Source of the DNA: Nitrososphaerota archaeon
Lineage (GTDB): Archaea; Thermoproteota; Nitrososphaeria; Nitrososphaerales; Nitrosopumilaceae
Length of the DNA: 64,000 nt
Direction: 5' to 3'
Assembly: GCA_016201435.1 (NCBI GenBank)
Contig: JACQCT010000005.1
Location: forward strand, 1 to 64,000
Made by a program: the position numbers and the translations under genes
Notes under the pieces: model-generated
The model's database searches: none
The model's input: the letters and a program-made list of their open reading frames with translations, nothing else
Told to the model about the DNA's origin: nothing
Shown here: piece by piece, positions 1-64,000 of the stretch
How positions within the stretch are numbered: the first letter of the stretch is position 1
Layout of the letters: every line of letters begins with the position of its first letter

Positions 1-2
1 GA

Positions 3-1718
3 TCCACAGTAAAACTATTTGACAGTAAAACGCAGATTGGTTCTGCAACAGCAACTGGTGGCTCATGGTCCATTGTCACATCAACATTATCAGATGGTTC
101 ACACACTATACGAGCTAATGCAACAGATGCAGTTGGAAACAAAGGTATGAATTCTGCAAGTATTACAGTTACAGTTGACACCACAAAACCAACCGTATCA
201 ATTACATCACCAATAAACGCCACAAATATAGGCTCATCATCAGTATCACTTACCGGCACCGCATCAGATTCTTCTGGTATAAAGTGGGTCGCAGTTTCCA
301 TTGATTCCGGAGTATACTCATTTGCAACTGGTACTACATCATGGTCATTTAATATACAACCACTAACAGAAGGTTCTCATACAATATCTGCTTGGGCATC
401 TGATAACACAGGAAACACACAAACCACATCTATTACAGTTATAATTGATACTACAAAACCAACCGTATCAATCACATCTCCCTCAAATGGTGCTACCATA
501 TCTGCTGGTAATTTCACCGTGACTGGAACTGCATCTGATATTGGCAGTGGAGTAGCATCTGTTGTTATGTTTGTAAATGGTTCTCAAACTGCAGTTCCTC
601 CAAAGGCAGGTAGTTGGTCTAGTTGGACTGCAAGTATTCCAATTACTAAATCAGGATCAAATATACTAGGAGCACAGGTTACAGACAACGCTGGATATCA
701 AACAACAACATCGATTCAACTTACAGTAATAGACAAAACTCCACCTACAGTATCAATCACATCTCCCTCAAATGGTGCTACCATATCTGCTGGTAATTTC
801 ACCGTGACTGGATCTGATATTGGCAGTGGAGTAGCATCTGTTGTTATGTTTGTAAATGGTACCAACCAAACAGCAGCTACGCCAAAAATTACGGGAAATT
901 GGTCTAGTTGGACGGCTCATCTGCCCTTTGCACAACCTGGTCCCAATACACTTGTAGTGCAAGTCACTGATAATTCAAACAATTCAATGGTTTATGCCTT
1001 TCCAGTTAATGTGGCTGATAAAACAGCCAGACTTGCTAAATCTCCTTCTCCAACTATGTTTTGGTTTATAGTACGTAATGGTTTTCCTGACATGACAAAT
1101 CTGACACAGCTGTATCAAAAACATGCTAAACCATCATACTTGATTACTCAATTCACTAACAGTCTATTGGACTCAAGTGTAACAACCAGCATTTCTAATA
1201 TGAAATCTGTAACTTACTTCTCGTTGTTAGACATACAGAACAACGCGAACATCCTTCATACTAATGGGTATAAATGGATAGTTTATGATCTGGAGCCCAG
1301 CTTTTCACCAGTAAACGAGATATCTGATCCCGTTAACTCTGTTCAACAAGCTTCCCAGATAGCACACAGTAATGGATTAGGACTTGCTATTACACAAGCA
1401 CAAATCCCTCAATCGTATTTTCAAGGCATGGCTACTTATTCTGATGCCTTTGTTCTGCAAGTCCAAGATAGAATCAATGGTGACCCTACAATATTTCTAA
1501 CTGGAATAAAATATAACATAAATCTGATAAGGACAGCTAACCCAAATGAAATAGTGATCTTACAAGGAAGTACAATAAAGGACACACCTAGTCAGATAAA
1601 TGCTGCATACGATATGACATACAAGATGATTGATGGCCTTACAGTATTTTATAACATGACCTCAACTGATATACCAAAAATGGCTCAAGTCTTTACACAT
1701 GTAGATGGTATCAGCTAA
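3..1718 (+). CDS. Secreted Ig-like repeat protein with C-terminal (beta/alpha)-barrel-like module; 5' end truncated by the window
   Basis: Reading frame is open from base 3 (STVKLFDSKTQIGSATATGGSWSIVTSTLSDGSHTIRANATDAVGN...). Ig-like repeats 'PTVSITSPSNGATI...GSGVASVVMFVNG'. C-terminal region from about 1041 matches the C-terminus of the ORF at 23762. Confidence 0.85.
   Translation, partial: STVKLFDSKTQIGSATATGGSWSIVTSTLSDGSHTIRANATDAVGNKGMNSASITVTVDTTKPTVSITSPINATNIGSSSVSLTGTASDSSGIKWVAVSIDSGVYSFATGTTSWSFNIQPLTEGSHTISAWASDNTGNTQTTSITVIIDTTKPTVSITSPSNGATISAGNFTVTGTASDIGSGVASVVMFVNGSQTAVPPKAGSWSSWTASIPITKSGSNILGAQVTDNAGYQTTTSIQLTVIDKTPPTVSITSPSNGATISAGNFTVTGSDIGSGVASVVMFVNGTNQTAATPKITGNWSSWTAHLPFAQPGPNTLVVQVTDNSNNSMVYAFPVNVADKTARLAKSPSPTMFWFIVRNGFPDMTNLTQLYQKHAKPSYLITQFTNSLLDSSVTTSISNMKSVTYFSLLDIQNNANILHTNGYKWIVYDLEPSFSPVNEISDPVNSVQQASQIAHSNGLGLAITQAQIPQSYFQGMATYSDAFVLQVQDRINGDPTIFLTGIKYNINLIRTANPNEIVILQGSTIKDTPSQINAAYDMTYKMIDGLTVFYNMTSTDIPKMAQVFTHVDGIS
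465..581 (+). repeat. Ig-module direct repeat, copy 1 (117 bp)
   Basis: GTATCAATCACATCTCCCTCAAATGGTGC...GTAAATGGT, same as 750-860 except for 6 extra nt (ACTGCA). Confidence 0.95.
750..860 (+). repeat. Ig-module direct repeat, copy 2 (111 bp)
   Basis: Identical to 465-581 apart from an in-frame 6-nt deletion. Confidence 0.95.
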
Positions 1719-1866
1719 TCTTATTCGATCTATGGTTCAGTAATAGAATATGAAATTATAACTATAACACCAAGCTTAACAAAAATTCCATTATGTGCTC
1801 TTTTTATACCTACTTGAATGTTATTAATTTAAAAAACGCCTTTTATTATTAAAATGATGATTACTT

Positions 1867-2802
1867 ATGCACGCATTAGTAACAGGTAATACAGGTTTTA
1901 TTGGTACGCAGCTTTGTAAGGATCTACTCAAAAAAGGGCTCGAAGTTACAGCGTTATCACGAAATCAAGAAAATTTTAATCTGGCATCTCTTTCCAAAGA
2001 TATTGATACAAAAAAACTTCATCTAGTAAATTGTGACATTTTAAATGAAACTGAACTGCACGAAATTTTCAACAAAATAGGAACTGTTAATTGCATTTTT
2101 CATCTAGCTGGTCAAACCTATAGGAAGGATTTGTCTAACCCAAAAATTTATTTTCAGAATAATTTTGTTGGTACATTAAACATATTAGAAATTTGCAGAA
2201 ATTTTGATGTTAAGAAACTTGTATTTAGCTCAAGTATGGCAGTATACGGTCTTAGTATAAATCAATATGCTCCTCAATACCTTCCAGTAGACGAGAAACA
2301 TCCAATCAAACCTTATGATTTCTATGATGCAAGTAAATACCACGCAGAAGAGTTATGCAATTTCTATCAAACAAGATATGGTATAGAATCCATAGTCCTT
2401 CGTTATTCAAGAGTTTACGGTCCTACTATGGGCAAGGGACTTATCTTTCAAGCAATAAAGAAGGCAATATCTAATGAACAGATCGAGGTTATGGGCGACG
2501 TAAGTACAGATTTTGTTCTTGTAGATGACGTATTACAGGCAAACATATCCTCATTAGAAAAGAATTTTCAAAAAATGGAAATTTTTAATATTGGAAGTGG
2601 AGAAGAAAAAAGTTTGCATTGGATTTGTTCAACAATTATTGATTTGTGTCATTCTTCATCAAAGATAATATTTCATCAAGAACCAAAATCAAAATTTTCT
2701 TTAGATATTTCCAAAGCTGGAAAAATGCTTGATTATAATCCGACTAAAACAAAAGAAGGTTTAATAGAATGTATAAATTACATTAAAAATTCCATAACAT
2801 GA
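1867..2802 (+). CDS. NAD-dependent epimerase/dehydratase (extended SDR)
   Basis: N-terminal Rossmann motif TGNTGFIG; YDASKYHAEE active-site YxxxK; overlaps the next gene by ATGA. Confidence 0.9.
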   Translation: MHALVTGNTGFIGTQLCKDLLKKGLEVTALSRNQENFNLASLSKDIDTKKLHLVNCDILNETELHEIFNKIGTVNCIFHLAGQTYRKDLSNPKIYFQNNFVGTLNILEICRNFDVKKLVFSSSMAVYGLSINQYAPQYLPVDEKHPIKPYDFYDASKYHAEELCNFYQTRYGIESIVLRYSRVYGPTMGKGLIFQAIKKAISNEQIEVMGDVSTDFVLVDDVLQANISSLEKNFQKMEIFNIGSGEEKSLHWICSTIIDLCHSSSKIIFHQEPKSKFSLDISKAGKMLDYNPTKTKEGLIECINYIKNSIT

Positions 2803-3944
2803 CTGTAAAATCAACACCGTTGAAAAAAATAGCTAGTGCCCTACCATTCTTTGAAGATGCAGACATTGAAAAAATTTCAGATGATGTAAAGACAATATTA
2901 AAGTCAAAGAAATTAGTACTTGGTCCATATACTCAAAAATTTGAGAATCTATTTAGCGAATACATTGGAACAAAGTATGGTATAGCAGTTAGCAGTGCTA
3001 CAGCTGCATTGGAAATCGTTCTATCTTATTGTGATGTTAAGGATGCAGAAGTAATTGTTCCATGCAATACATTTATCGCTTGTCCTAATACTGTTTTGTA
3101 CGCAGGAGGTAAACCTGTTTTTGCTGACATGAATCCCGATACGTTTTGTTTGGATATCAATGATGTGAAAAGAAAGATAACTTCAAAAACCAAAGTCATC
3201 ATGGTTGTACATTTGGCCGGATTGCCTGAACCAGAAATGGATAATCTAGCCAAAATTTGTAAAGAGAGGAACATTTTCCTAATGGAGGATTGTTCTCATG
3301 CCCATGGTGCAGAGTTTAACGGTAAAAAGGTTGGTTCATTGGGAATAGGCGGCTGTTTTAGCTTTTTTGCTACAAAGATTATTCCAACTGGTACGGGAGG
3401 GATGATAACAACTGATGACGAAAAGTTGCAGGAATTTGCTGAGGCTTTCCGACATCAGGGGGGAATTGGTGGAGAAGGTAGAATTGAAGTTTTTGATAAG
3501 TTTGGATATGACTTTATGATGAGTGAAATCACCGCGGCTTTAGGCATAAACCAACTACAAAAATTGGAAAAACATTTGGAAAAGCGAAGAATGATTGCAG
3601 CACAATATGAAAAAGAACTATCTAAGATTGACGGAGTAAAATGTCTGCCTAATACAAATCCCACACACTCATACTGGAAATTCATTACCGTTCTTGACAA
3701 AGGAATAGATAGAAACAAAGTGAGATCAATTCTAAGAGAACAGCATTTCATTGATGCAGGAATACTTTATCCAACATTATGTCATTTGCAACCTGTGTAT
3801 CAAAACCTAGGTCATAAGGAGGGAGAATGCCCTATTGCAGAAGAAGTTATGAAACATCAACTTACACTTCCAGTAAATCCATTCATGACTGAAGAAGATG
3901 TATTCTACGTAACGGAATCATTAAACAAAGTAATTCATCAGTGA
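2799..3944 (+). CDS. DegT/DnrJ/EryC1/StrS-family PLP-dependent sugar aminotransferase
   Basis: SSATAALEIVL, EDCSHAHGAEFNGKKVGSLG, FSFFATKIIPTGTGGMITT typical of the DegT family. Confidence 0.92.
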   Translation: MTVKSTPLKKIASALPFFEDADIEKISDDVKTILKSKKLVLGPYTQKFENLFSEYIGTKYGIAVSSATAALEIVLSYCDVKDAEVIVPCNTFIACPNTVLYAGGKPVFADMNPDTFCLDINDVKRKITSKTKVIMVVHLAGLPEPEMDNLAKICKERNIFLMEDCSHAHGAEFNGKKVGSLGIGGCFSFFATKIIPTGTGGMITTDDEKLQEFAEAFRHQGGIGGEGRIEVFDKFGYDFMMSEITAALGINQLQKLEKHLEKRRMIAAQYEKELSKIDGVKCLPNTNPTHSYWKFITVLDKGIDRNKVRSILREQHFIDAGILYPTLCHLQPVYQNLGHKEGECPIAEEVMKHQLTLPVNPFMTEEDVFYVTESLNKVIHQ

Positions 3945-3950
3945 TTCAGT

Positions 3951-4679
3951 ATGATACTAAGTATACATCAACCAGATTTCTTACCATGGTTAGGTTTTTT
4001 CAATAAGGTACAGCAAAGTGATTTGTTGGTCATAGGGGATCACGTACAATATAGAAACAAAGGTTACCAAAATAGAAATAGGATAAAGACTGCAAATGGT
4101 GCACAATGGTTAACCGTGCCAATAGTGCACGATTGGGGACAGGCAATAAATCAGGTCCAAATAAATCAAACAGAACAAAACGGAGTACCGTGGGAAGAAT
4201 TACATCTAAGAACATTTCAGGTTAATTACAGTAAAGCTCCTTTCTATGACAAATACATTGGAATTTTTGAAGACATATACAAAAGAAAAATCAAACTTCT
4301 TGCAGACAACAATTTGGAATTGCTGAAGGCTACCTTTGAGATCCTAGGTATCGACATTCCTATCAAAAGGACTTCTGAAATGACCCTTAACAATTCAAAA
4401 ACTGAACTTATCATAGAGATATGCAAAACTGTAGGAGCAGACTCGTATCTGTCTGGAATGGGAGGATCAAAGTATATGGAGGAAAATCTATTTGAGAAAA
4501 ATGGAATAAAACTTTTGTTCAATAACTATGATCATCCTGTTTACAATCAACAATTCATAAAGTTGGGATTCTTACCAAACATGTCTATCATAGATTTAAT
4601 ATTCAATCATGGACCAGAGTCACTTGAAATTATAAAGTCAGGATTCAAAGGATTTGAGCTACGTTCCATTCCAAATTGA
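3951..4679 (+). CDS. WbqC-like family protein
   Basis: MILSIHQPDFLPWLGFFNKVQQSD...DHVQYRNKGYQNRNRIKTANGAQWLTVPI is characteristic of WbqC. Confidence 0.9.
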   Translation: MILSIHQPDFLPWLGFFNKVQQSDLLVIGDHVQYRNKGYQNRNRIKTANGAQWLTVPIVHDWGQAINQVQINQTEQNGVPWEELHLRTFQVNYSKAPFYDKYIGIFEDIYKRKIKLLADNNLELLKATFEILGIDIPIKRTSEMTLNNSKTELIIEICKTVGADSYLSGMGGSKYMEENLFEKNGIKLLFNNYDHPVYNQQFIKLGFLPNMSIIDLIFNHGPESLEIIKSGFKGFELRSIPN

Positions 4680-4721
4680 ACTACATTACAAATAATAACT
4701 AAAAAATAAGATAAGATATAG

Positions 4722-6611
4722 ATGCAACCATTAAACATTGTTAAAAGGTCTCTTTACTATTTTCCTGTAAGATTCATGTTATGTGCTCTCTTCTTGTCCT
4801 ACGTTCTTATAAAATACGATACAATTCTCCAGATAACAGAAAAAAAGATTCTTGCAGGAATGTTACAGTTTTTCCATTTTCCAGCGTATTATCTAACCGG
4901 GCATCTTTACGTGGGTCACTTTAACGCCCCCACACAATTAGAAGTGCCTATAGACACACAACTTCTTTTCTTTATTTTCTTTTTGTCACTGGCGCTTGTC
5001 GTACGTGGCTCACTTTCAACACGAGCTAGAATTTTATTCCATGGAGGGCTCTGTGCATTGACGTATCTAGTAGCTGAATTTCTGATTATCATTTTGTTCA
5101 CAAAATTAGGATTCAGTTCTCCAGTGCCATACATACAAGCAGGGATAATTAGTTGTGGTATAGTGGGGGCCTTGTTTATTGAGTCGCTTCTCTTTAACGT
5201 AATCACTCTGCCCAAACCAACAAAATCTCAAACCATAATTCAAAGGAGCTATATTGATGAATACATCTTTCTTGCTATTTTGCTTTTTAGTGCAGGAGCA
5301 ATAACTTACGCCTCACTTAATCTTGCGCAAGTTACCTCGGATTCTCCAGCTGCATCATATGTAGCTCTTAATATCTCTAACATTCTTGCCTTCAAATATT
5401 ATATCGCTTATTTTATATATGAAGCAAAGATGCCGCAGTGGATCCAACGGATAAGGCATCCAGCTTTAAAAAGTGATTCTCATATGTCTGCTTCTTTTCT
5501 ACTTCCAGCTTACAACGAAGAAAAAGGAATTGCAAAATGTATAGGAAGCATAGACATTGCGGCAGCAAATTATCCTGGCGAGACGGAAGTAATAGTTGTA
5601 AACGATGGTTCAACAGATAATACTGCTAAAGTAACAGAGGAAGCATTACAAAAGCTAAAACACAGCACAGGCAAACTTTACACTATTCCAAACTCAGGAA
5701 AGGGATATGCATTGCAGCATGGATTGGAAAGAGTTACTGGCGACATTATATTCAGAGTAGACACTGATTCTGTTGTAGACAAATTTGCAATACAACCAGT
5801 AATGAATCACTTTAGGGATCCAGATGTTGGTTCCGTGTCCGGAATGATATTTCCAATAGACGAACATAGTTTGTGGCAAAAAGCTATGGTAATGCTAGGC
5901 TGTCTTTTTGTTTTCTATAGGAGAGGACAGGAATTAATTGACTCAATATTGGTTCAACCAGGAGCATTTTCTATCTTTAGAAAAGACGCACTGATAAAAG
6001 TGGGGGGATGGGCAAAACATCAATTTGGTGAAGACGGAGAACTTACCATTAGACTAGGAAGAGTTGGCTACAAGAATGAATTTGAACAACGTGCCGTTGT
6101 ACTATCGGCAGCCCCAAAAACACTACGTGAACTTCGTGAACAACGCATTCGATGGGGCATTGCATACTATCATTCTCGCGGAAGAAATACTACTATCCTC
6201 CGAGAATATAGTGGACCAAGAAGAGTAATCTTTTTGCTGAATCTGCTTTCTCATGGTGGTGGATTCGCACTATCAATGTTCTGGCCATTCCTAGTTGCAG
6301 CAATTTTAGTCGGAACTACTCATTACTCAATATCTAACTTGGGAACACTATTAGGTGTGCCACTACAGTTGGCATTAGTTGAGATACTGATTTTTGGACT
6401 ACAGTATATCTTGTACATTTATTTTCTTAAAAAATTCAAGAAATTTTATTTGGTCAAGTATCTACCACTGATGAGAGTATATGATCTGATTCTTTCCTTA
6501 TTTGTCAAACCGGAAGCTATGGAAATTCTTATTGCATGGTCATCAAAATATAAGGAATTAAATGATAAAACTTACAAGATCCTGGGAAGAATGGCGAAAA
6601 AGCCAATTTGA
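4722..6611 (+). CDS. Multi-TM processive family 2 glycosyltransferase
   Basis: GT2 core SFLLPAYNEEKGI, VVNDGSTDNT, DTDSVV; QxxRW-like motif REQRIRW; N- and C-terminal TM segments. Confidence 0.88.
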   Translation: MQPLNIVKRSLYYFPVRFMLCALFLSYVLIKYDTILQITEKKILAGMLQFFHFPAYYLTGHLYVGHFNAPTQLEVPIDTQLLFFIFFLSLALVVRGSLSTRARILFHGGLCALTYLVAEFLIIILFTKLGFSSPVPYIQAGIISCGIVGALFIESLLFNVITLPKPTKSQTIIQRSYIDEYIFLAILLFSAGAITYASLNLAQVTSDSPAASYVALNISNILAFKYYIAYFIYEAKMPQWIQRIRHPALKSDSHMSASFLLPAYNEEKGIAKCIGSIDIAAANYPGETEVIVVNDGSTDNTAKVTEEALQKLKHSTGKLYTIPNSGKGYALQHGLERVTGDIIFRVDTDSVVDKFAIQPVMNHFRDPDVGSVSGMIFPIDEHSLWQKAMVMLGCLFVFYRRGQELIDSILVQPGAFSIFRKDALIKVGGWAKHQFGEDGELTIRLGRVGYKNEFEQRAVVLSAAPKTLRELREQRIRWGIAYYHSRGRNTTILREYSGPRRVIFLLNLLSHGGGFALSMFWPFLVAAILVGTTHYSISNLGTLLGVPLQLALVEILIFGLQYILYIYFLKKFKKFYLVKYLPLMRVYDLILSLFVKPEAMEILIAWSSKYKELNDKTYKILGRMAKKPI

Positions 6612-6743
6612 TAATTTTCATTTTTTTTGAAACATGTTTTTCTATGATTAAGAAATATTAAATTTTAAATATTAGATGATTTCCAAAATTGGAATGAAGT
6701 GGGGTTTCCTTTTATAGGGGAAATTCGTATACGATGACACGGG

Positions 6744-7220
6744 TTGGTTGCATTGAATGAGATAAAAATAAATTTGCACATTACAAAATTTATGTCATTA
6801 TCAATACTCGCAGTTCTGTCAATTTTCTTCATATCTTATTTTTCTGCTGACGCACATAGTGCATATGCTGCCAGTCCAGGTCTCATAAGTGGAACGGTTT
6901 TTATTGATTCAAATCTCAACGGCATAAAAGATGGTGGTGAGTCTGGAAAGTCAGGGTGGCAAATTACACTAACTGGAACACTTTCAAATGGTACTGCAAT
7001 CACTCCAAGAAATGTTAATTCTAATAGCACGGGTGGATATGCTTTCAACCAATTACTCCCAGGAACTTATACACTAACCGAAGCTGATGTTTCTGGATGG
7101 GTGCACACTTCACCAAAAATTATCACTAGCATATCTATTGGATCAGGCACAGTAGTTACAAATAACTTTGGTAATGTTCAACTCGGTACAATCACTGCAA
7201 GACTGGAACTTATACTCTAA
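6744..7220 (+). CDS. N-terminal part of SdrD/Cna-B-like repeat surface protein; frame broken relative to the downstream ORF
   Basis: Signal/TM segment then GTVFIDSNLNGIKDGGESGKSGWQITLTGT...PGTYTLTEADVSGWVHTSP. Ends in GTITARLELIL* whereas parallel units continue GTITARPFNDANANG. Confidence 0.75.
   Translation: MVALNEIKINLHITKFMSLSILAVLSIFFISYFSADAHSAYAASPGLISGTVFIDSNLNGIKDGGESGKSGWQITLTGTLSNGTAITPRNVNSNSTGGYAFNQLLPGTYTLTEADVSGWVHTSPKIITSISIGSGTVVTNNFGNVQLGTITARLELIL
7062..7202 (+). repeat. 141-bp perfect direct repeat, copy 1
   Basis: GGAACTTATACACTAACCGAAGC...ATCACTGCAAGA identical to 8012-8152 by direct reading. Confidence 0.95.
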
Positions 7221-7303
7221 CTGAAACAAACCAAGCTGGATTTGCTCAATCATCAGCTAACCCTGTTACTGGTATTGTACTACCACCATCTGGTGTCGTC
7301 AGC

Positions 7304-10300
7304 TTGTCATTTAACTTTGGTAATGTTCAACTCGGCACAATCACTGCAAGACCATTTAATGATGCAAACGCAAACGGAGTACAAAACGTAGGTGAAATTC
7401 TGGTATCTGGATGGAGCTTTACTCTTACTGGAACCTTGGTAAACGGAACTGCGATTGCCCCAATAAACATCTCGTCTAGTCCAACGGCTGTGTTTTCAAA
7501 TCTTTATCCTGGAACTTATGCTCTGACAGAAACAAACCAAGCTGGCTTTGCTCAATCAACACCTAACCCAGTGTCCTCTATTTCCCTTCCTTCTGGAGGC
7601 AGTCTGTCATTTAATTTTGGTAACTTTAAGCTTGGTACAATCACTGCACGACCATTTAATGATTCTAATTCAAACGGAATACAAGATGCAGGTGAAGCCT
7701 TGGTATCTGGATGGAGCTTTAGTCTCACTGGTAAATTCTCAAACGGTACTAATGCTCCTACAGTAAACATAGTATCTAGCCCCACCGCAGTATTTTCAAA
7801 TATATTTCCTGGAAATTATAATCTAACAGAATCTGATCAAGTTGGTGTATTTCTTGACTCTAATCTAAACGGAATATTAAACATAGGAGAGCTTGGAAAG
7901 AAGTCATGGCCAATAACATTAACTGGCACATTAAATAATGGCACTATTCTTTCACCAATAACCGTCAATTCATCATCTACGGGTTCATTTGCTTTCAACA
8001 AATTAAGTCCCGGAACTTATACACTAACCGAAGCTGATGTTTCTGGATGGGTGCACACTTCACCAAAAATTATCACTAGCATATCTATTGGATCAGGCAC
8101 AGTAGTTACAAATAACTTTGGTAATGTTCAACTCGGTACAATCACTGCAAGAAATGGAGATTTAGCGAAAGACGGTGGAGAAATAAACGTTCCAAATTGG
8201 AACGTCACATTAACACAAAATGGTGTGAAAATAGCATCAAAGTTGACAGATGTAAATGGCACGGTACTATTCAATTCACTAACATCTGGAATCTATAACA
8301 TAACAGCTGCAACTCCTGGCTTTTACGTACATACCCAACCACTAAATGGCACCTATTCAGTTAATATCACAAGTATTGGGGGTCTGCATCTTGTCTCATT
8401 GGGTATTTTCAATGAAGTACCCGGCTTACTTACTGGATTTGGGGATATTACAACCATAGCCCCAGAATCAATAGTGATGGATTCACAGGGATTCATATAT
8501 GATACTGACGTCTTTGGTAACGCTATCAAGAAATTCGCAAAGAATGGAACATTAATCATGACATTTGGTTCTCAAGGTTCAGGTCCAGGTCAATTCATTA
8601 ACCCTGCAGGTATAGCGCTAGATTCCCAAGGTAACATCTACGTTACTGATCTAAATCAAAGAGTTCAGAAATTTGATCCACACGGTAACTTCATTATGCA
8701 ATTTGGTAGTTTTGGTAACGGTCCAGGTCAATTCAGTAGTCCAAGAGGAATATCTGTAGACCCTCAAGGAAACATCTATGTCGCAGACGGAAACAATCAC
8801 CGAATACAGAAGTTTAACAGTAATGGAAACTATTTGTTGACCATTGGAAAACAAGGTGTACCATATAGCTATATTCGTTTACCATTTGATGTTGAAGTAA
8901 TAGATTCAACAGGCACTGTATATGTTGCAGATACAGGAAATGATCGTATTCAGAAATTTGATGTAAATGGTAATTGGATATCTGCATTTGGTAAATTTGG
9001 AAAAAATGCTACTGGCGATTTTCTTAGACCAAGAAATGTAGCAGTGGATACAAATGGTTTCATCTATGTATCTGATACCTACAACAACCGTATCCAAATA
9101 TTTGATAGTAATTACAATTTTGTTAGAACATTTGGCAGCATAGGTTCAGGTCCAGGACAATTCCTTAATCCTTCTGGACTCATTGTTGATAATGGAATAA
9201 TCTATGTTGCAGACATATCAAACGATAGAATAGAATCATTCTATACAAACGGAACTTTCATCGACCAGTTTAGGACAAGGGCGTCCTCGATGGAACCTTA
9301 CTTTGTCATATTTGATCAACAAGGACATCTTCTTGCCGCAGATGGGCATAATCACAAAATATTAGGATTTAATGCTACTACTGGAGATCTTGTATTCACC
9401 TTTAGTCAGCTTGGAACAAACCCGGGTGATTTGAGAGGACCTAGAGGAATAGGAATAGATTCACAAGGTAATAGAATCGTAGCAGAAGACTACAATAATC
9501 GTGTTTCTATATTTGATCCGAGCGGAAATTTCCTAAAGACTTTTGGTAGTACTGGTACGGGACCAGGTCAGTTCAAGCAACCAAGAGGAATTCTAATTGA
9601 TTCTGCAGGAAACATTCTGGTAGCAGATACGCAGAATAGCCGAATTCAAAAGTTCACTAGTAATGGTACCTATATTACACAGTTTGCGACCTTCAAACCA
9701 TATCAAATTGCATTTGATGCACAAGAAAATATCTACTGTGCAGATGAAACAGCAGCGTACATAGAAAAACTTGCACCTAATGGCACATCGCTTGCACGCT
9801 TTGGTATCAATGGTACGGCGCCTGGTCAGCTAAACAATCCAAGAGGAGTTTACATAGATAATTCTGGAAACATATGGGTCTCAGACTCGGGTAATAACAG
9901 AATTCAGAAATTTGATTCGAATTTCAATCTACTTACTATCCTTGGTAGTGGTGGTACAGGAACAGGACAATTCAGTGATCCACGTGCGATTCTAGTCGAC
10001 TCTTCTGGAAATCTTTGGGTTGATGATACTGGAAACCTACGCATACAAGAATTTGATTCAAATCTTAACTTTGTAAAGGCAATCAGCTTTGCATTCACAG
10101 CTAACACAAACTTTGGTCCTGTTATATTGGCAGACCCACCTGGTGGCACTTTCAACGCTACTCAACATGTAACACTATCAACAGATGAACCATCTGTTAT
10201 TTACTATACTACTGACGGAAGTACTCCAACTCAAGCCAGTCCAAAATACACTGGCACACCAATTGCCATAGGTATTACAACTACGTTAAACGCGTTTGCA

Positions 10301-12646
10301 ATTGATGTAGCTGGAGCTGTTGGAGGTATCTTATCACAAATTTATACAATTGATGCTACACCTCCTACAGTAACAATAATTGCCCCATCTGATGGTGCTA
10401 TCTTGAACACTTCCATAATCACCATTAATGGAAATGCGACTGACTCTGGTTCAGGTGTTGATGCTTTAGCAATTCAAATTGATGGTGGTTCATTTACTCC
10501 TATTTCTGGAACTTCAACATGGTCATTTACCACATCCGCACTATCAGATGGTCAACACACTATCAGTGTTAGAGCAAAAGACAATGCTGGTAACGTAGGA
10601 GTAAAATCTATTACTATTACAATTAATACAGGAGTTCCAACAATATCGATAACGACTCCATCTAACGGAGCAATTGTAAAAACATCTATAGTACAAATTA
10701 ATGGCACTGCCTCTGACGTGGTTCCTATTTCAAAGGTAGAAGTTCAAATTGACGGTGGGACATTTAATCTTGCAACTGGAACTTCAACATGGTCATTTAC
10801 CACATCAGCACTTTCCGATGGAACTCATACAATAAATGCAAAACTTACTGACAATGGTGCAAACACTCAGACGACCTCATCAACTGTTACAATAGATACG
10901 GTATCCCCAACAATTGCAATTTTAGCTCCATCTAATGGAACCATTGTAAAAACATCTACAGTACTAATTAATGGCACTGCCTCTGATGTTGGTTCAGGAT
11001 TACAAAAGGTAGAAGCATCAGTAGATGGTGGTCCATTTGTTCCTGCAAGTGGAACTGCAAATTGGTCATTTGCCTTTAACTCTCCATTTGATGGTTCACA
11101 TACTATTGTAGCTAGGGCTACTGATAATGCAGGCAATACCGTATTAAGTTTGATTGCAATTTCAGTTGACACGCACGCACCAATAGTTTTCATTACATTG
11201 CCAGTAAATGGTTCAACTGTAGGATCTTCTTCTGTACCTGTAACTGGTACTGCCTTTGATGCAGGAACTGGAATACAAAGTGTCCAAGTCTCACTAGATA
11301 ACGGCGCATTTAATCTTGCAAGTGGCACTTCTCCTTGGTCATTTAACGCCACTCTTGTAAATGGACAACACAAGATACAAGCAAAAGCTACGGATAATGC
11401 AGGTAATTTTGCTACATCAACAATTAATGTTACTGTGAACGTGGTGCAAGCTCCAGTTACTATTACAACTGTTACAAATCCTTCTCCAAGATGGGGCGTT
11501 GACTCTGTCTTTGTTTCTGGAAATGTAACTGGTAGTGTAGCCGTGGGTGACACTATATTCATTAATTGGGGTGATGGTGCTTCAACCACAGGAATTACAA
11601 TCTCAGGAGGAAAATGGGGTCCAGTATCTCATATTTATGGTTCGTCAGCAATCGCTGCTAATCCCAACTTGATACTTGCAACTTGGATTAGTAGCTCACA
11701 TGTGACAAAGGGAACAAGCATACCATCATTAATCATGGTAGCAAAACATACAACAGGCATTGCACTAACACAAGCAAAGAATTTGCCATGGGGCAAGTCC
11801 ACCTCATTTACTGCTGTACTTGTTGATGCTGATAGCAGTAATGCTGCTATTCCAGGAAAGACAATCCACTTTAACGGTACAGGAGTAATTGGTGTGGCAG
11901 ACCAAGCAACAAACGGTACAGGCTTTGCAATCAGTACAGGAACTGCTCCAAGCACAGTATCTACAACATGGACATATCAATCTCACTTTGCAGGTGACTC
12001 TTTGTATTTGCCAATTAATTCAGCAGTAAAGGTTTACAGCACTACACAACACCATACATTCGTACTAGTTGGTGCTCGAAGTGCACCATGGGGAGGAACA
12101 TCATCGTTTATCTCCCTTCTTAAGGATGCTGATAACAGTGCTGCTGGCATCTCAGGAAAGACAATCCACTTTAACGGTACAGGAGTAATTGGTGTGGCAG
12201 ACCAAGCAACAAACGGTACAGGCTTTGCAATCAGTACAGGAACTGCTCCAAGCACAGTAGCTAACGGATGGACAGTACAGGCTCACTTTGCAGGTGACTC
12301 GTTGTATTTCAAATCTGATTCTGTGGTACGAACTTATAGTACACTAAAGCATGGTACAGCTCTATCATTATCATTACCGACTTCGGTAAATCATGGTAAC
12401 ACATACTCCGTTTTCGGTACATTAAGGGATGGTATAACAGGAGCTACAATAGCCTCAAAGACAATAACATTTACAGCTGATGCTCCGATAGTTATTCCAA
12501 GCACAGGAACTAGTGGTATTGGTAACTATGCTGTGAGTGGATTGACTGCGCCATCAGCCGGTTCATATAATATACAATCTCACTTTGCAGAAGACTCTCT
12601 TTACCTCTCAAGTAATTCTCCTCAAAAAACTCTAGTCGTTAAGTAA
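7304..12646 (+). CDS. Giant secreted mosaic protein: SdrD/Cna-B-like repeats, NHL beta-propeller repeats, chitobiase-C-like domain, four Ig-like repeats, C-terminal Ig/Big-like repeats (probable continuation of 6744-7220)
   Basis: Cna-B-like units (LTGTL.NGT...PGTY.LTE), about 12 NHL repeats (GPGQF..PRGI.VD..GNIYVAD..N.RIQKFD), PSVIYYTTDGSTPT, Ig repeats PTISITTPSNGAIV. Confidence 0.85.
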   Translation: MSFNFGNVQLGTITARPFNDANANGVQNVGEILVSGWSFTLTGTLVNGTAIAPINISSSPTAVFSNLYPGTYALTETNQAGFAQSTPNPVSSISLPSGGSLSFNFGNFKLGTITARPFNDSNSNGIQDAGEALVSGWSFSLTGKFSNGTNAPTVNIVSSPTAVFSNIFPGNYNLTESDQVGVFLDSNLNGILNIGELGKKSWPITLTGTLNNGTILSPITVNSSSTGSFAFNKLSPGTYTLTEADVSGWVHTSPKIITSISIGSGTVVTNNFGNVQLGTITARNGDLAKDGGEINVPNWNVTLTQNGVKIASKLTDVNGTVLFNSLTSGIYNITAATPGFYVHTQPLNGTYSVNITSIGGLHLVSLGIFNEVPGLLTGFGDITTIAPESIVMDSQGFIYDTDVFGNAIKKFAKNGTLIMTFGSQGSGPGQFINPAGIALDSQGNIYVTDLNQRVQKFDPHGNFIMQFGSFGNGPGQFSSPRGISVDPQGNIYVADGNNHRIQKFNSNGNYLLTIGKQGVPYSYIRLPFDVEVIDSTGTVYVADTGNDRIQKFDVNGNWISAFGKFGKNATGDFLRPRNVAVDTNGFIYVSDTYNNRIQIFDSNYNFVRTFGSIGSGPGQFLNPSGLIVDNGIIYVADISNDRIESFYTNGTFIDQFRTRASSMEPYFVIFDQQGHLLAADGHNHKILGFNATTGDLVFTFSQLGTNPGDLRGPRGIGIDSQGNRIVAEDYNNRVSIFDPSGNFLKTFGSTGTGPGQFKQPRGILIDSAGNILVADTQNSRIQKFTSNGTYITQFATFKPYQIAFDAQENIYCADETAAYIEKLAPNGTSLARFGINGTAPGQLNNPRGVYIDNSGNIWVSDSGNNRIQKFDSNFNLLTILGSGGTGTGQFSDPRAILVDSSGNLWVDDTGNLRIQEFDSNLNFVKAISFAFTANTNFGPVILADPPGGTFNATQHVTLSTDEPSVIYYTTDGSTPTQASPKYTGTPIAIGITTTLNAFAIDVAGAVGGILSQIYTIDATPPTVTIIAPSDGAILNTSIITINGNATDSGSGVDALAIQIDGGSFTPISGTSTWSFTTSALSDGQHTISVRAKDNAGNVGVKSITITINTGVPTISITTPSNGAIVKTSIVQINGTASDVVPISKVEVQIDGGTFNLATGTSTWSFTTSALSDGTHTINAKLTDNGANTQTTSSTVTIDTVSPTIAILAPSNGTIVKTSTVLINGTASDVGSGLQKVEASVDGGPFVPASGTANWSFAFNSPFDGSHTIVARATDNAGNTVLSLIAISVDTHAPIVFITLPVNGSTVGSSSVPVTGTAFDAGTGIQSVQVSLDNGAFNLASGTSPWSFNATLVNGQHKIQAKATDNAGNFATSTINVTVNVVQAPVTITTVTNPSPRWGVDSVFVSGNVTGSVAVGDTIFINWGDGASTTGITISGGKWGPVSHIYGSSAIAANPNLILATWISSSHVTKGTSIPSLIMVAKHTTGIALTQAKNLPWGKSTSFTAVLVDADSSNAAIPGKTIHFNGTGVIGVADQATNGTGFAISTGTAPSTVSTTWTYQSHFAGDSLYLPINSAVKVYSTTQHHTFVLVGARSAPWGGTSSFISLLKDADNSAAGISGKTIHFNGTGVIGVADQATNGTGFAISTGTAPSTVANGWTVQAHFAGDSLYFKSDSVVRTYSTLKHGTALSLSLPTSVNHGNTYSVFGTLRDGITGATIASKTITFTADAPIVIPSTGTSGIGNYAVSGLTAPSAGSYNIQSHFAEDSLYLSSNSPQKTLVVK
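8012..8152 (+). repeat. 141-bp perfect direct repeat, copy 2
   Basis: Identical to 7062-7202. Confidence 0.95.
11853..11959 (+). repeat. 107-bp perfect direct repeat, copy 1
   Basis: CAGGAAAGACAATCCACTTTAACGG...CCAAGCACAGTA identical to 12153-12259. Confidence 0.93.
12153..12259 (+). repeat. 107-bp perfect direct repeat, copy 2
   Basis: Identical to 11853-11959, offset exactly 300 bp. Confidence 0.93.
12248..12300 (+). repeat. 53-bp intergenic-family repeat, copy 1
   Basis: CCAAGCACAGTAGCTAACGGATGGACAGTACAGGCTCACTTTGCAGGTGACTC, identical in three different genes. Confidence 0.95.
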
Positions 12647-12819
12647 CTATCTTTATCTTTTGCAGTAAGAATTCAGATACTTGCAAATTAAAAATCACTG
12701 ACTGTTCCAGATCTTATTATTGATTGTTATTTTGGGTTCTGTCAAGTTATCAGCACATTTCATAAATTTTCTCCTTGTAAACTCTCGGCTCATTGAAGTT
12801 GTTTATAGAATAGTATGAG

Positions 12820-13032
12820 ATGGATCGAACAATGGCTGATAAATATATAATAATTATTGGAATACTGATTTGTGGTTTTGCTCTATTTGGATATATCACA
12901 CCATTTCTAAGAGAACCAATTGAAATGTTAACTAAAATGAATCCAATGCCAATAGCTCTAATCTTCGGCACTCCGTTTTTTTGTGGTGTTGCTGTCATTA
13001 TAATAGGAGTTAGGTCTAATGGCAAAACCTGA
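12820..13032 (+). CDS. Small two-TM hypothetical membrane protein
   Basis: 70 aa; two hydrophobic segments; FFCGVAVIIIGVRS near the C-terminus shared with the next ORF. Start may be the in-frame ATG at 12832. Confidence 0.6.
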   Translation: MDRTMADKYIIIIGILICGFALFGYITPFLREPIEMLTKMNPMPIALIFGTPFFCGVAVIIIGVRSNGKT

Positions 13033-13062
13033 TCAAAATCACTACAGGAGATTGATCTAATA

Positions 13063-13269
13063 ATGGCAAATGAAGGTGAATTTATTGCAATGGGATCTAT
13101 TATAGCAATATTTAGTATGTTACTGTTAGTTTCTCCCCCTTTAGATAATCTTGTTCTTATGTTTTGGAAAATCAATTTAGATTTACTCCAAAAATTCTCC
13201 GTTTTCTGGTTTTTCTGCGGAATTGTACTTGCAGTTGTGGCAGCTAGGTCTAGGAAAAAAACCCGCTAA
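13063..13269 (+). CDS. Small two-TM hypothetical membrane protein, probable paralogue of 12820-13032
   Basis: 68 aa; two hydrophobic segments; FFCGIVLAVVAARS. Confidence 0.6.
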   Translation: MANEGEFIAMGSIIAIFSMLLLVSPPLDNLVLMFWKINLDLLQKFSVFWFFCGIVLAVVAARSRKKTR

Positions 13270-13322
13270 GAAACCAAGAAAAAAGGTAGCTCCACTCACA
13301 ATTAGTAAATCATATTGTGTAA

Positions 13323-13424
13323 TCATAGACTAGCCCTCTGGATCAAAGTTTTCCACTTGTCGTCTCCCTGAATTGTAATACCGTAAGCTTCAGAAGGTGA
13401 TTTTCCATCTAATGTCATAATCAT
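13323..13424 (-). pseudogene. C-terminal fragment (33 aa) resembling the C-terminus of a DDE/IS6-like transposase
   Basis: Minus-strand translation MIMTLDGKSPSEAYGITIQGDDKWKTLIQRASL*, resembling the LxGKTPxEaxGI...W.tLIq tail seen in archaeal IS transposases. From memory of the family; not searched. Confidence 0.5.
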
Positions 13425-13480
13425 CTAATTTGATTAATTGCCACAATACTTTTGATTGCTCAACACAATTTCATGAACAC

Positions 13481-16459
13481 TTAGGATACAGTAAGAGTTT
13501 GCTTTGCTGAAAATGCAAAGTTGTAAGAATCATCACCATTAAACTTGTCTTGTATTCTGTACGAACCAGCTGATGGTGCGGTCAAAGATGACACTAAATA
13601 TTTGCCAGACGAATCCGTAGTAGCGTTTGAAATGACTATAGGAGCATCAGCTTTGAAAAGTATTGTCTTTGAAACTCCTGTACCATCAAGATGAATTACT
13701 TTTCCTGAAAATGGGCTTCCTCTATCAGTATCGTTAAGAGTTACGCCAAATGATGTAGACTGACCCCATGGTAGATTGCTAACATTAACTAACGCAAGAG
13801 AGGTCTTATGTTTTTGAACTGTTATTGATGAGGGGGAGCTACTCGCCTTACTGTTGGTATCATTTACCAGTGTTGCAACTATTTGATTTGGATTTGTCAT
13901 CAATGATGAAGAATTATAAGTATGTGAAACTGGTCCCCATATACCTCCCACTATTGCAATGTTTGGAGTAGATCTTCCATCGCCCCAATCTATTGTAACT
14001 GTATCTGTAGCATCACTATTTGTTACGGAACCTGATACGAGAACAGAATCTACATCCCATCTAGGAGATGAGTTGCTAATTGTACCAATGTTTATTGAGG
14101 AAGGAAATGAATAGACTTGAGTCGAGGTTGGGCTATTGTTTCCTCCCACATCTCTTGCAAAGAACTTTAATTTCGTGTCAGAGCCTATTGCTATTGGGCC
14201 AGTAAATATAGAACTTGATGTATTTGGACTAGTGCCATCAAGCGTATAATAAATAGTGGATGGCTCAGATGCCGTAAGGCTCACTAATTGAGATGACGGG
14301 TAAAAACCACCTGCTGGTGTTGCAGTGACACTTGGTGATGTAATATCATTACCGGTAAATGTATAATTAATTTGCTTAATGAATGTGCCAGTATTTGTAA
14401 GCTGTTGGACTCGGAAATTTCCTGTATCATCAACCCAGATATTTCCACTTGAATCAACCACAATACCTCGCGGATCACTGAACTGACCAAATCCTATTCC
14501 ACCTTTTCCTATTGATGATATAAAGTTGCCATTTGAATCAAATTTCTGAATTCTATTATTGGCTGAATCAGCAATGTAGATTATTCCCGTACCATCAACG
14601 AAGACTCCACGTGGGTTGCTGAGTTGTCCAGGGCCTGAACCACCTGTACCAAAGCGAGCAAGCGAAGTACCATTTGGAGCAAGCTTCTCTATGTAGTTTG
14701 CATTTTCATCCGCAGAATAGATATTTCCTTGTGCGTCAAGTGCAATTTGATATGGCAAAACTGTTGGAAATGATGTGATGTAGTTTCCACTGTTATCAAA
14801 TTTTTGAATTCTATTATTTTGCGTATCTGCTACCAGAATATTTCCTGTAGAATCTACAAGAACGCCCCTAGGTTGATTGAATTGGCCAGGACCTGAACCG
14901 CTGATACCAAATTGCGATACAAAGTTGCTATTTGCATCAAATTTTTCAACTCGATTATTGTAGTTGTCAGCAACATAGAGGTTACCTTGCTTATCATTAG
15001 CCATTCCTCTGGGACCATGGAATGTACCTGCATCTGCTCCAAGACCTGCAAAGTGTGACAAAAGGTATCCTGTATTTGGATCAAACAACAATATCTGATG
15101 ATTATGGCCATCACTTACAAGCAAATTTCCACTAGGATCAAAGTTTACAAAATATGGTTCTATCTTTGATGGTCTAATTCTGAAATCTGAAACAAATGTA
15201 CCGTCATTATTAAAAATCTGCATTCTATCATTTGAGCTATCTGTAACAAATATTGTTCCAGTTGAATTTATGAAAACACCAGAAGGATTTGCTAATTTTC
15301 CTGGTAAACTTCCTAAACTTCCAAAAGCTCGGACAAAGTTATAGTTCTTGTCAAAGATTACTATACGGTTGTTATAGGTATCTGCAACGTAAGAATAGTC
15401 ATCAGGACCAACATGAATGCTTCTTGGTCTATTAAATGGTGTTGAACCATTTGAGAATTTACCAAATGTTACAAGGTACTTACCGTTAGAGTCATACTTA
15501 TCCACTCTATTGTTACCCGTGTTTATGACAAGCACGTTGCCTTGAGAGTCTAATGTTACATCAAATGGCAATCGCAGATAACTAAATGGAGAACCTGGTT
15601 TACCAATAGTTAATAGATAATTTCCGTTCTTGTTAAATTTCTGTACCCTATTGTTGTTTCCATCTGCGACATAGATGTTATCCTGCGAGTCTATTGCAAT
15701 TCCTCTTGGTCTATTGAATTGGCCTGAAGCATTACCATTACTGCCAAAGCTCATCAGATAATTTCCATTTGAATCAAATTTCTGAATTCTTCCACTTGAA
15801 CTGTCTGAAACCCAGATGTTTTCATGTGAATCAAGCGCTACACCTGAAGGAAAGAAAAATTGTCCTTGTCCGAATCCTTGGCTTCCAATTGTTTTTATTA
15901 AGGTTCCATTTCTGTCAAATTTTTTAACAATTCCATTAGTGACATCTGTGTCATACAAGAATCCATGAGAATCCATCACAACTGATTCTGGTGCAAGTTT
16001 TATTATATCGCCAAAGTTTGTAAGTGATGCGTCATTCTTGCTTACTCCAAATATTTTTGACATTGTGTCATTTGAGATTATAGAGACTTGGTAAGTATCG
16101 TTAAGTGGTTGTGTTGCAACATAAGGAGAAGGCAAGGACGCACTAACATTATAGGAACCTGCTGCAAGCCCCAAAAACGAGAATTGTCCGTTAACATCCG
16201 TGTTTGTTGATGAAACTACCACACCATTCTTAGACAGAATGACATTCCAGCTTGAAAGATTCTTTTCTCCACCGTCTTTAATCAAATCTCCATTAGTGTC
16301 ATTATATACAGATCCGGTTATGCTTCCTCCTGATATTCCCAAAGCATAAGATGAGCTTGACAGTAAAAATAAAGAAATCATGCATAATGAAATAATAACT
16401 AAACTCTCTTTATTTTTAAAATTTGATGCTATAAAATTAATCTTCAAGATCAACCCCAA
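13481..16459 (-). CDS. Secreted NHL-repeat protein with N-terminal SdrD-like, chitobiase-C-like and Ig-like C-terminal domains
   Basis: Same module order as 7304-12646 on the opposite strand: GSVYNDTNGDLIKDGGEKNLSSWNV, tandem NHL repeats, PSTIYYTLDGTSPNTSS, SVTNSDATDTVTIDWGDG. Confidence 0.88.
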   Translation of the reverse strand: MGLILKINFIASNFKNKESLVIISLCMISLFLLSSSSYALGISGGSITGSVYNDTNGDLIKDGGEKNLSSWNVILSKNGVVVSSTNTDVNGQFSFLGLAAGSYNVSASLPSPYVATQPLNDTYQVSIISNDTMSKIFGVSKNDASLTNFGDIIKLAPESVVMDSHGFLYDTDVTNGIVKKFDRNGTLIKTIGSQGFGQGQFFFPSGVALDSHENIWVSDSSSGRIQKFDSNGNYLMSFGSNGNASGQFNRPRGIAIDSQDNIYVADGNNNRVQKFNKNGNYLLTIGKPGSPFSYLRLPFDVTLDSQGNVLVINTGNNRVDKYDSNGKYLVTFGKFSNGSTPFNRPRSIHVGPDDYSYVADTYNNRIVIFDKNYNFVRAFGSLGSLPGKLANPSGVFINSTGTIFVTDSSNDRMQIFNNDGTFVSDFRIRPSKIEPYFVNFDPSGNLLVSDGHNHQILLFDPNTGYLLSHFAGLGADAGTFHGPRGMANDKQGNLYVADNYNNRVEKFDANSNFVSQFGISGSGPGQFNQPRGVLVDSTGNILVADTQNNRIQKFDNSGNYITSFPTVLPYQIALDAQGNIYSADENANYIEKLAPNGTSLARFGTGGSGPGQLSNPRGVFVDGTGIIYIADSANNRIQKFDSNGNFISSIGKGGIGFGQFSDPRGIVVDSSGNIWVDDTGNFRVQQLTNTGTFIKQINYTFTGNDITSPSVTATPAGGFYPSSQLVSLTASEPSTIYYTLDGTSPNTSSSIFTGPIAIGSDTKLKFFARDVGGNNSPTSTQVYSFPSSINIGTISNSSPRWDVDSVLVSGSVTNSDATDTVTIDWGDGRSTPNIAIVGGIWGPVSHTYNSSSLMTNPNQIVATLVNDTNSKASSSPSSITVQKHKTSLALVNVSNLPWGQSTSFGVTLNDTDRGSPFSGKVIHLDGTGVSKTILFKADAPIVISNATTDSSGKYLVSSLTAPSAGSYRIQDKFNGDDSYNFAFSAKQTLTVS

Positions 16460-16568
16460 AATTCTAAATGTAAAACAGATTATATAAGTTCAACAATGTG
16501 TTTCCAAGTTTGGAAGAACAAGAAACCTTTTTGTATGTAACGGCTTTAATGCGCTATAGGGTTGGGCA

Positions 16569-18368
16569 GTGATAACAAATTTTAAAACGGCAGTTTATCT
16601 TGCTAGTTTTACTGCAATAGCATTTATTATTTCATTTCTACTTACTGAACCATCACAGGCATATGCACATCTTGCCTTTATACCTCCACCAACATTTAAT
16701 CCCATTAATGTAACAGATCATAATTTCAAGGCTCAGATGATAATTTCAGGACTGGATGATCCGACTGGTATGACTTTTGTGGGAAATGATATTCTTGTAA
16801 ACGAACTTCATACAGGGCATGTTCGTCACTTTACTTTGCAAGGAATAGAAAAACCGCTTGCTCTTGATCTTTCTAAAACGGTAACTTTCCTAAATGGAAT
16901 TATAAGTTCTGATAATACCGTTTATGTTTATGGCACAGTAAATTTTACTAACACTACTTCGCTAATTACGAAGAATGTGGTATACCAGTACAACTGGAAT
17001 GGTAATTCGCTTATTAACCAAACTGTGGTGAAGATACTAAATGGTGGTCTTCATAATGGCGGAGTCTTTGCAGTTGGTAATGATAGAGCCGTGTACACCA
17101 TAGATGGAGAAGGATATGGAAGTAGAGGACCTACCCAAAATCAGGTTGGAGGAACTCTTGATGATACAAGTATTATTGTTACGGTAAACCAACCTGGTAA
17201 TGTTATCGTACCATCTTCTGCGCTTAACCCCTTAGATCAATACTATGCAATAGGAATTCGCAATAGTTTTGGTCTCACGATAGATCCCGTTACTGGTAAA
17301 CTTTGGGATACAGAGAATGGTCCAGACTCTGGGGATGAAATAAACTTGGTGTTTCCAAAATTCAACAGCGGTTGGTATCCGATAGCAGGGTTTGGGACAT
17401 CAGATCAAATAGCAAGTATTCCACCTCTTGACAGTTTCGTATATCACGATCCATCTTTCGCCTGGGAAAAGCCAGTAGCACCTACTAGTCTTACATTTAT
17501 TCAATCTAAACCATTAGGAATCTACAACAACACTCTTGTAGTCGGAGATTTCAATAATGGAAAATTATACAAATTCAAGTTAAATTCTACAAGAACAGGT
17601 TTTGTTTTCAATGATAATGGTTTGAAAGACCTTACAGAGAACATTGGTGATAATACAACTGAGATAACCTTTGTAACTGGAAACAATGCCATCGTAGACA
17701 CTCTTCAGGGACCAGACGGTTTCTTGTATGTACTAGATATCTCAAATCGTGCAATTTATAGAATAATGCCTGCATCTCAAACACCTCCAGATGTCATTCA
17801 CAGTCTCAATTCTACTGTAGTATCTAGTACACAAGTTAATCTGGTATGGAACAAGCCACAGCCTGGAGGTGCTTCAATTCAAGGTTACAACATATTTAGA
17901 AATGTCAATAATGGTGGTTTGAAACTACTTGCATCCGTTTCAGGTGCTAGCACTACATCATATTCAGACAATTCACTTAACTCAGGAGACTCTGTCAAAT
18001 ATGGAGTTAGAGCGGTTAGTACTATTGGCAAGGCACCTTTTGCATTTACCGGAATCATAAAGGTAACAACTTCCACAGTACCAGCACCGATAACTGACCT
18101 ATCTTTGAATGCAATATCAAGTACGCAGGTGAATCTAAGTTGGACTAAACCCTCAGATGGCGGCTCTCCAATTACATCTTATCTGATATATAGAAGTCTT
18201 AATGGTAGCGGTTTTAGTGCTCTAACTTCGATTGATGGTACTTTGACATCTTATGCAGACACAACACTTCATCCGGGAGATGCTGTCACATATGCTATGA
18301 AAGCTGTGAATTCAGTTGGTCGAGGACCGGTGTCTAATATTCCTGTATCGGTAAAAACACCACTTTAG
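16569..18368 (+). CDS. Secreted PQQ/glucose-sorbosone dehydrogenase-like beta-propeller with two C-terminal fibronectin type III domains
   Basis: MIISGLDDPTGMTFVGND..., YYAIGIRNSFGLTIDPVTGKLWDTENGPDSGDEINLV; FN3 repeats SSTQVNLVWNKPQPGGASIQGYNIFR and SSTQVNLSWTKPSDGGSPITSYLIYR. Confidence 0.85.
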   Translation: MITNFKTAVYLASFTAIAFIISFLLTEPSQAYAHLAFIPPPTFNPINVTDHNFKAQMIISGLDDPTGMTFVGNDILVNELHTGHVRHFTLQGIEKPLALDLSKTVTFLNGIISSDNTVYVYGTVNFTNTTSLITKNVVYQYNWNGNSLINQTVVKILNGGLHNGGVFAVGNDRAVYTIDGEGYGSRGPTQNQVGGTLDDTSIIVTVNQPGNVIVPSSALNPLDQYYAIGIRNSFGLTIDPVTGKLWDTENGPDSGDEINLVFPKFNSGWYPIAGFGTSDQIASIPPLDSFVYHDPSFAWEKPVAPTSLTFIQSKPLGIYNNTLVVGDFNNGKLYKFKLNSTRTGFVFNDNGLKDLTENIGDNTTEITFVTGNNAIVDTLQGPDGFLYVLDISNRAIYRIMPASQTPPDVIHSLNSTVVSSTQVNLVWNKPQPGGASIQGYNIFRNVNNGGLKLLASVSGASTTSYSDNSLNSGDSVKYGVRAVSTIGKAPFAFTGIIKVTTSTVPAPITDLSLNAISSTQVNLSWTKPSDGGSPITSYLIYRSLNGSGFSALTSIDGTLTSYADTTLHPGDAVTYAMKAVNSVGRGPVSNIPVSVKTPL

Positions 18369-18507
18369 TGAAAAGATTGATTTGAATCAAATATCAAAAA
18401 TTGAAAATATATTCGATCAAATATCACATAATTATATTGATCAATTATTTGTGAGAGAGATCTTTCATTACATGACACAAAAAGAATTGTTGAGAATTTG
18501 ATGACAT

Positions 18508-21500
18508 ATGGTTTTTGATTCAAGTGTAAGGCCTTTTTGGAGATTCACTGTTAAAAGAGGATCAGTGTTCCTTATTACTGGCACAGTATTCTTGTTATTC
18601 CTTACTCAGATACCATCTTCAATTATTCCAAATGTTCAAGCTGCAAATCCAGCAAACAACATTTTGATTTTGCATAAGGAAACATCCCAGACTCCCAACA
18701 ATTCATATCAAATGTTTGCAGTAAGCCCTGAGGGAAGTGGTATGACTACATCCACTTCCATGCAGCCAACCATTGCATTTTACACAAAAAATGACACCTC
18801 ATCAACTGTTACTGTTTTTTCAGGAAACTGGAATGCATCATTAAGATATGCTAGTAAGCCAGTTCCTGATTCAATTCCTGTCATTCCAAATTTGATTTAT
18901 TATTTTCAAACATTAAACAACAATAAGACTCCTGATTCTAGTGGCAATGCAAGAGATTTTAACATTCCAACCAATTCTAGTGCACCAACTTTAGGAATAT
19001 TTGGACAGCATGTAACAAACGCATTTAGTTTTGACGGCATTAATGATTTTCTTTATGGACAATCACCATTAGCAAGCAACGTTGATGACATCAAAGGTGG
19101 TCCTGACACAACAGCGGGCTGGTTCAAATATACTGGAACAAACAATAATAACAAAAAGATCATTTATCGTGAAGGAAGTTCTCCTGGTGGAGACTATTAT
19201 GAAATAGCATTAGGTAACGGTACTGCCGCAGGACATGGTAAACTTTTCTTTACCTTCCAAACAACTGCTACACCTAGTACAAACCCACCGCAGGGAAATT
19301 GTTTTACAATTTCTTCAAATTTAGAAAATGGCAATTGGCAACATTTTGTAGCTGTGAGAGATGGAGATTTTACATGTAGGATATACATCAATGGAACACT
19401 TAATGGGATACCTGATACAATTGGATGCCCAGCATGTACTGGAGCAGGTACCAACACTGTTGATATAAGTGGGCCTGCTGAAATTGGCAGAAGTCCAGTA
19501 CCAGGCATTCCAAATTATTTTCAAGGCAACATTGATGAAATATTTCACTGGAACAATTACTCACTGACTTCTACTCAGGCAATGGCTCTGTATAATGCAA
19601 ATTATGGAGCCAAAGCTCATACTATGATTTTCAAAATAGATAAAACTGATTCTACAGGAACAACCAAGGCCAACATCAAGACTGATACAAGATATCTTCC
19701 ATTCTTTGATACAAGGGCCACAAACAGTTTCAATAAGATAATAAATTATACAACTAGTGTTTCCTCAAACCAAATATTTGGTGGTGGTGACAGACTCAAG
19801 TTTACAATCATCTGGCAAAGCGGTCTTAACATGACACTTCGATTAGATGACAACACGTTATCAAATCCGATAACAAGCTTTCTCCAAACTCCGCTCTTGA
19901 CTTCAGGTTTTCCTATTTATAATGGTGGAACAAATGGGACTGACATAACACCACCTGTTGTCACAGGACATCTCAGTAGATTACCTAACAGCAATAATTG
20001 GTACAATACTCCTGTCACAGTTACTTGGAATGGAACTGATACAAGCGGAATTGCATCATGTGACGGCCCTACAACATATTCAGGCCCAAGTGGAACTTCT
20101 ATTTTCATCATAGGTCATTGTACTGATAATGCAGGAAATATTGGAACAGGTAGTGTTGCAATAGATTATGATTCTATCTCTCCGGCTCTAGGTCTTCCAA
20201 CCACATTAGAAGTTAAAACACAAAATCCTTCTGGTGCAACTGTTTTGTACAATGTAACAGCCACTGATAATATCTATTCACCAATATCTACCTCTTCTAA
20301 AAAATATTCCACTGCCATATTATTTGGTTCAACAACGCCAAGTAATGATACAGTCAAGATGCTCTTGAAGTATTATAATTCAACTGACTATATTCCAGAT
20401 TATAAAAATGCGCCACGATTCTCCTTGTTTCCTAACCAAACCAGAGTCCTAGTTTCACCATCTCTTGCAGATATGCAAAATGAGATTAATCTAGTAAAAA
20501 ATTTCATTTTAAAGCCAAACATTTTGGCATATGATATTGAAAACTGGCAATATACACCACAGCAAGAACAGGACAATCCAGTACAATCGATTAATCAAGC
20601 TGCAGACATCGCACACACTTCGGGATATCAGTTTGGGACAACACCAGGTGCATCCATGATAACAAACATCTATCAATCCCTAAACTGGACTAAAATAGAA
20701 TTTTTTGTTATACAGTTTCAGAGTGTAGTATCAAACCTGAGTTATTTTACACCCAACACCAACCAGATTTCAAATTTTGCAAAATCTGCAAATCCTTCAA
20801 CCCAAGTTCTAGTCCAGGTTGACCCCACTCTTAGTACAACTGATCAGATAATCAGTGGAATCGATTCTGTAAGAAATTCGTCAATTGACGGTGTTGCGGT
20901 GTTATGGCACTCAAGCGTTCCCAATTCAGATTTAGAAAAACTTGTAAGATATGTCAAGCTCGGATGGGGTCAAATAAATTGCAATCCCCCCTCTGGTTCA
21001 ACATTTTTACCTGGTTATATAACAGTAATCTGTTCGGTAACAGACATGGCAGGCAATTCTGTTTCAAGTTCCTTTGTAGTACATGTCAACTACACAAAGC
21101 CTCTTTCAATCTTAGCGTTAAACAATGTATCCAATGTAGCTTGGGGCCAAAACGTTACAATCACAGGTTCACTGACAAATAGCAGTGGAGTTGGCTTGGC
21201 TGGCAAGCAAATCACAATTAATGGAAATGGATTAACCAACACCTTGTCTACAGTTACAAATTCAACTGGCGGATTTACAATATCAGGTGTTTCACCAAGC
21301 ACAGTAGCTAACGGATGGACAGTACAGGCTCACTTTGCAGGTGACTCACTTTATCAGAGCTCAGATTCTGCCATACTCAACTACAACACAACAAAGCACA
21401 ATACCTCACTTAGTTTATTGATACAGCCAAATCCTTCAACTGAAAACTCTTACTGTATCCTAATCAACCTTCTAAGAACAAAAATTATCTCATTAGGTAA

Positions 21501-21552
21501 CGACATGATGCAGTCATACGATTGTATCAAGTTTACAGAATATGTGTTGTAA
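18508..21552 (+). CDS. Secreted LamG-like protein with barrel-like (YDIENW) module and C-terminal Ig/Big-like repeat
   Basis: LamG-like concanavalin fold (FSFDGINDFLYG...WQHFVAVRDGDFTCRIYINGTLNG...NIDEIFHWNNYSLTSTQAMALYN); NILAYDIENWQYTP module; Ig repeat VAWGQNVTITGSLTNSSGVGLAGKQITINGNG. Confidence 0.85.
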   Translation: MVFDSSVRPFWRFTVKRGSVFLITGTVFLLFLTQIPSSIIPNVQAANPANNILILHKETSQTPNNSYQMFAVSPEGSGMTTSTSMQPTIAFYTKNDTSSTVTVFSGNWNASLRYASKPVPDSIPVIPNLIYYFQTLNNNKTPDSSGNARDFNIPTNSSAPTLGIFGQHVTNAFSFDGINDFLYGQSPLASNVDDIKGGPDTTAGWFKYTGTNNNNKKIIYREGSSPGGDYYEIALGNGTAAGHGKLFFTFQTTATPSTNPPQGNCFTISSNLENGNWQHFVAVRDGDFTCRIYINGTLNGIPDTIGCPACTGAGTNTVDISGPAEIGRSPVPGIPNYFQGNIDEIFHWNNYSLTSTQAMALYNANYGAKAHTMIFKIDKTDSTGTTKANIKTDTRYLPFFDTRATNSFNKIINYTTSVSSNQIFGGGDRLKFTIIWQSGLNMTLRLDDNTLSNPITSFLQTPLLTSGFPIYNGGTNGTDITPPVVTGHLSRLPNSNNWYNTPVTVTWNGTDTSGIASCDGPTTYSGPSGTSIFIIGHCTDNAGNIGTGSVAIDYDSISPALGLPTTLEVKTQNPSGATVLYNVTATDNIYSPISTSSKKYSTAILFGSTTPSNDTVKMLLKYYNSTDYIPDYKNAPRFSLFPNQTRVLVSPSLADMQNEINLVKNFILKPNILAYDIENWQYTPQQEQDNPVQSINQAADIAHTSGYQFGTTPGASMITNIYQSLNWTKIEFFVIQFQSVVSNLSYFTPNTNQISNFAKSANPSTQVLVQVDPTLSTTDQIISGIDSVRNSSIDGVAVLWHSSVPNSDLEKLVRYVKLGWGQINCNPPSGSTFLPGYITVICSVTDMAGNSVSSSFVVHVNYTKPLSILALNNVSNVAWGQNVTITGSLTNSSGVGLAGKQITINGNGLTNTLSTVTNSTGGFTISGVSPSTVANGWTVQAHFAGDSLYQSSDSAILNYNTTKHNTSLSLLIQPNPSTENSYCILINLLRTKIISLGNDMMQSYDCIKFTEYVL
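21295..21347 (+). repeat. 53-bp intergenic-family repeat, copy 2
   Basis: Identical to 12248-12300. Confidence 0.95.
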
Positions 21553-21578
21553 TTAAAGATTCAAAATTTCAAAAATAA

Positions 21579-23537
21579 TCATTCTTGTTTAAGTGCAGCA
21601 AGTTTCATTGTAAGATCGTTTATAATATCTGTATACGTGGTATCATTTATTTTATTGTCCAGCTCATACGGATCTATTCTTAAATCATACAATTCTTTTT
21701 CACCAGTGTCTAATTCTAAGTATTTGAAGTCAATAGTTCTTACGCCATACATAGTTGGTATGGTCCCATTTGGATCAAGATTCTCCAAAAGAACCCCGTC
21801 CCTCCATGTGGAATTCTCATTCTTTATCATGGGCACAAAACTCATTCCATCTACTTTTGTAGGAGGAGTTATCCCCGCAAGACTAGCTATGGTTGGTGCA
21901 AGGTCTATGTTAGAAATCAGTTTGTCATTGACTTGATGATCCGAAATGAATGGTGGATATCGTACAAGTAATGGTGAACGAATACTTTCATCATACAATA
22001 CAATTTTTCCTGCCAATCTATGCTCTCCAAGCATGTATCCGTTATCTGTCATGTAAATTATCATTGTATTGTTTATTTCTGGTCCCAAGGTATCAAGGAT
22101 GCCTGCTACCGCCTCATCGACAGCTTTTAGTGAGCAAATTCTTGTCTTATAATCAGAATCTAAAACATCTGCGTCACTTTGTCTAAGCGGTTTCTGCTTT
22201 TTAACAAAAGCTGGTTTATCTGAAACATCTGTTTCATTATATGATGGCTCCTTAGTTGAGGTTAGATTGTCACAAGTTCCAATATGCCTTGGCGCTACAA
22301 CAGGGTATGGGTTTCCATTATGAGGCGCATATGGTGTAAATTCCAAGAAAAATGGTCTATTGGCAGTTTTTATGAATTTCATTGCCCTGTCTTTGATGAC
22401 ATCGGTTCCGTAGTCGTCTGCTTTGTTTCCAAAATAATGTTTTACACCATTTTCACTTAAACTGTAATTGTAGTATCCTCCAAAGTAAAAAACATGCCAG
22501 TCATTCCACCCCGGTGGTACTTTGGGAGCAATCTCGTCGTATCCATTCATGTATTTTCCAATGAGGCTAGTAGTATACCCTTTCTGCTTCAACCAGACAG
22601 CTAAGGTCGAAGTATCGTTGAAAGACTTGGCTCCAAATGGCGGTGAGTTTGAAAGAACTCCGTGATTATGTGCATATAGACCTGTTAAGAAAGTAGCTCT
22701 ACTAGGACAACATAAGGGATAAGATATGAAGAAATTAGTAAAGTTAATTCCTTGATCAGCTATTCTAGATTTCACACTAGGCATGGAAACAAAATCATTC
22801 CATCTTTGATCATCAGTCATGATGACGATGAAATTTGGTTTTGACTCGGAAACAGTTAATGTTTTTTTGGAGGAAAAACTTTTCTCATACGATGAGTTTC
22901 CTGAAAAGCTAGCCTGGATTGTATAGTTGCCAAAAATATTTGGGGCCATCAAGTCTGTTATAGCAAATTTGCCAGATGAGTTTGTAGTTGTTTTGTTAAC
23001 TATTATTGGTGAAGTAGCAGAGAATGATATTTTCTGCGAACTTATTCCTGCTTTAGTAATGGAATCTATGATAGTCCCCACTATCTTGAAGTGTGAGGAC
23101 GGAGATGTTTTTGCAGGTGTTATTGAAAAACCAAGATTGGTCTTATGTTTGATAGTATTGTACAGAATTGCATTAGACTCTGATGAAGTACAAAATGAGT
23201 CACCTGCAAAGTGAGCCTGTACTGTCCATCCGTTAGCTACTGTGCTTGGAGCTGTTCCTGTTACCGAAAACCCTCCAGTGGAATTTGTAACGACGGACAA
23301 GAAGCTTGTAGAACCTGTTCCGGTAAATGTGACCTGTTTTCCAGCTAAACCACTTCCAGTGTTATTAATTAGTGATCCTGTAATTGTAACACTTTGTGAC
23401 CATGGAACATTATTTACAGGCTGTAGAGAAAGTGTTGTTGGTGTATCTGCACTAACAGAAGAAAAACCAAAAACCACAAATACACAAAGTACTACCGGTA
23501 TTAACAAAACTGGAAAATTTTTTATTTTGTTCAACAT
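21579..23537 (-). CDS. Secreted sulfatase with N-terminal Ig/Big-like repeats
   Basis: NFIVIMTDDQRWNDF, Cys-type sulfatase signature CCPSRATFLTG, YMTDNGYMLGEHRLAGK; N-terminal VPWSQSVTITGSLINNTGSGLAGKQVTFTG. Confidence 0.92.
   Translation of the reverse strand: MLNKIKNFPVLLIPVVLCVFVVFGFSSVSADTPTTLSLQPVNNVPWSQSVTITGSLINNTGSGLAGKQVTFTGTGSTSFLSVVTNSTGGFSVTGTAPSTVANGWTVQAHFAGDSFCTSSESNAILYNTIKHKTNLGFSITPAKTSPSSHFKIVGTIIDSITKAGISSQKISFSATSPIIVNKTTTNSSGKFAITDLMAPNIFGNYTIQASFSGNSSYEKSFSSKKTLTVSESKPNFIVIMTDDQRWNDFVSMPSVKSRIADQGINFTNFFISYPLCCPSRATFLTGLYAHNHGVLSNSPPFGAKSFNDTSTLAVWLKQKGYTTSLIGKYMNGYDEIAPKVPPGWNDWHVFYFGGYYNYSLSENGVKHYFGNKADDYGTDVIKDRAMKFIKTANRPFFLEFTPYAPHNGNPYPVVAPRHIGTCDNLTSTKEPSYNETDVSDKPAFVKKQKPLRQSDADVLDSDYKTRICSLKAVDEAVAGILDTLGPEINNTMIIYMTDNGYMLGEHRLAGKIVLYDESIRSPLLVRYPPFISDHQVNDKLISNIDLAPTIASLAGITPPTKVDGMSFVPMIKNENSTWRDGVLLENLDPNGTIPTMYGVRTIDFKYLELDTGEKELYDLRIDPYELDNKINDTTYTDIINDLTMKLAALKQE
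23197..23249 (-). repeat. 53-bp intergenic-family repeat, copy 3 (inverted)
   Basis: Reverse complement identical to 12248-12300. Confidence 0.95.
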
Positions 23538-23761
23538 AAATAAACTTTCAAATAATTTTTTGGTTTATAATCTTTGTTAGATGATCTATTACTAAAAATT
23601 ATAATACGTCACTTGAACACGATCAGGATTATGTTGATAGTATAAAAAATTTCTAGAATTTCATATCCATAAGGTAGAATTCAGTAGATTTTTCTTGTCA
23701 TTTTCAAAAAATACATCCTATTGTAGATAATGCAACTTTGGACAATCGTTAATGTAATAAT

Positions 23762-25093
23762 ATGTCTAGTAATAGCCATAGGGCAATATCTTCAGTTGTA
23801 ACATTGATAATTACAGTTGCTTCAGTAGTGCTGGGAACTGGAGTTGTTACCTTTGGCAATAGCATTTTTGTTGCACAATCTAATCAGGAATCTATTTCCA
23901 CCCAAAATGTTAAGATCTGGATTAATCCAGCAAGTTCAAACGATATTGCATGGGCAGCTGCTGGAGTTGAAAACAGAGGGGATAAGATGGTATCAGTAAA
24001 TACAATACAAATGCGTGGTACATCTATTCCATATTCAAATTGGTATGTAGAAAAAAACCAAACTGCTGTTACGACTGAAAACTATCAATCTCAATACGTC
24101 TTCACGGGAACCGATACCGGTGGAATAATGAAAAGCAATACATCGCTTTCCTCAAATAGTGCATGCCCAGTCAATGATCCTAAAGTAATTAGAATTGATT
24201 TTGACGGCTCTTCTGGTTCAAAACCAATGCTCTGTCTAAGTCAGACAAATAGTCCTGTTTCTCTTAACCCCGGTGAAAAAATGATTATCTATTTCAAATT
24301 GCCAAATGGACTGCTTACTGCTCTAGATTCTGGCAAATCCACTAACGTGGGTATCTTTGCTGACAATGCGGGTGCACCAGTAAGTGTCATAGTTGGTAAT
24401 TCAGACAAAAGCTCCGATGTATCAACGGTGTTTGTATTTCTAGTACGTACTGGATTTCCAGATGAACCTAGTCTCATTTCTCTGTATCAAAAACATGCGA
24501 GATCTTCGGATATAGTAGCACAGTTCTCCAAGCAACTACTTGATAACAGTGTAACAAGTCAAATTCCAAGTCAACTGGCTACCACTTATTTTTCAATAAG
24601 TGATATTCAAAACAATGCAGCAATGCTTAACGCAAATGGATATGCTTGGGTTGTCTATGATATAGAACCTGGTTTGACTCCTGTAGCAGAAACCTCTGAT
24701 CCAATTGGCTCTGTCCAACAGGCATCACAGATAGCACACGCCAATGGTCTGAAATTTATGGTGACTCCAGCTGGAATACCTTTACAGGATTTCCAAGCAA
24801 TGGCTACATATTCTGATGGTTTTGTTTTGCAAGCACAGGATCTGATAAATGATCCCGATCTTACATTGTTTGTCAATACAGTAAGCAACTCAGTCAATGA
24901 TATACGAGCAGGTAATCCAAACTCAGTGATAATTCTTCAAGGCAGTACAATAAAAGATACTCCTGATCAGATGAACACTGCATATGATCTAACCAAGGAC
25001 ATGGTAGATGGCATCACAATATTTTACAATCAGAATGTTAATGACATTCCAAAGATAGCCCAAGTTCTAACCCATATTGATGGCATTAGCTGA
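23762..25093 (+). CDS. Type-IV-pilin-like N-terminus fused to (beta/alpha)-barrel-like YDIEP module
   Basis: N-terminus MSSNSHRAISSVVTLIITVASVVLGTGVVTFG resembles an archaeal class III (pilin/archaellin) signal; C-terminal about 220 aa is homologous to the 3' part of the ORF at 3-1718. Confidence 0.8.
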   Translation: MSSNSHRAISSVVTLIITVASVVLGTGVVTFGNSIFVAQSNQESISTQNVKIWINPASSNDIAWAAAGVENRGDKMVSVNTIQMRGTSIPYSNWYVEKNQTAVTTENYQSQYVFTGTDTGGIMKSNTSLSSNSACPVNDPKVIRIDFDGSSGSKPMLCLSQTNSPVSLNPGEKMIIYFKLPNGLLTALDSGKSTNVGIFADNAGAPVSVIVGNSDKSSDVSTVFVFLVRTGFPDEPSLISLYQKHARSSDIVAQFSKQLLDNSVTSQIPSQLATTYFSISDIQNNAAMLNANGYAWVVYDIEPGLTPVAETSDPIGSVQQASQIAHANGLKFMVTPAGIPLQDFQAMATYSDGFVLQAQDLINDPDLTLFVNTVSNSVNDIRAGNPNSVIILQGSTIKDTPDQMNTAYDLTKDMVDGITIFYNQNVNDIPKIAQVLTHIDGIS

Positions 25094-25137
25094 TTATAGT
25101 AAAATTTGATCAACAAATAGACCTTATGAGTGTAATC

Positions 25138-26208
25138 TCAACGTTGTATTTTGGTTAAGAGATCCTTTATGTTGTCAGTTGACTGTGGACCTCCATAATA
25201 TATCAAGAACTTGTTTATGTTTCCACCATGCAAGTCGTTAATTGCCCCTATGTTTTCATCGGGTGTTCCGCCTACTGGTGTGAGTGCAAGTTGAACAAAT
25301 GTTAAGGTATTGGGGGATTTGTCAGAAATCTGCTTAATTATATTCTTCATGTTATTGCCTTCGATGGCACCATTAGACAGTTTAAAGTATCCTTGGAATT
25401 GTATTACAAGAGAATCTGTATGTTGAGCTACTTGTGACCAATCCCAATCCTTCATAACTATTTGTCCGTTTTGTATTGTTCCGTAGGTTGGTGTGAACAT
25501 TAACTTAAATCCATTATCATGAGTAACCTTCAAAGCTCTGTCAAGCAGGGATGTTGTTTCTTGCTGATTTGTTGTATATTCTGGAGTTTTATCCCATGGC
25601 TCAAAATCATAAGCGATATAATCAATTCCTTTAGGCAACTTTGGAACCTTTGACTCAACGTCGTTTATACTGGCATACCAAACCAGTGTTATTACGTTTA
25701 CGCCAGGTTTTACCTTACTTTTGATGTCAACAGCTTGTTGTAAAACAGATGATGCCTTAGAATCATCTGCAAGAGATGTGCTTACAATCAAATAATCTCC
25801 AGGTTTCAAATTATCTTCAAATAATTGTATGTTGGCAGAGTTACTACTTGCAAGGAATGCTAAATTAAATTTTGAAGTCGGTGTAGATATCGGGGGTGGT
25901 TTTGTTTGAGATTGATTCTGAGGGGCTGTTTCTTGAGGAGGCACTTTTGGTACCATTACTCCCCATCCTTGTTGTAAAAGACGTATTGATGTAGACTGTT
26001 TTACACAAGCAGCGGAATTATCACTTGCTTTCAAAATTAACTCTAAACCAGATTTGCACACAACATCACTAGCTAAAACTCCCTTTTCCATCTGTTTTCT
26101 TGGAGACTCGATAGATTCAGCAAGGGAAAAAGGAATGTTTACAATAACCACTATTAATAAAAAGATAATCAGTAATACCGCATAATGGCTAATATTACTC
26201 ATGTTCAC
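25138..26208 (-). CDS. Secreted (beta/alpha)-barrel-like protein, YDFEPW variant
   Basis: Signal peptide; GIDYIAYDFEPW, VTHDNGFKLMFTPTYG, DSLVIQFQGYFK parallel the three other copies in the island. Confidence 0.8.
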   Translation of the reverse strand: MNMSNISHYAVLLIIFLLIVVIVNIPFSLAESIESPRKQMEKGVLASDVVCKSGLELILKASDNSAACVKQSTSIRLLQQGWGVMVPKVPPQETAPQNQSQTKPPPISTPTSKFNLAFLASSNSANIQLFEDNLKPGDYLIVSTSLADDSKASSVLQQAVDIKSKVKPGVNVITLVWYASINDVESKVPKLPKGIDYIAYDFEPWDKTPEYTTNQQETTSLLDRALKVTHDNGFKLMFTPTYGTIQNGQIVMKDWDWSQVAQHTDSLVIQFQGYFKLSNGAIEGNNMKNIIKQISDKSPNTLTFVQLALTPVGGTPDENIGAINDLHGGNINKFLIYYGGPQSTDNIKDLLTKIQR

Positions 26209-26368
26209 ATTGGCTAATTTTTGTTTTATTAAGGATTACTATACAATGTTAATTAAAGTCCTTTTTCATTATTCACATTCTTTAGATCAAAGTGCAACAT
26301 TTTATTAATAAATCTGGCTTCAAATAACAAACAACGATAATGGATAATAAAATCTAGTATTTCCAAAT

Positions 26369-26881
26369 TTGGCAGATGGTCTTTTTATTCTTTTGAGAAA
26401 TACACGTGCCATGGATGGTGTATTTGAGGAAAGACAAAATAATGTACTTTCAAGGTATGGAGAAAAATATTATCCAATCAGCAACACTGATGATTTAGAA
26501 AGCTTACATAATCTAATACGTGGACTATCAATATCTAAGAAATATAATGTTCCGAACAATGATGGTTGGATAACACTTGACAATTCGTCTCATATCAAAT
26601 TAATTTTGGAAAACTATGGAGATTCAGACAAAAGAAAAATTCTTGCGATAATATCCGAGACGCCACTCCCAATTACTAAAATACCCTATGTTTGTAATAT
26701 GCCACAAACATCTGCTTATAGAAAGTTCACCTCGCTAATTCAAAATGGGTTGATCATACGAGGTGGTTTCATTTCCAGTCATGGAAGAAGGTTAACGGTA
26801 TACAAGCCAATTTTCGAAAAGGTACAGATTGATATAATAAAAAATAGAATTACACTCAAAGTCAAACTGACAAAAAATTAG
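26369..26881 (+). CDS. Winged-helix-like DNA-binding protein
   Basis: TTG start; KRKILAIISETPLPITKIPYVCNMPQTSAYRKFTSLIQNGLIIRGG resembles a wHTH. Confidence 0.65.
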   Translation: MADGLFILLRNTRAMDGVFEERQNNVLSRYGEKYYPISNTDDLESLHNLIRGLSISKKYNVPNNDGWITLDNSSHIKLILENYGDSDKRKILAIISETPLPITKIPYVCNMPQTSAYRKFTSLIQNGLIIRGGFISSHGRRLTVYKPIFEKVQIDIIKNRITLKVKLTKN

Positions 26882-26989
26882 CCAGAATATTCTTTTGTGA
26901 CCGTCACACAGCCGGTCTAAATCCATATTCAACATGTATCAAACCTGGACACACACATCAATATCTATGGGCAAGTTTGAAATATCAAC

Positions 26990-27172
26990 ATGGAAAACGT
27001 ACTGATCACAAAGGAACGTATGAAACACATCGTAGATGCAGCGTACGACACAAGGAGTTTTCAGGCATTCATTAGTGTTATGACTCACGCTCAAACATGT
27101 AAGGAATGTTCAGACCTATTTCACGAGTCAATGAAGAAGGCGCAGAATCATTTGGCAATTGAACTAGTCTGA
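26990..27172 (+). CDS. Small hypothetical protein
   Basis: 60 aa with CKEC motif; intact ORF. Confidence 0.5.
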   Translation: MENVLITKERMKHIVDAAYDTRSFQAFISVMTHAQTCKECSDLFHESMKKAQNHLAIELV

Positions 27173-27306
27173 CAATTTGGAAATGCCATGATAAGGGAAA
27201 AGAACTATTATTTCTAAAATTGTCTCAAATGATACCACGTTGAACCAAATCTTATGACTGACAGAATAATTATGTAAGTGTCTTAAATTACATACATCTC
27301 TCTATA

Positions 27307-28200
27307 TTGTTTTTGCAAAAATTAATCTTAATGATAATTCAAACTAAAAACGATAACATAGATAACACAATAAATCAAACTAACAGAGCTAATCTTTCCA
27401 ATTTAAATACACAAATTACACATCTCCATAAGGAACTAAATCAATTAAAGAAAAAAAACAGGCGAATTATTTTTTTTACGTTACTTCCATGCACCGTTTT
27501 ATTATTTGTGCTAACCATTTATCTTACAGGACATTTATTAGAACAAAACGACAAAGAGTTTCTCGATAGAGGAAGAATCCTAATTGAACCGCTCAGAGCT
27601 AACATAATAGATACTACCATACCATGGCATCTTGCCGCAGACCAAACAATCAATGTTAACATAATAAACTCCGAGTCCGTATCTTCACATAAGATAGATA
27701 TTATCAGAGACGCAATCCTCTCTCCGCAAATTGTAAATATCAGCGGTGATTCACAAGGTGGATCTACTGGCACTGTATATTATGCGGGCTGGGAAGCAGC
27801 ATTAACACATGCATCAGAAAAACCAACGAAATTCTTTATACCTAAGAAATTTAGTGTAACTGAATCTCTAGATAACATAGGCGATATTACAATTATACTT
27901 TCACATCTTAAGAATGAAGAAGGATATCTAGGATTTACTAAATTAAAAATAGACAATGATCAGATAGTGAAAGCAACTATGACAATATATGATGTCGATA
28001 ATTTATCAGACGCGGATCTTTCCACAATTGCTAAACATGAGTTTGGTCATGCGTTAGGTCTTGGGCATTCTGCTAGCGGTAATGACTTGATGCATGACAC
28101 TATTGACACAAAATATAGTTATATTTCAAAGTGTGATATTGAAGCCGTATCCGAATTATATGATGGGAAAGAATCTACCGAAATCGTTTGTGGCACATAG
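27307..28200 (+). CDS. Membrane-anchored matrixin-like zinc metalloprotease
   Basis: N-terminal TM; HEFGHALGLGHSASGNDLMHDT = HExxHxxGxxH plus downstream Met. Start may be an internal codon such as 27331. Confidence 0.85.
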   Translation: MFLQKLILMIIQTKNDNIDNTINQTNRANLSNLNTQITHLHKELNQLKKKNRRIIFFTLLPCTVLLFVLTIYLTGHLLEQNDKEFLDRGRILIEPLRANIIDTTIPWHLAADQTINVNIINSESVSSHKIDIIRDAILSPQIVNISGDSQGGSTGTVYYAGWEAALTHASEKPTKFFIPKKFSVTESLDNIGDITIILSHLKNEEGYLGFTKLKIDNDQIVKATMTIYDVDNLSDADLSTIAKHEFGHALGLGHSASGNDLMHDTIDTKYSYISKCDIEAVSELYDGKESTEIVCGT

Positions 28201-28207
28201 GAAATAA

Positions 28208-28552
28208 CTAGTTATCTTTCAACATAAACAGGCCTAACATGACTCGTCCTTTGTCCGTTATGTAATACATCATATTGAAACCGGCAGGTTCCTTTCTGAC
28301 AAAATTATACCTTACACAAAGATGAAGATAGTTTAGAAAAGATTTTTTCATTCGTATGTTTGATTTTATATAGAGATCGGAAAAAGTCATTGGATTGTAT
28401 CGTACTTGGTATAATAACTTTAGAAGTGATATGGTACTAAAATCACGCGCCCTTGCTTTCACCGAATCCAAAACTTGTTCATCTCGTGTGATGATAAAAT
28501 CAGAATACTGATCTGCCACTTCTACTGGGATGTACGTCATTCTTGTTCTCAT
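28208..28552 (-). CDS. Hypothetical wHTH-like protein
   Basis: 114 aa; helical, TDKGRVMLGLF C-terminus typical of small archaeal winged-helix proteins. Confidence 0.6.
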   Translation of the reverse strand: MRTRMTYIPVEVADQYSDFIITRDEQVLDSVKARARDFSTISLLKLLYQVRYNPMTFSDLYIKSNIRMKKSFLNYLHLCVRYNFVRKEPAGFNMMYYITDKGRVMLGLFMLKDN

Positions 28553-28672
28553 ATTACGGTATTGGTACCGTACCTTACCTTATTAATCTTAACTAGAAGT
28601 TTTTTTGAGCTATACTATAGCTTTTTTCAACAAATTCCATTTGTTTTTATTCAAGATGATGCGAACTCAAAC

Positions 28673-28909
28673 ATGCATAGTGCGTTTATACTAATGAATG
28701 CAGAACTTGGCAAAGAAAATCATATTGTAAAGGAACTACGACAAGTTCCAAACGTCAAAGAAGTTTATCCAGTTTATGGAGTATATGATGTATTGATGGA
28801 ATTAGAAGCAGATTCAATGGAAGTCTTGCGTGAAACAATTACCACAAAGATTAGGAAATTAGATGGAATCAAGTCCACTTTGACTATGATAATTGTAAAA
28901 GACCAATGA
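28673..28909 (+). CDS. Lrp/AsnC ligand-binding (RAM-like) domain protein
   Basis: MHSAFILMNAELGKENHIVKELRQVPNVKEVYPVYGVYDVLMELEAD...; start moved downstream from the track ORF (28475) to the in-frame ATG at 28673. Confidence 0.8.
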   Translation: MHSAFILMNAELGKENHIVKELRQVPNVKEVYPVYGVYDVLMELEADSMEVLRETITTKIRKLDGIKSTLTMIIVKDQ

Positions 28910-28959
28910 TCCTACTAAATAATTGCCTATAATAATTTGGAAAAGTAGAGAATAGGGAT

Positions 28960-29967
28960 TTGGCAGAAAATTTACTTTTATTGTTAGGGTGGCTAGGTGA
29001 GCTTATCTTTGCTAGTTGGTTGCTGTCTGATGGAGCAGAGCATCTTGCAGAACGATGGGGTGGAAAGTTTGTTGGAAGAACACTTCTTAGTATTGCAACA
29101 ACGCTTCCAGAAATTGCAATTGTTGTAGCTGCTGCAAAAGATGGCTCTTATGGCACTGCGCTAGGTTCCGCTCTTGGCAGCAATCTTTTCATGATGACAC
29201 TTGGTCTTGCTGTAATGCTGATTATTGCAACAACAAAACTTTCCAAGGCACCACAGAGATTTATTGATGTAAAACAATTCAAGCTTGATAAAATTCTACT
29301 AGTAATCACGGCTGTAGTTGGAGCCATGTTGTTTATTGATGGATATGATATTACTGATGGAATTATATTTACGGGATTTTTTGGTGCATACCTGTATTTT
29401 GCATTCCGTGAGATGAGACAAGAGAAAAAAGAAACAGCACTTGAATCTGAACTTCATGCAACACATGAGGCAAAATTGTCAAAAAAACACTTTGGCCGTT
29501 CGATGATTCTTTTTATTGTGGGTACAATTGGAATTTTTATTGGTGCAGAGCCATTTGTGCATTCTCTTGAAGGTGTTGCATTGGATAGCGGTGTTTCTGT
29601 TGTTGTACTTGCGGTAATAATAAGTCCTATTGCTGGAGAGATGCCAGAAAAAATATCTATGATTTTTTTGGCACGTAAAGGTGCAAGCGGTGCGTCTATT
29701 GCAGTAGCAAATGTTTTAGGATCCAAAATTCTAAACAACACACTACTTCTTGCAGTAGCTGTCTTTGCAGCAATGTCGTATCAAGGATTTACAACAAAAA
29801 TTCCAAACACCTCGCTTTTAGAAAATCAAATGATCCTAGTTACAGTAATCACAATCATTGCACTTATTCCTATGTTCAAAAACAAACTTGGTCTGAAAAG
29901 TGGAATTATGCTTTTAATTTTATATGGAATAGGTATTGGATTCCAGTTTGTTTTACCTTCCCTTTAA
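28960..29967 (+). CDS. Sodium/calcium exchanger (CaCA) family membrane protein
   Basis: Duplicated alpha-repeat motifs: ATTLPEIAIVVAA...GSALGSNLFMMTLGLA and ISPIAGEMPEKIS...ANVLGSKILNNTLLLA. Confidence 0.85.
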   Translation: MAENLLLLLGWLGELIFASWLLSDGAEHLAERWGGKFVGRTLLSIATTLPEIAIVVAAAKDGSYGTALGSALGSNLFMMTLGLAVMLIIATTKLSKAPQRFIDVKQFKLDKILLVITAVVGAMLFIDGYDITDGIIFTGFFGAYLYFAFREMRQEKKETALESELHATHEAKLSKKHFGRSMILFIVGTIGIFIGAEPFVHSLEGVALDSGVSVVVLAVIISPIAGEMPEKISMIFLARKGASGASIAVANVLGSKILNNTLLLAVAVFAAMSYQGFTTKIPNTSLLENQMILVTVITIIALIPMFKNKLGLKSGIMLLILYGIGIGFQFVLPSL

Positions 29968-31316
29968 ATTGGAACTACCTTTACTCCATCAACTTTGATA
30001 GACGGAGTGATACAGGGAAGTGAATTCCATTGCAATACATTTTTTGTATCCTTTGCTATGGCTGAAACATTCTGTAATAGTGTTGGAAGGTTGTGTACTA
30101 TTCTGACTGATTTGCCAGGTTTTTTAATGACCCCATTTTCTATTATTCTAATTCCACTTCTTGCAGTACAAGAAAAATCCCCACGCTCTGGATTTACCGG
30201 ATATGTATACCAGAGTCTTCCTACAAGCAGTCCTTTTTTTGTGTTTTTTATTATCTCGTCCTTTGTTTCACCCTTGCCGTCTATTCTTAGATTGTGTGGT
30301 AATGGAAAGGGGATTGGCTGTGCATTTCTGCCCATAGGTGAACCCATCCTACTTGCATTTCCTGTAGATTCCTTGCCTTCTTTGAACGCATAAAATGAGT
30401 CGGAAAATGTATTTGTAAAGATGCCTGATTTTATGAGGTGTTGCGGTAAAGTGGGAACTCCTTCGTCATCAAAGGACTTGCTACCAATTCCTTCTGGATG
30501 ATGCGGGTCATCTATTAGATTAAAGTTTTCAGTGGCTATGTTTTTACCAATCTTATCTACAAAACAACTTCTTTTTTCTGAATATGTTTTTAGATTAAAA
30601 TTTGAAGAAAATACAAAAGCGAGCATTTCTCCAATCGCATAAGGCTCAAAAATAATACTATAAGTTTCAGATTGACAACTTTCTGGATTTATAGAATTTA
30701 TACACATTTCTGCAGCATCCTTTCCAACCGTTTCAGCAGAAAAGTTGTTAGCAGTCCTCGAAGAAATGGCACCAATACCACTTACTGGAGTAATACCATA
30801 ATCTGAATCTGCATTAATATTTCCAGCAATGTATGTTGCTTTATCCTTACAATTTAATCCATTACTGTTGGCAATCTCAATGTTTTCTGAAACAATATTC
30901 AAAGATCCCGAAATTGTTGTAATCTTTTGCTGTTTGGCAGAATTGATCATTTCCTGTGCAATATCTGATGCTTCTATTCCTGAAATCTCTGCAAGATTTT
31001 TATCAAAAGTTTTTTCAACTATGGAAAATTTTGTGCTAAAAGGTAAGGACTTCCAGAAATTTTTTGGTTTGGCATGAGATGTTGATTGTAATGCCTTTTC
31101 AACTATGTTATTTTCAAAATTTGTAGTCCTGGCAGAACCGATTCTTTTTTCATGTATGACTCTTACGGCAATGCCTCTTTCTTGGCTCTGTTTTAATTCA
31201 GCTATTTCAGAATCTGTTATTCTTACTGTTGTAATCTTTTTTTCTACAAAGAACACTTCATACTCATCCAAATGTAGACTTTTAGCCTTTGAGAGTACCT
31301 TCTCACAAGCTGACAA
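29964..31316 (-). CDS. TldD/PmbA (TldE) family metallopeptidase-like protein
   Basis: MGSPMGRNAQPIPFPLPHNLRIDGKG, GDFSCTARSGIRIIENG typical of the PmbA/TldE family. Confidence 0.85.
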   Translation of the reverse strand: MSACEKVLSKAKSLHLDEYEVFFVEKKITTVRITDSEIAELKQSQERGIAVRVIHEKRIGSARTTNFENNIVEKALQSTSHAKPKNFWKSLPFSTKFSIVEKTFDKNLAEISGIEASDIAQEMINSAKQQKITTISGSLNIVSENIEIANSNGLNCKDKATYIAGNINADSDYGITPVSGIGAISSRTANNFSAETVGKDAAEMCINSINPESCQSETYSIIFEPYAIGEMLAFVFSSNFNLKTYSEKRSCFVDKIGKNIATENFNLIDDPHHPEGIGSKSFDDEGVPTLPQHLIKSGIFTNTFSDSFYAFKEGKESTGNASRMGSPMGRNAQPIPFPLPHNLRIDGKGETKDEIIKNTKKGLLVGRLWYTYPVNPERGDFSCTARSGIRIIENGVIKKPGKSVRIVHNLPTLLQNVSAIAKDTKNVLQWNSLPCITPSIKVDGVKVVPI

Positions 31317-32582
31317 CTAGTTTCGCCTATTTTTGTACCTGTATTTGTCCAACTTGATTAATTCATGATAAGAGCCAAACTGTGATGTATTTTCAACTTT
31401 ATCCAAAACATCCTCTTTTTCTTTAGCGGTTTCATACGTCTGTATTATTTTGTAAGATGTAGTTCTTTGTGCTGGAATTCTACCAATCCGTCTTATGAAA
31501 TTTCTAATCTCTTTTGGTTTAAGAAGTTGTCCGTGTTTTGCTCCTGCGGCAGTGGATATGCTTTCATTTATCAGCGTGCCGCCAAAATCATTTGCTCCCC
31601 ACATAAGCAAGTGCTGTGACATGTTTCCGCCCTCTTTAACCCACGAAGTTTGAATGTTGTTTATATAATTATTTAACATGATGCGTGATATGGCATGCAT
31701 TAAAAGTACATCATTTCCATCCGCGCCATTTTTTATTCCAACATGGAGATTGTTTTTGTACATTGGAGCTTCGGTATGTATGAAATTCAACGGAACAAAT
31801 TCTGTAAAACCTCCAGTCTCCTTTTGAATTTCACGGATCAAACCGATGTGTCTTACTCTGTCTTCTGGAGTTTCCAAGTGACCAAACATGATAGTAGCTG
31901 TTGAAGGAATTCCTAGTCTATGAGCTGTTTTAATTATTTCAATCCAGTTTTTGACACTTATTCTTCCAGGAGAAATTCTGTCACGAAGTTTTTGATCTAA
32001 AATTTCTGCTGCTGTCCCAGGAAGTGAATCAACTCCAGCTTCTTTTAATCGCAAAAGATATTCTTTGATTGGTATGTTGGATCTTGTTGCACCATACAAT
32101 ACTTCTTCTGGCGAAAACCCATGAATGTGAATATCTGCGACTTCATTTTTTATTGCCCTGCAAATGTTCTCATAAGTTTCTCCATCCATGTTAGGAGGCA
32201 GACCTGCTTGCACACAAACTTCTGTTGCACCTAGTGTCATTGCCTCTCTGGTTCGCCTTACGATTTCCTCTGTAGGTAAAAAGTAGCCCTCCTCTTCGCG
32301 AAAATCCCTGCTAAATGCGCAAAATCCACATTGTTTTATGCAGACATTTGTAAAATTGATGTTTCTGTTTATAACATAAGTAACAACATCACCAACTCTT
32401 CTTTTTCTTAATTCATCTGCAACCATGCCAATAAGGTGAAAATTTATTCCCTTTGCATAAAACAATCTAGCTGATTCTTCTACTGAAATTTCTTTTTCAG
32501 CGAGAGCTCTATCCAAAGTTTCAACTATTAATGGATCAGCATGTCTTAACAGAGAATCAAACAGTGATGTTTGAACACTCAT
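31317..32582 (-). CDS. cofH: FO synthase subunit 2 (CofH), radical SAM
   Basis: CIKQCGFCAFSRDF radical-SAM CxxxCxxC; GLPPNMDGETYENICRAIK; adjacent to the cofG-like gene. Confidence 0.92.
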   Translation of the reverse strand: MSVQTSLFDSLLRHADPLIVETLDRALAEKEISVEESARLFYAKGINFHLIGMVADELRKRRVGDVVTYVINRNINFTNVCIKQCGFCAFSRDFREEEGYFLPTEEIVRRTREAMTLGATEVCVQAGLPPNMDGETYENICRAIKNEVADIHIHGFSPEEVLYGATRSNIPIKEYLLRLKEAGVDSLPGTAAEILDQKLRDRISPGRISVKNWIEIIKTAHRLGIPSTATIMFGHLETPEDRVRHIGLIREIQKETGGFTEFVPLNFIHTEAPMYKNNLHVGIKNGADGNDVLLMHAISRIMLNNYINNIQTSWVKEGGNMSQHLLMWGANDFGGTLINESISTAAGAKHGQLLKPKEIRNFIRRIGRIPAQRTTSYKIIQTYETAKEKEDVLDKVENTSQFGSYHELIKLDKYRYKNRRN

Positions 32583-33748
32583 TTTTGATACTCCATTCTC
32601 ACAAATCCTTCAGAGTCTGTTTTTCCTAATACCACGTCTTTAAGATCTGGATGCACAAATGAAAAAAATTCTGGATATACTGGAAGTCTTGCTTTTAACT
32701 CAAATCCTGCTTTAAGAGAATTTTTTGCAACCGTATCTATAGCGGGCCAAGAGAATTCGGGATTTACATAATCAGGAGTTAGTGGGGAAATTCCTCCCCA
32801 ATCATTTATTCCAACAGATAGAAAACTTGCATAGGTATCTGGAGAAAGGTTTGGCGGAACCTGGATATTCATTTCTGGCATAATTACTCTGGCAAGCGCA
32901 ACTAGTGTTTTGAAATATTTTTCTTCTGGAGAGGGAACATTTTTCATCATGGTATCTGATTTTGGTTGAAAATTTTGTAAAATAATTTCTTGAATGTGGC
33001 CATATTTTTTATGAATCTCTTTTATGGCATAGATTGAATCAATTATCTCAAATGCGGTCTCCCCAATTCCAATGAGAATTCCTGTAGTAATTGGAATGCC
33101 AAGTTCACCAGCATCTTTTAGAACCCGAAGTCTTGCTTTAGGATATTTACTTGGAGCAAACTCATGCGGCATACCATGTTGTGAGAGACGTATGCTAGAA
33201 TTTTCAAGCATAAGACCAAGACTCACATTAGTTTTTCTAAGTTCATTCATTTCTGTTTTTGTAAGGTTTCCGGCATTAGTATGAGGAAAAAGTCCTTCAC
33301 TTAGCGCAATTTCAGATGCATGAATCAAGTACTCGACAGTACTTGCAAAACCATTTTCTTTAAGCCATGTTCTTGCTTCTTGGTATTTTTGCTCTGGTCT
33401 TTCTCCTGTAACAAATAATGCCTCTGTACATTTGTGAGTTTTTCCAATCTTTGCAAGATTTTGTACATCACGCTTTGACATCATGGAAATCTTTGATTGG
33501 TCTGGTTCTGATTTGTAAGTACAATATGAACATGTGTCTCTGCAGAGATTAATTAAATTGAAAAAGACTTTTCTTGAATATGTGACGTGTGTTCCTTTGT
33601 ATTTGTTTCTTAAAATTTGTGAAATTTTGTAAAGTTCAAAGGAGTTCTGTTGTGATTCCTCATAGATTTGGTAAGCCTCATCCTTTGAAATTTCTTTATT
33701 ATCGATAACTCTGTTTAATGCGTCAGAAATTAAGGTAAGTTTGCTCAA
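32579..33748 (-). CDS. cofG: FO synthase subunit 1 (CofG), radical SAM
   Basis: CRDTCSYCTYKSEP CxxxCxxC; LMLENSSIRLS; QNFQPKSDTMM; GINDWGGISPLTPDYVNPE. Confidence 0.92.
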   Translation of the reverse strand: MSKLTLISDALNRVIDNKEISKDEAYQIYEESQQNSFELYKISQILRNKYKGTHVTYSRKVFFNLINLCRDTCSYCTYKSEPDQSKISMMSKRDVQNLAKIGKTHKCTEALFVTGERPEQKYQEARTWLKENGFASTVEYLIHASEIALSEGLFPHTNAGNLTKTEMNELRKTNVSLGLMLENSSIRLSQHGMPHEFAPSKYPKARLRVLKDAGELGIPITTGILIGIGETAFEIIDSIYAIKEIHKKYGHIQEIILQNFQPKSDTMMKNVPSPEEKYFKTLVALARVIMPEMNIQVPPNLSPDTYASFLSVGINDWGGISPLTPDYVNPEFSWPAIDTVAKNSLKAGFELKARLPVYPEFFSFVHPDLKDVVLGKTDSEGFVRMEYQK

Positions 33749-33787
33749 CAGCTGAATTAGCTAATGTCAGTGGTATTTATTCTTGTA

Positions 33788-34924
33788 CTAGTGTTGGCTT
33801 TGATTGGGTCTTTCTTCAAGAATCAAATCAAAATTGCTTGTATGACCATTACGAAGGATCTTTAAAGTTATTTTGTCACCAACAGATTTTTCTTCTTGCA
33901 AATAATTTAGAATATCTTCAAGTTTTCGTACTTGATTGTTATCAATACCTATGATTACGTCTCCGCCCACTTTGTATTTTGTACCATCTACAGTAGTTGT
34001 ATTAGTGTAACCGTGAAGACCTGCCCTTCCTGCTGGACTTTCCATTACAACATTTTGGATCATAAATCCACTAGTTACTGGTAATCCCAGAATGTCCGAC
34101 AAGTACGGGTCAATACTAATTCCAGATATTCCGATCCATGGATGTTTGAAATGTCCATTTTGTATAATGGAGGGAACAATTTTTTTAATAGTGTTTGAGG
34201 GAATTGCAAATCCTATGCCAGAAAACTCACCAGTACCAGATTGTATGGCTGTGTTGATTCCTATTACTCGTCCTTGCATGTCAAGTAATGGCCCGCCAGA
34301 GTTTCCAGGATTTATTGCAGTATCTGTCTGAATTACATCTGGTATTGAAAATGATGCAGTATCTGGAGTCTCCAATAGTCTTCCTACCTGACTAACTATT
34401 CCTGATGTAACTGAACCACTAAGACCAAAAGGACTTCCTATTGCTGCTACTGGTTCTCCAATACGTAATTTTGACGAGTCCCCTAGAATCAGTGGATGTA
34501 GAACTGACGAGTCTGCATTTACTTTGATGACCGCCAAGTCCGCAAAGGGATCCGTACCTACAACTGTTGCTGTGTATGACCCTCCTTCATGAAATGTTAC
34601 TGTAATTTTTGTGGCATTTTTAACAACATGATTATTTGTTATAATATGACCATTTAGATCATATACGATTCCTGATCCAAGATCACGACCACTTGATGTA
34701 TTGTTTGACGTGCGAACAATTACTTGTACTACACCATCGTCAGATTTTGCAAAAAGATCAGCAAGAGACATTCCAGAATTTTTAGATAACGTTTGATCAA
34801 AATAATTTGTGTTCATAGATCCATTCATAAGATCAATTTTTTGTGGTGAAATAAAAAAAACAAAGACCAGTAATATTACAATTCCGCCGTAAATGCTGCC
34901 CAAAACCGCAGTTGTCTTATCCAA
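33788..34924 (-). CDS. HtrA/DegP-like S1C serine protease with PDZ domain, N-terminal TM anchor
   Basis: ITNNHVVKNA, DPFADLAVIKV, NPGNSGGPLLD triad motifs; C-terminal PDZ. Confidence 0.92.
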   Translation of the reverse strand: MDKTTAVLGSIYGGIVILLVFVFFISPQKIDLMNGSMNTNYFDQTLSKNSGMSLADLFAKSDDGVVQVIVRTSNNTSSGRDLGSGIVYDLNGHIITNNHVVKNATKITVTFHEGGSYTATVVGTDPFADLAVIKVNADSSVLHPLILGDSSKLRIGEPVAAIGSPFGLSGSVTSGIVSQVGRLLETPDTASFSIPDVIQTDTAINPGNSGGPLLDMQGRVIGINTAIQSGTGEFSGIGFAIPSNTIKKIVPSIIQNGHFKHPWIGISGISIDPYLSDILGLPVTSGFMIQNVVMESPAGRAGLHGYTNTTTVDGTKYKVGGDVIIGIDNNQVRKLEDILNYLQEEKSVGDKITLKILRNGHTSNFDLILEERPNQSQH

Positions 34925-34961
34925 GATCTAAAAGTATGGATGTTCATCTATAATCCTTCCT

Positions 34962-36170
34962 CTACAAGCTTATTGAATTTTGGATCTGATCTACCATTGA
35001 ATATGTTCTCCCTCTCCATATTACAGCAGTGTTACTTTTTGCTTGTAAAATCCCAGATGCAAATCCTATGACAATAATGAAACTGCCTATAGGACCAAGC
35101 ATTGCATGTTTGAGACCAAGTGGCAGTCCTTTTTTTACCTCTATAATTGCAGCAACATAAAGAAGAGAAACTGTAATAATTGAAACTATAAAAAGCACTG
35201 AAAATGATTCAGATAAATTTGCAAAGATTGCAGAATATGCCAAAATAGGAAATGGCATGAAAAGCAAAAATAAAACTGCGACAAAAATCCCTACTGCGAT
35301 GTTCTTGTTTTGAAGATAAAGTGGGATCATTAGACGCTTTAAGGCGTGCCAAAGCGTTGACCAGTCTCGTGCCCAAACTGCCTCTATGAGATGTTCGCCA
35401 CGGACCATTTTCATATTGTTGCCTGATTCCTTTACCTTTTTTCCAAGGGCACCATCTTCGACAATTTCTCCTTTTACTCCTTCATGGGTTCCAACACTTT
35501 CATATGTTTTTCTCTTGATTATGAAAAAACTCCCAAAAAAATAACCTGTTTTTTTTGATGGATCGTTTACACGAATAGCTGAAAATCTAGTGTGCAAAAA
35601 GGTTGAAAGCATAGGTAGTGTGATTTTAATCCACTTGTCAAGACAAATCATTTTTGGAATGACAGTAAGCGCATCAAGACTCTCGCTTAGAAGATGTGAC
35701 ACTGATAATGAAATCATTTTTTTTGAATGTATGGTGTCGGCATCTGTAAATAACAAGAGTTCCCCAGTGGATTTTTTAAAACCTTCAAAGCAAGCCCAAT
35801 TTTTTCCTATCCACTTTTCTGGTTTAGGGTCTGCCAATACGTAAATGATCTTGGAATTTTTTTCTGCCATTTTTTTAATTATTTCTCCAGTTTTATCTTC
35901 TGATCTATCGTCAATTGCTATTATCTCATAATTTTCATAATCTTGGTCTAAAAGCGAAACAAGGCATTTTTCAATAAACCCTTCCTCGTTTCTTGCCGGT
36001 AAGATAACTGATACCTTTGGTTTTGGGTGTGGTCTTGCTTCAAACTGGTCTAAAAAAGGCGAATCTCTAAATGAAATCCACATTGATTTTATCAATAGAA
36101 TCCAAGTTATAGCAACTCCAACTAAAATGGCAGCTAGAATATAATTAAAAATATCTAAGATAATTTCCAT
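34962..36170 (-). CDS. Family 2 glycosyltransferase, membrane-associated
   Basis: KVSVILPARNEEGFIEKCLVSLLDQDYENYEIIAIDDRSEDKTGEII; TDADTIH; TM segments. Confidence 0.88.
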   Translation of the reverse strand: MEIILDIFNYILAAILVGVAITWILLIKSMWISFRDSPFLDQFEARPHPKPKVSVILPARNEEGFIEKCLVSLLDQDYENYEIIAIDDRSEDKTGEIIKKMAEKNSKIIYVLADPKPEKWIGKNWACFEGFKKSTGELLLFTDADTIHSKKMISLSVSHLLSESLDALTVIPKMICLDKWIKITLPMLSTFLHTRFSAIRVNDPSKKTGYFFGSFFIIKRKTYESVGTHEGVKGEIVEDGALGKKVKESGNNMKMVRGEHLIEAVWARDWSTLWHALKRLMIPLYLQNKNIAVGIFVAVLFLLFMPFPILAYSAIFANLSESFSVLFIVSIITVSLLYVAAIIEVKKGLPLGLKHAMLGPIGSFIIVIGFASGILQAKSNTAVIWRGRTYSMVDQIQNSISL

Positions 36171-36174
36171 GAAA

Positions 36175-36591
36175 TTATCTCTCTGCTTCTTGTTTTATGC
36201 TTTGTAGTGCCTGCTCAGTTCCACTCTGAATGTGCTTTTTTACCATGCCTGTAAACATGCCCATCATTCCTGAGAGTTTCATATCCCAAACTGCTTCTAG
36301 GTGAATTACGCCCTCTTTTGGTGTAAGAATTATTGTCTTGGTACCATTTATGACTCCCTTAGTAAATTCAGCTTGAATTTTTTCCATGGGATACAAGGTC
36401 ACAGTCTGAATACATTTCGAGTCTTTGAAGGCAATTGTGACCTCACGTGTAACAACATTTCCTTGTTTTGATATGTTTCTTACTTCCTTTGTACCTTTCC
36501 AGAATTTAGGTTCTCCATCAAGATCAGATGTGATATTCCAAACTTTTTCAAGTGGTGCGTTTATGTCAACAGAACTTTGTATCTGAACCAT
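36175..36591 (-). CDS. SRPBCC (START/Bet v1-like) family protein
   Basis: VQIQSSVDINAPLEKVWNITSDLDGEPKFWKGTKEVRN. Confidence 0.8.
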   Translation of the reverse strand: MVQIQSSVDINAPLEKVWNITSDLDGEPKFWKGTKEVRNISKQGNVVTREVTIAFKDSKCIQTVTLYPMEKIQAEFTKGVINGTKTIILTPKEGVIHLEAVWDMKLSGMMGMFTGMVKKHIQSGTEQALQSIKQEAER

Positions 36592-38175
36592 GTCAAATAT
36601 TTTTTGACAGTCTACATATTAGTTTTCATTCTCGTATGGTGTCTTCGGCATAGACAGAATAAGTTTAATGTGTCAGACATATTGAATAAAATATTGAGTA
36701 CAACACTCAGGTTAGGTAATTACAATTACATTCTTCTGATAATCATATTACTAGTATCTGCCTTTACGCATCTTTGGAATGCTTCTGGCTTTCCTGATAT
36801 TTTTTTTGATGAGGGGGTATATATGCACAGAACCATGCATGTGTTAAATGGTCTTGGCCCACAGGAAGGATCATATTATGATCATCCTTTTTTTGGGCAG
36901 ATCTTTCTTGCTGGGGTCCTAGCCATTATAGGATATCCACAGTCCTTAAATCCTTCAGGTGATGCAAGTTCAATTTCCCTTCTCTATCTAGTTCCTAGAC
37001 TTGTTATGGGAATGCTTGCCGTAGTTGATACATTTCTCATATACAAGATAGCTGACAAACGTTACGGTCGGAGCGTAGCGTTGATTTCTGCGGTATTATT
37101 TGCTGTAATGCCTATAACATGGATATTTAGAAGAATATTACTTGATTCGATTCTACTGCCTTTTCTTTTGTTATCAATATTGTTGGCTCTTTACTCAAAG
37201 GACTCTAAACATAACAATCTACTAGTTTTACTATCTGGCGTTTGTTTAGGACTTGCAATATTTACAAAAATACCTGCTTTCACTATGATGCCGCTAGTGG
37301 GAAGTCTTGTCTTTTTCAACAACCGCAAACACTTCAAAATGCTAGGATTGTGGATCATACCTGTAATCACAATTCCGCTTATCTGGCCTCTCCAAAGTAT
37401 TGTATCTGGGCAGTTCAGTTATTGGATACATTATGTATTTTATTTTCAAACCCACAGAATGGGCGGTTCAGATCTATTTGCAATTTCTAAAGCATTTGGA
37501 CAGATAGATCCAATACTATTTGGGCTTGCAGCAGCATCTATAGTATTTGCCGCAATCAGAAAGAACTATCTGATTTTGGCTTGGTTTGTACCTTTTGTAA
37601 TCTTTCTATATTTGATAGGTTATACTCAATATTTTTACTGGATTCCGGTCATACCTGTAATGTGTATTGCTGCTGGAATCCTAATAGTAGAGTTGTCAAA
37701 AAAGATTCCTAGAATAAAAATTGCAAAAATATGTCCTATTGTTGTAATTGTAGGTATTGGTATTTTTGGAATAGTAAACCTTACGCAGATTATAACAACA
37801 AACATGTCACGCGCAGAATACGCAGCAACATCTTTTGTAGCAAATGAACCAGATTATGATAATGATACAAGTATTCTTGCAAGTTCTACATATTCATGGA
37901 TATTTAGTGACATCTTTCATAAAAAACACGTTTTATTAGATTATTCCATAATACTTTTTCAGCCTCTAAATACTAGTAAGGCTATACTTGTAGCAGATCC
38001 ACATTTCATCATTGATCTTAAAAGAGGAAAGCAGCTTGTGGACCTTTATCAGTCTACGCAACCTATAGCTACATTTGATGGGAATCTTTCAAAATATGAC
38101 ACATCTAATTATCCATACCAGAGCCTCTTTTCTACCTATGAGGGAAGTCATATAGAGATTAGAGTGAAAAAGTAA
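36577..38175 (+). CDS. ArnT/PMT-like (GT39/GT83) membrane glycosyltransferase
   Basis: FDEGVYMHRTMHVLNG, YDHPFFGQIFLAG, many TM segments. True start uncertain; annotated start overlaps the divergent gene. Confidence 0.8.
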   Translation: MYLNHVKYFLTVYILVFILVWCLRHRQNKFNVSDILNKILSTTLRLGNYNYILLIIILLVSAFTHLWNASGFPDIFFDEGVYMHRTMHVLNGLGPQEGSYYDHPFFGQIFLAGVLAIIGYPQSLNPSGDASSISLLYLVPRLVMGMLAVVDTFLIYKIADKRYGRSVALISAVLFAVMPITWIFRRILLDSILLPFLLLSILLALYSKDSKHNNLLVLLSGVCLGLAIFTKIPAFTMMPLVGSLVFFNNRKHFKMLGLWIIPVITIPLIWPLQSIVSGQFSYWIHYVFYFQTHRMGGSDLFAISKAFGQIDPILFGLAAASIVFAAIRKNYLILAWFVPFVIFLYLIGYTQYFYWIPVIPVMCIAAGILIVELSKKIPRIKIAKICPIVVIVGIGIFGIVNLTQIITTNMSRAEYAATSFVANEPDYDNDTSILASSTYSWIFSDIFHKKHVLLDYSIILFQPLNTSKAILVADPHFIIDLKRGKQLVDLYQSTQPIATFDGNLSKYDTSNYPYQSLFSTYEGSHIEIRVKK

Positions 38176-38285
38176 TAAATTATTTAACGAAAACATCTAG
38201 TCTCATTTTAGCCATTGAATTATAGCATAATCAAGACATCAAGTTTTTCATATTTTTAGTACATCGATATCTGATTATTACAGAA

Positions 38286-39464
38286 TTAACTCCAGACTTT
38301 TTCTTGGAAAGTCCATCTTTTGTTTAAGATGAAGTTTCCTACGGATGCTATGACAACTGCTACAAAGAGTGCTACAGAATAATTCAAATGTCTTGATTCT
38401 ACTAGAATGTAAATCATGAAAATCTGGAATATCGCGCCTATTCCACTAAAGCCCAAAAATAATCCGTATTGTCTGAGAGTTTTTTTAAGATTGAAATCTA
38501 TGTCTTCAAACGTCCACACTTTGTTTAGAATAAAGTTTGACGTCATAGAAAATACAATTCCTATCATAGTTGCATAAATGTACCATAAATTAGATAACAC
38601 TACTCCAAAAAGAAAAGAAACTAGATAGTTCACCAGTAAACCTGATGCGCCAACAGTATAGAATCGTCCAGCTTTTGAGAGAAATCGGACTGAAACGCGT
38701 TTTTCTTTTTCGCTAATGTTCTTACCGTGTCGATATAGCTTCCACAATGATTTTACATAATCAATAGCTACAGATGTATCAAGTTTACTTGAACCTTCTT
38801 TACGATTTATGAACTCGTATGGAATTTCTTTAACTTTGACTCCGCGTGCTTTTACAAGTATTTCTAAAAGTATTTTGTATCCTATGGCATCAAATTTGAT
38901 ATTATTAATAATATTGCGTTTGAATGCAAAAAAGCCTGACATTGGATCCTTGATTTTTATTCCTAGTCCATGTCGTGCAATTTTGGTTGCCCCTTTACTA
39001 ATAATTTTTCGTTTAAATGGCCATCCTTTTACAGCTCCCCCATTAACATATCTTGATGCTACAACAATATCGCACTCTGATTTTTGAAGCTCCTCTATCA
39101 TTTTTGGAATTGTTTGTGGTGGATGTGAGAAATCACTATCCATGACAACAACAGCATCTCCTTTGGCATAATTTATACCGGCAAGAATTGCAGAACTCAA
39201 ACCGCGTTCTGTTTTTCTATGGATGATTTGAACAGACTGGGCATTTTCTTTTTTAGAATTTTTTGCATATTCTTCAACAATGTTTCCTGTACCATCAGGT
39301 GAATTATCATCAACTACTATTATCTCAGTATCTATGCCAATAGGTAGATGTTTACGTAAAGAATCCAGTATGCCGATAATATTTTTAGATTCATTATATG
39401 TAGGTACGATAACTGATAGAGATTTTGATCGTATAGTTACAAGTTCCTTTTGTGCAATACTCAT
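38286..39464 (-). CDS. Dolichol-phosphate mannosyltransferase-like GT2 with C-terminal GtrA domain
   Basis: SVIVPTYNESKNI, VVDDNSPDGTG, VVMDSDFSHPP; C-terminal GtrA-like TM domain VNYLVSFLFGVV...FILNKRWTF. Confidence 0.9.
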   Translation of the reverse strand: MSIAQKELVTIRSKSLSVIVPTYNESKNIIGILDSLRKHLPIGIDTEIIVVDDNSPDGTGNIVEEYAKNSKKENAQSVQIIHRKTERGLSSAILAGINYAKGDAVVVMDSDFSHPPQTIPKMIEELQKSECDIVVASRYVNGGAVKGWPFKRKIISKGATKIARHGLGIKIKDPMSGFFAFKRNIINNIKFDAIGYKILLEILVKARGVKVKEIPYEFINRKEGSSKLDTSVAIDYVKSLWKLYRHGKNISEKEKRVSVRFLSKAGRFYTVGASGLLVNYLVSFLFGVVLSNLWYIYATMIGIVFSMTSNFILNKVWTFEDIDFNLKKTLRQYGLFLGFSGIGAIFQIFMIYILVESRHLNYSVALFVAVVIASVGNFILNKRWTFQEKVWS

Positions 39465-39616
39465 GTTATTTCTACCTGTTTTTGATTTTAATGGTTATTA
39501 AAATTAACTTATGATTTACATATTGAACTAAATTTGAAAGCATTTAGTATATTGAGATCTAAAATAGACGTTTTAATTTTCGAAATCAATTTTAATGTGA
39601 TAAAATTATCCTTGGT

Positions 39617-39943
39617 GTGCCAAATATAACATATGATGATTTTGCCAAACTCGATATTCGTATAGCCAAAATACTTGGCACAGAAAAAATACCTGGAAAA
39701 TCAAAAATCATAAAAGGAATCATAGATTTGGGAGAAGAGAAACGTGAAGTAATAATTGGCGGTGCAGAGTATTATCAACCAGAAGATCTAATAGGCAAGA
39801 CGGTGGTTGTTATCGCAAATCTAGAACCACGAAATATTGCAGGATTTGAATCAAATGCAATGCTTTTGGCTGCAGATGTAAATGATAAACCATTCTGGTT
39901 AACAGTAAGTGAAGATGTGCCGCTTGGAACAAAAATAAAATAG
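39617..39943 (+). CDS. tRNA-binding OB-fold domain protein (MetRS C-terminal/CsaA-like)
   Basis: YDDFAKLDIRIAKILGTEKIPGKSK...VVVIANLEPRNIAGFESNAMLLAA. Confidence 0.9.
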   Translation: MPNITYDDFAKLDIRIAKILGTEKIPGKSKIIKGIIDLGEEKREVIIGGAEYYQPEDLIGKTVVVIANLEPRNIAGFESNAMLLAADVNDKPFWLTVSEDVPLGTKIK

Positions 39944-39951
39944 TATACCAA

Positions 39952-41406
39952 TCAAACTTTGAGATTTTTTGCCATATTGCTTTTTGTGGTAATTATCTTA
40001 TCTGGATTTAGAATATTTTTTGGGTCAAACTCTTGTTTTATTTTCTTGAAAACAGAATAAACATCATTTCCATATTGTAATTTTACAAACTCTGATCTGG
40101 CAAGACCATCTCCATGTTCACCTGTTATGGTTCCTCCAATTTCTATTATTTTGGAAAAAAATTCTACAGCTATTTTTTTCATCATTTTTTTGTTTTTGTT
40201 TCTAATTATGGGCCTAATATGCAAGTTACCGTTTCCAGCATGACCGTATGTGATTATATCTAACTTGTATTTTTTTGAAATCTTTTTGATTATATCTACA
40301 AGCAAAACAAGTTTCTCAACAGAAACCGCCGCATCCTCAATTAACGTTGGCAAACTTTGATTTGGAGTCATACCTCTAAGACTGAATCCTAAAGCTGAAT
40401 TTCTTATATTCCACCACTTTTTTACTTCGTCTTTTTTTGTCAGAGTTTTGATGATTCTTGTACCTGTGATTATCTTGCCAAGATCAGCCTTACTTTTCTC
40501 AATGTTTTTGTCAAACTCTACAAATAGCAGACATCCTGTATCTGTAGGAAAATTAAATTTTATGTGTTCAATTATGTTCTTATCTATTAACTCTAATGCA
40601 GAAGGTGCAAGTTTGACTATTTTTGCAGAATCAATTACAGCTTGTTCTAAATTTCTATAAGATAGTATGATTAGAATTTTCTTTTTTGGTAGTGGTAAAA
40701 TCTTTATCTTTGCAGAAACGATAATGCCCAAGGTTCCTTCAGAGCCTGCAATAATTTTTTGCAAGTCTGTTTTTTTTGTGATCTTATCTAGTCTGTAACC
40801 ACAAGAATTTTTTGATACATGAGGGAATTTTTTTTGAACATTACGATTTATCATTTTTAATATTTTATTATCAAATTGTGATTTTGATGGAAGATTTATT
40901 GTCTTGCCACTTGAAGTTATTATCCTAACTCCGATCAAGTTGTCTATGACACTGCCATACTTGAGCGAATGGCTACCACTCGCGTTTGTGGCAATCATCC
41001 CACCAACTGTGCAGTATGGACCAACAGATGGATCTGGCCCAAAAAATTTACCGTCTTTTTCTAATTTTTTATCAAGAGTTCCCCTGAGGACACCTGCGTC
41101 AGCTTGCACATAATTTGGATATACTTTGATTTTATCAAAATTCTTCAAATCAAGAATTATTCCCCGGCCTAGCGCACTTCCAACAAGACCTGTTCCAGCA
41201 CCACGAGGTGTGACTGGGATGCTCTTTTTTGATGCAAATCTTAGAATTTTGATAATCTCCTTTTCATTTCTTGGAAAAACAATGACTAGCGGTTTTACAA
41301 GATATGAACTGGAATCCACAGAATAAAAATCACGACTATATTTATCCCAAAGTACCTGACAATGTGTGATTCTCTGAATCTCAGTACCTATTTTTTCTGC
41401 TTTCAT
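39952..41406 (-). CDS. FAD-binding oxidase (GlcD/D-lactate dehydrogenase family)
   Basis: VTPRGAGTGLVGSALG, GGMIATNASGSHSLKYGSV, YGHAGNGNLHIRPI, GTITGEHGDGLAR. Confidence 0.9.
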   Translation of the reverse strand: MKAEKIGTEIQRITHCQVLWDKYSRDFYSVDSSSYLVKPLVIVFPRNEKEIIKILRFASKKSIPVTPRGAGTGLVGSALGRGIILDLKNFDKIKVYPNYVQADAGVLRGTLDKKLEKDGKFFGPDPSVGPYCTVGGMIATNASGSHSLKYGSVIDNLIGVRIITSSGKTINLPSKSQFDNKILKMINRNVQKKFPHVSKNSCGYRLDKITKKTDLQKIIAGSEGTLGIIVSAKIKILPLPKKKILIILSYRNLEQAVIDSAKIVKLAPSALELIDKNIIEHIKFNFPTDTGCLLFVEFDKNIEKSKADLGKIITGTRIIKTLTKKDEVKKWWNIRNSALGFSLRGMTPNQSLPTLIEDAAVSVEKLVLLVDIIKKISKKYKLDIITYGHAGNGNLHIRPIIRNKNKKMMKKIAVEFFSKIIEIGGTITGEHGDGLARSEFVKLQYGNDVYSVFKKIKQEFDPKNILNPDKIITTKSNMAKNLKV

Positions 41407-41488
41407 TACAATTCATTGTTTTTATAAGTTAAAAATGATCATGGTTTTTAACAAAGATTTAATTTGGTAAAAACAAGCTTTTCTATTA

Positions 41489-42610
41489 TTGGATTTTCTA
41501 GGAATTAATATAGACAAACTCTTCAACTTTAATGATAATTCCAATCCTCTGATGCTGCTTGTGTGGATTATACCAATAATAATCTTCATGCTTTATGGCC
41601 AAAGAATTCAGTTACAAATAACATCATCTGAAATTAACAAATCACTTGAAAAACTAAAGACGTTCAAGGAAGATACAAGAAAAGAATTACTTGAATACAT
41701 AAAAACTACGATAAAACCAACAACAGATCCATCTACAAAAATCGACAGGTATCTCGAGTATTTTACAATAATGCCGGTTGATATGGATCCAAATGGAATT
41801 ATTCAGAAAATCAGACATATCATGCGTTCGCGTGAGGATTATACCAGATTGCAAGTGAAAACAATTTCATCAGAAATGAACTCAATGGATGCAAGTAAGA
41901 TAGAAAACATTCTAGAAGCAGTTACTACTTTGCACTTGCTTTACAAAATGGTAAGACATCTCTATCTTACAGCAAAAAAGCAAAATAATTTTCCACTCAT
42001 TTTACCACTACAAATGATGATACCGTTTATCATGGAAGAAGCAGAGGCACTAAAGGGTGCTGTTTCTGCCTTCAAACAAGGTCAACCAATAGGTGATGGA
42101 ATTGGACCAATGATTATTGGAAAGATGATGCTTGGAACAGAAAAGAAAACCGCTGCATTTGAGACGGTGTGGAGCGAAAAAGAATTCGAGGGAAGAAAGC
42201 TCTATCTTATGAAGGCAGAAGGACCAACTGCAACAGTTGGAAGGCCAGGTGATGCGCTAGAAAGAATCATCTCTGAAAGTAAACCTGACGTAATAGTAAT
42301 GGTTGATGCAGCGCTAAAACTAGAAGGAGAAGATTCTGGTACGATATCGCAAGGATTTGGTGCCGCAATTGGAGGAATTGGTACTGATAGATACCAAATT
42401 GAGGAGGTTGCAACAAAACACAAAATACCACTTTATGCTATTGTGATAAAACAATCAATCAAAGAAGCCATCACACTTATGAAAAAAGAAATTGCCGATT
42501 CAGCGGAAAAGGTAACATCACAAATTCATGAAATGATCAAAGATAATGCAAAACCAGGAGAATCAGTCCTGGTAATTGGAGTAGGTAATACTCTTGGAGT
42601 TTCGCAATGA
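41489..42610 (+). CDS. DUF1512-like archaeal membrane-anchored protein
   Basis: N-terminal TM, long conserved cytoplasmic domain with PTATVGRPGDALERII; family assignment from memory. Confidence 0.75.
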   Translation: MDFLGINIDKLFNFNDNSNPLMLLVWIIPIIIFMLYGQRIQLQITSSEINKSLEKLKTFKEDTRKELLEYIKTTIKPTTDPSTKIDRYLEYFTIMPVDMDPNGIIQKIRHIMRSREDYTRLQVKTISSEMNSMDASKIENILEAVTTLHLLYKMVRHLYLTAKKQNNFPLILPLQMMIPFIMEEAEALKGAVSAFKQGQPIGDGIGPMIIGKMMLGTEKKTAAFETVWSEKEFEGRKLYLMKAEGPTATVGRPGDALERIISESKPDVIVMVDAALKLEGEDSGTISQGFGAAIGGIGTDRYQIEEVATKHKIPLYAIVIKQSIKEAITLMKKEIADSAEKVTSQIHEMIKDNAKPGESVLVIGVGNTLGVSQ

Positions 42611-42792
42611 AATTTAAAAGAAAAAAAGAAGAGATCATTACACCATATACTATAGAGCAATGCAATTCTTGTAACGCAATTTCAAAACGAAAGTTCAAAG
42701 AAGGTGATTATATATTTAAAAAAACCGATACATGTTCATCATGTAAGGGCCAGATATTAATTACCAAAATTTTTGGCGAAGTTAGTGTCTAG
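42607..42792 (+). CDS. Small zinc-ribbon protein
   Basis: CNSCNA...CSSCKGQ; overlaps the upstream gene by ATGA. Confidence 0.75.
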   Translation: MKFKRKKEEIITPYTIEQCNSCNAISKRKFKEGDYIFKKTDTCSSCKGQILITKIFGEVSV

Positions 42793-43718
42793 AGTGTAGT
42801 AATTGTTATTCCATTTTCTTGTGGTATGAATGTGTGTTCTGCCTGTGCTACTCTTTCGCCATTTGCCTCTGTTAATACAGGGTATGATCTTACTACCTTG
42901 TTTTTAACAAGCTTCTCTAGTAAAATTCTCGCATTTTTTTCTTCCCAAGTTGGGACAAGCCATCTTAGTGCAAATGGAAGCATGTTGAATTTTTCCCATA
43001 TGTGATCAGCAAGCTTGTCAGCTTCCACTTCCTTTGTTCTTTTTCGTGTGATAAGCGAAAAAATATTTCTTGTTTTGCCTTCACGTACAAATCCTAGCCC
43101 TTCTTTTGTTGTAACAAATGGCTCACACGCATAAGCTTCGGTAGGCAAAAATGAAAAAGATCCTATGGACCAAATATTTGGTATTGATTTTCCAGCATGA
43201 ATAGTGTATTGTTCTAAAGAATGACCGCTTAGATTTGCTATTGGTTGGCATCCCATCTGTTTTACTGTATTTTCTATTGTTTTTCCTACATCACTTGACT
43301 TTGTACCTACTCTTATGATGGACATGGCATCCTTTAGTGCTGCTTCTGCGGCTTGGACTAGGAAATCGAACTTGGGATCATAGCATACTGTTACTGCAGT
43401 ATCTGCAATGTGGCCGTTAAGTTGCACTCCAAGATCAATTTTTAGTAAATCTGTTTCGCTGATTACCCGCTGGTCGTTTGGCTCTGCGGTATAGTGAGCT
43501 GCTATCTCGTTTAGACTGGTATTTACAGGAAAAGCACACTTGCCACCCTTTTGAATAATTTCTTTTTCTATTGATTCGCAAATCTCAAACAACGTAGAAC
43601 CGACATGATCTTTTTTTCTTGCATTTTCTCTGACTTCTGATGCAATCTTTCCTGCATTAATGTAATCTTGGATTTGCACAGGGTGGTCTTGGTTTTGTAT
43701 GTTATTTAAAATCATCAT
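42789..43718 (-). CDS. map: Type II methionine aminopeptidase
   Basis: KCAFPVNTSLNEIAAHYTA, LKIDLGVQLNGHIADTAVTV, NLSGHSLEQYTIHAGKSIPN metal-ligand motifs. Confidence 0.92.
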   Translation of the reverse strand: MMILNNIQNQDHPVQIQDYINAGKIASEVRENARKKDHVGSTLFEICESIEKEIIQKGGKCAFPVNTSLNEIAAHYTAEPNDQRVISETDLLKIDLGVQLNGHIADTAVTVCYDPKFDFLVQAAEAALKDAMSIIRVGTKSSDVGKTIENTVKQMGCQPIANLSGHSLEQYTIHAGKSIPNIWSIGSFSFLPTEAYACEPFVTTKEGLGFVREGKTRNIFSLITRKRTKEVEADKLADHIWEKFNMLPFALRWLVPTWEEKNARILLEKLVKNKVVRSYPVLTEANGERVAQAEHTFIPQENGITITTL

Positions 43719-43760
43719 CTGTGAAGCTTAAATTGGGGATCTCTAAGCTGCATTTGCATC

Positions 43761-43834
43761 GGGATCGTGGTCTAGCATGGTATGATTCGGGTTTTGGGTA
43801 CCTGAGGTCGTCGGTTCAAATCCGGCCGATCCCA
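43761..43834 (+). tRNA. tRNA-Pro (anticodon TGG)
   Basis: Acceptor GGGATCG/CGATCCC, T-arm GTCGG-TTCAAAT-CCGGC, anticodon arm CGGGT-TTTGGGT-ACCTG, discriminator A; no intron; CCA not encoded. Confidence 0.93.
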
Positions 43835-43941
43835 TTCTTTTGTATTAAAGATATCTTAAGTTTGATTTGTTCACATTGTAACCAAAGTAATAATGAAACT
43901 TGCAACAAAGGCTTAAAAATATGATAAAGTTATGTGATTAC

Positions 43942-44004
43942 AGGCTATGACATTAGCCTTGGAAACATCCTAAACCGCATCAGAAGATGCTGATAATGTC
44001 TACC
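43942..44004 (+). promoter_or_regulatory. Fluoride (crcB) riboswitch aptamer
   Basis: AGGCT-ATGACATT-AGCCT ... TAAACC-GCATC-AGAA-GATGC-TGAT-AATGTC-TACC. Pseudoknot GACATT(43949-43954)/AATGTC(43995-44000) covaries with the bacterial GAGGCC/GGCCTC type; located upstream of crcB. Confidence 0.87.
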
Positions 44005-44028
44005 TAATGAGAATTAAATGGGTAGACA
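43997..44028 (+). promoter_or_regulatory. Putative riboswitch expression-platform hairpin
   Basis: TGTCTACC(43997-44004)/GGTAGACA(44021-44028), perfect 8-bp stem that overlaps the 3' pseudoknot strand. Confidence 0.6.
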
Positions 44029-44082
44029 AATGACAAACAAAAATCAAAAAGAAAATAAATTCAACAGGGAAAGTGATTCAAT

Positions 44083-44469
44083 ATGAAGGGAATTGAAATT
44101 ATATTTCTAGCAGTAGGTGGATTGGCTGGAACTTTTCTACGATATGGAATAACAAAATCTCCTTTACTTCTTGGTGTATTACCTGTAAACGTATTAATCG
44201 TGAATATAGTGGGAAGTTTTATTCTTGGAGGATTCTCAGTTCTTTCACAACAATGGAATCTTGATGACAAGTATATGTTGCTAGTTGCAATAGGATTCTG
44301 TGGTGGGCTAACTACAATGTCATCCTTTGCGTTGGAAACATCTAACTTGATTGATAACAAACAATATTCTTTAATGGCAATTAACATAATCACAAATGTA
44401 GGTTTGTCATTAGGTTCTATATTTGGAGGCAGAGTTTTGTTAAGTGTCATAATTGGAGCATTAAGATAA
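44083..44469 (+). CDS. crcB: CrcB/Fluc fluoride channel
   Basis: GGLAGTFLRYGIT, VNIVGSFILGGF, GFCGGLTTMSSFALET. Confidence 0.93.
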   Translation: MKGIEIIFLAVGGLAGTFLRYGITKSPLLLGVLPVNVLIVNIVGSFILGGFSVLSQQWNLDDKYMLLVAIGFCGGLTTMSSFALETSNLIDNKQYSLMAINIITNVGLSLGSIFGGRVLLSVIIGALR

Positions 44470-44470
44470 A

Positions 44471-44785
44471 ATGAGAGCCATGAAAATGCAGTCAGTTGTT
44501 ATCAGAATTAAAAAAAATGACACTGTAAAGGGAAAACGTGTCCATATGCTAATACTTGACATTTTGAAAAAGGGGAAAATTTCTGGCGCTACAGTCTGGA
44601 CAGGTACAGGTGGATATGGTAAACGAGGAGAATCCAACATACATGTAGAAGGAATATCAGTTAACATGCCGCTTGTTATCGAAGTAATTGACGAATTATC
44701 AAAACTTGAAAAGATACTGCCAGAGATAAAAAAATTAGTTGGTGATAACGGCTTGATTACTATGCACGAAGTTGGTATGATCTGA
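44471..44785 (+). CDS. DUF190 family protein, probably co-transcribed with crcB
   Basis: GATVWTGTGGYGKRGESNIHV; 1 nt gap after crcB stop; DUF190 is known to co-occur with crcB. Confidence 0.85.
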   Translation: MRAMKMQSVVIRIKKNDTVKGKRVHMLILDILKKGKISGATVWTGTGGYGKRGESNIHVEGISVNMPLVIEVIDELSKLEKILPEIKKLVGDNGLITMHEVGMI

Positions 44786-44841
44786 ATTTACAGATCTAAC
44801 ATAATCCACAGTTAGGACATTAGAAAAAAAATCAGTTAGTT

Positions 44842-45141
44842 TTACGCTATTATCTTTTGATCTGGAATCTCAGTTAGCGTAAAGACAAATCTAGAGCCCT
44901 CGAATTCTGTCGTGCCCTCTCTTTCCCAGTTTACTTGGTATGATTTTGTCAAATGTCCTCCTATTATGGATATTACCTTTGGTACACTCTCGTACAACCG
45001 TTCAACTTTTTCCTTGTCACGAGTCATAATAAGTGACCTGCGTCTTTTCATGAGATATTTGATGGCTACATTTTTGTGCATATGTCCTTCTACCTCTATC
45101 TTTTCATTGCCAAGATCAATGGTGAATTTTCGTTTTCCCAT
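44842..45141 (-). CDS. Hypothetical protein
   Basis: 99 aa intact ORF with charged composition. Confidence 0.6.
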   Translation of the reverse strand: MGKRKFTIDLGNEKIEVEGHMHKNVAIKYLMKRRRSLIMTRDKEKVERLYESVPKVISIIGGHLTKSYQVNWEREGTTEFEGSRFVFTLTEIPDQKIIA

Positions 45142-45418
45142 TAAATAAAACTAGGCAAAATTCTACAAAAGGATGAAGAGTAACAGAAAGATAGTAAAAA
45201 GAGCACAAATTATGACAATTATATGAGCAAAGATGATCTTTAGAATGATTACAAGATGAAAATTACCTTTCTCTTCAATTAGTTCTTATCTTACTTTTAC
45301 TATTCTAAAAAAGCCAGACAATGAAGAGGAGTTAGAGACATGATACAATATGAGTGCAAATTCAGTGACTCTGAGTCCTGGCATAGACTTTTATTAAAAT
45401 TTCTAGATGTTAACATAA

Positions 45419-45667
45419 TTGGGTTTTGAAAAACGCGAGATAGTCCTGATTATAGGTATTTTATTTTTAATGATAGGCATGTTGCCATTTATCGCTCCTG
45501 TTTATGCAGTTGTAATAGCGGTTGTAATTTATTTTGGCGTGCGCGTATTTGTTGGAAGAAGAAAAAAGCAAATACAAAAAGCTATGGGGGAGGGAATGTG
45601 TGCAGTTTGTGGTCAAAGAATTACAAATAACAAATGTCCGCAATGCGATACTAAAAATCAAACTTAG
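45419..45667 (+). CDS. Small membrane protein with C-terminal zinc ribbon
   Basis: Hydrophobic N-terminal half, CAVCGQRITNNKCPQCD C-terminus; TTG start. Confidence 0.65.
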   Translation: MGFEKREIVLIIGILFLMIGMLPFIAPVYAVVIAVVIYFGVRVFVGRRKKQIQKAMGEGMCAVCGQRITNNKCPQCDTKNQT

Positions 45668-45871
45668 AGTAACGTTCTTTTCGTCATTACTACCATGATT
45701 TTAATTCATTGAGGCAAAAGATTGTCTCATTCTCAATATAGGATAAGTTCTACGTACGGCTTATAATGTATAAAGGAGTACATTATTCATGCCTGCTTGT
45801 ACATATTGGGCATTAACAACTAGCTCAACTTTTACTCTATCAATACCTAAAATTGCAATATTTGTGATGAA

Positions 45872-48800
45872 ATGATAGTGCAGATGAGAGACCCTAGATT
45901 ATATCTTGTAATTGGATTTTTGGCAGTGGTCATACTATGTGTTCAAGTAAATCCTGTAATGGGCCAAAGCTCTATTACTGATAATGTTGTGATAAATGAA
46001 GTTGAAACAGATCCGCCAGGTGATGATTCTAAATCATTATTACAATGGGTAGAGCTGTACAATCCAACATCCCAACCAGTTAACATTGGTGGTTGGACAA
46101 TTGGGGCTACAACTGGCTTGCGAAATACATACACGATTTCTGCTGGCACAAATATTCCAAGCGGTAAATTTTTGACATATACATTTGGGCCATCATGGTT
46201 TCCACATATTGGTGCAGTTGTTCAACTAAAAGATGCAAATGGCATGGTCATAAACCAAACTCCACCGCTCGATGACCAGCAAAATGACTTTAATAGTTGG
46301 CAGAGAATTGCAGATGGATTTAACACAAACTCTAGTAGTGACTGGGCATTCAAAATAGCAACAACAGGCAGTTCAAATGGAATGCTGTCTTCAACTGGAA
46401 CCTCTTCTGCACTAAGTATTGCAGTTGTGACTGATAAAACAAATTATATTTTTGGTGATATGGTAAAAATAAGCGGCCAGGTTTCAAAACAAACTAACAT
46501 ACCAAATCTAAGCTATATCCCAGAACAAATCAAAATAATTGTCACAGGACCCGGATTTCAAAAAACAATCATGGTATATCCTGATAACCATCTTCAATAT
46601 GAAACAGATTTGAAAGCTGATCAGCTGGTGGGATTTAACGAAGGCGATTACAAAGTTTCTGTAACTTACTCAGATGCATCTGCAAATACGCAATTTACCC
46701 TAAGTGAGCAAGCATATGTTCCACCACCACAGCAAGCACAGACTGCACTAACATTTGCCACTGACAAGCCATCTTACATTTTAGGAGATCCGATAAATAT
46801 TGTGGGAAATGTTTCTAAAGTCATCCCGCTTACTGCTGTGACTTACAAAGTATATGATCCTAATAATGTCCAAGTCTATGATGGGACTTTGTTTCCTGAT
46901 ACACAAGGAAGAATCAGTTCGTCTAATTATTATCACACAGGTGCTACAGTATACGGCGTTGTTGTAAATCCGGTAAACCCAGTTTATGGAAGATATGATA
47001 TTGTTGCAAAATATGATACGGCACAAACAACTGCCTCGTTTAACTTGATACAACAGCCAACTCTGAGCGCCCCAATAGTGGTAACTACAGACAAACAGGC
47101 ATACGGATTAGGTGACAGTGTAACAATTTCAGGCCGCACAAATTTGATTGGAGTGTATGATTTTCAAATCGAGATAGTACAATCCTATACATCAGGTGTT
47201 GTTCGTTCAACCTTTGATGTCAAAAGCGCATTAAATGTTGCATCAGATGGTACATTCACATACAAACTGCCAATCCCAGGTACATCGGATAGATTTGGAA
47301 GCTACAGGGTAACAATATCTGAAAAATCCTACAAGGCTCAAGCAGATTTTAATGTAGTACAAGATCCAAGTATTTTTGTAGCAACAAATTCAGGACCCTT
47401 ATCCATTACAACGGATCAATCTTCTTATGCAATAGGTGACTCGTTTAACATTTCAGGTAACATTGCATCAAACCAGCTCACGACAGCTACTAGTCTTATT
47501 ATTACGGTATTAAACGCAGATGGCACTGCACTAATATCAAAAGCTAATACTGCTCCAAACCTTTCAGGAGGAATAGGGTCAGGTGTGGTAGATACCCCTC
47601 TGACATTTTATGCATATCCTGATAGCAATGGCAACTACAAAATCCAGGAAACATTATACCGTAGTGTCTTTGGGACTGGTACGTATACACTTAAAGTCAC
47701 ATATAATAAACTGACATCTAGTACATCATTTTCAGTTTATGATCCACTAGTAACAGGAAATCAAGCTGTGATAGCAAGTACAGACAAGCAAGTTTATGGT
47801 GCTGGAGAGACAGTACATCTGACTGGTAAACTAGCTAGTTTTGTAGACACCTCATCATACACAGTCACACTAACACTGCCTGATGGTAGTTTGATCACAA
47901 ATCCTTTGACAATCACAAATGGATTTTTCTCTTGGGATTGGACCATACCAAACTCCTCTACCACTCACGGAACTCTGGCAACTATAATCAACTCTGGAAG
48001 GCAAAATGTTGTAACCATAAATAATTATCCAAATACATATGGAATCTACAGAATAACAATTGGCTCAAATCATGCCAAGACTGACTTGTTCTTTGGTGTT
48101 TCTAAAAACCCACAAACTGAAACCACGCTGTCCCCATTTTTCCTGCAGACAGACAAAACAGACTATACCACCACTCAAACAGTCCAAGTCTTTGGTCAGG
48201 TAATTCCACAAGTTAACACTGCCGCACTTGAACAAAATACCATGATTAACATTCTTGTATATACTGGTACTGGACAGGAGGTCTCAAGAGCAACAGTTCA
48301 AGTAAACGCAGGAGGTCAATTCCAAACATCACTAGAGTTGCGTCCTGGAGTCTTTCAAACTGGCACATACAAGATTTACGGAAGCTACCTTGGTACATCT
48401 TCACAGGCAAGCTTTAACGTAACTGATCCATTTACCACATCATCAAACAAACTTACATTGTTGATGACAACTGATAAAGACAAATATCTTCCGGGCCAGA
48501 CTGTTTTAATTACTGGCAGAACTGGTTATATAATATCCATTAATTCTGTTGATATTTCTATTGGACTTGCAGATGATACCATAGTAAGCGAAGGACAAAT
48601 AGTATCAAAACAAGGCAGTGTGTTGCCAAAACATACTGTTCCCTTTGATCAAACAAGCTCTTTTAGTTATGATTATAAAATTCCCAACAATGCAAAACTT
48701 GGAAACTATGTTGTAATGGCAAGTGTGCCATTTGGAATATTTAATGTTCCATTCCAAGTTGTAGATCAATTACCAAATGTAGTACCAGCTCCCGAGGTAA

Positions 48801-49330
48801 ATGCAACTCAAGAAAACACAACACAAGGAACACCTCAAATAATTACTCCATCTAGAACACCAAGTACAATTGGACCTATCCAGAAAACAATTCTTTCAAA
48901 TATGATGACAATTGAAAAAGTAAATAGAATAACAGATTCATTTATTCCAATAACCCTTAAAGAAAAAACTACTGGGAATTCCACCTTCTATCCAAGAATG
49001 ATTGATGGATTGCTGCGCGTAAACCCAGGTGATGAATCAAGTGTTAACCTCAAGGTGACTCTAGAAGATGGAACATGCTTGATAGGTCCAGACTCTGATT
49101 GCAAGATTATATCTTCTACTCAAAACTCTGGTTTACTATACCAGCCAGTCCAAGTAGGCAACCAAAACTTTTTGGTTGGATATGCTGGCTCTGGGGATAG
49201 GCTAGAGAAATTTACAATCTTGCCAGCAGATGAGAATGCGGTAATTCAAGATGGGCAGTGGAATATCCAAGTTCTAAAGAAAGACCAGCCATCTAGATTC
49301 TACTATCAGATTACATACGTGTCTAAATAG
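45872..49330 (+). CDS. Large secreted protein with N-terminal lamin-tail (LTD) domain and about seven Ig/MG-like repeats
   Basis: VVINEVETDPPGDDSKSLLQWVELYNPTSQPVNIGGWTI (LTD); repeats TDK.xY..GD.V.I.G at seven positions. Confidence 0.85.
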   Translation: MIVQMRDPRLYLVIGFLAVVILCVQVNPVMGQSSITDNVVINEVETDPPGDDSKSLLQWVELYNPTSQPVNIGGWTIGATTGLRNTYTISAGTNIPSGKFLTYTFGPSWFPHIGAVVQLKDANGMVINQTPPLDDQQNDFNSWQRIADGFNTNSSSDWAFKIATTGSSNGMLSSTGTSSALSIAVVTDKTNYIFGDMVKISGQVSKQTNIPNLSYIPEQIKIIVTGPGFQKTIMVYPDNHLQYETDLKADQLVGFNEGDYKVSVTYSDASANTQFTLSEQAYVPPPQQAQTALTFATDKPSYILGDPINIVGNVSKVIPLTAVTYKVYDPNNVQVYDGTLFPDTQGRISSSNYYHTGATVYGVVVNPVNPVYGRYDIVAKYDTAQTTASFNLIQQPTLSAPIVVTTDKQAYGLGDSVTISGRTNLIGVYDFQIEIVQSYTSGVVRSTFDVKSALNVASDGTFTYKLPIPGTSDRFGSYRVTISEKSYKAQADFNVVQDPSIFVATNSGPLSITTDQSSYAIGDSFNISGNIASNQLTTATSLIITVLNADGTALISKANTAPNLSGGIGSGVVDTPLTFYAYPDSNGNYKIQETLYRSVFGTGTYTLKVTYNKLTSSTSFSVYDPLVTGNQAVIASTDKQVYGAGETVHLTGKLASFVDTSSYTVTLTLPDGSLITNPLTITNGFFSWDWTIPNSSTTHGTLATIINSGRQNVVTINNYPNTYGIYRITIGSNHAKTDLFFGVSKNPQTETTLSPFFLQTDKTDYTTTQTVQVFGQVIPQVNTAALEQNTMINILVYTGTGQEVSRATVQVNAGGQFQTSLELRPGVFQTGTYKIYGSYLGTSSQASFNVTDPFTTSSNKLTLLMTTDKDKYLPGQTVLITGRTGYIISINSVDISIGLADDTIVSEGQIVSKQGSVLPKHTVPFDQTSSFSYDYKIPNNAKLGNYVVMASVPFGIFNVPFQVVDQLPNVVPAPEVNATQENTTQGTPQIITPSRTPSTIGPIQKTILSNMMTIEKVNRITDSFIPITLKEKTTGNSTFYPRMIDGLLRVNPGDESSVNLKVTLEDGTCLIGPDSDCKIISSTQNSGLLYQPVQVGNQNFLVGYAGSGDRLEKFTILPADENAVIQDGQWNIQVLKKDQPSRFYYQITYVSK

Positions 49331-49382
49331 ACATAATTACAAACATCACTTTTTTGGTAGTTTATTATACATCTTATACAAG

Positions 49383-49907
49383 ATGAAAAATGATATGCAA
49401 ATTCAGGTTTTGATGTTCAAGCAGGACGATCCAAAAAAATGTACTGCTGCAAAACTTGTTAAATTTGGAATTGCAAAAGATGTAAGAAGTACTTTGTCAA
49501 ACACATTAATTTTAGATCCTTTTGCAGATAAAGTCATTTTAAAAAATGATAGATTTATTGCTGACTCTATAACTGGAATTGACTGTTCGTGGGAATTTGC
49601 ACAGGAAACATTTGTAAAAAAATTTTTTGGCATACATAGAAAACTCCCACCACTTTTTGCCGGTAATCCAGTTAATTATTCAAAACTAAGCAAGCTTACA
49701 ACAGTGGAAGCAATAGCAGGTGCATTGTTTATTATGGAATTCAATGATCTTGCACATGAAATGTTGAACAAATTCAAATGGGGACATACTTTTTATGATC
49801 TAAACAAAAATCTTCTTGAAGACTACTCAAAAGCGCATTCCGAAGAAGAGATCAACTCTATCCTAAAAGAATATGATATTTATGATATTGCTGTAGAGCG
49901 TTACTAG
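49383..49907 (+). CDS. tsr3: Tsr3-type rRNA aminocarboxypropyltransferase
   Basis: DDPKKCTAAKLVKFGIA, GIDCSWEFAQE, LFAGNPVNYSKLSKLTTVEAIAGALFI, KFKWGHTFYDLN. Confidence 0.9.
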   Translation: MKNDMQIQVLMFKQDDPKKCTAAKLVKFGIAKDVRSTLSNTLILDPFADKVILKNDRFIADSITGIDCSWEFAQETFVKKFFGIHRKLPPLFAGNPVNYSKLSKLTTVEAIAGALFIMEFNDLAHEMLNKFKWGHTFYDLNKNLLEDYSKAHSEEEINSILKEYDIYDIAVERY

Positions 49908-49977
49908 GATGTTTTTTAATGTATAAAGAGACAAGTAGAGATTTATTCAACCATTTTTTCCAAACCGTTAGATAATA

Positions 49978-52326
49978 ATGTCTGCTGAAAAATCATCACC
50001 AGGTCTTGTACGTAGTCTATCACTACTTGACATAACGATGGTTGGAATTGCAGCAATGATAGGAGGTTCGATCTTTAATCTGGTGGGACCAGCTGTACAT
50101 GAAGCTGGTCCAGCATTAATTGTAGCCTTTGTATTTAGCGGAGTAATCAGCTTCTTTACAGCATTGACTTACGCAGAACTAGGTTCTGCGTTTCCAGAAG
50201 CAGGTGGTGGTTATCGATGGGTAAAAGAAGGACTACCAAGGCCAAATGCGTTTATCAGCGGATGGACTGCGTGGTTTGCCCATATGATTGCAGGAAGCTT
50301 GTACGCAGTTTCCTTTGGATCATTTTTTGGAAGCTTGCTTACAAATGTAGGGCTTTCCTCTGAATACGGTGGAGTATCCTTGGAGAAAATTATTGCCACA
50401 ATTTCAATAATTATTTTCACATATGTAAATTACAGAGGGGCTTCACTTACAGGCAAAGTTGGAAATGGACTAACATTTATGCAACTTGCGATTATTGTAG
50501 TTCTAATCATTGCAGGCATCTACGCATTGAGTTTTACAAACCCTAACTGGACAGCAAACTTTCAGAACTTTTTACCAAAGGGAATGACAGGGTTGGTTTT
50601 AGGAATGGGCATTACATACATTGCTTTTGAAGGCTATGAAATAATTGTACAAACCGGAGAAGAAGTTAAAAATCCAAAAAGGAATATTCCAAAGGCAATC
50701 TTCATTACACTTGGAGTTGTTACTGTTCTTTACATTGTTTTTACTTTTGCTTTCTTAGGTGGACTGGATCCGTCTAAAACTGGTAAAGATGCATGGAATT
50801 TCATAGGTGATTATCAAGAGCTGGGAATAGCACAAGCAGCAAAATTTCTACTACCTTATGGAATGATAGCAGTACTAGTTGGCGGTCTGATCTCCACTAT
50901 TGCAGCACTAAGTGCAACTACGTTTTCCTCAAGTAGAGTTTCATTTGCCATGGGAAGACAGTACAACCTACCTTCCATCTTTAGCTCAATTCATCCAAAA
51001 TATCATACTCCTCACTTTGCAATAATCGCATCAGGTTTCATCATGCTTGTGATGGCTGTATGGCTACCGATTGAACAGCTAGCACTTGCAGCTGGAGTGA
51101 TGTTCCTATTCTTGTTTACACAGGTAAATTGGGCGGGAATCCAAATCAGAAGACTTTATGGTCATAAGCTTGATTATGGATTCAAAATCCCATTCTTTCC
51201 ACTTATGCCAATTATTGGCATATGTTGTAAATTAGGGCTTGCTATTTTTCTTCTAATTTACAATCCACTGAGCTGGGCAATTGCTTTTGTCTGGATATTG
51301 ATTGGATTTTCTATTTACAAATTATATATTTCAAAAAAGGAGATTGAACATTACGCACCATTAGTAGCAAATGAGGGACCCACTCATCGAAAAGATTATC
51401 GCATAATGATAGTATCCAACAAGAAAACAGTTGAAAAATTGGTAAAGATAGCATCAGCAATTGCAAAAAATAAAGACGGTGAAATTTCTCTTCTAAGTGT
51501 GGTAACAATACCTATTCAAATACCTCTCTTTATGGGACAAGGATTTACTGAACCTACCATGCGTTCAGTTGGAGATATAAAAAAATCCTTACCTGAATCA
51601 TCAGATTACAGATATCTGGTAAGATTAACACATGACACAACAGAAGCCATTCTAGCAACAGTTGAAGAACAAGGAATTAACTTACTTGTGATGGATTTCT
51701 ACGATCTTCGCAACAACAGAAAATTACTATCACTTACTACGTGTGATATACTCGGGGTGCATATCAAAAAAGAATTTGAAAAAGAACTTTCTCGTATTGT
51801 AGTATTATATGATAAAGGAAGACACTCTGACCTAGGAGTTGAAGTAGCAAGTGCATTTTCCAATACTTTGGGAAGCAGTATGCGAATTGTAAGGGGCGTA
51901 GTTGAATCACCTGAAGAAGAACGTGACATATTGGGAAAAATTAATGAAAAGATGTTTGATTTAGATCTTAAGAAAGTTCCTGTTGAAAGAATCTACCCAA
52001 CAACCGAGGACATTACTAAAGACTTGTTGCAAAACCTAAACAAAGATCCAGAGATTGTCATAGTAGGAGCAGGAAATCAATCGGATCAAGCTTTTAGTCC
52101 AAAGACATTAGCTATTATAGGAAAATCAGATTATAGTGTATTTGTTGTGCGTGACTCTAGGTTTTCAAATATCAGAGCTCGATACTTTTGGCATATGATT
52201 GCCCCTAGACTTAGGGAAAATAAATTCATCTATAATATGTATATCGAGACCATGAAATTGATGGCTTTTGTGAGATCAAAGAAGAAACCTCTCTCCGACG
52301 AAGATTATTTTGCACCAAAAATGTAA
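49978..52326 (+). CDS. APC-family amino acid/cation permease with C-terminal UspA-like domains
   Basis: SLLDITMVGIAAMIGGSIFNLVGPA, about 12 TM helices, then a cytoplasmic region with alpha/beta USP-like motifs. Confidence 0.87.
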   Translation: MSAEKSSPGLVRSLSLLDITMVGIAAMIGGSIFNLVGPAVHEAGPALIVAFVFSGVISFFTALTYAELGSAFPEAGGGYRWVKEGLPRPNAFISGWTAWFAHMIAGSLYAVSFGSFFGSLLTNVGLSSEYGGVSLEKIIATISIIIFTYVNYRGASLTGKVGNGLTFMQLAIIVVLIIAGIYALSFTNPNWTANFQNFLPKGMTGLVLGMGITYIAFEGYEIIVQTGEEVKNPKRNIPKAIFITLGVVTVLYIVFTFAFLGGLDPSKTGKDAWNFIGDYQELGIAQAAKFLLPYGMIAVLVGGLISTIAALSATTFSSSRVSFAMGRQYNLPSIFSSIHPKYHTPHFAIIASGFIMLVMAVWLPIEQLALAAGVMFLFLFTQVNWAGIQIRRLYGHKLDYGFKIPFFPLMPIIGICCKLGLAIFLLIYNPLSWAIAFVWILIGFSIYKLYISKKEIEHYAPLVANEGPTHRKDYRIMIVSNKKTVEKLVKIASAIAKNKDGEISLLSVVTIPIQIPLFMGQGFTEPTMRSVGDIKKSLPESSDYRYLVRLTHDTTEAILATVEEQGINLLVMDFYDLRNNRKLLSLTTCDILGVHIKKEFEKELSRIVVLYDKGRHSDLGVEVASAFSNTLGSSMRIVRGVVESPEEERDILGKINEKMFDLDLKKVPVERIYPTTEDITKDLLQNLNKDPEIVIVGAGNQSDQAFSPKTLAIIGKSDYSVFVVRDSRFSNIRARYFWHMIAPRLRENKFIYNMYIETMKLMAFVRSKKKPLSDEDYFAPKM

Positions 52327-52392
52327 TCCCTTGTTAGATTTTTTGTATGTTCTAACAATGTTAAAATAGAAATTTCTAGTTATGGTTATCAA

Positions 52393-52675
52393 GGTGCGAG
52401 CTGGTGAACGAGCTACTGCTAAGGCAGAGGAAACTCCTCCCTCCATGCAGTAAATGTGATCCAGAGATGGATAGTCAGAGATGGCTGGCTACAGAACAGA
52501 AAAAAATCCAACCCGGCGTACTGTGATGGAAAAACCTGAGGTTTCCGGTAAGGAGTGAAAAAGCTGACCCACAAGGAGCAAGGCCAAACAAAACTAAAAG
52601 CGCTGCACTTGGTTTAGGTAGGCCGCATAGCTGAATCTCGTGAAAACAGAAGGAGGGTTACGTCTAGCACGCACC
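52393..52675 (+). ncRNA. rnpB: RNase P RNA (archaeal)
   Basis: P1 GGTGCG/CGCACC at the ends; CR-I-like GCAGAGGAAACTCC; GGAGCAAGGCCAAACA; GGTAGGCCGCATAGCTGAATC; ACAGAAGGAGGGTTACG CR-V-like segment; lies in a non-coding gap. Confidence 0.88.
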
Positions 52676-52717
52676 ATTTTGTTTTTATTATACTTGAAAT
52701 GATGATAGATTTTGTTA

Positions 52718-53914
52718 TTACACTGCTGACTTTTTATCGAACCTGTCAGCCCAATGTTTTCGTTCTTCGTATTCTAGTGTTCTAGCTGGACCTGTATCTT
52801 TTGGTCTATTGGCACTATCCTTTAGTTTTTTGTTACTCCAGAATAACACTCCACCGGCTACAACCGCCCCAAAGATTGCCATTCCGTAGATTACTCCGAC
52901 TGGAAGTCCATTTGATGTGTCACCACCTGCAGATCGTGGAGTAGTGCCAAATGCAGGTGTACCGCCTACGCTAGTTGTAACTGCATGGCCCTCTATGTTG
53001 ACTGTAGCTGAACTTGCATGTTGGACTGTTGTAAGTTTGTAATTAGTATCTGTGGAAAAATCTATCATATTTTGTGTTGGTTTTTGAGATCCTGTGTCGA
53101 GGCCACTTTGTCCCATAGCGTAGGTTGTTATTGCCACTTTTTGTCCTTTATACCCAAAGCTGCTAGTCTCAGATATTATAAATGCCGGATCAAAAAGATG
53201 GTTCCATTGATCGATTGGTACTTGTAATATGCTACTTGCATCAATCAAATTATTTTTCAAAGCATCTTCTGCCTTTGTTCCTTGGATATTAGAATAAACA
53301 TCTGGTACTGCCTCTTTCACAAAGCTTATTGGATCATTAACTTCCACATCACCATACTGTGCTGTTTTTATGATGACGGGATCTTTTATTGTAAGTCCCA
53401 TCCATGCAGCATCAATTATTGTTGGGTCATTATCATTATCTCCTTTTTTTATGACATAACTTGTTAATGTTGGAATTAATTCAAGATTGTAATCAATTGA
53501 TGCTGACTTCGCATCTCCTGCAAGGGTTGCAGTATATTCCACGGTCAAGTCTGTTATGATTACAGGGCTTTTCTGATCACGTGTTAGTGCTGTATTTAGT
53601 CGGTGCATCAAATCTTGAACGCTAGTATTGTTAGAGTTTTCAGTAAAACTTATGGTGTAATTCTTGCCTGCCAAGAGATCCTTTAGCTTGCCACCATTTG
53701 GATATTCAATAAATGCTGATTCCAAAAACTTGAAGGTTGCTTGTGTAGGAGTATCAGATGCACTGAGATATACGGAAAGATCTGAAGTTGCCCAAATTGG
53801 AGAAATGCTGCCAAAAATCAATAAACCAATTAATCCTAATGCAAAATACCTACCCATAGTCACGTTCAGACTACTTTTAGGGTCGGTAATAAATCTTATC
53901 GTAAATACTATCAA
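52718..53914 (-). CDS. Secreted/membrane hypothetical protein with C-terminal TM
   Basis: Signal peptide (YFALGLIGLLIFGSISPIWA) and C-terminal TM (GVIYGMAIFGAVVAGGVLFW). Start may be the internal ATG near GRYFAL. Confidence 0.75.
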   Translation of the reverse strand: MIVFTIRFITDPKSSLNVTMGRYFALGLIGLLIFGSISPIWATSDLSVYLSASDTPTQATFKFLESAFIEYPNGGKLKDLLAGKNYTISFTENSNNTSVQDLMHRLNTALTRDQKSPVIITDLTVEYTATLAGDAKSASIDYNLELIPTLTSYVIKKGDNDNDPTIIDAAWMGLTIKDPVIIKTAQYGDVEVNDPISFVKEAVPDVYSNIQGTKAEDALKNNLIDASSILQVPIDQWNHLFDPAFIISETSSFGYKGQKVAITTYAMGQSGLDTGSQKPTQNMIDFSTDTNYKLTTVQHASSATVNIEGHAVTTSVGGTPAFGTTPRSAGGDTSNGLPVGVIYGMAIFGAVVAGGVLFWSNKKLKDSANRPKDTGPARTLEYEERKHWADRFDKKSAV

Positions 53915-53993
53915 TAAAATTGAAAATCTGTTTTTGTGGCAAAAGTAATATTGTGCATACTAACATTACCAATCTTCGTAGGAAATTGGAAAA

Positions 53994-54914
53994 ATGATAA
54001 CAATACTTGCAGGGGGCACTGGCTCCGTTAAACTAGTCCGAGGAATATCCTCACAAACAAGAGATATCAACGTGATATCAAACGTTGGTGATAATTACTG
54101 GCTTTATGGTCTGTATATTTGTCCAGACATTGATACCATTCTTTATGGACTTGCTGATTTGCTTGATGGAGAAAAAGGCTGGGGAATAAAAAAAGACACC
54201 TATAATTTCTTGCGTCAAATGGAAATGTTAGGAGAAGAGACTTGGTTTAAAATTGGTGACAGAGATGCGGCAATTCATCTTTTGCGAACAAACATGCTCA
54301 AAAATGGCAAGAATCTATCTGATATTACCACATGGCTGTGCCAGAAGTTTGCTATTGATATAAAAATAATTCCTGTCACAGATAATACTGTAGAGACAAG
54401 AATTGTTACAAACAAAGGTGATCTTCACCTTCAAGAATTCTGGGTAAAACACAAAGGACAAGACAATGTTGAGGGAATAAAATATCTTGGAGCAGACAAA
54501 GCTAGAGCAAATCCTGCAGCTGTAAATGCAATACATGATTCTAAATTGGTTATAATTGCACCAGGAAATCCACTGACAAGCATAGGACCTATTCTTTCAA
54601 TTAAAGGGATAAAAAAAGAACTATCTAAATCAAAAAAGAAAGTTGTTGTAGTAAGTCCACTGATTGGAAACAACTCAGTTAGTGGTCCTGCTGCTAAATA
54701 CATGGAAGCAGCTGGCATGGAGGTATCAGTGTATGGACTTGCAAAAATGTATTCTGATGTGGCTTCTCATATCGTGATAGATTCCTCTGATAGGCTTTTA
54801 ACAAGAAAAATAGAAAATTTAGACATGAAAGTGTATGAAACTAAAATAAAAATGAAAGACAAAAAAGATGAAGATGCTTTTGCGTCTTTTATTTTAAAAC
54901 AAGTGCATGTCTAA
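53994..54914 (+). CDS. cofD: 2-phospho-L-lactate transferase (CofD)
   Basis: ITILAGGTGSVKLVRGI, NVGDNYWLYGLYICPDIDTILYGLADL, IIAPGNPLTSIGPIL. Confidence 0.93.
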   Translation: MITILAGGTGSVKLVRGISSQTRDINVISNVGDNYWLYGLYICPDIDTILYGLADLLDGEKGWGIKKDTYNFLRQMEMLGEETWFKIGDRDAAIHLLRTNMLKNGKNLSDITTWLCQKFAIDIKIIPVTDNTVETRIVTNKGDLHLQEFWVKHKGQDNVEGIKYLGADKARANPAAVNAIHDSKLVIIAPGNPLTSIGPILSIKGIKKELSKSKKKVVVVSPLIGNNSVSGPAAKYMEAAGMEVSVYGLAKMYSDVASHIVIDSSDRLLTRKIENLDMKVYETKIKMKDKKDEDAFASFILKQVHV

Positions 54915-55545
54915 ATTACGCACAGGCGCAATTGTTCCAGTAAAAACTTTTTCAAAAGCTAAAACACGACTAAACTTGTCATACGAAAAAACAGAGGATC
55001 TTTGTAAGATAATGCTAGAAGAAGTCTTACAGACAATTTCACAATCCGATATTATAGAAAAAATTACAGTTGTAAGTAAAGATGAATCTGCCTTTAAGAT
55101 TGGGAAAAAATTTGGTGTTGTTGAAATTTACGATGAAAAAGAACAGGGTGTAAACAGTGCAGTTGCAATGGCAGACAAGTATTTTTTGGACGAGGGATTT
55201 GGTGCGACAATCGTGTTTCCTCAAGATATTCCTCTCATGAAAACCGAGGATATACAGACGCTGTATGATTTTCAAATGCCTGACAAGTGCGTACTTGTGG
55301 TGCCCTCAAGAAGATTTGATGGGACAAATGCGCTATTTAGAAGCCCAGTAGACATCATGGAAACTCATTATGATGAGGACAGCTATAAAATACATCTAAC
55401 TACTGCAAATAACAAATCTGCAAAATCTGCACTAGTTTTGATTAGAAGAATAATGCTTGATGTAGATGAACCAGAAGATCTTCAAACTATTTTAAAATAC
55501 TCGAAATCACCAATTTCAAAAATGCTTGAGGATTTGTTAATCTAA
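54907..55545 (+). CDS. cofC: 2-phospho-L-lactate guanylyltransferase (CofC)
   Basis: IVPVKTFSKAKTRL, FPQDIPLMKTEDIQTL, VPSRRFDGTNALFRSP; overlaps cofD. Confidence 0.9.
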   Translation: MSKLRTGAIVPVKTFSKAKTRLNLSYEKTEDLCKIMLEEVLQTISQSDIIEKITVVSKDESAFKIGKKFGVVEIYDEKEQGVNSAVAMADKYFLDEGFGATIVFPQDIPLMKTEDIQTLYDFQMPDKCVLVVPSRRFDGTNALFRSPVDIMETHYDEDSYKIHLTTANNKSAKSALVLIRRIMLDVDEPEDLQTILKYSKSPISKMLEDLLI

Positions 55546-55595
55546 CATTATAATTTTCAAAACTAAATTTTAGATTATAATTGGTGTCAATACAT

Positions 55596-56633
55596 TCACA
55601 CTTGTGTTATGGTTGATTCTTTTTTTGATTTTATGTAGTTTAATGTAATGCCAACAATGGCAATCCCACCGGCAATCAAAAGTAACGACTCTAATGTATT
55701 TGAAAATGGATCTGAAAACTTGTCCGTAATTGAAGACTGAGTCATTTCAGATATGAAATAAGTATATGAAAATATGAAATAGTTTGTTGCCCAATGAATC
55801 AAAACAGCAGGTGCAAAACCATATCTAAAATAAACCCAACCAATTATTATTCCTGATACGGTTGCTTGAGCAAACTTACCTGCACTCCACGGCGTACCTG
55901 AAATAATATGTGCCGCTCCAAAAAATATGGCAACTGTTATAATCAATGCTATTACTTTTTTGTAATTTGTAACTTCCAAATTTTTTGATGGGTGCCAGAG
56001 TGATTTGAAAAAATGTTTTAACGATGCTTTATGGGAAAATATGGCAAAAAGTGGAATACCGATAAGTAGAACTCTAAAACCCACTTCTTCACTTAATGGT
56101 GATGTTGAAACTTGAAAGAATTGGATTAATCTATTTTGGGATGCTGGTGGTTCTATGTTGATGCCAAAACTGTGTTGAATAAAATCAATAATTAGAGAAA
56201 AAACAATTAAAATAGAAAACCAGGTTATCATGCTCAAAAGTGCGTTGTTTTTGATATTCTGCCACCCTTCTATCATTACCAAGGAAAGTGCTTTCATCAA
56301 GCTTCGCTGAGGACCAGCCAGTGAAATAGCGAACAAAACAAGATAGACACACCACATAACAATAAAACCATCACCAATCTCAAAATGAACTGGCAGCTTG
56401 AATCCTATGCCGCCAAGAAAAATGTCTACACCATCAAGTGGATACTGAAAGTTAATTTCTTTTCCTACATTTGAGTTAAAAACCACATATGCGCCGATGG
56501 GGAAAGAAATGATCATCATACCAAAGATAACTGACGCTAGTGCAGAATATGGAATAGCTATAACTCGTAAGAGTTTATCGATTTTTAACAAGTCACATTT
56601 AATGAACTTCAATGCTTGCTTCTGGAAATCCAA
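55596..56633 (-). CDS. CPBP-family intramembrane metalloprotease
   Basis: SPLSEEVGFRVLLIG (EExxxR), FGAAHIISG, multi-TM. Confidence 0.85.
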   Translation of the reverse strand: MDFQKQALKFIKCDLLKIDKLLRVIAIPYSALASVIFGMMIISFPIGAYVVFNSNVGKEINFQYPLDGVDIFLGGIGFKLPVHFEIGDGFIVMWCVYLVLFAISLAGPQRSLMKALSLVMIEGWQNIKNNALLSMITWFSILIVFSLIIDFIQHSFGINIEPPASQNRLIQFFQVSTSPLSEEVGFRVLLIGIPLFAIFSHKASLKHFFKSLWHPSKNLEVTNYKKVIALIITVAIFFGAAHIISGTPWSAGKFAQATVSGIIIGWVYFRYGFAPAVLIHWATNYFIFSYTYFISEMTQSSITDKFSDPFSNTLESLLLIAGGIAIVGITLNYIKSKKESTITQV

Positions 56634-56907
56634 GCTTGACTAAAGTAGCTTTGATTGTATCTCTGTGGTCGCCTTGAAGTAAAATGTATCCCTCTTTTAC
56701 TGTGCCACCGCATGCATATTTTGCTTTTAGTTCTTTGACAACTTTAGCTAGATCATTCATCTTTGGATTAACCCCTTCAATCATTGTCCCTTTTTTCTTA
56801 AAACGTCTCTCTTCAAGACGAACTACAATTTGAGTAGCATCTTTTTCAAGTTCTCCACAGGCACATAAATCGTCAGGAAGTCCGCATGTATTGCAGATTA
56901 CCGCCAT
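56599..56907 (-). CDS. Translation initiation factor eIF1/SUI1
   Basis: [20 protein letters not shown]...[35 protein letters not shown]. Confidence 0.93.
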   Translation of the reverse strand: [102 protein letters not shown]

Positions 56908-56983
56908 TCAAAATAAAAACTTGGTTTCCTACTATTAAGCCTTGTTCGACTACATTTTTTACTTGGAATTCCCAAATTAGTTT

Positions 56984-57313
56984 GTGTCTAAGGATCTTAC
57001 TAAAAAAGCAGTTGAAATGCTTCTAAAAGGTGCAACTCTTGTAAGTGATCCTTGTCCATATTGTAAGGGAGTACGCATCATGAAAAATGGTAGCGCATTA
57101 TGTGTAAACTGTGGAAGAGAAGCTAACGAAGAAAAAATACCTGAAAAAATAGAAGAAAAACCTAGTGGCGATCCCCTACTTGCAAGCCTTGAGCAAAAAC
57201 TAAAGGAGTTAACTAAAGAACTTGAACATGAGAAAGATCATCAAAAACAGCAGCAGATCCTAAAATCAATCAATGATATCATAAATATTAAAGAGAAGAT
57301 CAAAAAGATCTAG
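56984..57313 (+). CDS. Zinc-ribbon protein of the Sjogren/scleroderma autoantigen-1 family
   Basis: LLKGATLVSDPCPYCKGVRIMKNGSALCVNCG. Confidence 0.85.
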   Translation: MSKDLTKKAVEMLLKGATLVSDPCPYCKGVRIMKNGSALCVNCGREANEEKIPEKIEEKPSGDPLLASLEQKLKELTKELEHEKDHQKQQQILKSINDIINIKEKIKKI

Positions 57314-57354
57314 CACAAAAGTATTTATGTAAAAATCCTGCGAGTTATAGTAAC

Positions 57355-57519
57355 ATGAGTAGCAAGAAATCGGCACCGCTTCCAGCATCTAGTGCGGGTC
57401 TGTTGAGATTCTTTGAGGACGAAACAAAAGGATATAAACTAAGGCCAGAAGTTGTTGTAGCTATTCCAAGTGCGTTGATTGCCGTCTCGTGGATATTAAA
57501 AATATTTTTCCTACCATGA
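57355..57519 (+). CDS. Preprotein translocase subunit Sec61beta/SecG (archaeal)
   Basis: Manual translation MSSKKSAPLPASSAGLLRFFEDETKGYKLRPEVVVAIPSALIAVSWILKIFFLP*; classic AGLxRFFED.T.G.k..P motif. Absent from the ORF track because it is 54 aa. Confidence 0.92.
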   Translation: MSSKKSAPLPASSAGLLRFFEDETKGYKLRPEVVVAIPSALIAVSWILKIFFLP

Positions 57520-59252
57520 CCGAAAATGCTGATAATGTGTCGCGTATACACAAGCGATACACATTAACAACTCTAACTCCATCATCACATTATCTTTCTC
57601 TTCTAATTTCTATAATAGTGACATCTGCAACTGTAACACTTGCGTTATTTGCATATTTTAAAACAAATGACAAAATATTTTTCAGTTTGCCATTGTCAAT
57701 TGCAGTACTTTATGGAACACAGGTTTTAGACGCACGTTTGCTAAAAACAGAATTTTCCAAAATCGTGCATCTATCGGCATTTGGAAATCTTTTGTGGTTT
57801 GTAACCCTCCTTGGAGGGTTTGTATCTGCACATGTTTTTGCAAAACCTGAACTATTACCAATTTATATCACAGAAGGAATGTTTTTGTTTGCAAGCTTTA
57901 GAATTGGACTTTTTACATCTGTCATGGGAGCAAAATTAAAAACTGCGTGGGCAGTTTGTTTGATTCAACCATTGGCAATGTTTTTTGCATTTGTACCATC
58001 AGGATCTTGGATTCCAATGCTTTCAGATTTAAAAGTCATAGGATACGGCCTTGTGTTTTTGTTTCTTGCAACAGCTTGGACACTATTGTCAGATAGAGCA
58101 GCTGGTATCAAAGTTCCAAGAACACACAAAGTATTGCAAGCCTATGTGGCAGCTTGGACAAGAAACGATCCTTCTGAAATGGAAACTTTGATGGAAGAAC
58201 GGTCTCAACCTACCAAAGTATCTACATTTCAAATTTTATTTAAAACAAAAAACAATGAATTTCGGCTAGTTGTACCTGACGTTCATCCAGGACCATTTCA
58301 TCCAATTGGGGGAAGCAACATTCCATATCTGATATACAAAAATCTGAACTACTCTGCAATGGTTATGCATAGCGTCTCTGATCACTCTCTTAACTTACCA
58401 TCAAAATCTCAAGTTGACGCATATCTTTCTAGTCTTACCAAGAGTTCTATAATTCACAAAGGTTTTGATTGCACAAAACCTGTTACAGTTCAAGTAAACA
58501 AAGCCCGTGCGGTTGGAATGCTTTTTGGTAAAACAGCAGTTTTGATTTTATCATTATCGCCACACGGGATGGAGGATGTGCCGCTTTATGTTAAAAGTGA
58601 ACTTGAACAATATGGGAAAAACCGTGGGTTTGAAAAAATCTTAATTGTTGATAGCCATAACGCAATGGGAGAAGAAATTTTAAAACAGGACTCGGATGAT
58701 CTTCTAAAAGCAGCAAAATCAAATCTTGATACATTGATAACAAAAGAAGCATATCCATTAGAAATTGGATATGCAAACTCGGAAAATTTGAAAATTCAGG
58801 CAGACGATCTTGGTCCTGGTAAAGTAGGAATGATGTGTCTGAAAATTAACAATGAGAAATTTTTCCTTGGCTGGGCAGACTCTAACAACATGAGAAATGG
58901 TTTACGTGAAGAAATCGTATCATCTCTTTCAAAATCTGGATATAATTTACTTGATATTTGTACTTCTGACTCTCACTACAAGGCAAGAGAGGCAAGAAAC
59001 AAGTATGGTTATTTCTATTTTGGAAGCCTATCAGAATCACAAGAAGTTGCTTCTTGGTATCTAAATTTGGCAAAAAAATCAGAGCAGAACCTTTCTCCTA
59101 CAATGTTTGAGACACTACAGCAGGAAACTGATGTCAAAGTAATGGGACCAAAACAGCTTGAGAACTATTCAAAATCACTTGACAGGGCAATGAGAATCAC
59201 ACAAGGATTTTTGATAGGGACTACTGCTTTCTTTTTATTCACTTTGCTCTAA
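57516..59252 (+). CDS. DUF2070 family archaeal membrane protein
   Basis: Several N-terminal TMs and a soluble domain PDVHPGPFHPIGGSNIPYLIY. In-frame ATG at 57516 overlaps the Sec61beta stop; the track start at 57489 lies inside Sec61beta. Confidence 0.85.
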   Translation: MTENADNVSRIHKRYTLTTLTPSSHYLSLLISIIVTSATVTLALFAYFKTNDKIFFSLPLSIAVLYGTQVLDARLLKTEFSKIVHLSAFGNLLWFVTLLGGFVSAHVFAKPELLPIYITEGMFLFASFRIGLFTSVMGAKLKTAWAVCLIQPLAMFFAFVPSGSWIPMLSDLKVIGYGLVFLFLATAWTLLSDRAAGIKVPRTHKVLQAYVAAWTRNDPSEMETLMEERSQPTKVSTFQILFKTKNNEFRLVVPDVHPGPFHPIGGSNIPYLIYKNLNYSAMVMHSVSDHSLNLPSKSQVDAYLSSLTKSSIIHKGFDCTKPVTVQVNKARAVGMLFGKTAVLILSLSPHGMEDVPLYVKSELEQYGKNRGFEKILIVDSHNAMGEEILKQDSDDLLKAAKSNLDTLITKEAYPLEIGYANSENLKIQADDLGPGKVGMMCLKINNEKFFLGWADSNNMRNGLREEIVSSLSKSGYNLLDICTSDSHYKAREARNKYGYFYFGSLSESQEVASWYLNLAKKSEQNLSPTMFETLQQETDVKVMGPKQLENYSKSLDRAMRITQGFLIGTTAFFLFTLL

Positions 59253-59867
59253 ATCCATCTCTTCTAAATTTCCATAAAATTCATCACAAAAAGAATCTAG
59301 CTGGAATATGGGTATTATGGGAATCTTTTTGATGAATTTGATTTCTTCTTGGTATAGTGTTACGATAGCAGGTAATGCGCCTCGTACTTTTTCTTTGATA
59401 ACATAGTGTTTTGTTCTTTCAATTTGTTTATTGACTGCAGTCTCTAATGCAGAGTAACTTAGCCTCTTCCAATGTTTGCAGTCTATGAGAATTGCCACTC
59501 CTGCTTTTATGCCAATAACATCTATTTGCATTCTTGGTTTTGTTAAAGTTAGGTTTCGTGTGACATCAAACTCTCGTGATTCTAAAATTTCTGAAACAAG
59601 TGCTTCAAAATCCTTCCAGTCTAAAATCTGTGAAATTTCATCAATTGGCGCCCCCATTCTTAATGCAAGTAAACTGGTTTTTAGTTTGTCATTATCTTGA
59701 AAATGTATTTGATCATCTTGGAAAACACCAATGCCGTTTTGCATAAAGTTGTCTAGTATCTGTCGGGCAGTTTCCTCGCTGGTATCTGTTACAACGCTAA
59801 AATCTTTTACAGATACTCCACCTGGAATTATTCCTCTTATGCCCTTAACTAGAATCTGAACGTTCAA
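59235..59867 (-). CDS. Mrr-like PD-(D/E)xK restriction-endonuclease-fold protein
   Basis: LVSEILESREFDVTRN...QIDVIGIKAGVAILIDCKHWKR (D...DCK), N-terminal helical region. Confidence 0.8.
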   Translation of the reverse strand: MNVQILVKGIRGIIPGGVSVKDFSVVTDTSEETARQILDNFMQNGIGVFQDDQIHFQDNDKLKTSLLALRMGAPIDEISQILDWKDFEALVSEILESREFDVTRNLTLTKPRMQIDVIGIKAGVAILIDCKHWKRLSYSALETAVNKQIERTKHYVIKEKVRGALPAIVTLYQEEIKFIKKIPIIPIFQLDSFCDEFYGNLEEMDLEQSE

Positions 59868-60100
59868 TACTCGTGGTTAATTTTTGCATTTATAAAATAT
59901 TATTCATAAAATGTGATTAGAATATAACCACCAAATGTTATACTAGGAATAATTTTGAACCTATTTTTCAAGAAAACACCTGCAGAACAAGCAGGAATAC
60001 AAGATCTTGGTCAAAATAAAATTGAAAATTTGATTAAGATGACTTCAAAACAAAATATCCGACAATAGTTAAAAACAACTGTGTCATCTAATAATCGAAA

Positions 60101-60652
60101 TTGACCATATTCGTATCTCATAGCAAATATGACAAAGATATAAGACAATTTTTTTCTGAGATATTTGCAATTTCTGGCGTAAAAGCAAGTTACATGGAAT
60201 TTGAAGATTTGGATGGCAAATATGCAGGGTTTGAAATTGCAAATAAAATTAAACCCATGATAGGTGGTGCTCAAGCAGTTTTTGTATTGTTGGGTAAGGG
60301 AGTACTACAACCTACAACACAAACACCAGAGTTCACTCATAATTGGATTAATTTTGAAGTTGGCGTTGCGGCTGGTTCCAATAAACGAGTTTGGGTTTTT
60401 GAAGATTTTAATAATTTTATTAAATTTCCTATTCCATACGTAACGGATTACGCTCGATTCAATTTAGGTGATGATGAACACATTAAGATATATCGTGAAC
60501 TTATTGAGAACATTTTTGCTAAAAAGATATCAATGAAACCGACTTGGACTATAACATGTAAATTGTGTCATGCTGAATACAATGTCTGGGATGGTCAAGA
60601 AACGTTAAACTGTCCAGTTTGTAGAAGAGCTATTGTAATAAAACCGATTTAA
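60101..60652 (+). CDS. TIR-like domain protein with C-terminal zinc ribbon
   Basis: TIFVSHSKYDKDIRQFFSEIF opening strand, NWINFEVGVAAGSNKRVWVF with candidate Glu, C-terminal CKLCHAEY...CPVCRR; TTG start. Confidence 0.75.
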   Translation: MTIFVSHSKYDKDIRQFFSEIFAISGVKASYMEFEDLDGKYAGFEIANKIKPMIGGAQAVFVLLGKGVLQPTTQTPEFTHNWINFEVGVAAGSNKRVWVFEDFNNFIKFPIPYVTDYARFNLGDDEHIKIYRELIENIFAKKISMKPTWTITCKLCHAEYNVWDGQETLNCPVCRRAIVIKPI

Positions 60653-60837
60653 TCTCTGCTCTCCGAAACTTAACACCATGAATTTCTAGATGTCAACCTC
60701 TGACATCTTAACAGAAGTAAAAATGAAAAGAGATATTACTTAAACCCAAATATTTTGTAGAAATTATCATCTCTTTTTAGTTAGTGTTTTTAACCTGATT
60801 TCTTATTCTTATATACGGTTTTAAGCAAAACAGTGCA

Positions 60838-63294
60838 TTGAATCCACTTTTAATACTGTGCTGTGTTGTTTTTGTTTTCGGTTCCACTCTTGCTTTTGCT
60901 GACAAGGGAACCTATGTAGACAAGGTACAATTCATCCAATACTCTGATGACAATACGGCATTTGAAGAAGTAAAAAATGGAAATTTGGACATTTATTATT
61001 GGCAAATCCCTTTTGAGAGAATTGCTGACCCTCAATCACGGGAAGGTCTAAAAATATTTCAATCAACTGGTCAATCGTACAGCCTTCTTGTAAACCCAGC
61101 TCCATCTGAAAAATTCAATCCTTTCTCAATAAAAGATGTTAGATTTGCACTAAATTATTTGGTAGACCGAAACCTAATCATTGATGAACTTCTTGGCGGC
61201 TATGGTGTACCGATGGTTTCAGCATACAAACCATTTGATCCTGATTATCTTTTGATTTTGGATGAGCTTGAATCATTTAACTTTAGATATAATCCTGTAT
61301 TGGCAGAACAAATGATCACAGACTCTCTTACAAAGGCGGGAGCGCAAAAGATTGACAACAAATGGTACTATGATTCAAAACCAATAGAGATTACAATTTT
61401 TATTAGAAGCGATGATCAAATACGAAAGTCAATTGGTGAGGTAATTTCTTCACAGCTGGAAAAAATTGGATTTTCTATAAAAAGAGATTATGGCGATTTA
61501 AACAAGGCATTTACGATTGTATATGGTTCAAACCCATCTGATCTAAAATGGAATATCTACACTGAGGGATGGGCAGCAAGTGGCTTTGTAAGATATGATT
61601 CGGTTCTTACCGCACAAATGTATTCCCCCTGGTTTTCTAACATGCCTGGATTTAACAATCCGTCATATTGGAATTACAAAGATGATTACATGGATTCTAT
61701 TTCACAAAATATTTTTCTTGGAAATTTTACATCAGCAGAACAAAGAACTGAATTATTAAAAAAAGCAGTAGATGAAGGCATTAAAGAATCTGTTAGGGTT
61801 TTTCTTGTAAGTAAAATTGATCAGTATGTGTCAAACAAGAAAGTAGATGGAATAGTAAATGATTTTGGTGCTGGAATAACAAGCAGGTTTACTCCTATCA
61901 ACGCAAGGGATAATTCTGATTCTCTAACAATAGGAGTACACAAAATTTACCAGGGCGCTTGGAATCCTGTTGCAGGTTTTAGCGATTCTGCAAGCCAGCA
62001 AATTTTGGGTGCAATATCTGACCCGGGAAGCTTCAAAAATCCATATACTGGAGTAACCATTCCTGTTCGCTCTAGTTGGAAAGTAGAGACTGCAGGTCCA
62101 GCGGGCAAGCTAGATGTACCATCAGATGCAATAAAATGGGATCCCACTCAGCAAAAATGGATTCAAGTTGGCAATAATGTAAACTCTACAAGCAAAGTAA
62201 CATTTCATCTAACATTTGGAAACTGGCATAATGGTCAAGCAATGGACATGAACGATGTCTTATATTCGATTTATTTCCTATATCAGTGGGGAGCAGAACC
62301 TTCAGAAAATAGCAAGACATTTGATTCGGAATATTCGCCAAAGGCAAATCAGGCTGCAAAGACGCTAATTGGAATTAGAGTTATTGATAAAAACACAATC
62401 GAAGTTTACCAGGATTATTGGCATTTTGATGAAGGGGAGATTGCTGATTCTGCAGGTGTTTTTCCTTCAATGCCATGGGAGATATTTTATGCCATGGAAA
62501 AATCTGTGACTGATGGCAAGGTTGCGTTTTCAAGATCAGAAGCTGTTAGCAAAAATGCTGACTGGCTTTCGTTGCTTGTTCCAAATGATGCAAATATGAT
62601 AAAATCAACTCTGGAAGATTTTTCAAAATCAAATTCTATTCCTGTGGCTTTAGCAGGATTTGATAAAAATTCTAAATACTATTCTGAAAGGTATTCTGCA
62701 TCTGTATCATGGATTGAAAAGCATAACCATGCGGTAATAAGTGATGGACCGTTTTATCTTGATAGTTACTCTCCCGAGGCTAGAATCATAACAATAAAGG
62801 CATTTGATGATCATACATATCCATTTGGAACAGGTTACTGGAAAAAATTTGAGAACATTAATGTTGCCAAGATAAATAGAATTGATGTTCCTACAACTGT
62901 TTCATTAGGAAAAGAATTGACAATTCCAATTTCGGTTACATCTAATTGTACAATTTACTATTATTTCCTAAATGCCGATGGTAAAGCAGTAGATTCTGGT
63001 ATTTTGCAATCTGGTACTGGAAACACCACTATTGTTTTACCAAAAGAAAAAACATCACTTTTGAGTATGGGTGCAAATGACTTGAAAATATTTGCAGTAT
63101 CAGAATCTGCTCTCAAGCCAGACATTTTCTATACCAGCTTTTTAGGAATTCAAGGCGAAAGCCCTAAAATGCCTGAGATTATACCTGAATCTGGCACTCC
63201 AACTGTCAGTTCAGACTATGTTGTAGTTGGTGGTGTTTTGGCAGCAATTGCTATTGGAATTATAATGGTGTTAAAGAAAAGGAAGAAACCCTAG
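60838..63294 (+). CDS. ABC transporter substrate-binding protein, family 5 (peptide/nickel-like), membrane-anchored
   Basis: FNPFSIKDVRFALNYLVDRNLIIDELLGGYGVPMVSAYKPFDPDY; two SBP_bac_5-like halves; C-terminal TM. Confidence 0.87.
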   Translation: MNPLLILCCVVFVFGSTLAFADKGTYVDKVQFIQYSDDNTAFEEVKNGNLDIYYWQIPFERIADPQSREGLKIFQSTGQSYSLLVNPAPSEKFNPFSIKDVRFALNYLVDRNLIIDELLGGYGVPMVSAYKPFDPDYLLILDELESFNFRYNPVLAEQMITDSLTKAGAQKIDNKWYYDSKPIEITIFIRSDDQIRKSIGEVISSQLEKIGFSIKRDYGDLNKAFTIVYGSNPSDLKWNIYTEGWAASGFVRYDSVLTAQMYSPWFSNMPGFNNPSYWNYKDDYMDSISQNIFLGNFTSAEQRTELLKKAVDEGIKESVRVFLVSKIDQYVSNKKVDGIVNDFGAGITSRFTPINARDNSDSLTIGVHKIYQGAWNPVAGFSDSASQQILGAISDPGSFKNPYTGVTIPVRSSWKVETAGPAGKLDVPSDAIKWDPTQQKWIQVGNNVNSTSKVTFHLTFGNWHNGQAMDMNDVLYSIYFLYQWGAEPSENSKTFDSEYSPKANQAAKTLIGIRVIDKNTIEVYQDYWHFDEGEIADSAGVFPSMPWEIFYAMEKSVTDGKVAFSRSEAVSKNADWLSLLVPNDANMIKSTLEDFSKSNSIPVALAGFDKNSKYYSERYSASVSWIEKHNHAVISDGPFYLDSYSPEARIITIKAFDDHTYPFGTGYWKKFENINVAKINRIDVPTTVSLGKELTIPISVTSNCTIYYYFLNADGKAVDSGILQSGTGNTTIVLPKEKTSLLSMGANDLKIFAVSESALKPDIFYTSFLGIQGESPKMPEIIPESGTPTVSSDYVVVGGVLAAIAIGIIMVLKKRKKP

Positions 63295-63328
63295 ATGTTA
63301 TTAACTCTACAATAGTTATCAGATAAAG

Positions 63329-64000
63329 ATGAGCTTCACACGATTCATCATAAAACGAGCCGTAACAATGTTTGGTGTGCTCATGGCCACATTGCTCATT
63401 ACTATAGCACTTGTTGGCTCTAACATGGATGCTATTTTAAAACAAAGTGTCGCACTTGAGGTACGACAGCAAGTTACTGACAACAAGCACCTAGTTTCAA
63501 GTTTCAAAAATCCGCAAGATCTAGATACATTTGTAGAAAATCAAATTAAACAGAGAACAGAAGCACTAGGACTTGACAAGCCTTGGTACTATCCGCCAAG
63601 ACTTGGACTTTCAATGTACAAGATACTGACACTTGATTTTGGACATGCAAAATTTCTTACTAGTGATACTGGTTCATCTAATGTAAAGGACATCATATTT
63701 GAGAAGATGCCTAGGACAATTTTACTTTTTACAACTGCTACTTTGATAATTTCATTAATTGGAATATTTCTTGGCGCACTTGCCGGAAGCAAGATAAACT
63801 CAAAGCTAGACAAGATAACATCTACTTTTGCTATAATTAGCAGCAGCTTTCCAGTCTGGTGGATAGGCATGCTTATGATCTTTGTATTTGCATTTGTGTA
63901 TCAAATCTTTCCAGCAAGGGCAACTCCATTAATTCCTGTAACTGATCCTGGCTACATTGGTGCACTTTTGTATCACATGGCACTACCATTAATCACACTA
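63329..64000 (+). CDS. ABC transporter permease (DppB/OppB-like), truncated by the window end
   Basis: Manual translation MSFTRFIIKRAVTMFGVLMATLLITIALVG...RTILLFTTATLIISLIGIFLGALAGSKINSKLDK; frame open to the window end. Confidence 0.87.
   Translation, partial: MSFTRFIIKRAVTMFGVLMATLLITIALVGSNMDAILKQSVALEVRQQVTDNKHLVSSFKNPQDLDTFVENQIKQRTEALGLDKPWYYPPRLGLSMYKILTLDFGHAKFLTSDTGSSNVKDIIFEKMPRTILLFTTATLIISLIGIFLGALAGSKINSKLDKITSTFAIISSSFPVWWIGMLMIFVFAFVYQIFPARATPLIPVTDPGYIGALLYHMALPLITL

Follow-up and report, generated by a model that had tools for sequence, protein, structure and literature searches.

The window, a stretch of 64,000 nt from a Nitrososphaerota archaeon, encodes a Fluc fluoride channel (CrcB) and, starting 1 nt past its stop codon, a DUF190 protein, and both lie downstream of a riboswitch aptamer (Table 1). 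A search of the genome returned CrcB in single copy, with named relatives in soil Thaumarchaeota MAGs and Candidatus Nitrosotalea, and a sole match to the fluoride riboswitch model RF01734, that of the window. This match, obtained with cmscan against Rfam, reaches 42.6 bits against a gathering threshold of 34 (E 1.9e-8); an Infernal search with RF01734 had been suggested in a preliminary description of this DNA. The elements listed there, i.e. P1, P3, the pseudoknot and the conserved segments, were all found in place on reading, and the crcB-DUF190 pair that it put downstream was recovered with Pfam matches for both proteins. With the match over threshold and these two genes behind it, the identification of a fluoride riboswitch stands. 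The P1 loop and the aptamer tail pair over about 6 bp (GACATT/AATGTC, and GGCATT/AATGCC in relatives) to give the pseudoknot, and the cmscan alignment shows the GGA/TCC stem between P1 and P3 as inserted with respect to the RF01734 model. Judged from sequence and position, this is a genuine fluoride riboswitch upstream of a fluoride exporter gene, and the window copy should bind fluoride.

Upstream of the aptamer match, a TATA-like box recurs at a fixed distance (about -21 to -16) in the major families, GC-rich ones included, and it stands out most from the background in the GC-rich family f4. From this spacing, the transcript is expected to begin close to the 5' edge of the aptamer and P1, and with crcB downstream the aptamer would lie in the predicted 5' UTR of a fluoride-resistance gene. 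A tRNA-Pro (TGG) gene on the same strand (43761-43834) ends 100 nt 5' of the aptamer, and the Rfam search also found an archaeal RNase P RNA in the window, farther from the aptamer than the tRNA.

Table 1. Features of the fluoride riboswitch locus, in window coordinates.
Feature	Position	Strand	Basis
Probable TATA box CTTAAAAA	43912..43919	+	T/A-rich box conserved across families
Fluoride riboswitch aptamer RF01734	43934..44009	+	cmscan
P1 stem-loop AGGCT/AGCCT	43942..43959	+	read directly; RF01734 alignment
P1 strands AGGCT / AGCCT	43942-43946 / 43955-43959	+	read directly
5' pseudoknot strand GACATT, inside P1 loop	43949-43954	+	read directly
Small variable stem GGA/TCC between P1 and P3	43961..43970	+	cmscan alignment; relatives' sequences
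P3 stem-loop GCATC-AGAA-GATGC	43977..43990	+	read directly; RF01734 alignment
P3 strands GCATC / GATGC	43977-43981 / 43986-43990	+	read directly
Conserved TGAT	43991-43994	+	read directly
3' pseudoknot strand AATGTC	43995..44000	+	read directly
Hairpin 5' arm TGTCTACC(TA) = TGTCTACCTA	43997..44006	+	folding, shuffles, relatives
Conserved TACC	44001-44004	+	read directly
Hairpin 3' arm (TG)GGTAGACA = TGGGTAGACA, directly 5' of start codon	44019..44028	+	folding; conserved in relatives
Leader ORF, 18 codons, MTNKNQKENKFNRESDSI and stop, TGA overlapping crcB ATG	44030..44086	+	G015, G305; 21-locus pattern
Weak Shine-Dalgarno-like GTGAT before crcB	44073..44077	+	complementary to G015 16S 3' end; kept in G015, G305
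crcB (Fluc fluoride channel), 128 aa	44083..44469	+	PF02537 E 1.5e-22
DUF190 protein, 104 aa	44471..44785	+	PF02641 E 2.5e-20

The 3' strand of the pseudoknot is also part of a second structure, a hairpin with eight perfect Watson-Crick pairs (43997-44004 with 44021-44028), as the preliminary description had seen. The pairing extends to 10 bp including one G-U, and has a predicted energy of -13.1 kcal/mol; in 5000 dinucleotide shuffles of the sequence downstream, its score was reached four times. The folding models used cannot represent the pseudoknot, and we blocked the pseudoknot strands instead. Blocking raised the accessibility of the 3' arm from 0.00 to 0.37, with UACC still able to pair with GGUA when only these strands were blocked, and left that of the crcB start region at 0.41.

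We then compared the regions on either side of the aptamer among about 100 RF01734 loci with oriented flanks; of 400 Nitrososphaeria genomes, 87 carry the motif. A hairpin stem at p<=0.05 against shuffles was found in 46 of the 49 loci from the window's family (f1), where two arms (G028 and G187_41537) are probably misassigned by the longest-stem search, in 18 of 21 loci of a second large family and in all five loci of three smaller ones. From the shuffles and this recurrence we reject a chance origin of the hairpin. Among 75 loci, the mean stem score is 20.9 with the locus's own downstream sequence and 17.9 (sd 0.33) when downstream sequences are swapped. Three loci have altered tails, and each of them pairs better with its own downstream sequence than with any of the 74 others: the unusual tails TGTCTACA, TGTCTCCAG and TGTCTACTCA are matched by the unusual arms TGTAGACA, CTGGAGACA and TGAGTAGACA. 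Families differ in all three strands at once (pseudoknot loop, tail and downstream arm), with GAC/GTC/GAC replaced by GGC/GCC/GGC, as would be expected of an RNA that alternates between pseudoknot and hairpin; independent covariation events in the hairpin are limited in number because the relatives share ancestry. Conservation and compensatory changes in several archaeal families thus bear out the mutual exclusion of the two structures that had been proposed from the window.

The hairpin is not of one type in all families. In f4, an aptamer sequence containing CCGCTCG pairs with CGAGCGG beside the start codon; nine of 10 loci show this pairing, over 8-11 bp, with weaker evidence per locus (individually p 0.01-0.10). 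The hairpin of f2 is not significant, and the deeper families f18 and f20-f22 have no common platform among the loci compared. Several Nitrosotalea and Nitrosopumilus crcB loci have no RF01734 match within the flank examined, and neither has the 86% complete genome of one congener of the window organism (G274). This last case would fit an aptamer that has decayed or senses another ligand, or a hairpin that serves RNA processing or stability with no switch at all. We regard this as very improbable, since the aptamer scores over threshold, keeps its conserved segments and adjoins a canonical fluoride exporter, since it is kept in the sister species of the window organism, and since the strands of the switch co-vary.

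How the hairpin might act is suggested by its surroundings. Archaeal intrinsic termination depends on T-runs, not on hairpins. The window hairpin is followed by A-rich sequence; that it has no U-tract behind it, a remark of the preliminary description, held on reading, and in 77 of 79 loci no run of more than three T occurs within 25 nt downstream of the hairpin. The combination of alternative hairpin and U-tract of the Bacillus cereus type is thus lacking, and we rejected a transcription terminator as the main reading. Fluoride riboswitches of bacteria do drive termination with the same shared-strand logic (PMC11077080), and the hairpin could attenuate transcription in the absence of fluoride as in B. 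cereus crcB, either as a terminator or as a trigger of factor-dependent termination. Yet we give attenuation little chance given the scarcity of T-runs and the phasing of the hairpin to start codons. Within the window's family, 34 of 49 loci have an ATG 1 or 2 nt downstream of the hairpin, and two loci outside the first set carry the same hairpin 4-5 nt before an ATG. Start codon phasing, A-rich and T-run-poor downstream sequence and the position of the TATA box together fit control of translation and not of termination. The mechanism, which the preliminary description had called unclear, is in this way narrowed toward translation initiation by the adjacent start codon and the near absence of T-tracts.

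In the window, the start codon in question is not that of crcB. From the end of the hairpin to the crcB ATG there are 54 nt, in line with the approximately 55 nt first given. Between them, an ATG that had been overlooked lies at 44030, with a single base separating it from the hairpin. This ATG opens an ORF of 18 codons whose stop overlaps the crcB start as ATGA (44083-44086). Taken alone, the window leader is not significant, as some 60% of shuffles of its A-rich interior give an in-frame stop at -4. Two congeners, G015 and G305, have leaders of the same length, frame and overlap that differ by 3-4 residues. The substitutions show no concentration at third positions but are scattered across the codon, so that the peptide itself is not evidently selected. 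A wider set of 21 loci has a short ORF between hairpin and gene. There the leader overlaps the next start at exactly -4 in 12 loci (3.3 expected), the short ORF with NUGA overlap of a uORF relay, and it ends within -4 to +1 of it in 17 (3.9 expected) and outside this range in 4. The genes behind these leaders are unrelated: crcB, a Na+/H+ exchanger (PF00999), the archaeal TFIIB homologue TFB, a TIR-domain protein. We found no support for a conserved cis-acting leader peptide, as what recurs among the leaders is limited to their A-rich start and the stop/start overlap. In G130 and G117, the first gene has 390 codons and overlaps crcB by ATGA; in G159, a leader of 23 codons corresponds to the first 16 or so and the last codons of that gene, with the same overlap. 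We read the G159 leader as a probable internal deletion that kept only the start and the coupling, and the window leader (MTNKNQK vs MNTKNQK) may have the same origin. Selection would then bear on a start gated by the hairpin and a stop coupled to the next start, rather than on the peptide.

Another scheme is that release of the hairpin alters ribosome loading on the 5' region and thereby switches crcB translation directly, crcB using its own GTGAT, 5 nt upstream of its ATG, with a leader that is incidental in the genus. The motif fits the 16S 3' end GGATCACCTCCTTA, taken from G015 as a pattern search did not find this end in the window's genome, and is kept in two congeners. In genera g2, g3 and g6 of the family, and mostly in the Nitrososphaera-like f3, crcB follows soon after the hairpin with no leader, and the lack of significance of the window leader on its own is also compatible with direct control. 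But leader ORFs with stop/start overlap recur far beyond expectation, and a crcB start that is 54 nt away and equally accessible in both states would not be regulated directly, while the arm beside the leader start does open. The latter difference favours control through the leader, and direct control of crcB appears unlikely, if less so than attenuation. As for the element being masked, a strong Shine-Dalgarno sequence within the hairpin arm was rejected, since the arm matches the 16S tail of G015 over only 3-4 nt; hence we prefer occlusion of the start region to classic Shine-Dalgarno masking.

We thus favour, as the probable though by no means certain mechanism, control of translation by an ON switch whose hairpin hides the start of the leader, crcB being reached by termination-reinitiation. 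When fluoride is absent, the tail UGUCUACC would quit the aptamer pseudoknot and pair with GGUAGACA. The resulting hairpin, ending one base before the leader AUG and so sequestering its start region, would block ribosomes there and leave little crcB translation. Fluoride stabilises the pseudoknot in the bacterial members of this riboswitch class (PMC11077080). Were it to hold the pseudoknot here, the GGUAGACAAAUG segment would be released and the leader ORF translated; ribosomes terminating at the AUGA overlap could then reinitiate on crcB and go on to DUF190. The weak GTGAT before crcB might aid reinitiation or allow independent starts. The comparison backs the aptamer, the co-varying hairpin, its adjacency to a start, the absence of a T-tract and the leader's stop/start overlap; that this copy binds fluoride, that fluoride turns the switch on, that ribosomes are occluded and that translation is coupled into crcB is what these features lead us to expect.

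Other loci show what else may lie behind such riboswitches. Two Nitrosopumilaceae MAGs have 6 and 8 fluoride riboswitches in about 21 kb (G087:C37:50000-80000, loci L032-L033, and G187:C57:24000-50000, loci L034-L035). The genes of these 'fluoride islands' encode CrcB, DUF190, enolase, NADHdh-type membrane, MFS, ferritin-like, TIR-domain and plastocyanin-like proteins. TFB genes are found directly behind or in line with riboswitch leader ORFs (L033:8055-8957, +; L034:3051-4049, -; L032:5895-6914, -), suggesting a general transcription factor that could be induced by fluoride. Within the window's genus, both RF01734 copies found in G136 (L003, L031) precede genes of 368-aa Na+/H+ exchangers (PF00999), with a 13-codon leader ending in TGATG. 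In many Nitrosotalea-like genomes, the first gene after the riboswitch and before crcB encodes a protein of about 390 aa, apparently secreted or membrane-bound (L058, L059, L069 and L033:9413-10579); the L033 copy has no Pfam match, and a cupredoxin-like protein takes its place in other genomes. At another locus (L057), two divergent matches stand back to back, 104 nt apart (G333:C55:140243-140310, -, and 140415-140481, +). In L018, L024, L032-L035, L040, L043, L063 and others, A-rich codons open first genes that are unrelated to each other (MNKKNKN.., MKTKITK.., MTKNKK..), as if the riboswitch module might bring its own start codon and N-terminal tag. One might speculate, with somewhat less than even confidence, that the fluoride riboswitch of Nitrososphaeria is a portable translation-start module, in which an aptamer and a co-varying occluder hairpin are joined to a start codon with A-rich codons behind it, and which gates a dispensable leader cistron and reaches its target (crcB, Na+/H+ exchanger or TFB) by termination-reinitiation.

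Parts of this picture are already known, namely the aptamer class, its occurrence in archaea (PMC2864571) and an archaeal translational fluoride riboswitch. The window shares with the RF01734 crcB motif P1, P3, the pseudoknot, the conserved segments, the crcB target and the use of the 3' pseudoknot strand in an alternative hairpin, but this hairpin is no terminator and stands before a start codon, and P1 and P3 are separated by an extra small stem. In Pseudomonas syringae and Burkholderia pseudomallei the fluoride riboswitches, which served as translational controls in PMC13273304, belong to the same aptamer class and also act without termination, but they are bacterial. Closest in domain is the fluoride-responsive riboswitch of the archaeon Thermococcus kodakarensis (Speed et al. 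2018), described as (presumably) translational in the papers through which we know it (PMC8241225, PMC11077080), whose citing passages mention no leader-ORF relay. Such a relay has been shown experimentally for the B12 riboswitch of Mycobacterium tuberculosis ppe2, where the uORF uPPE2 passes translation on through an AUGA overlap by termination-reinitiation (PMC11260477). The two cases have in common a riboswitch and a short ORF with AUGA overlap to the next gene; yet ppe2 has a B12 aptamer and an OFF switch in a bacterium, whereas here an ON switch is predicted from sequence. A partial literature search found no paper on fluoride riboswitches of Thaumarchaeota, and the combination with a leader-ORF relay and the breadth in Nitrososphaeria look new.

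Natural archaeal riboswitches are nearly uncharacterised. Papers cite one validated native case, the T. kodakarensis fluoride riboswitch (PMC8241225, PMC11549558). The present comparison offers some 70 loci where a co-varying expression platform is linked to start codons and can be put to the test, and one lineage with a putative leader-ORF relay of a type so far shown in a bacterium. Concrete mutants could settle how archaeal riboswitches act without terminators. The source organism is an archaeon of soil with ammonia oxidisers among its relatives, and the riboswitch might provide a compact inducible module for ammonia-oxidising archaea.
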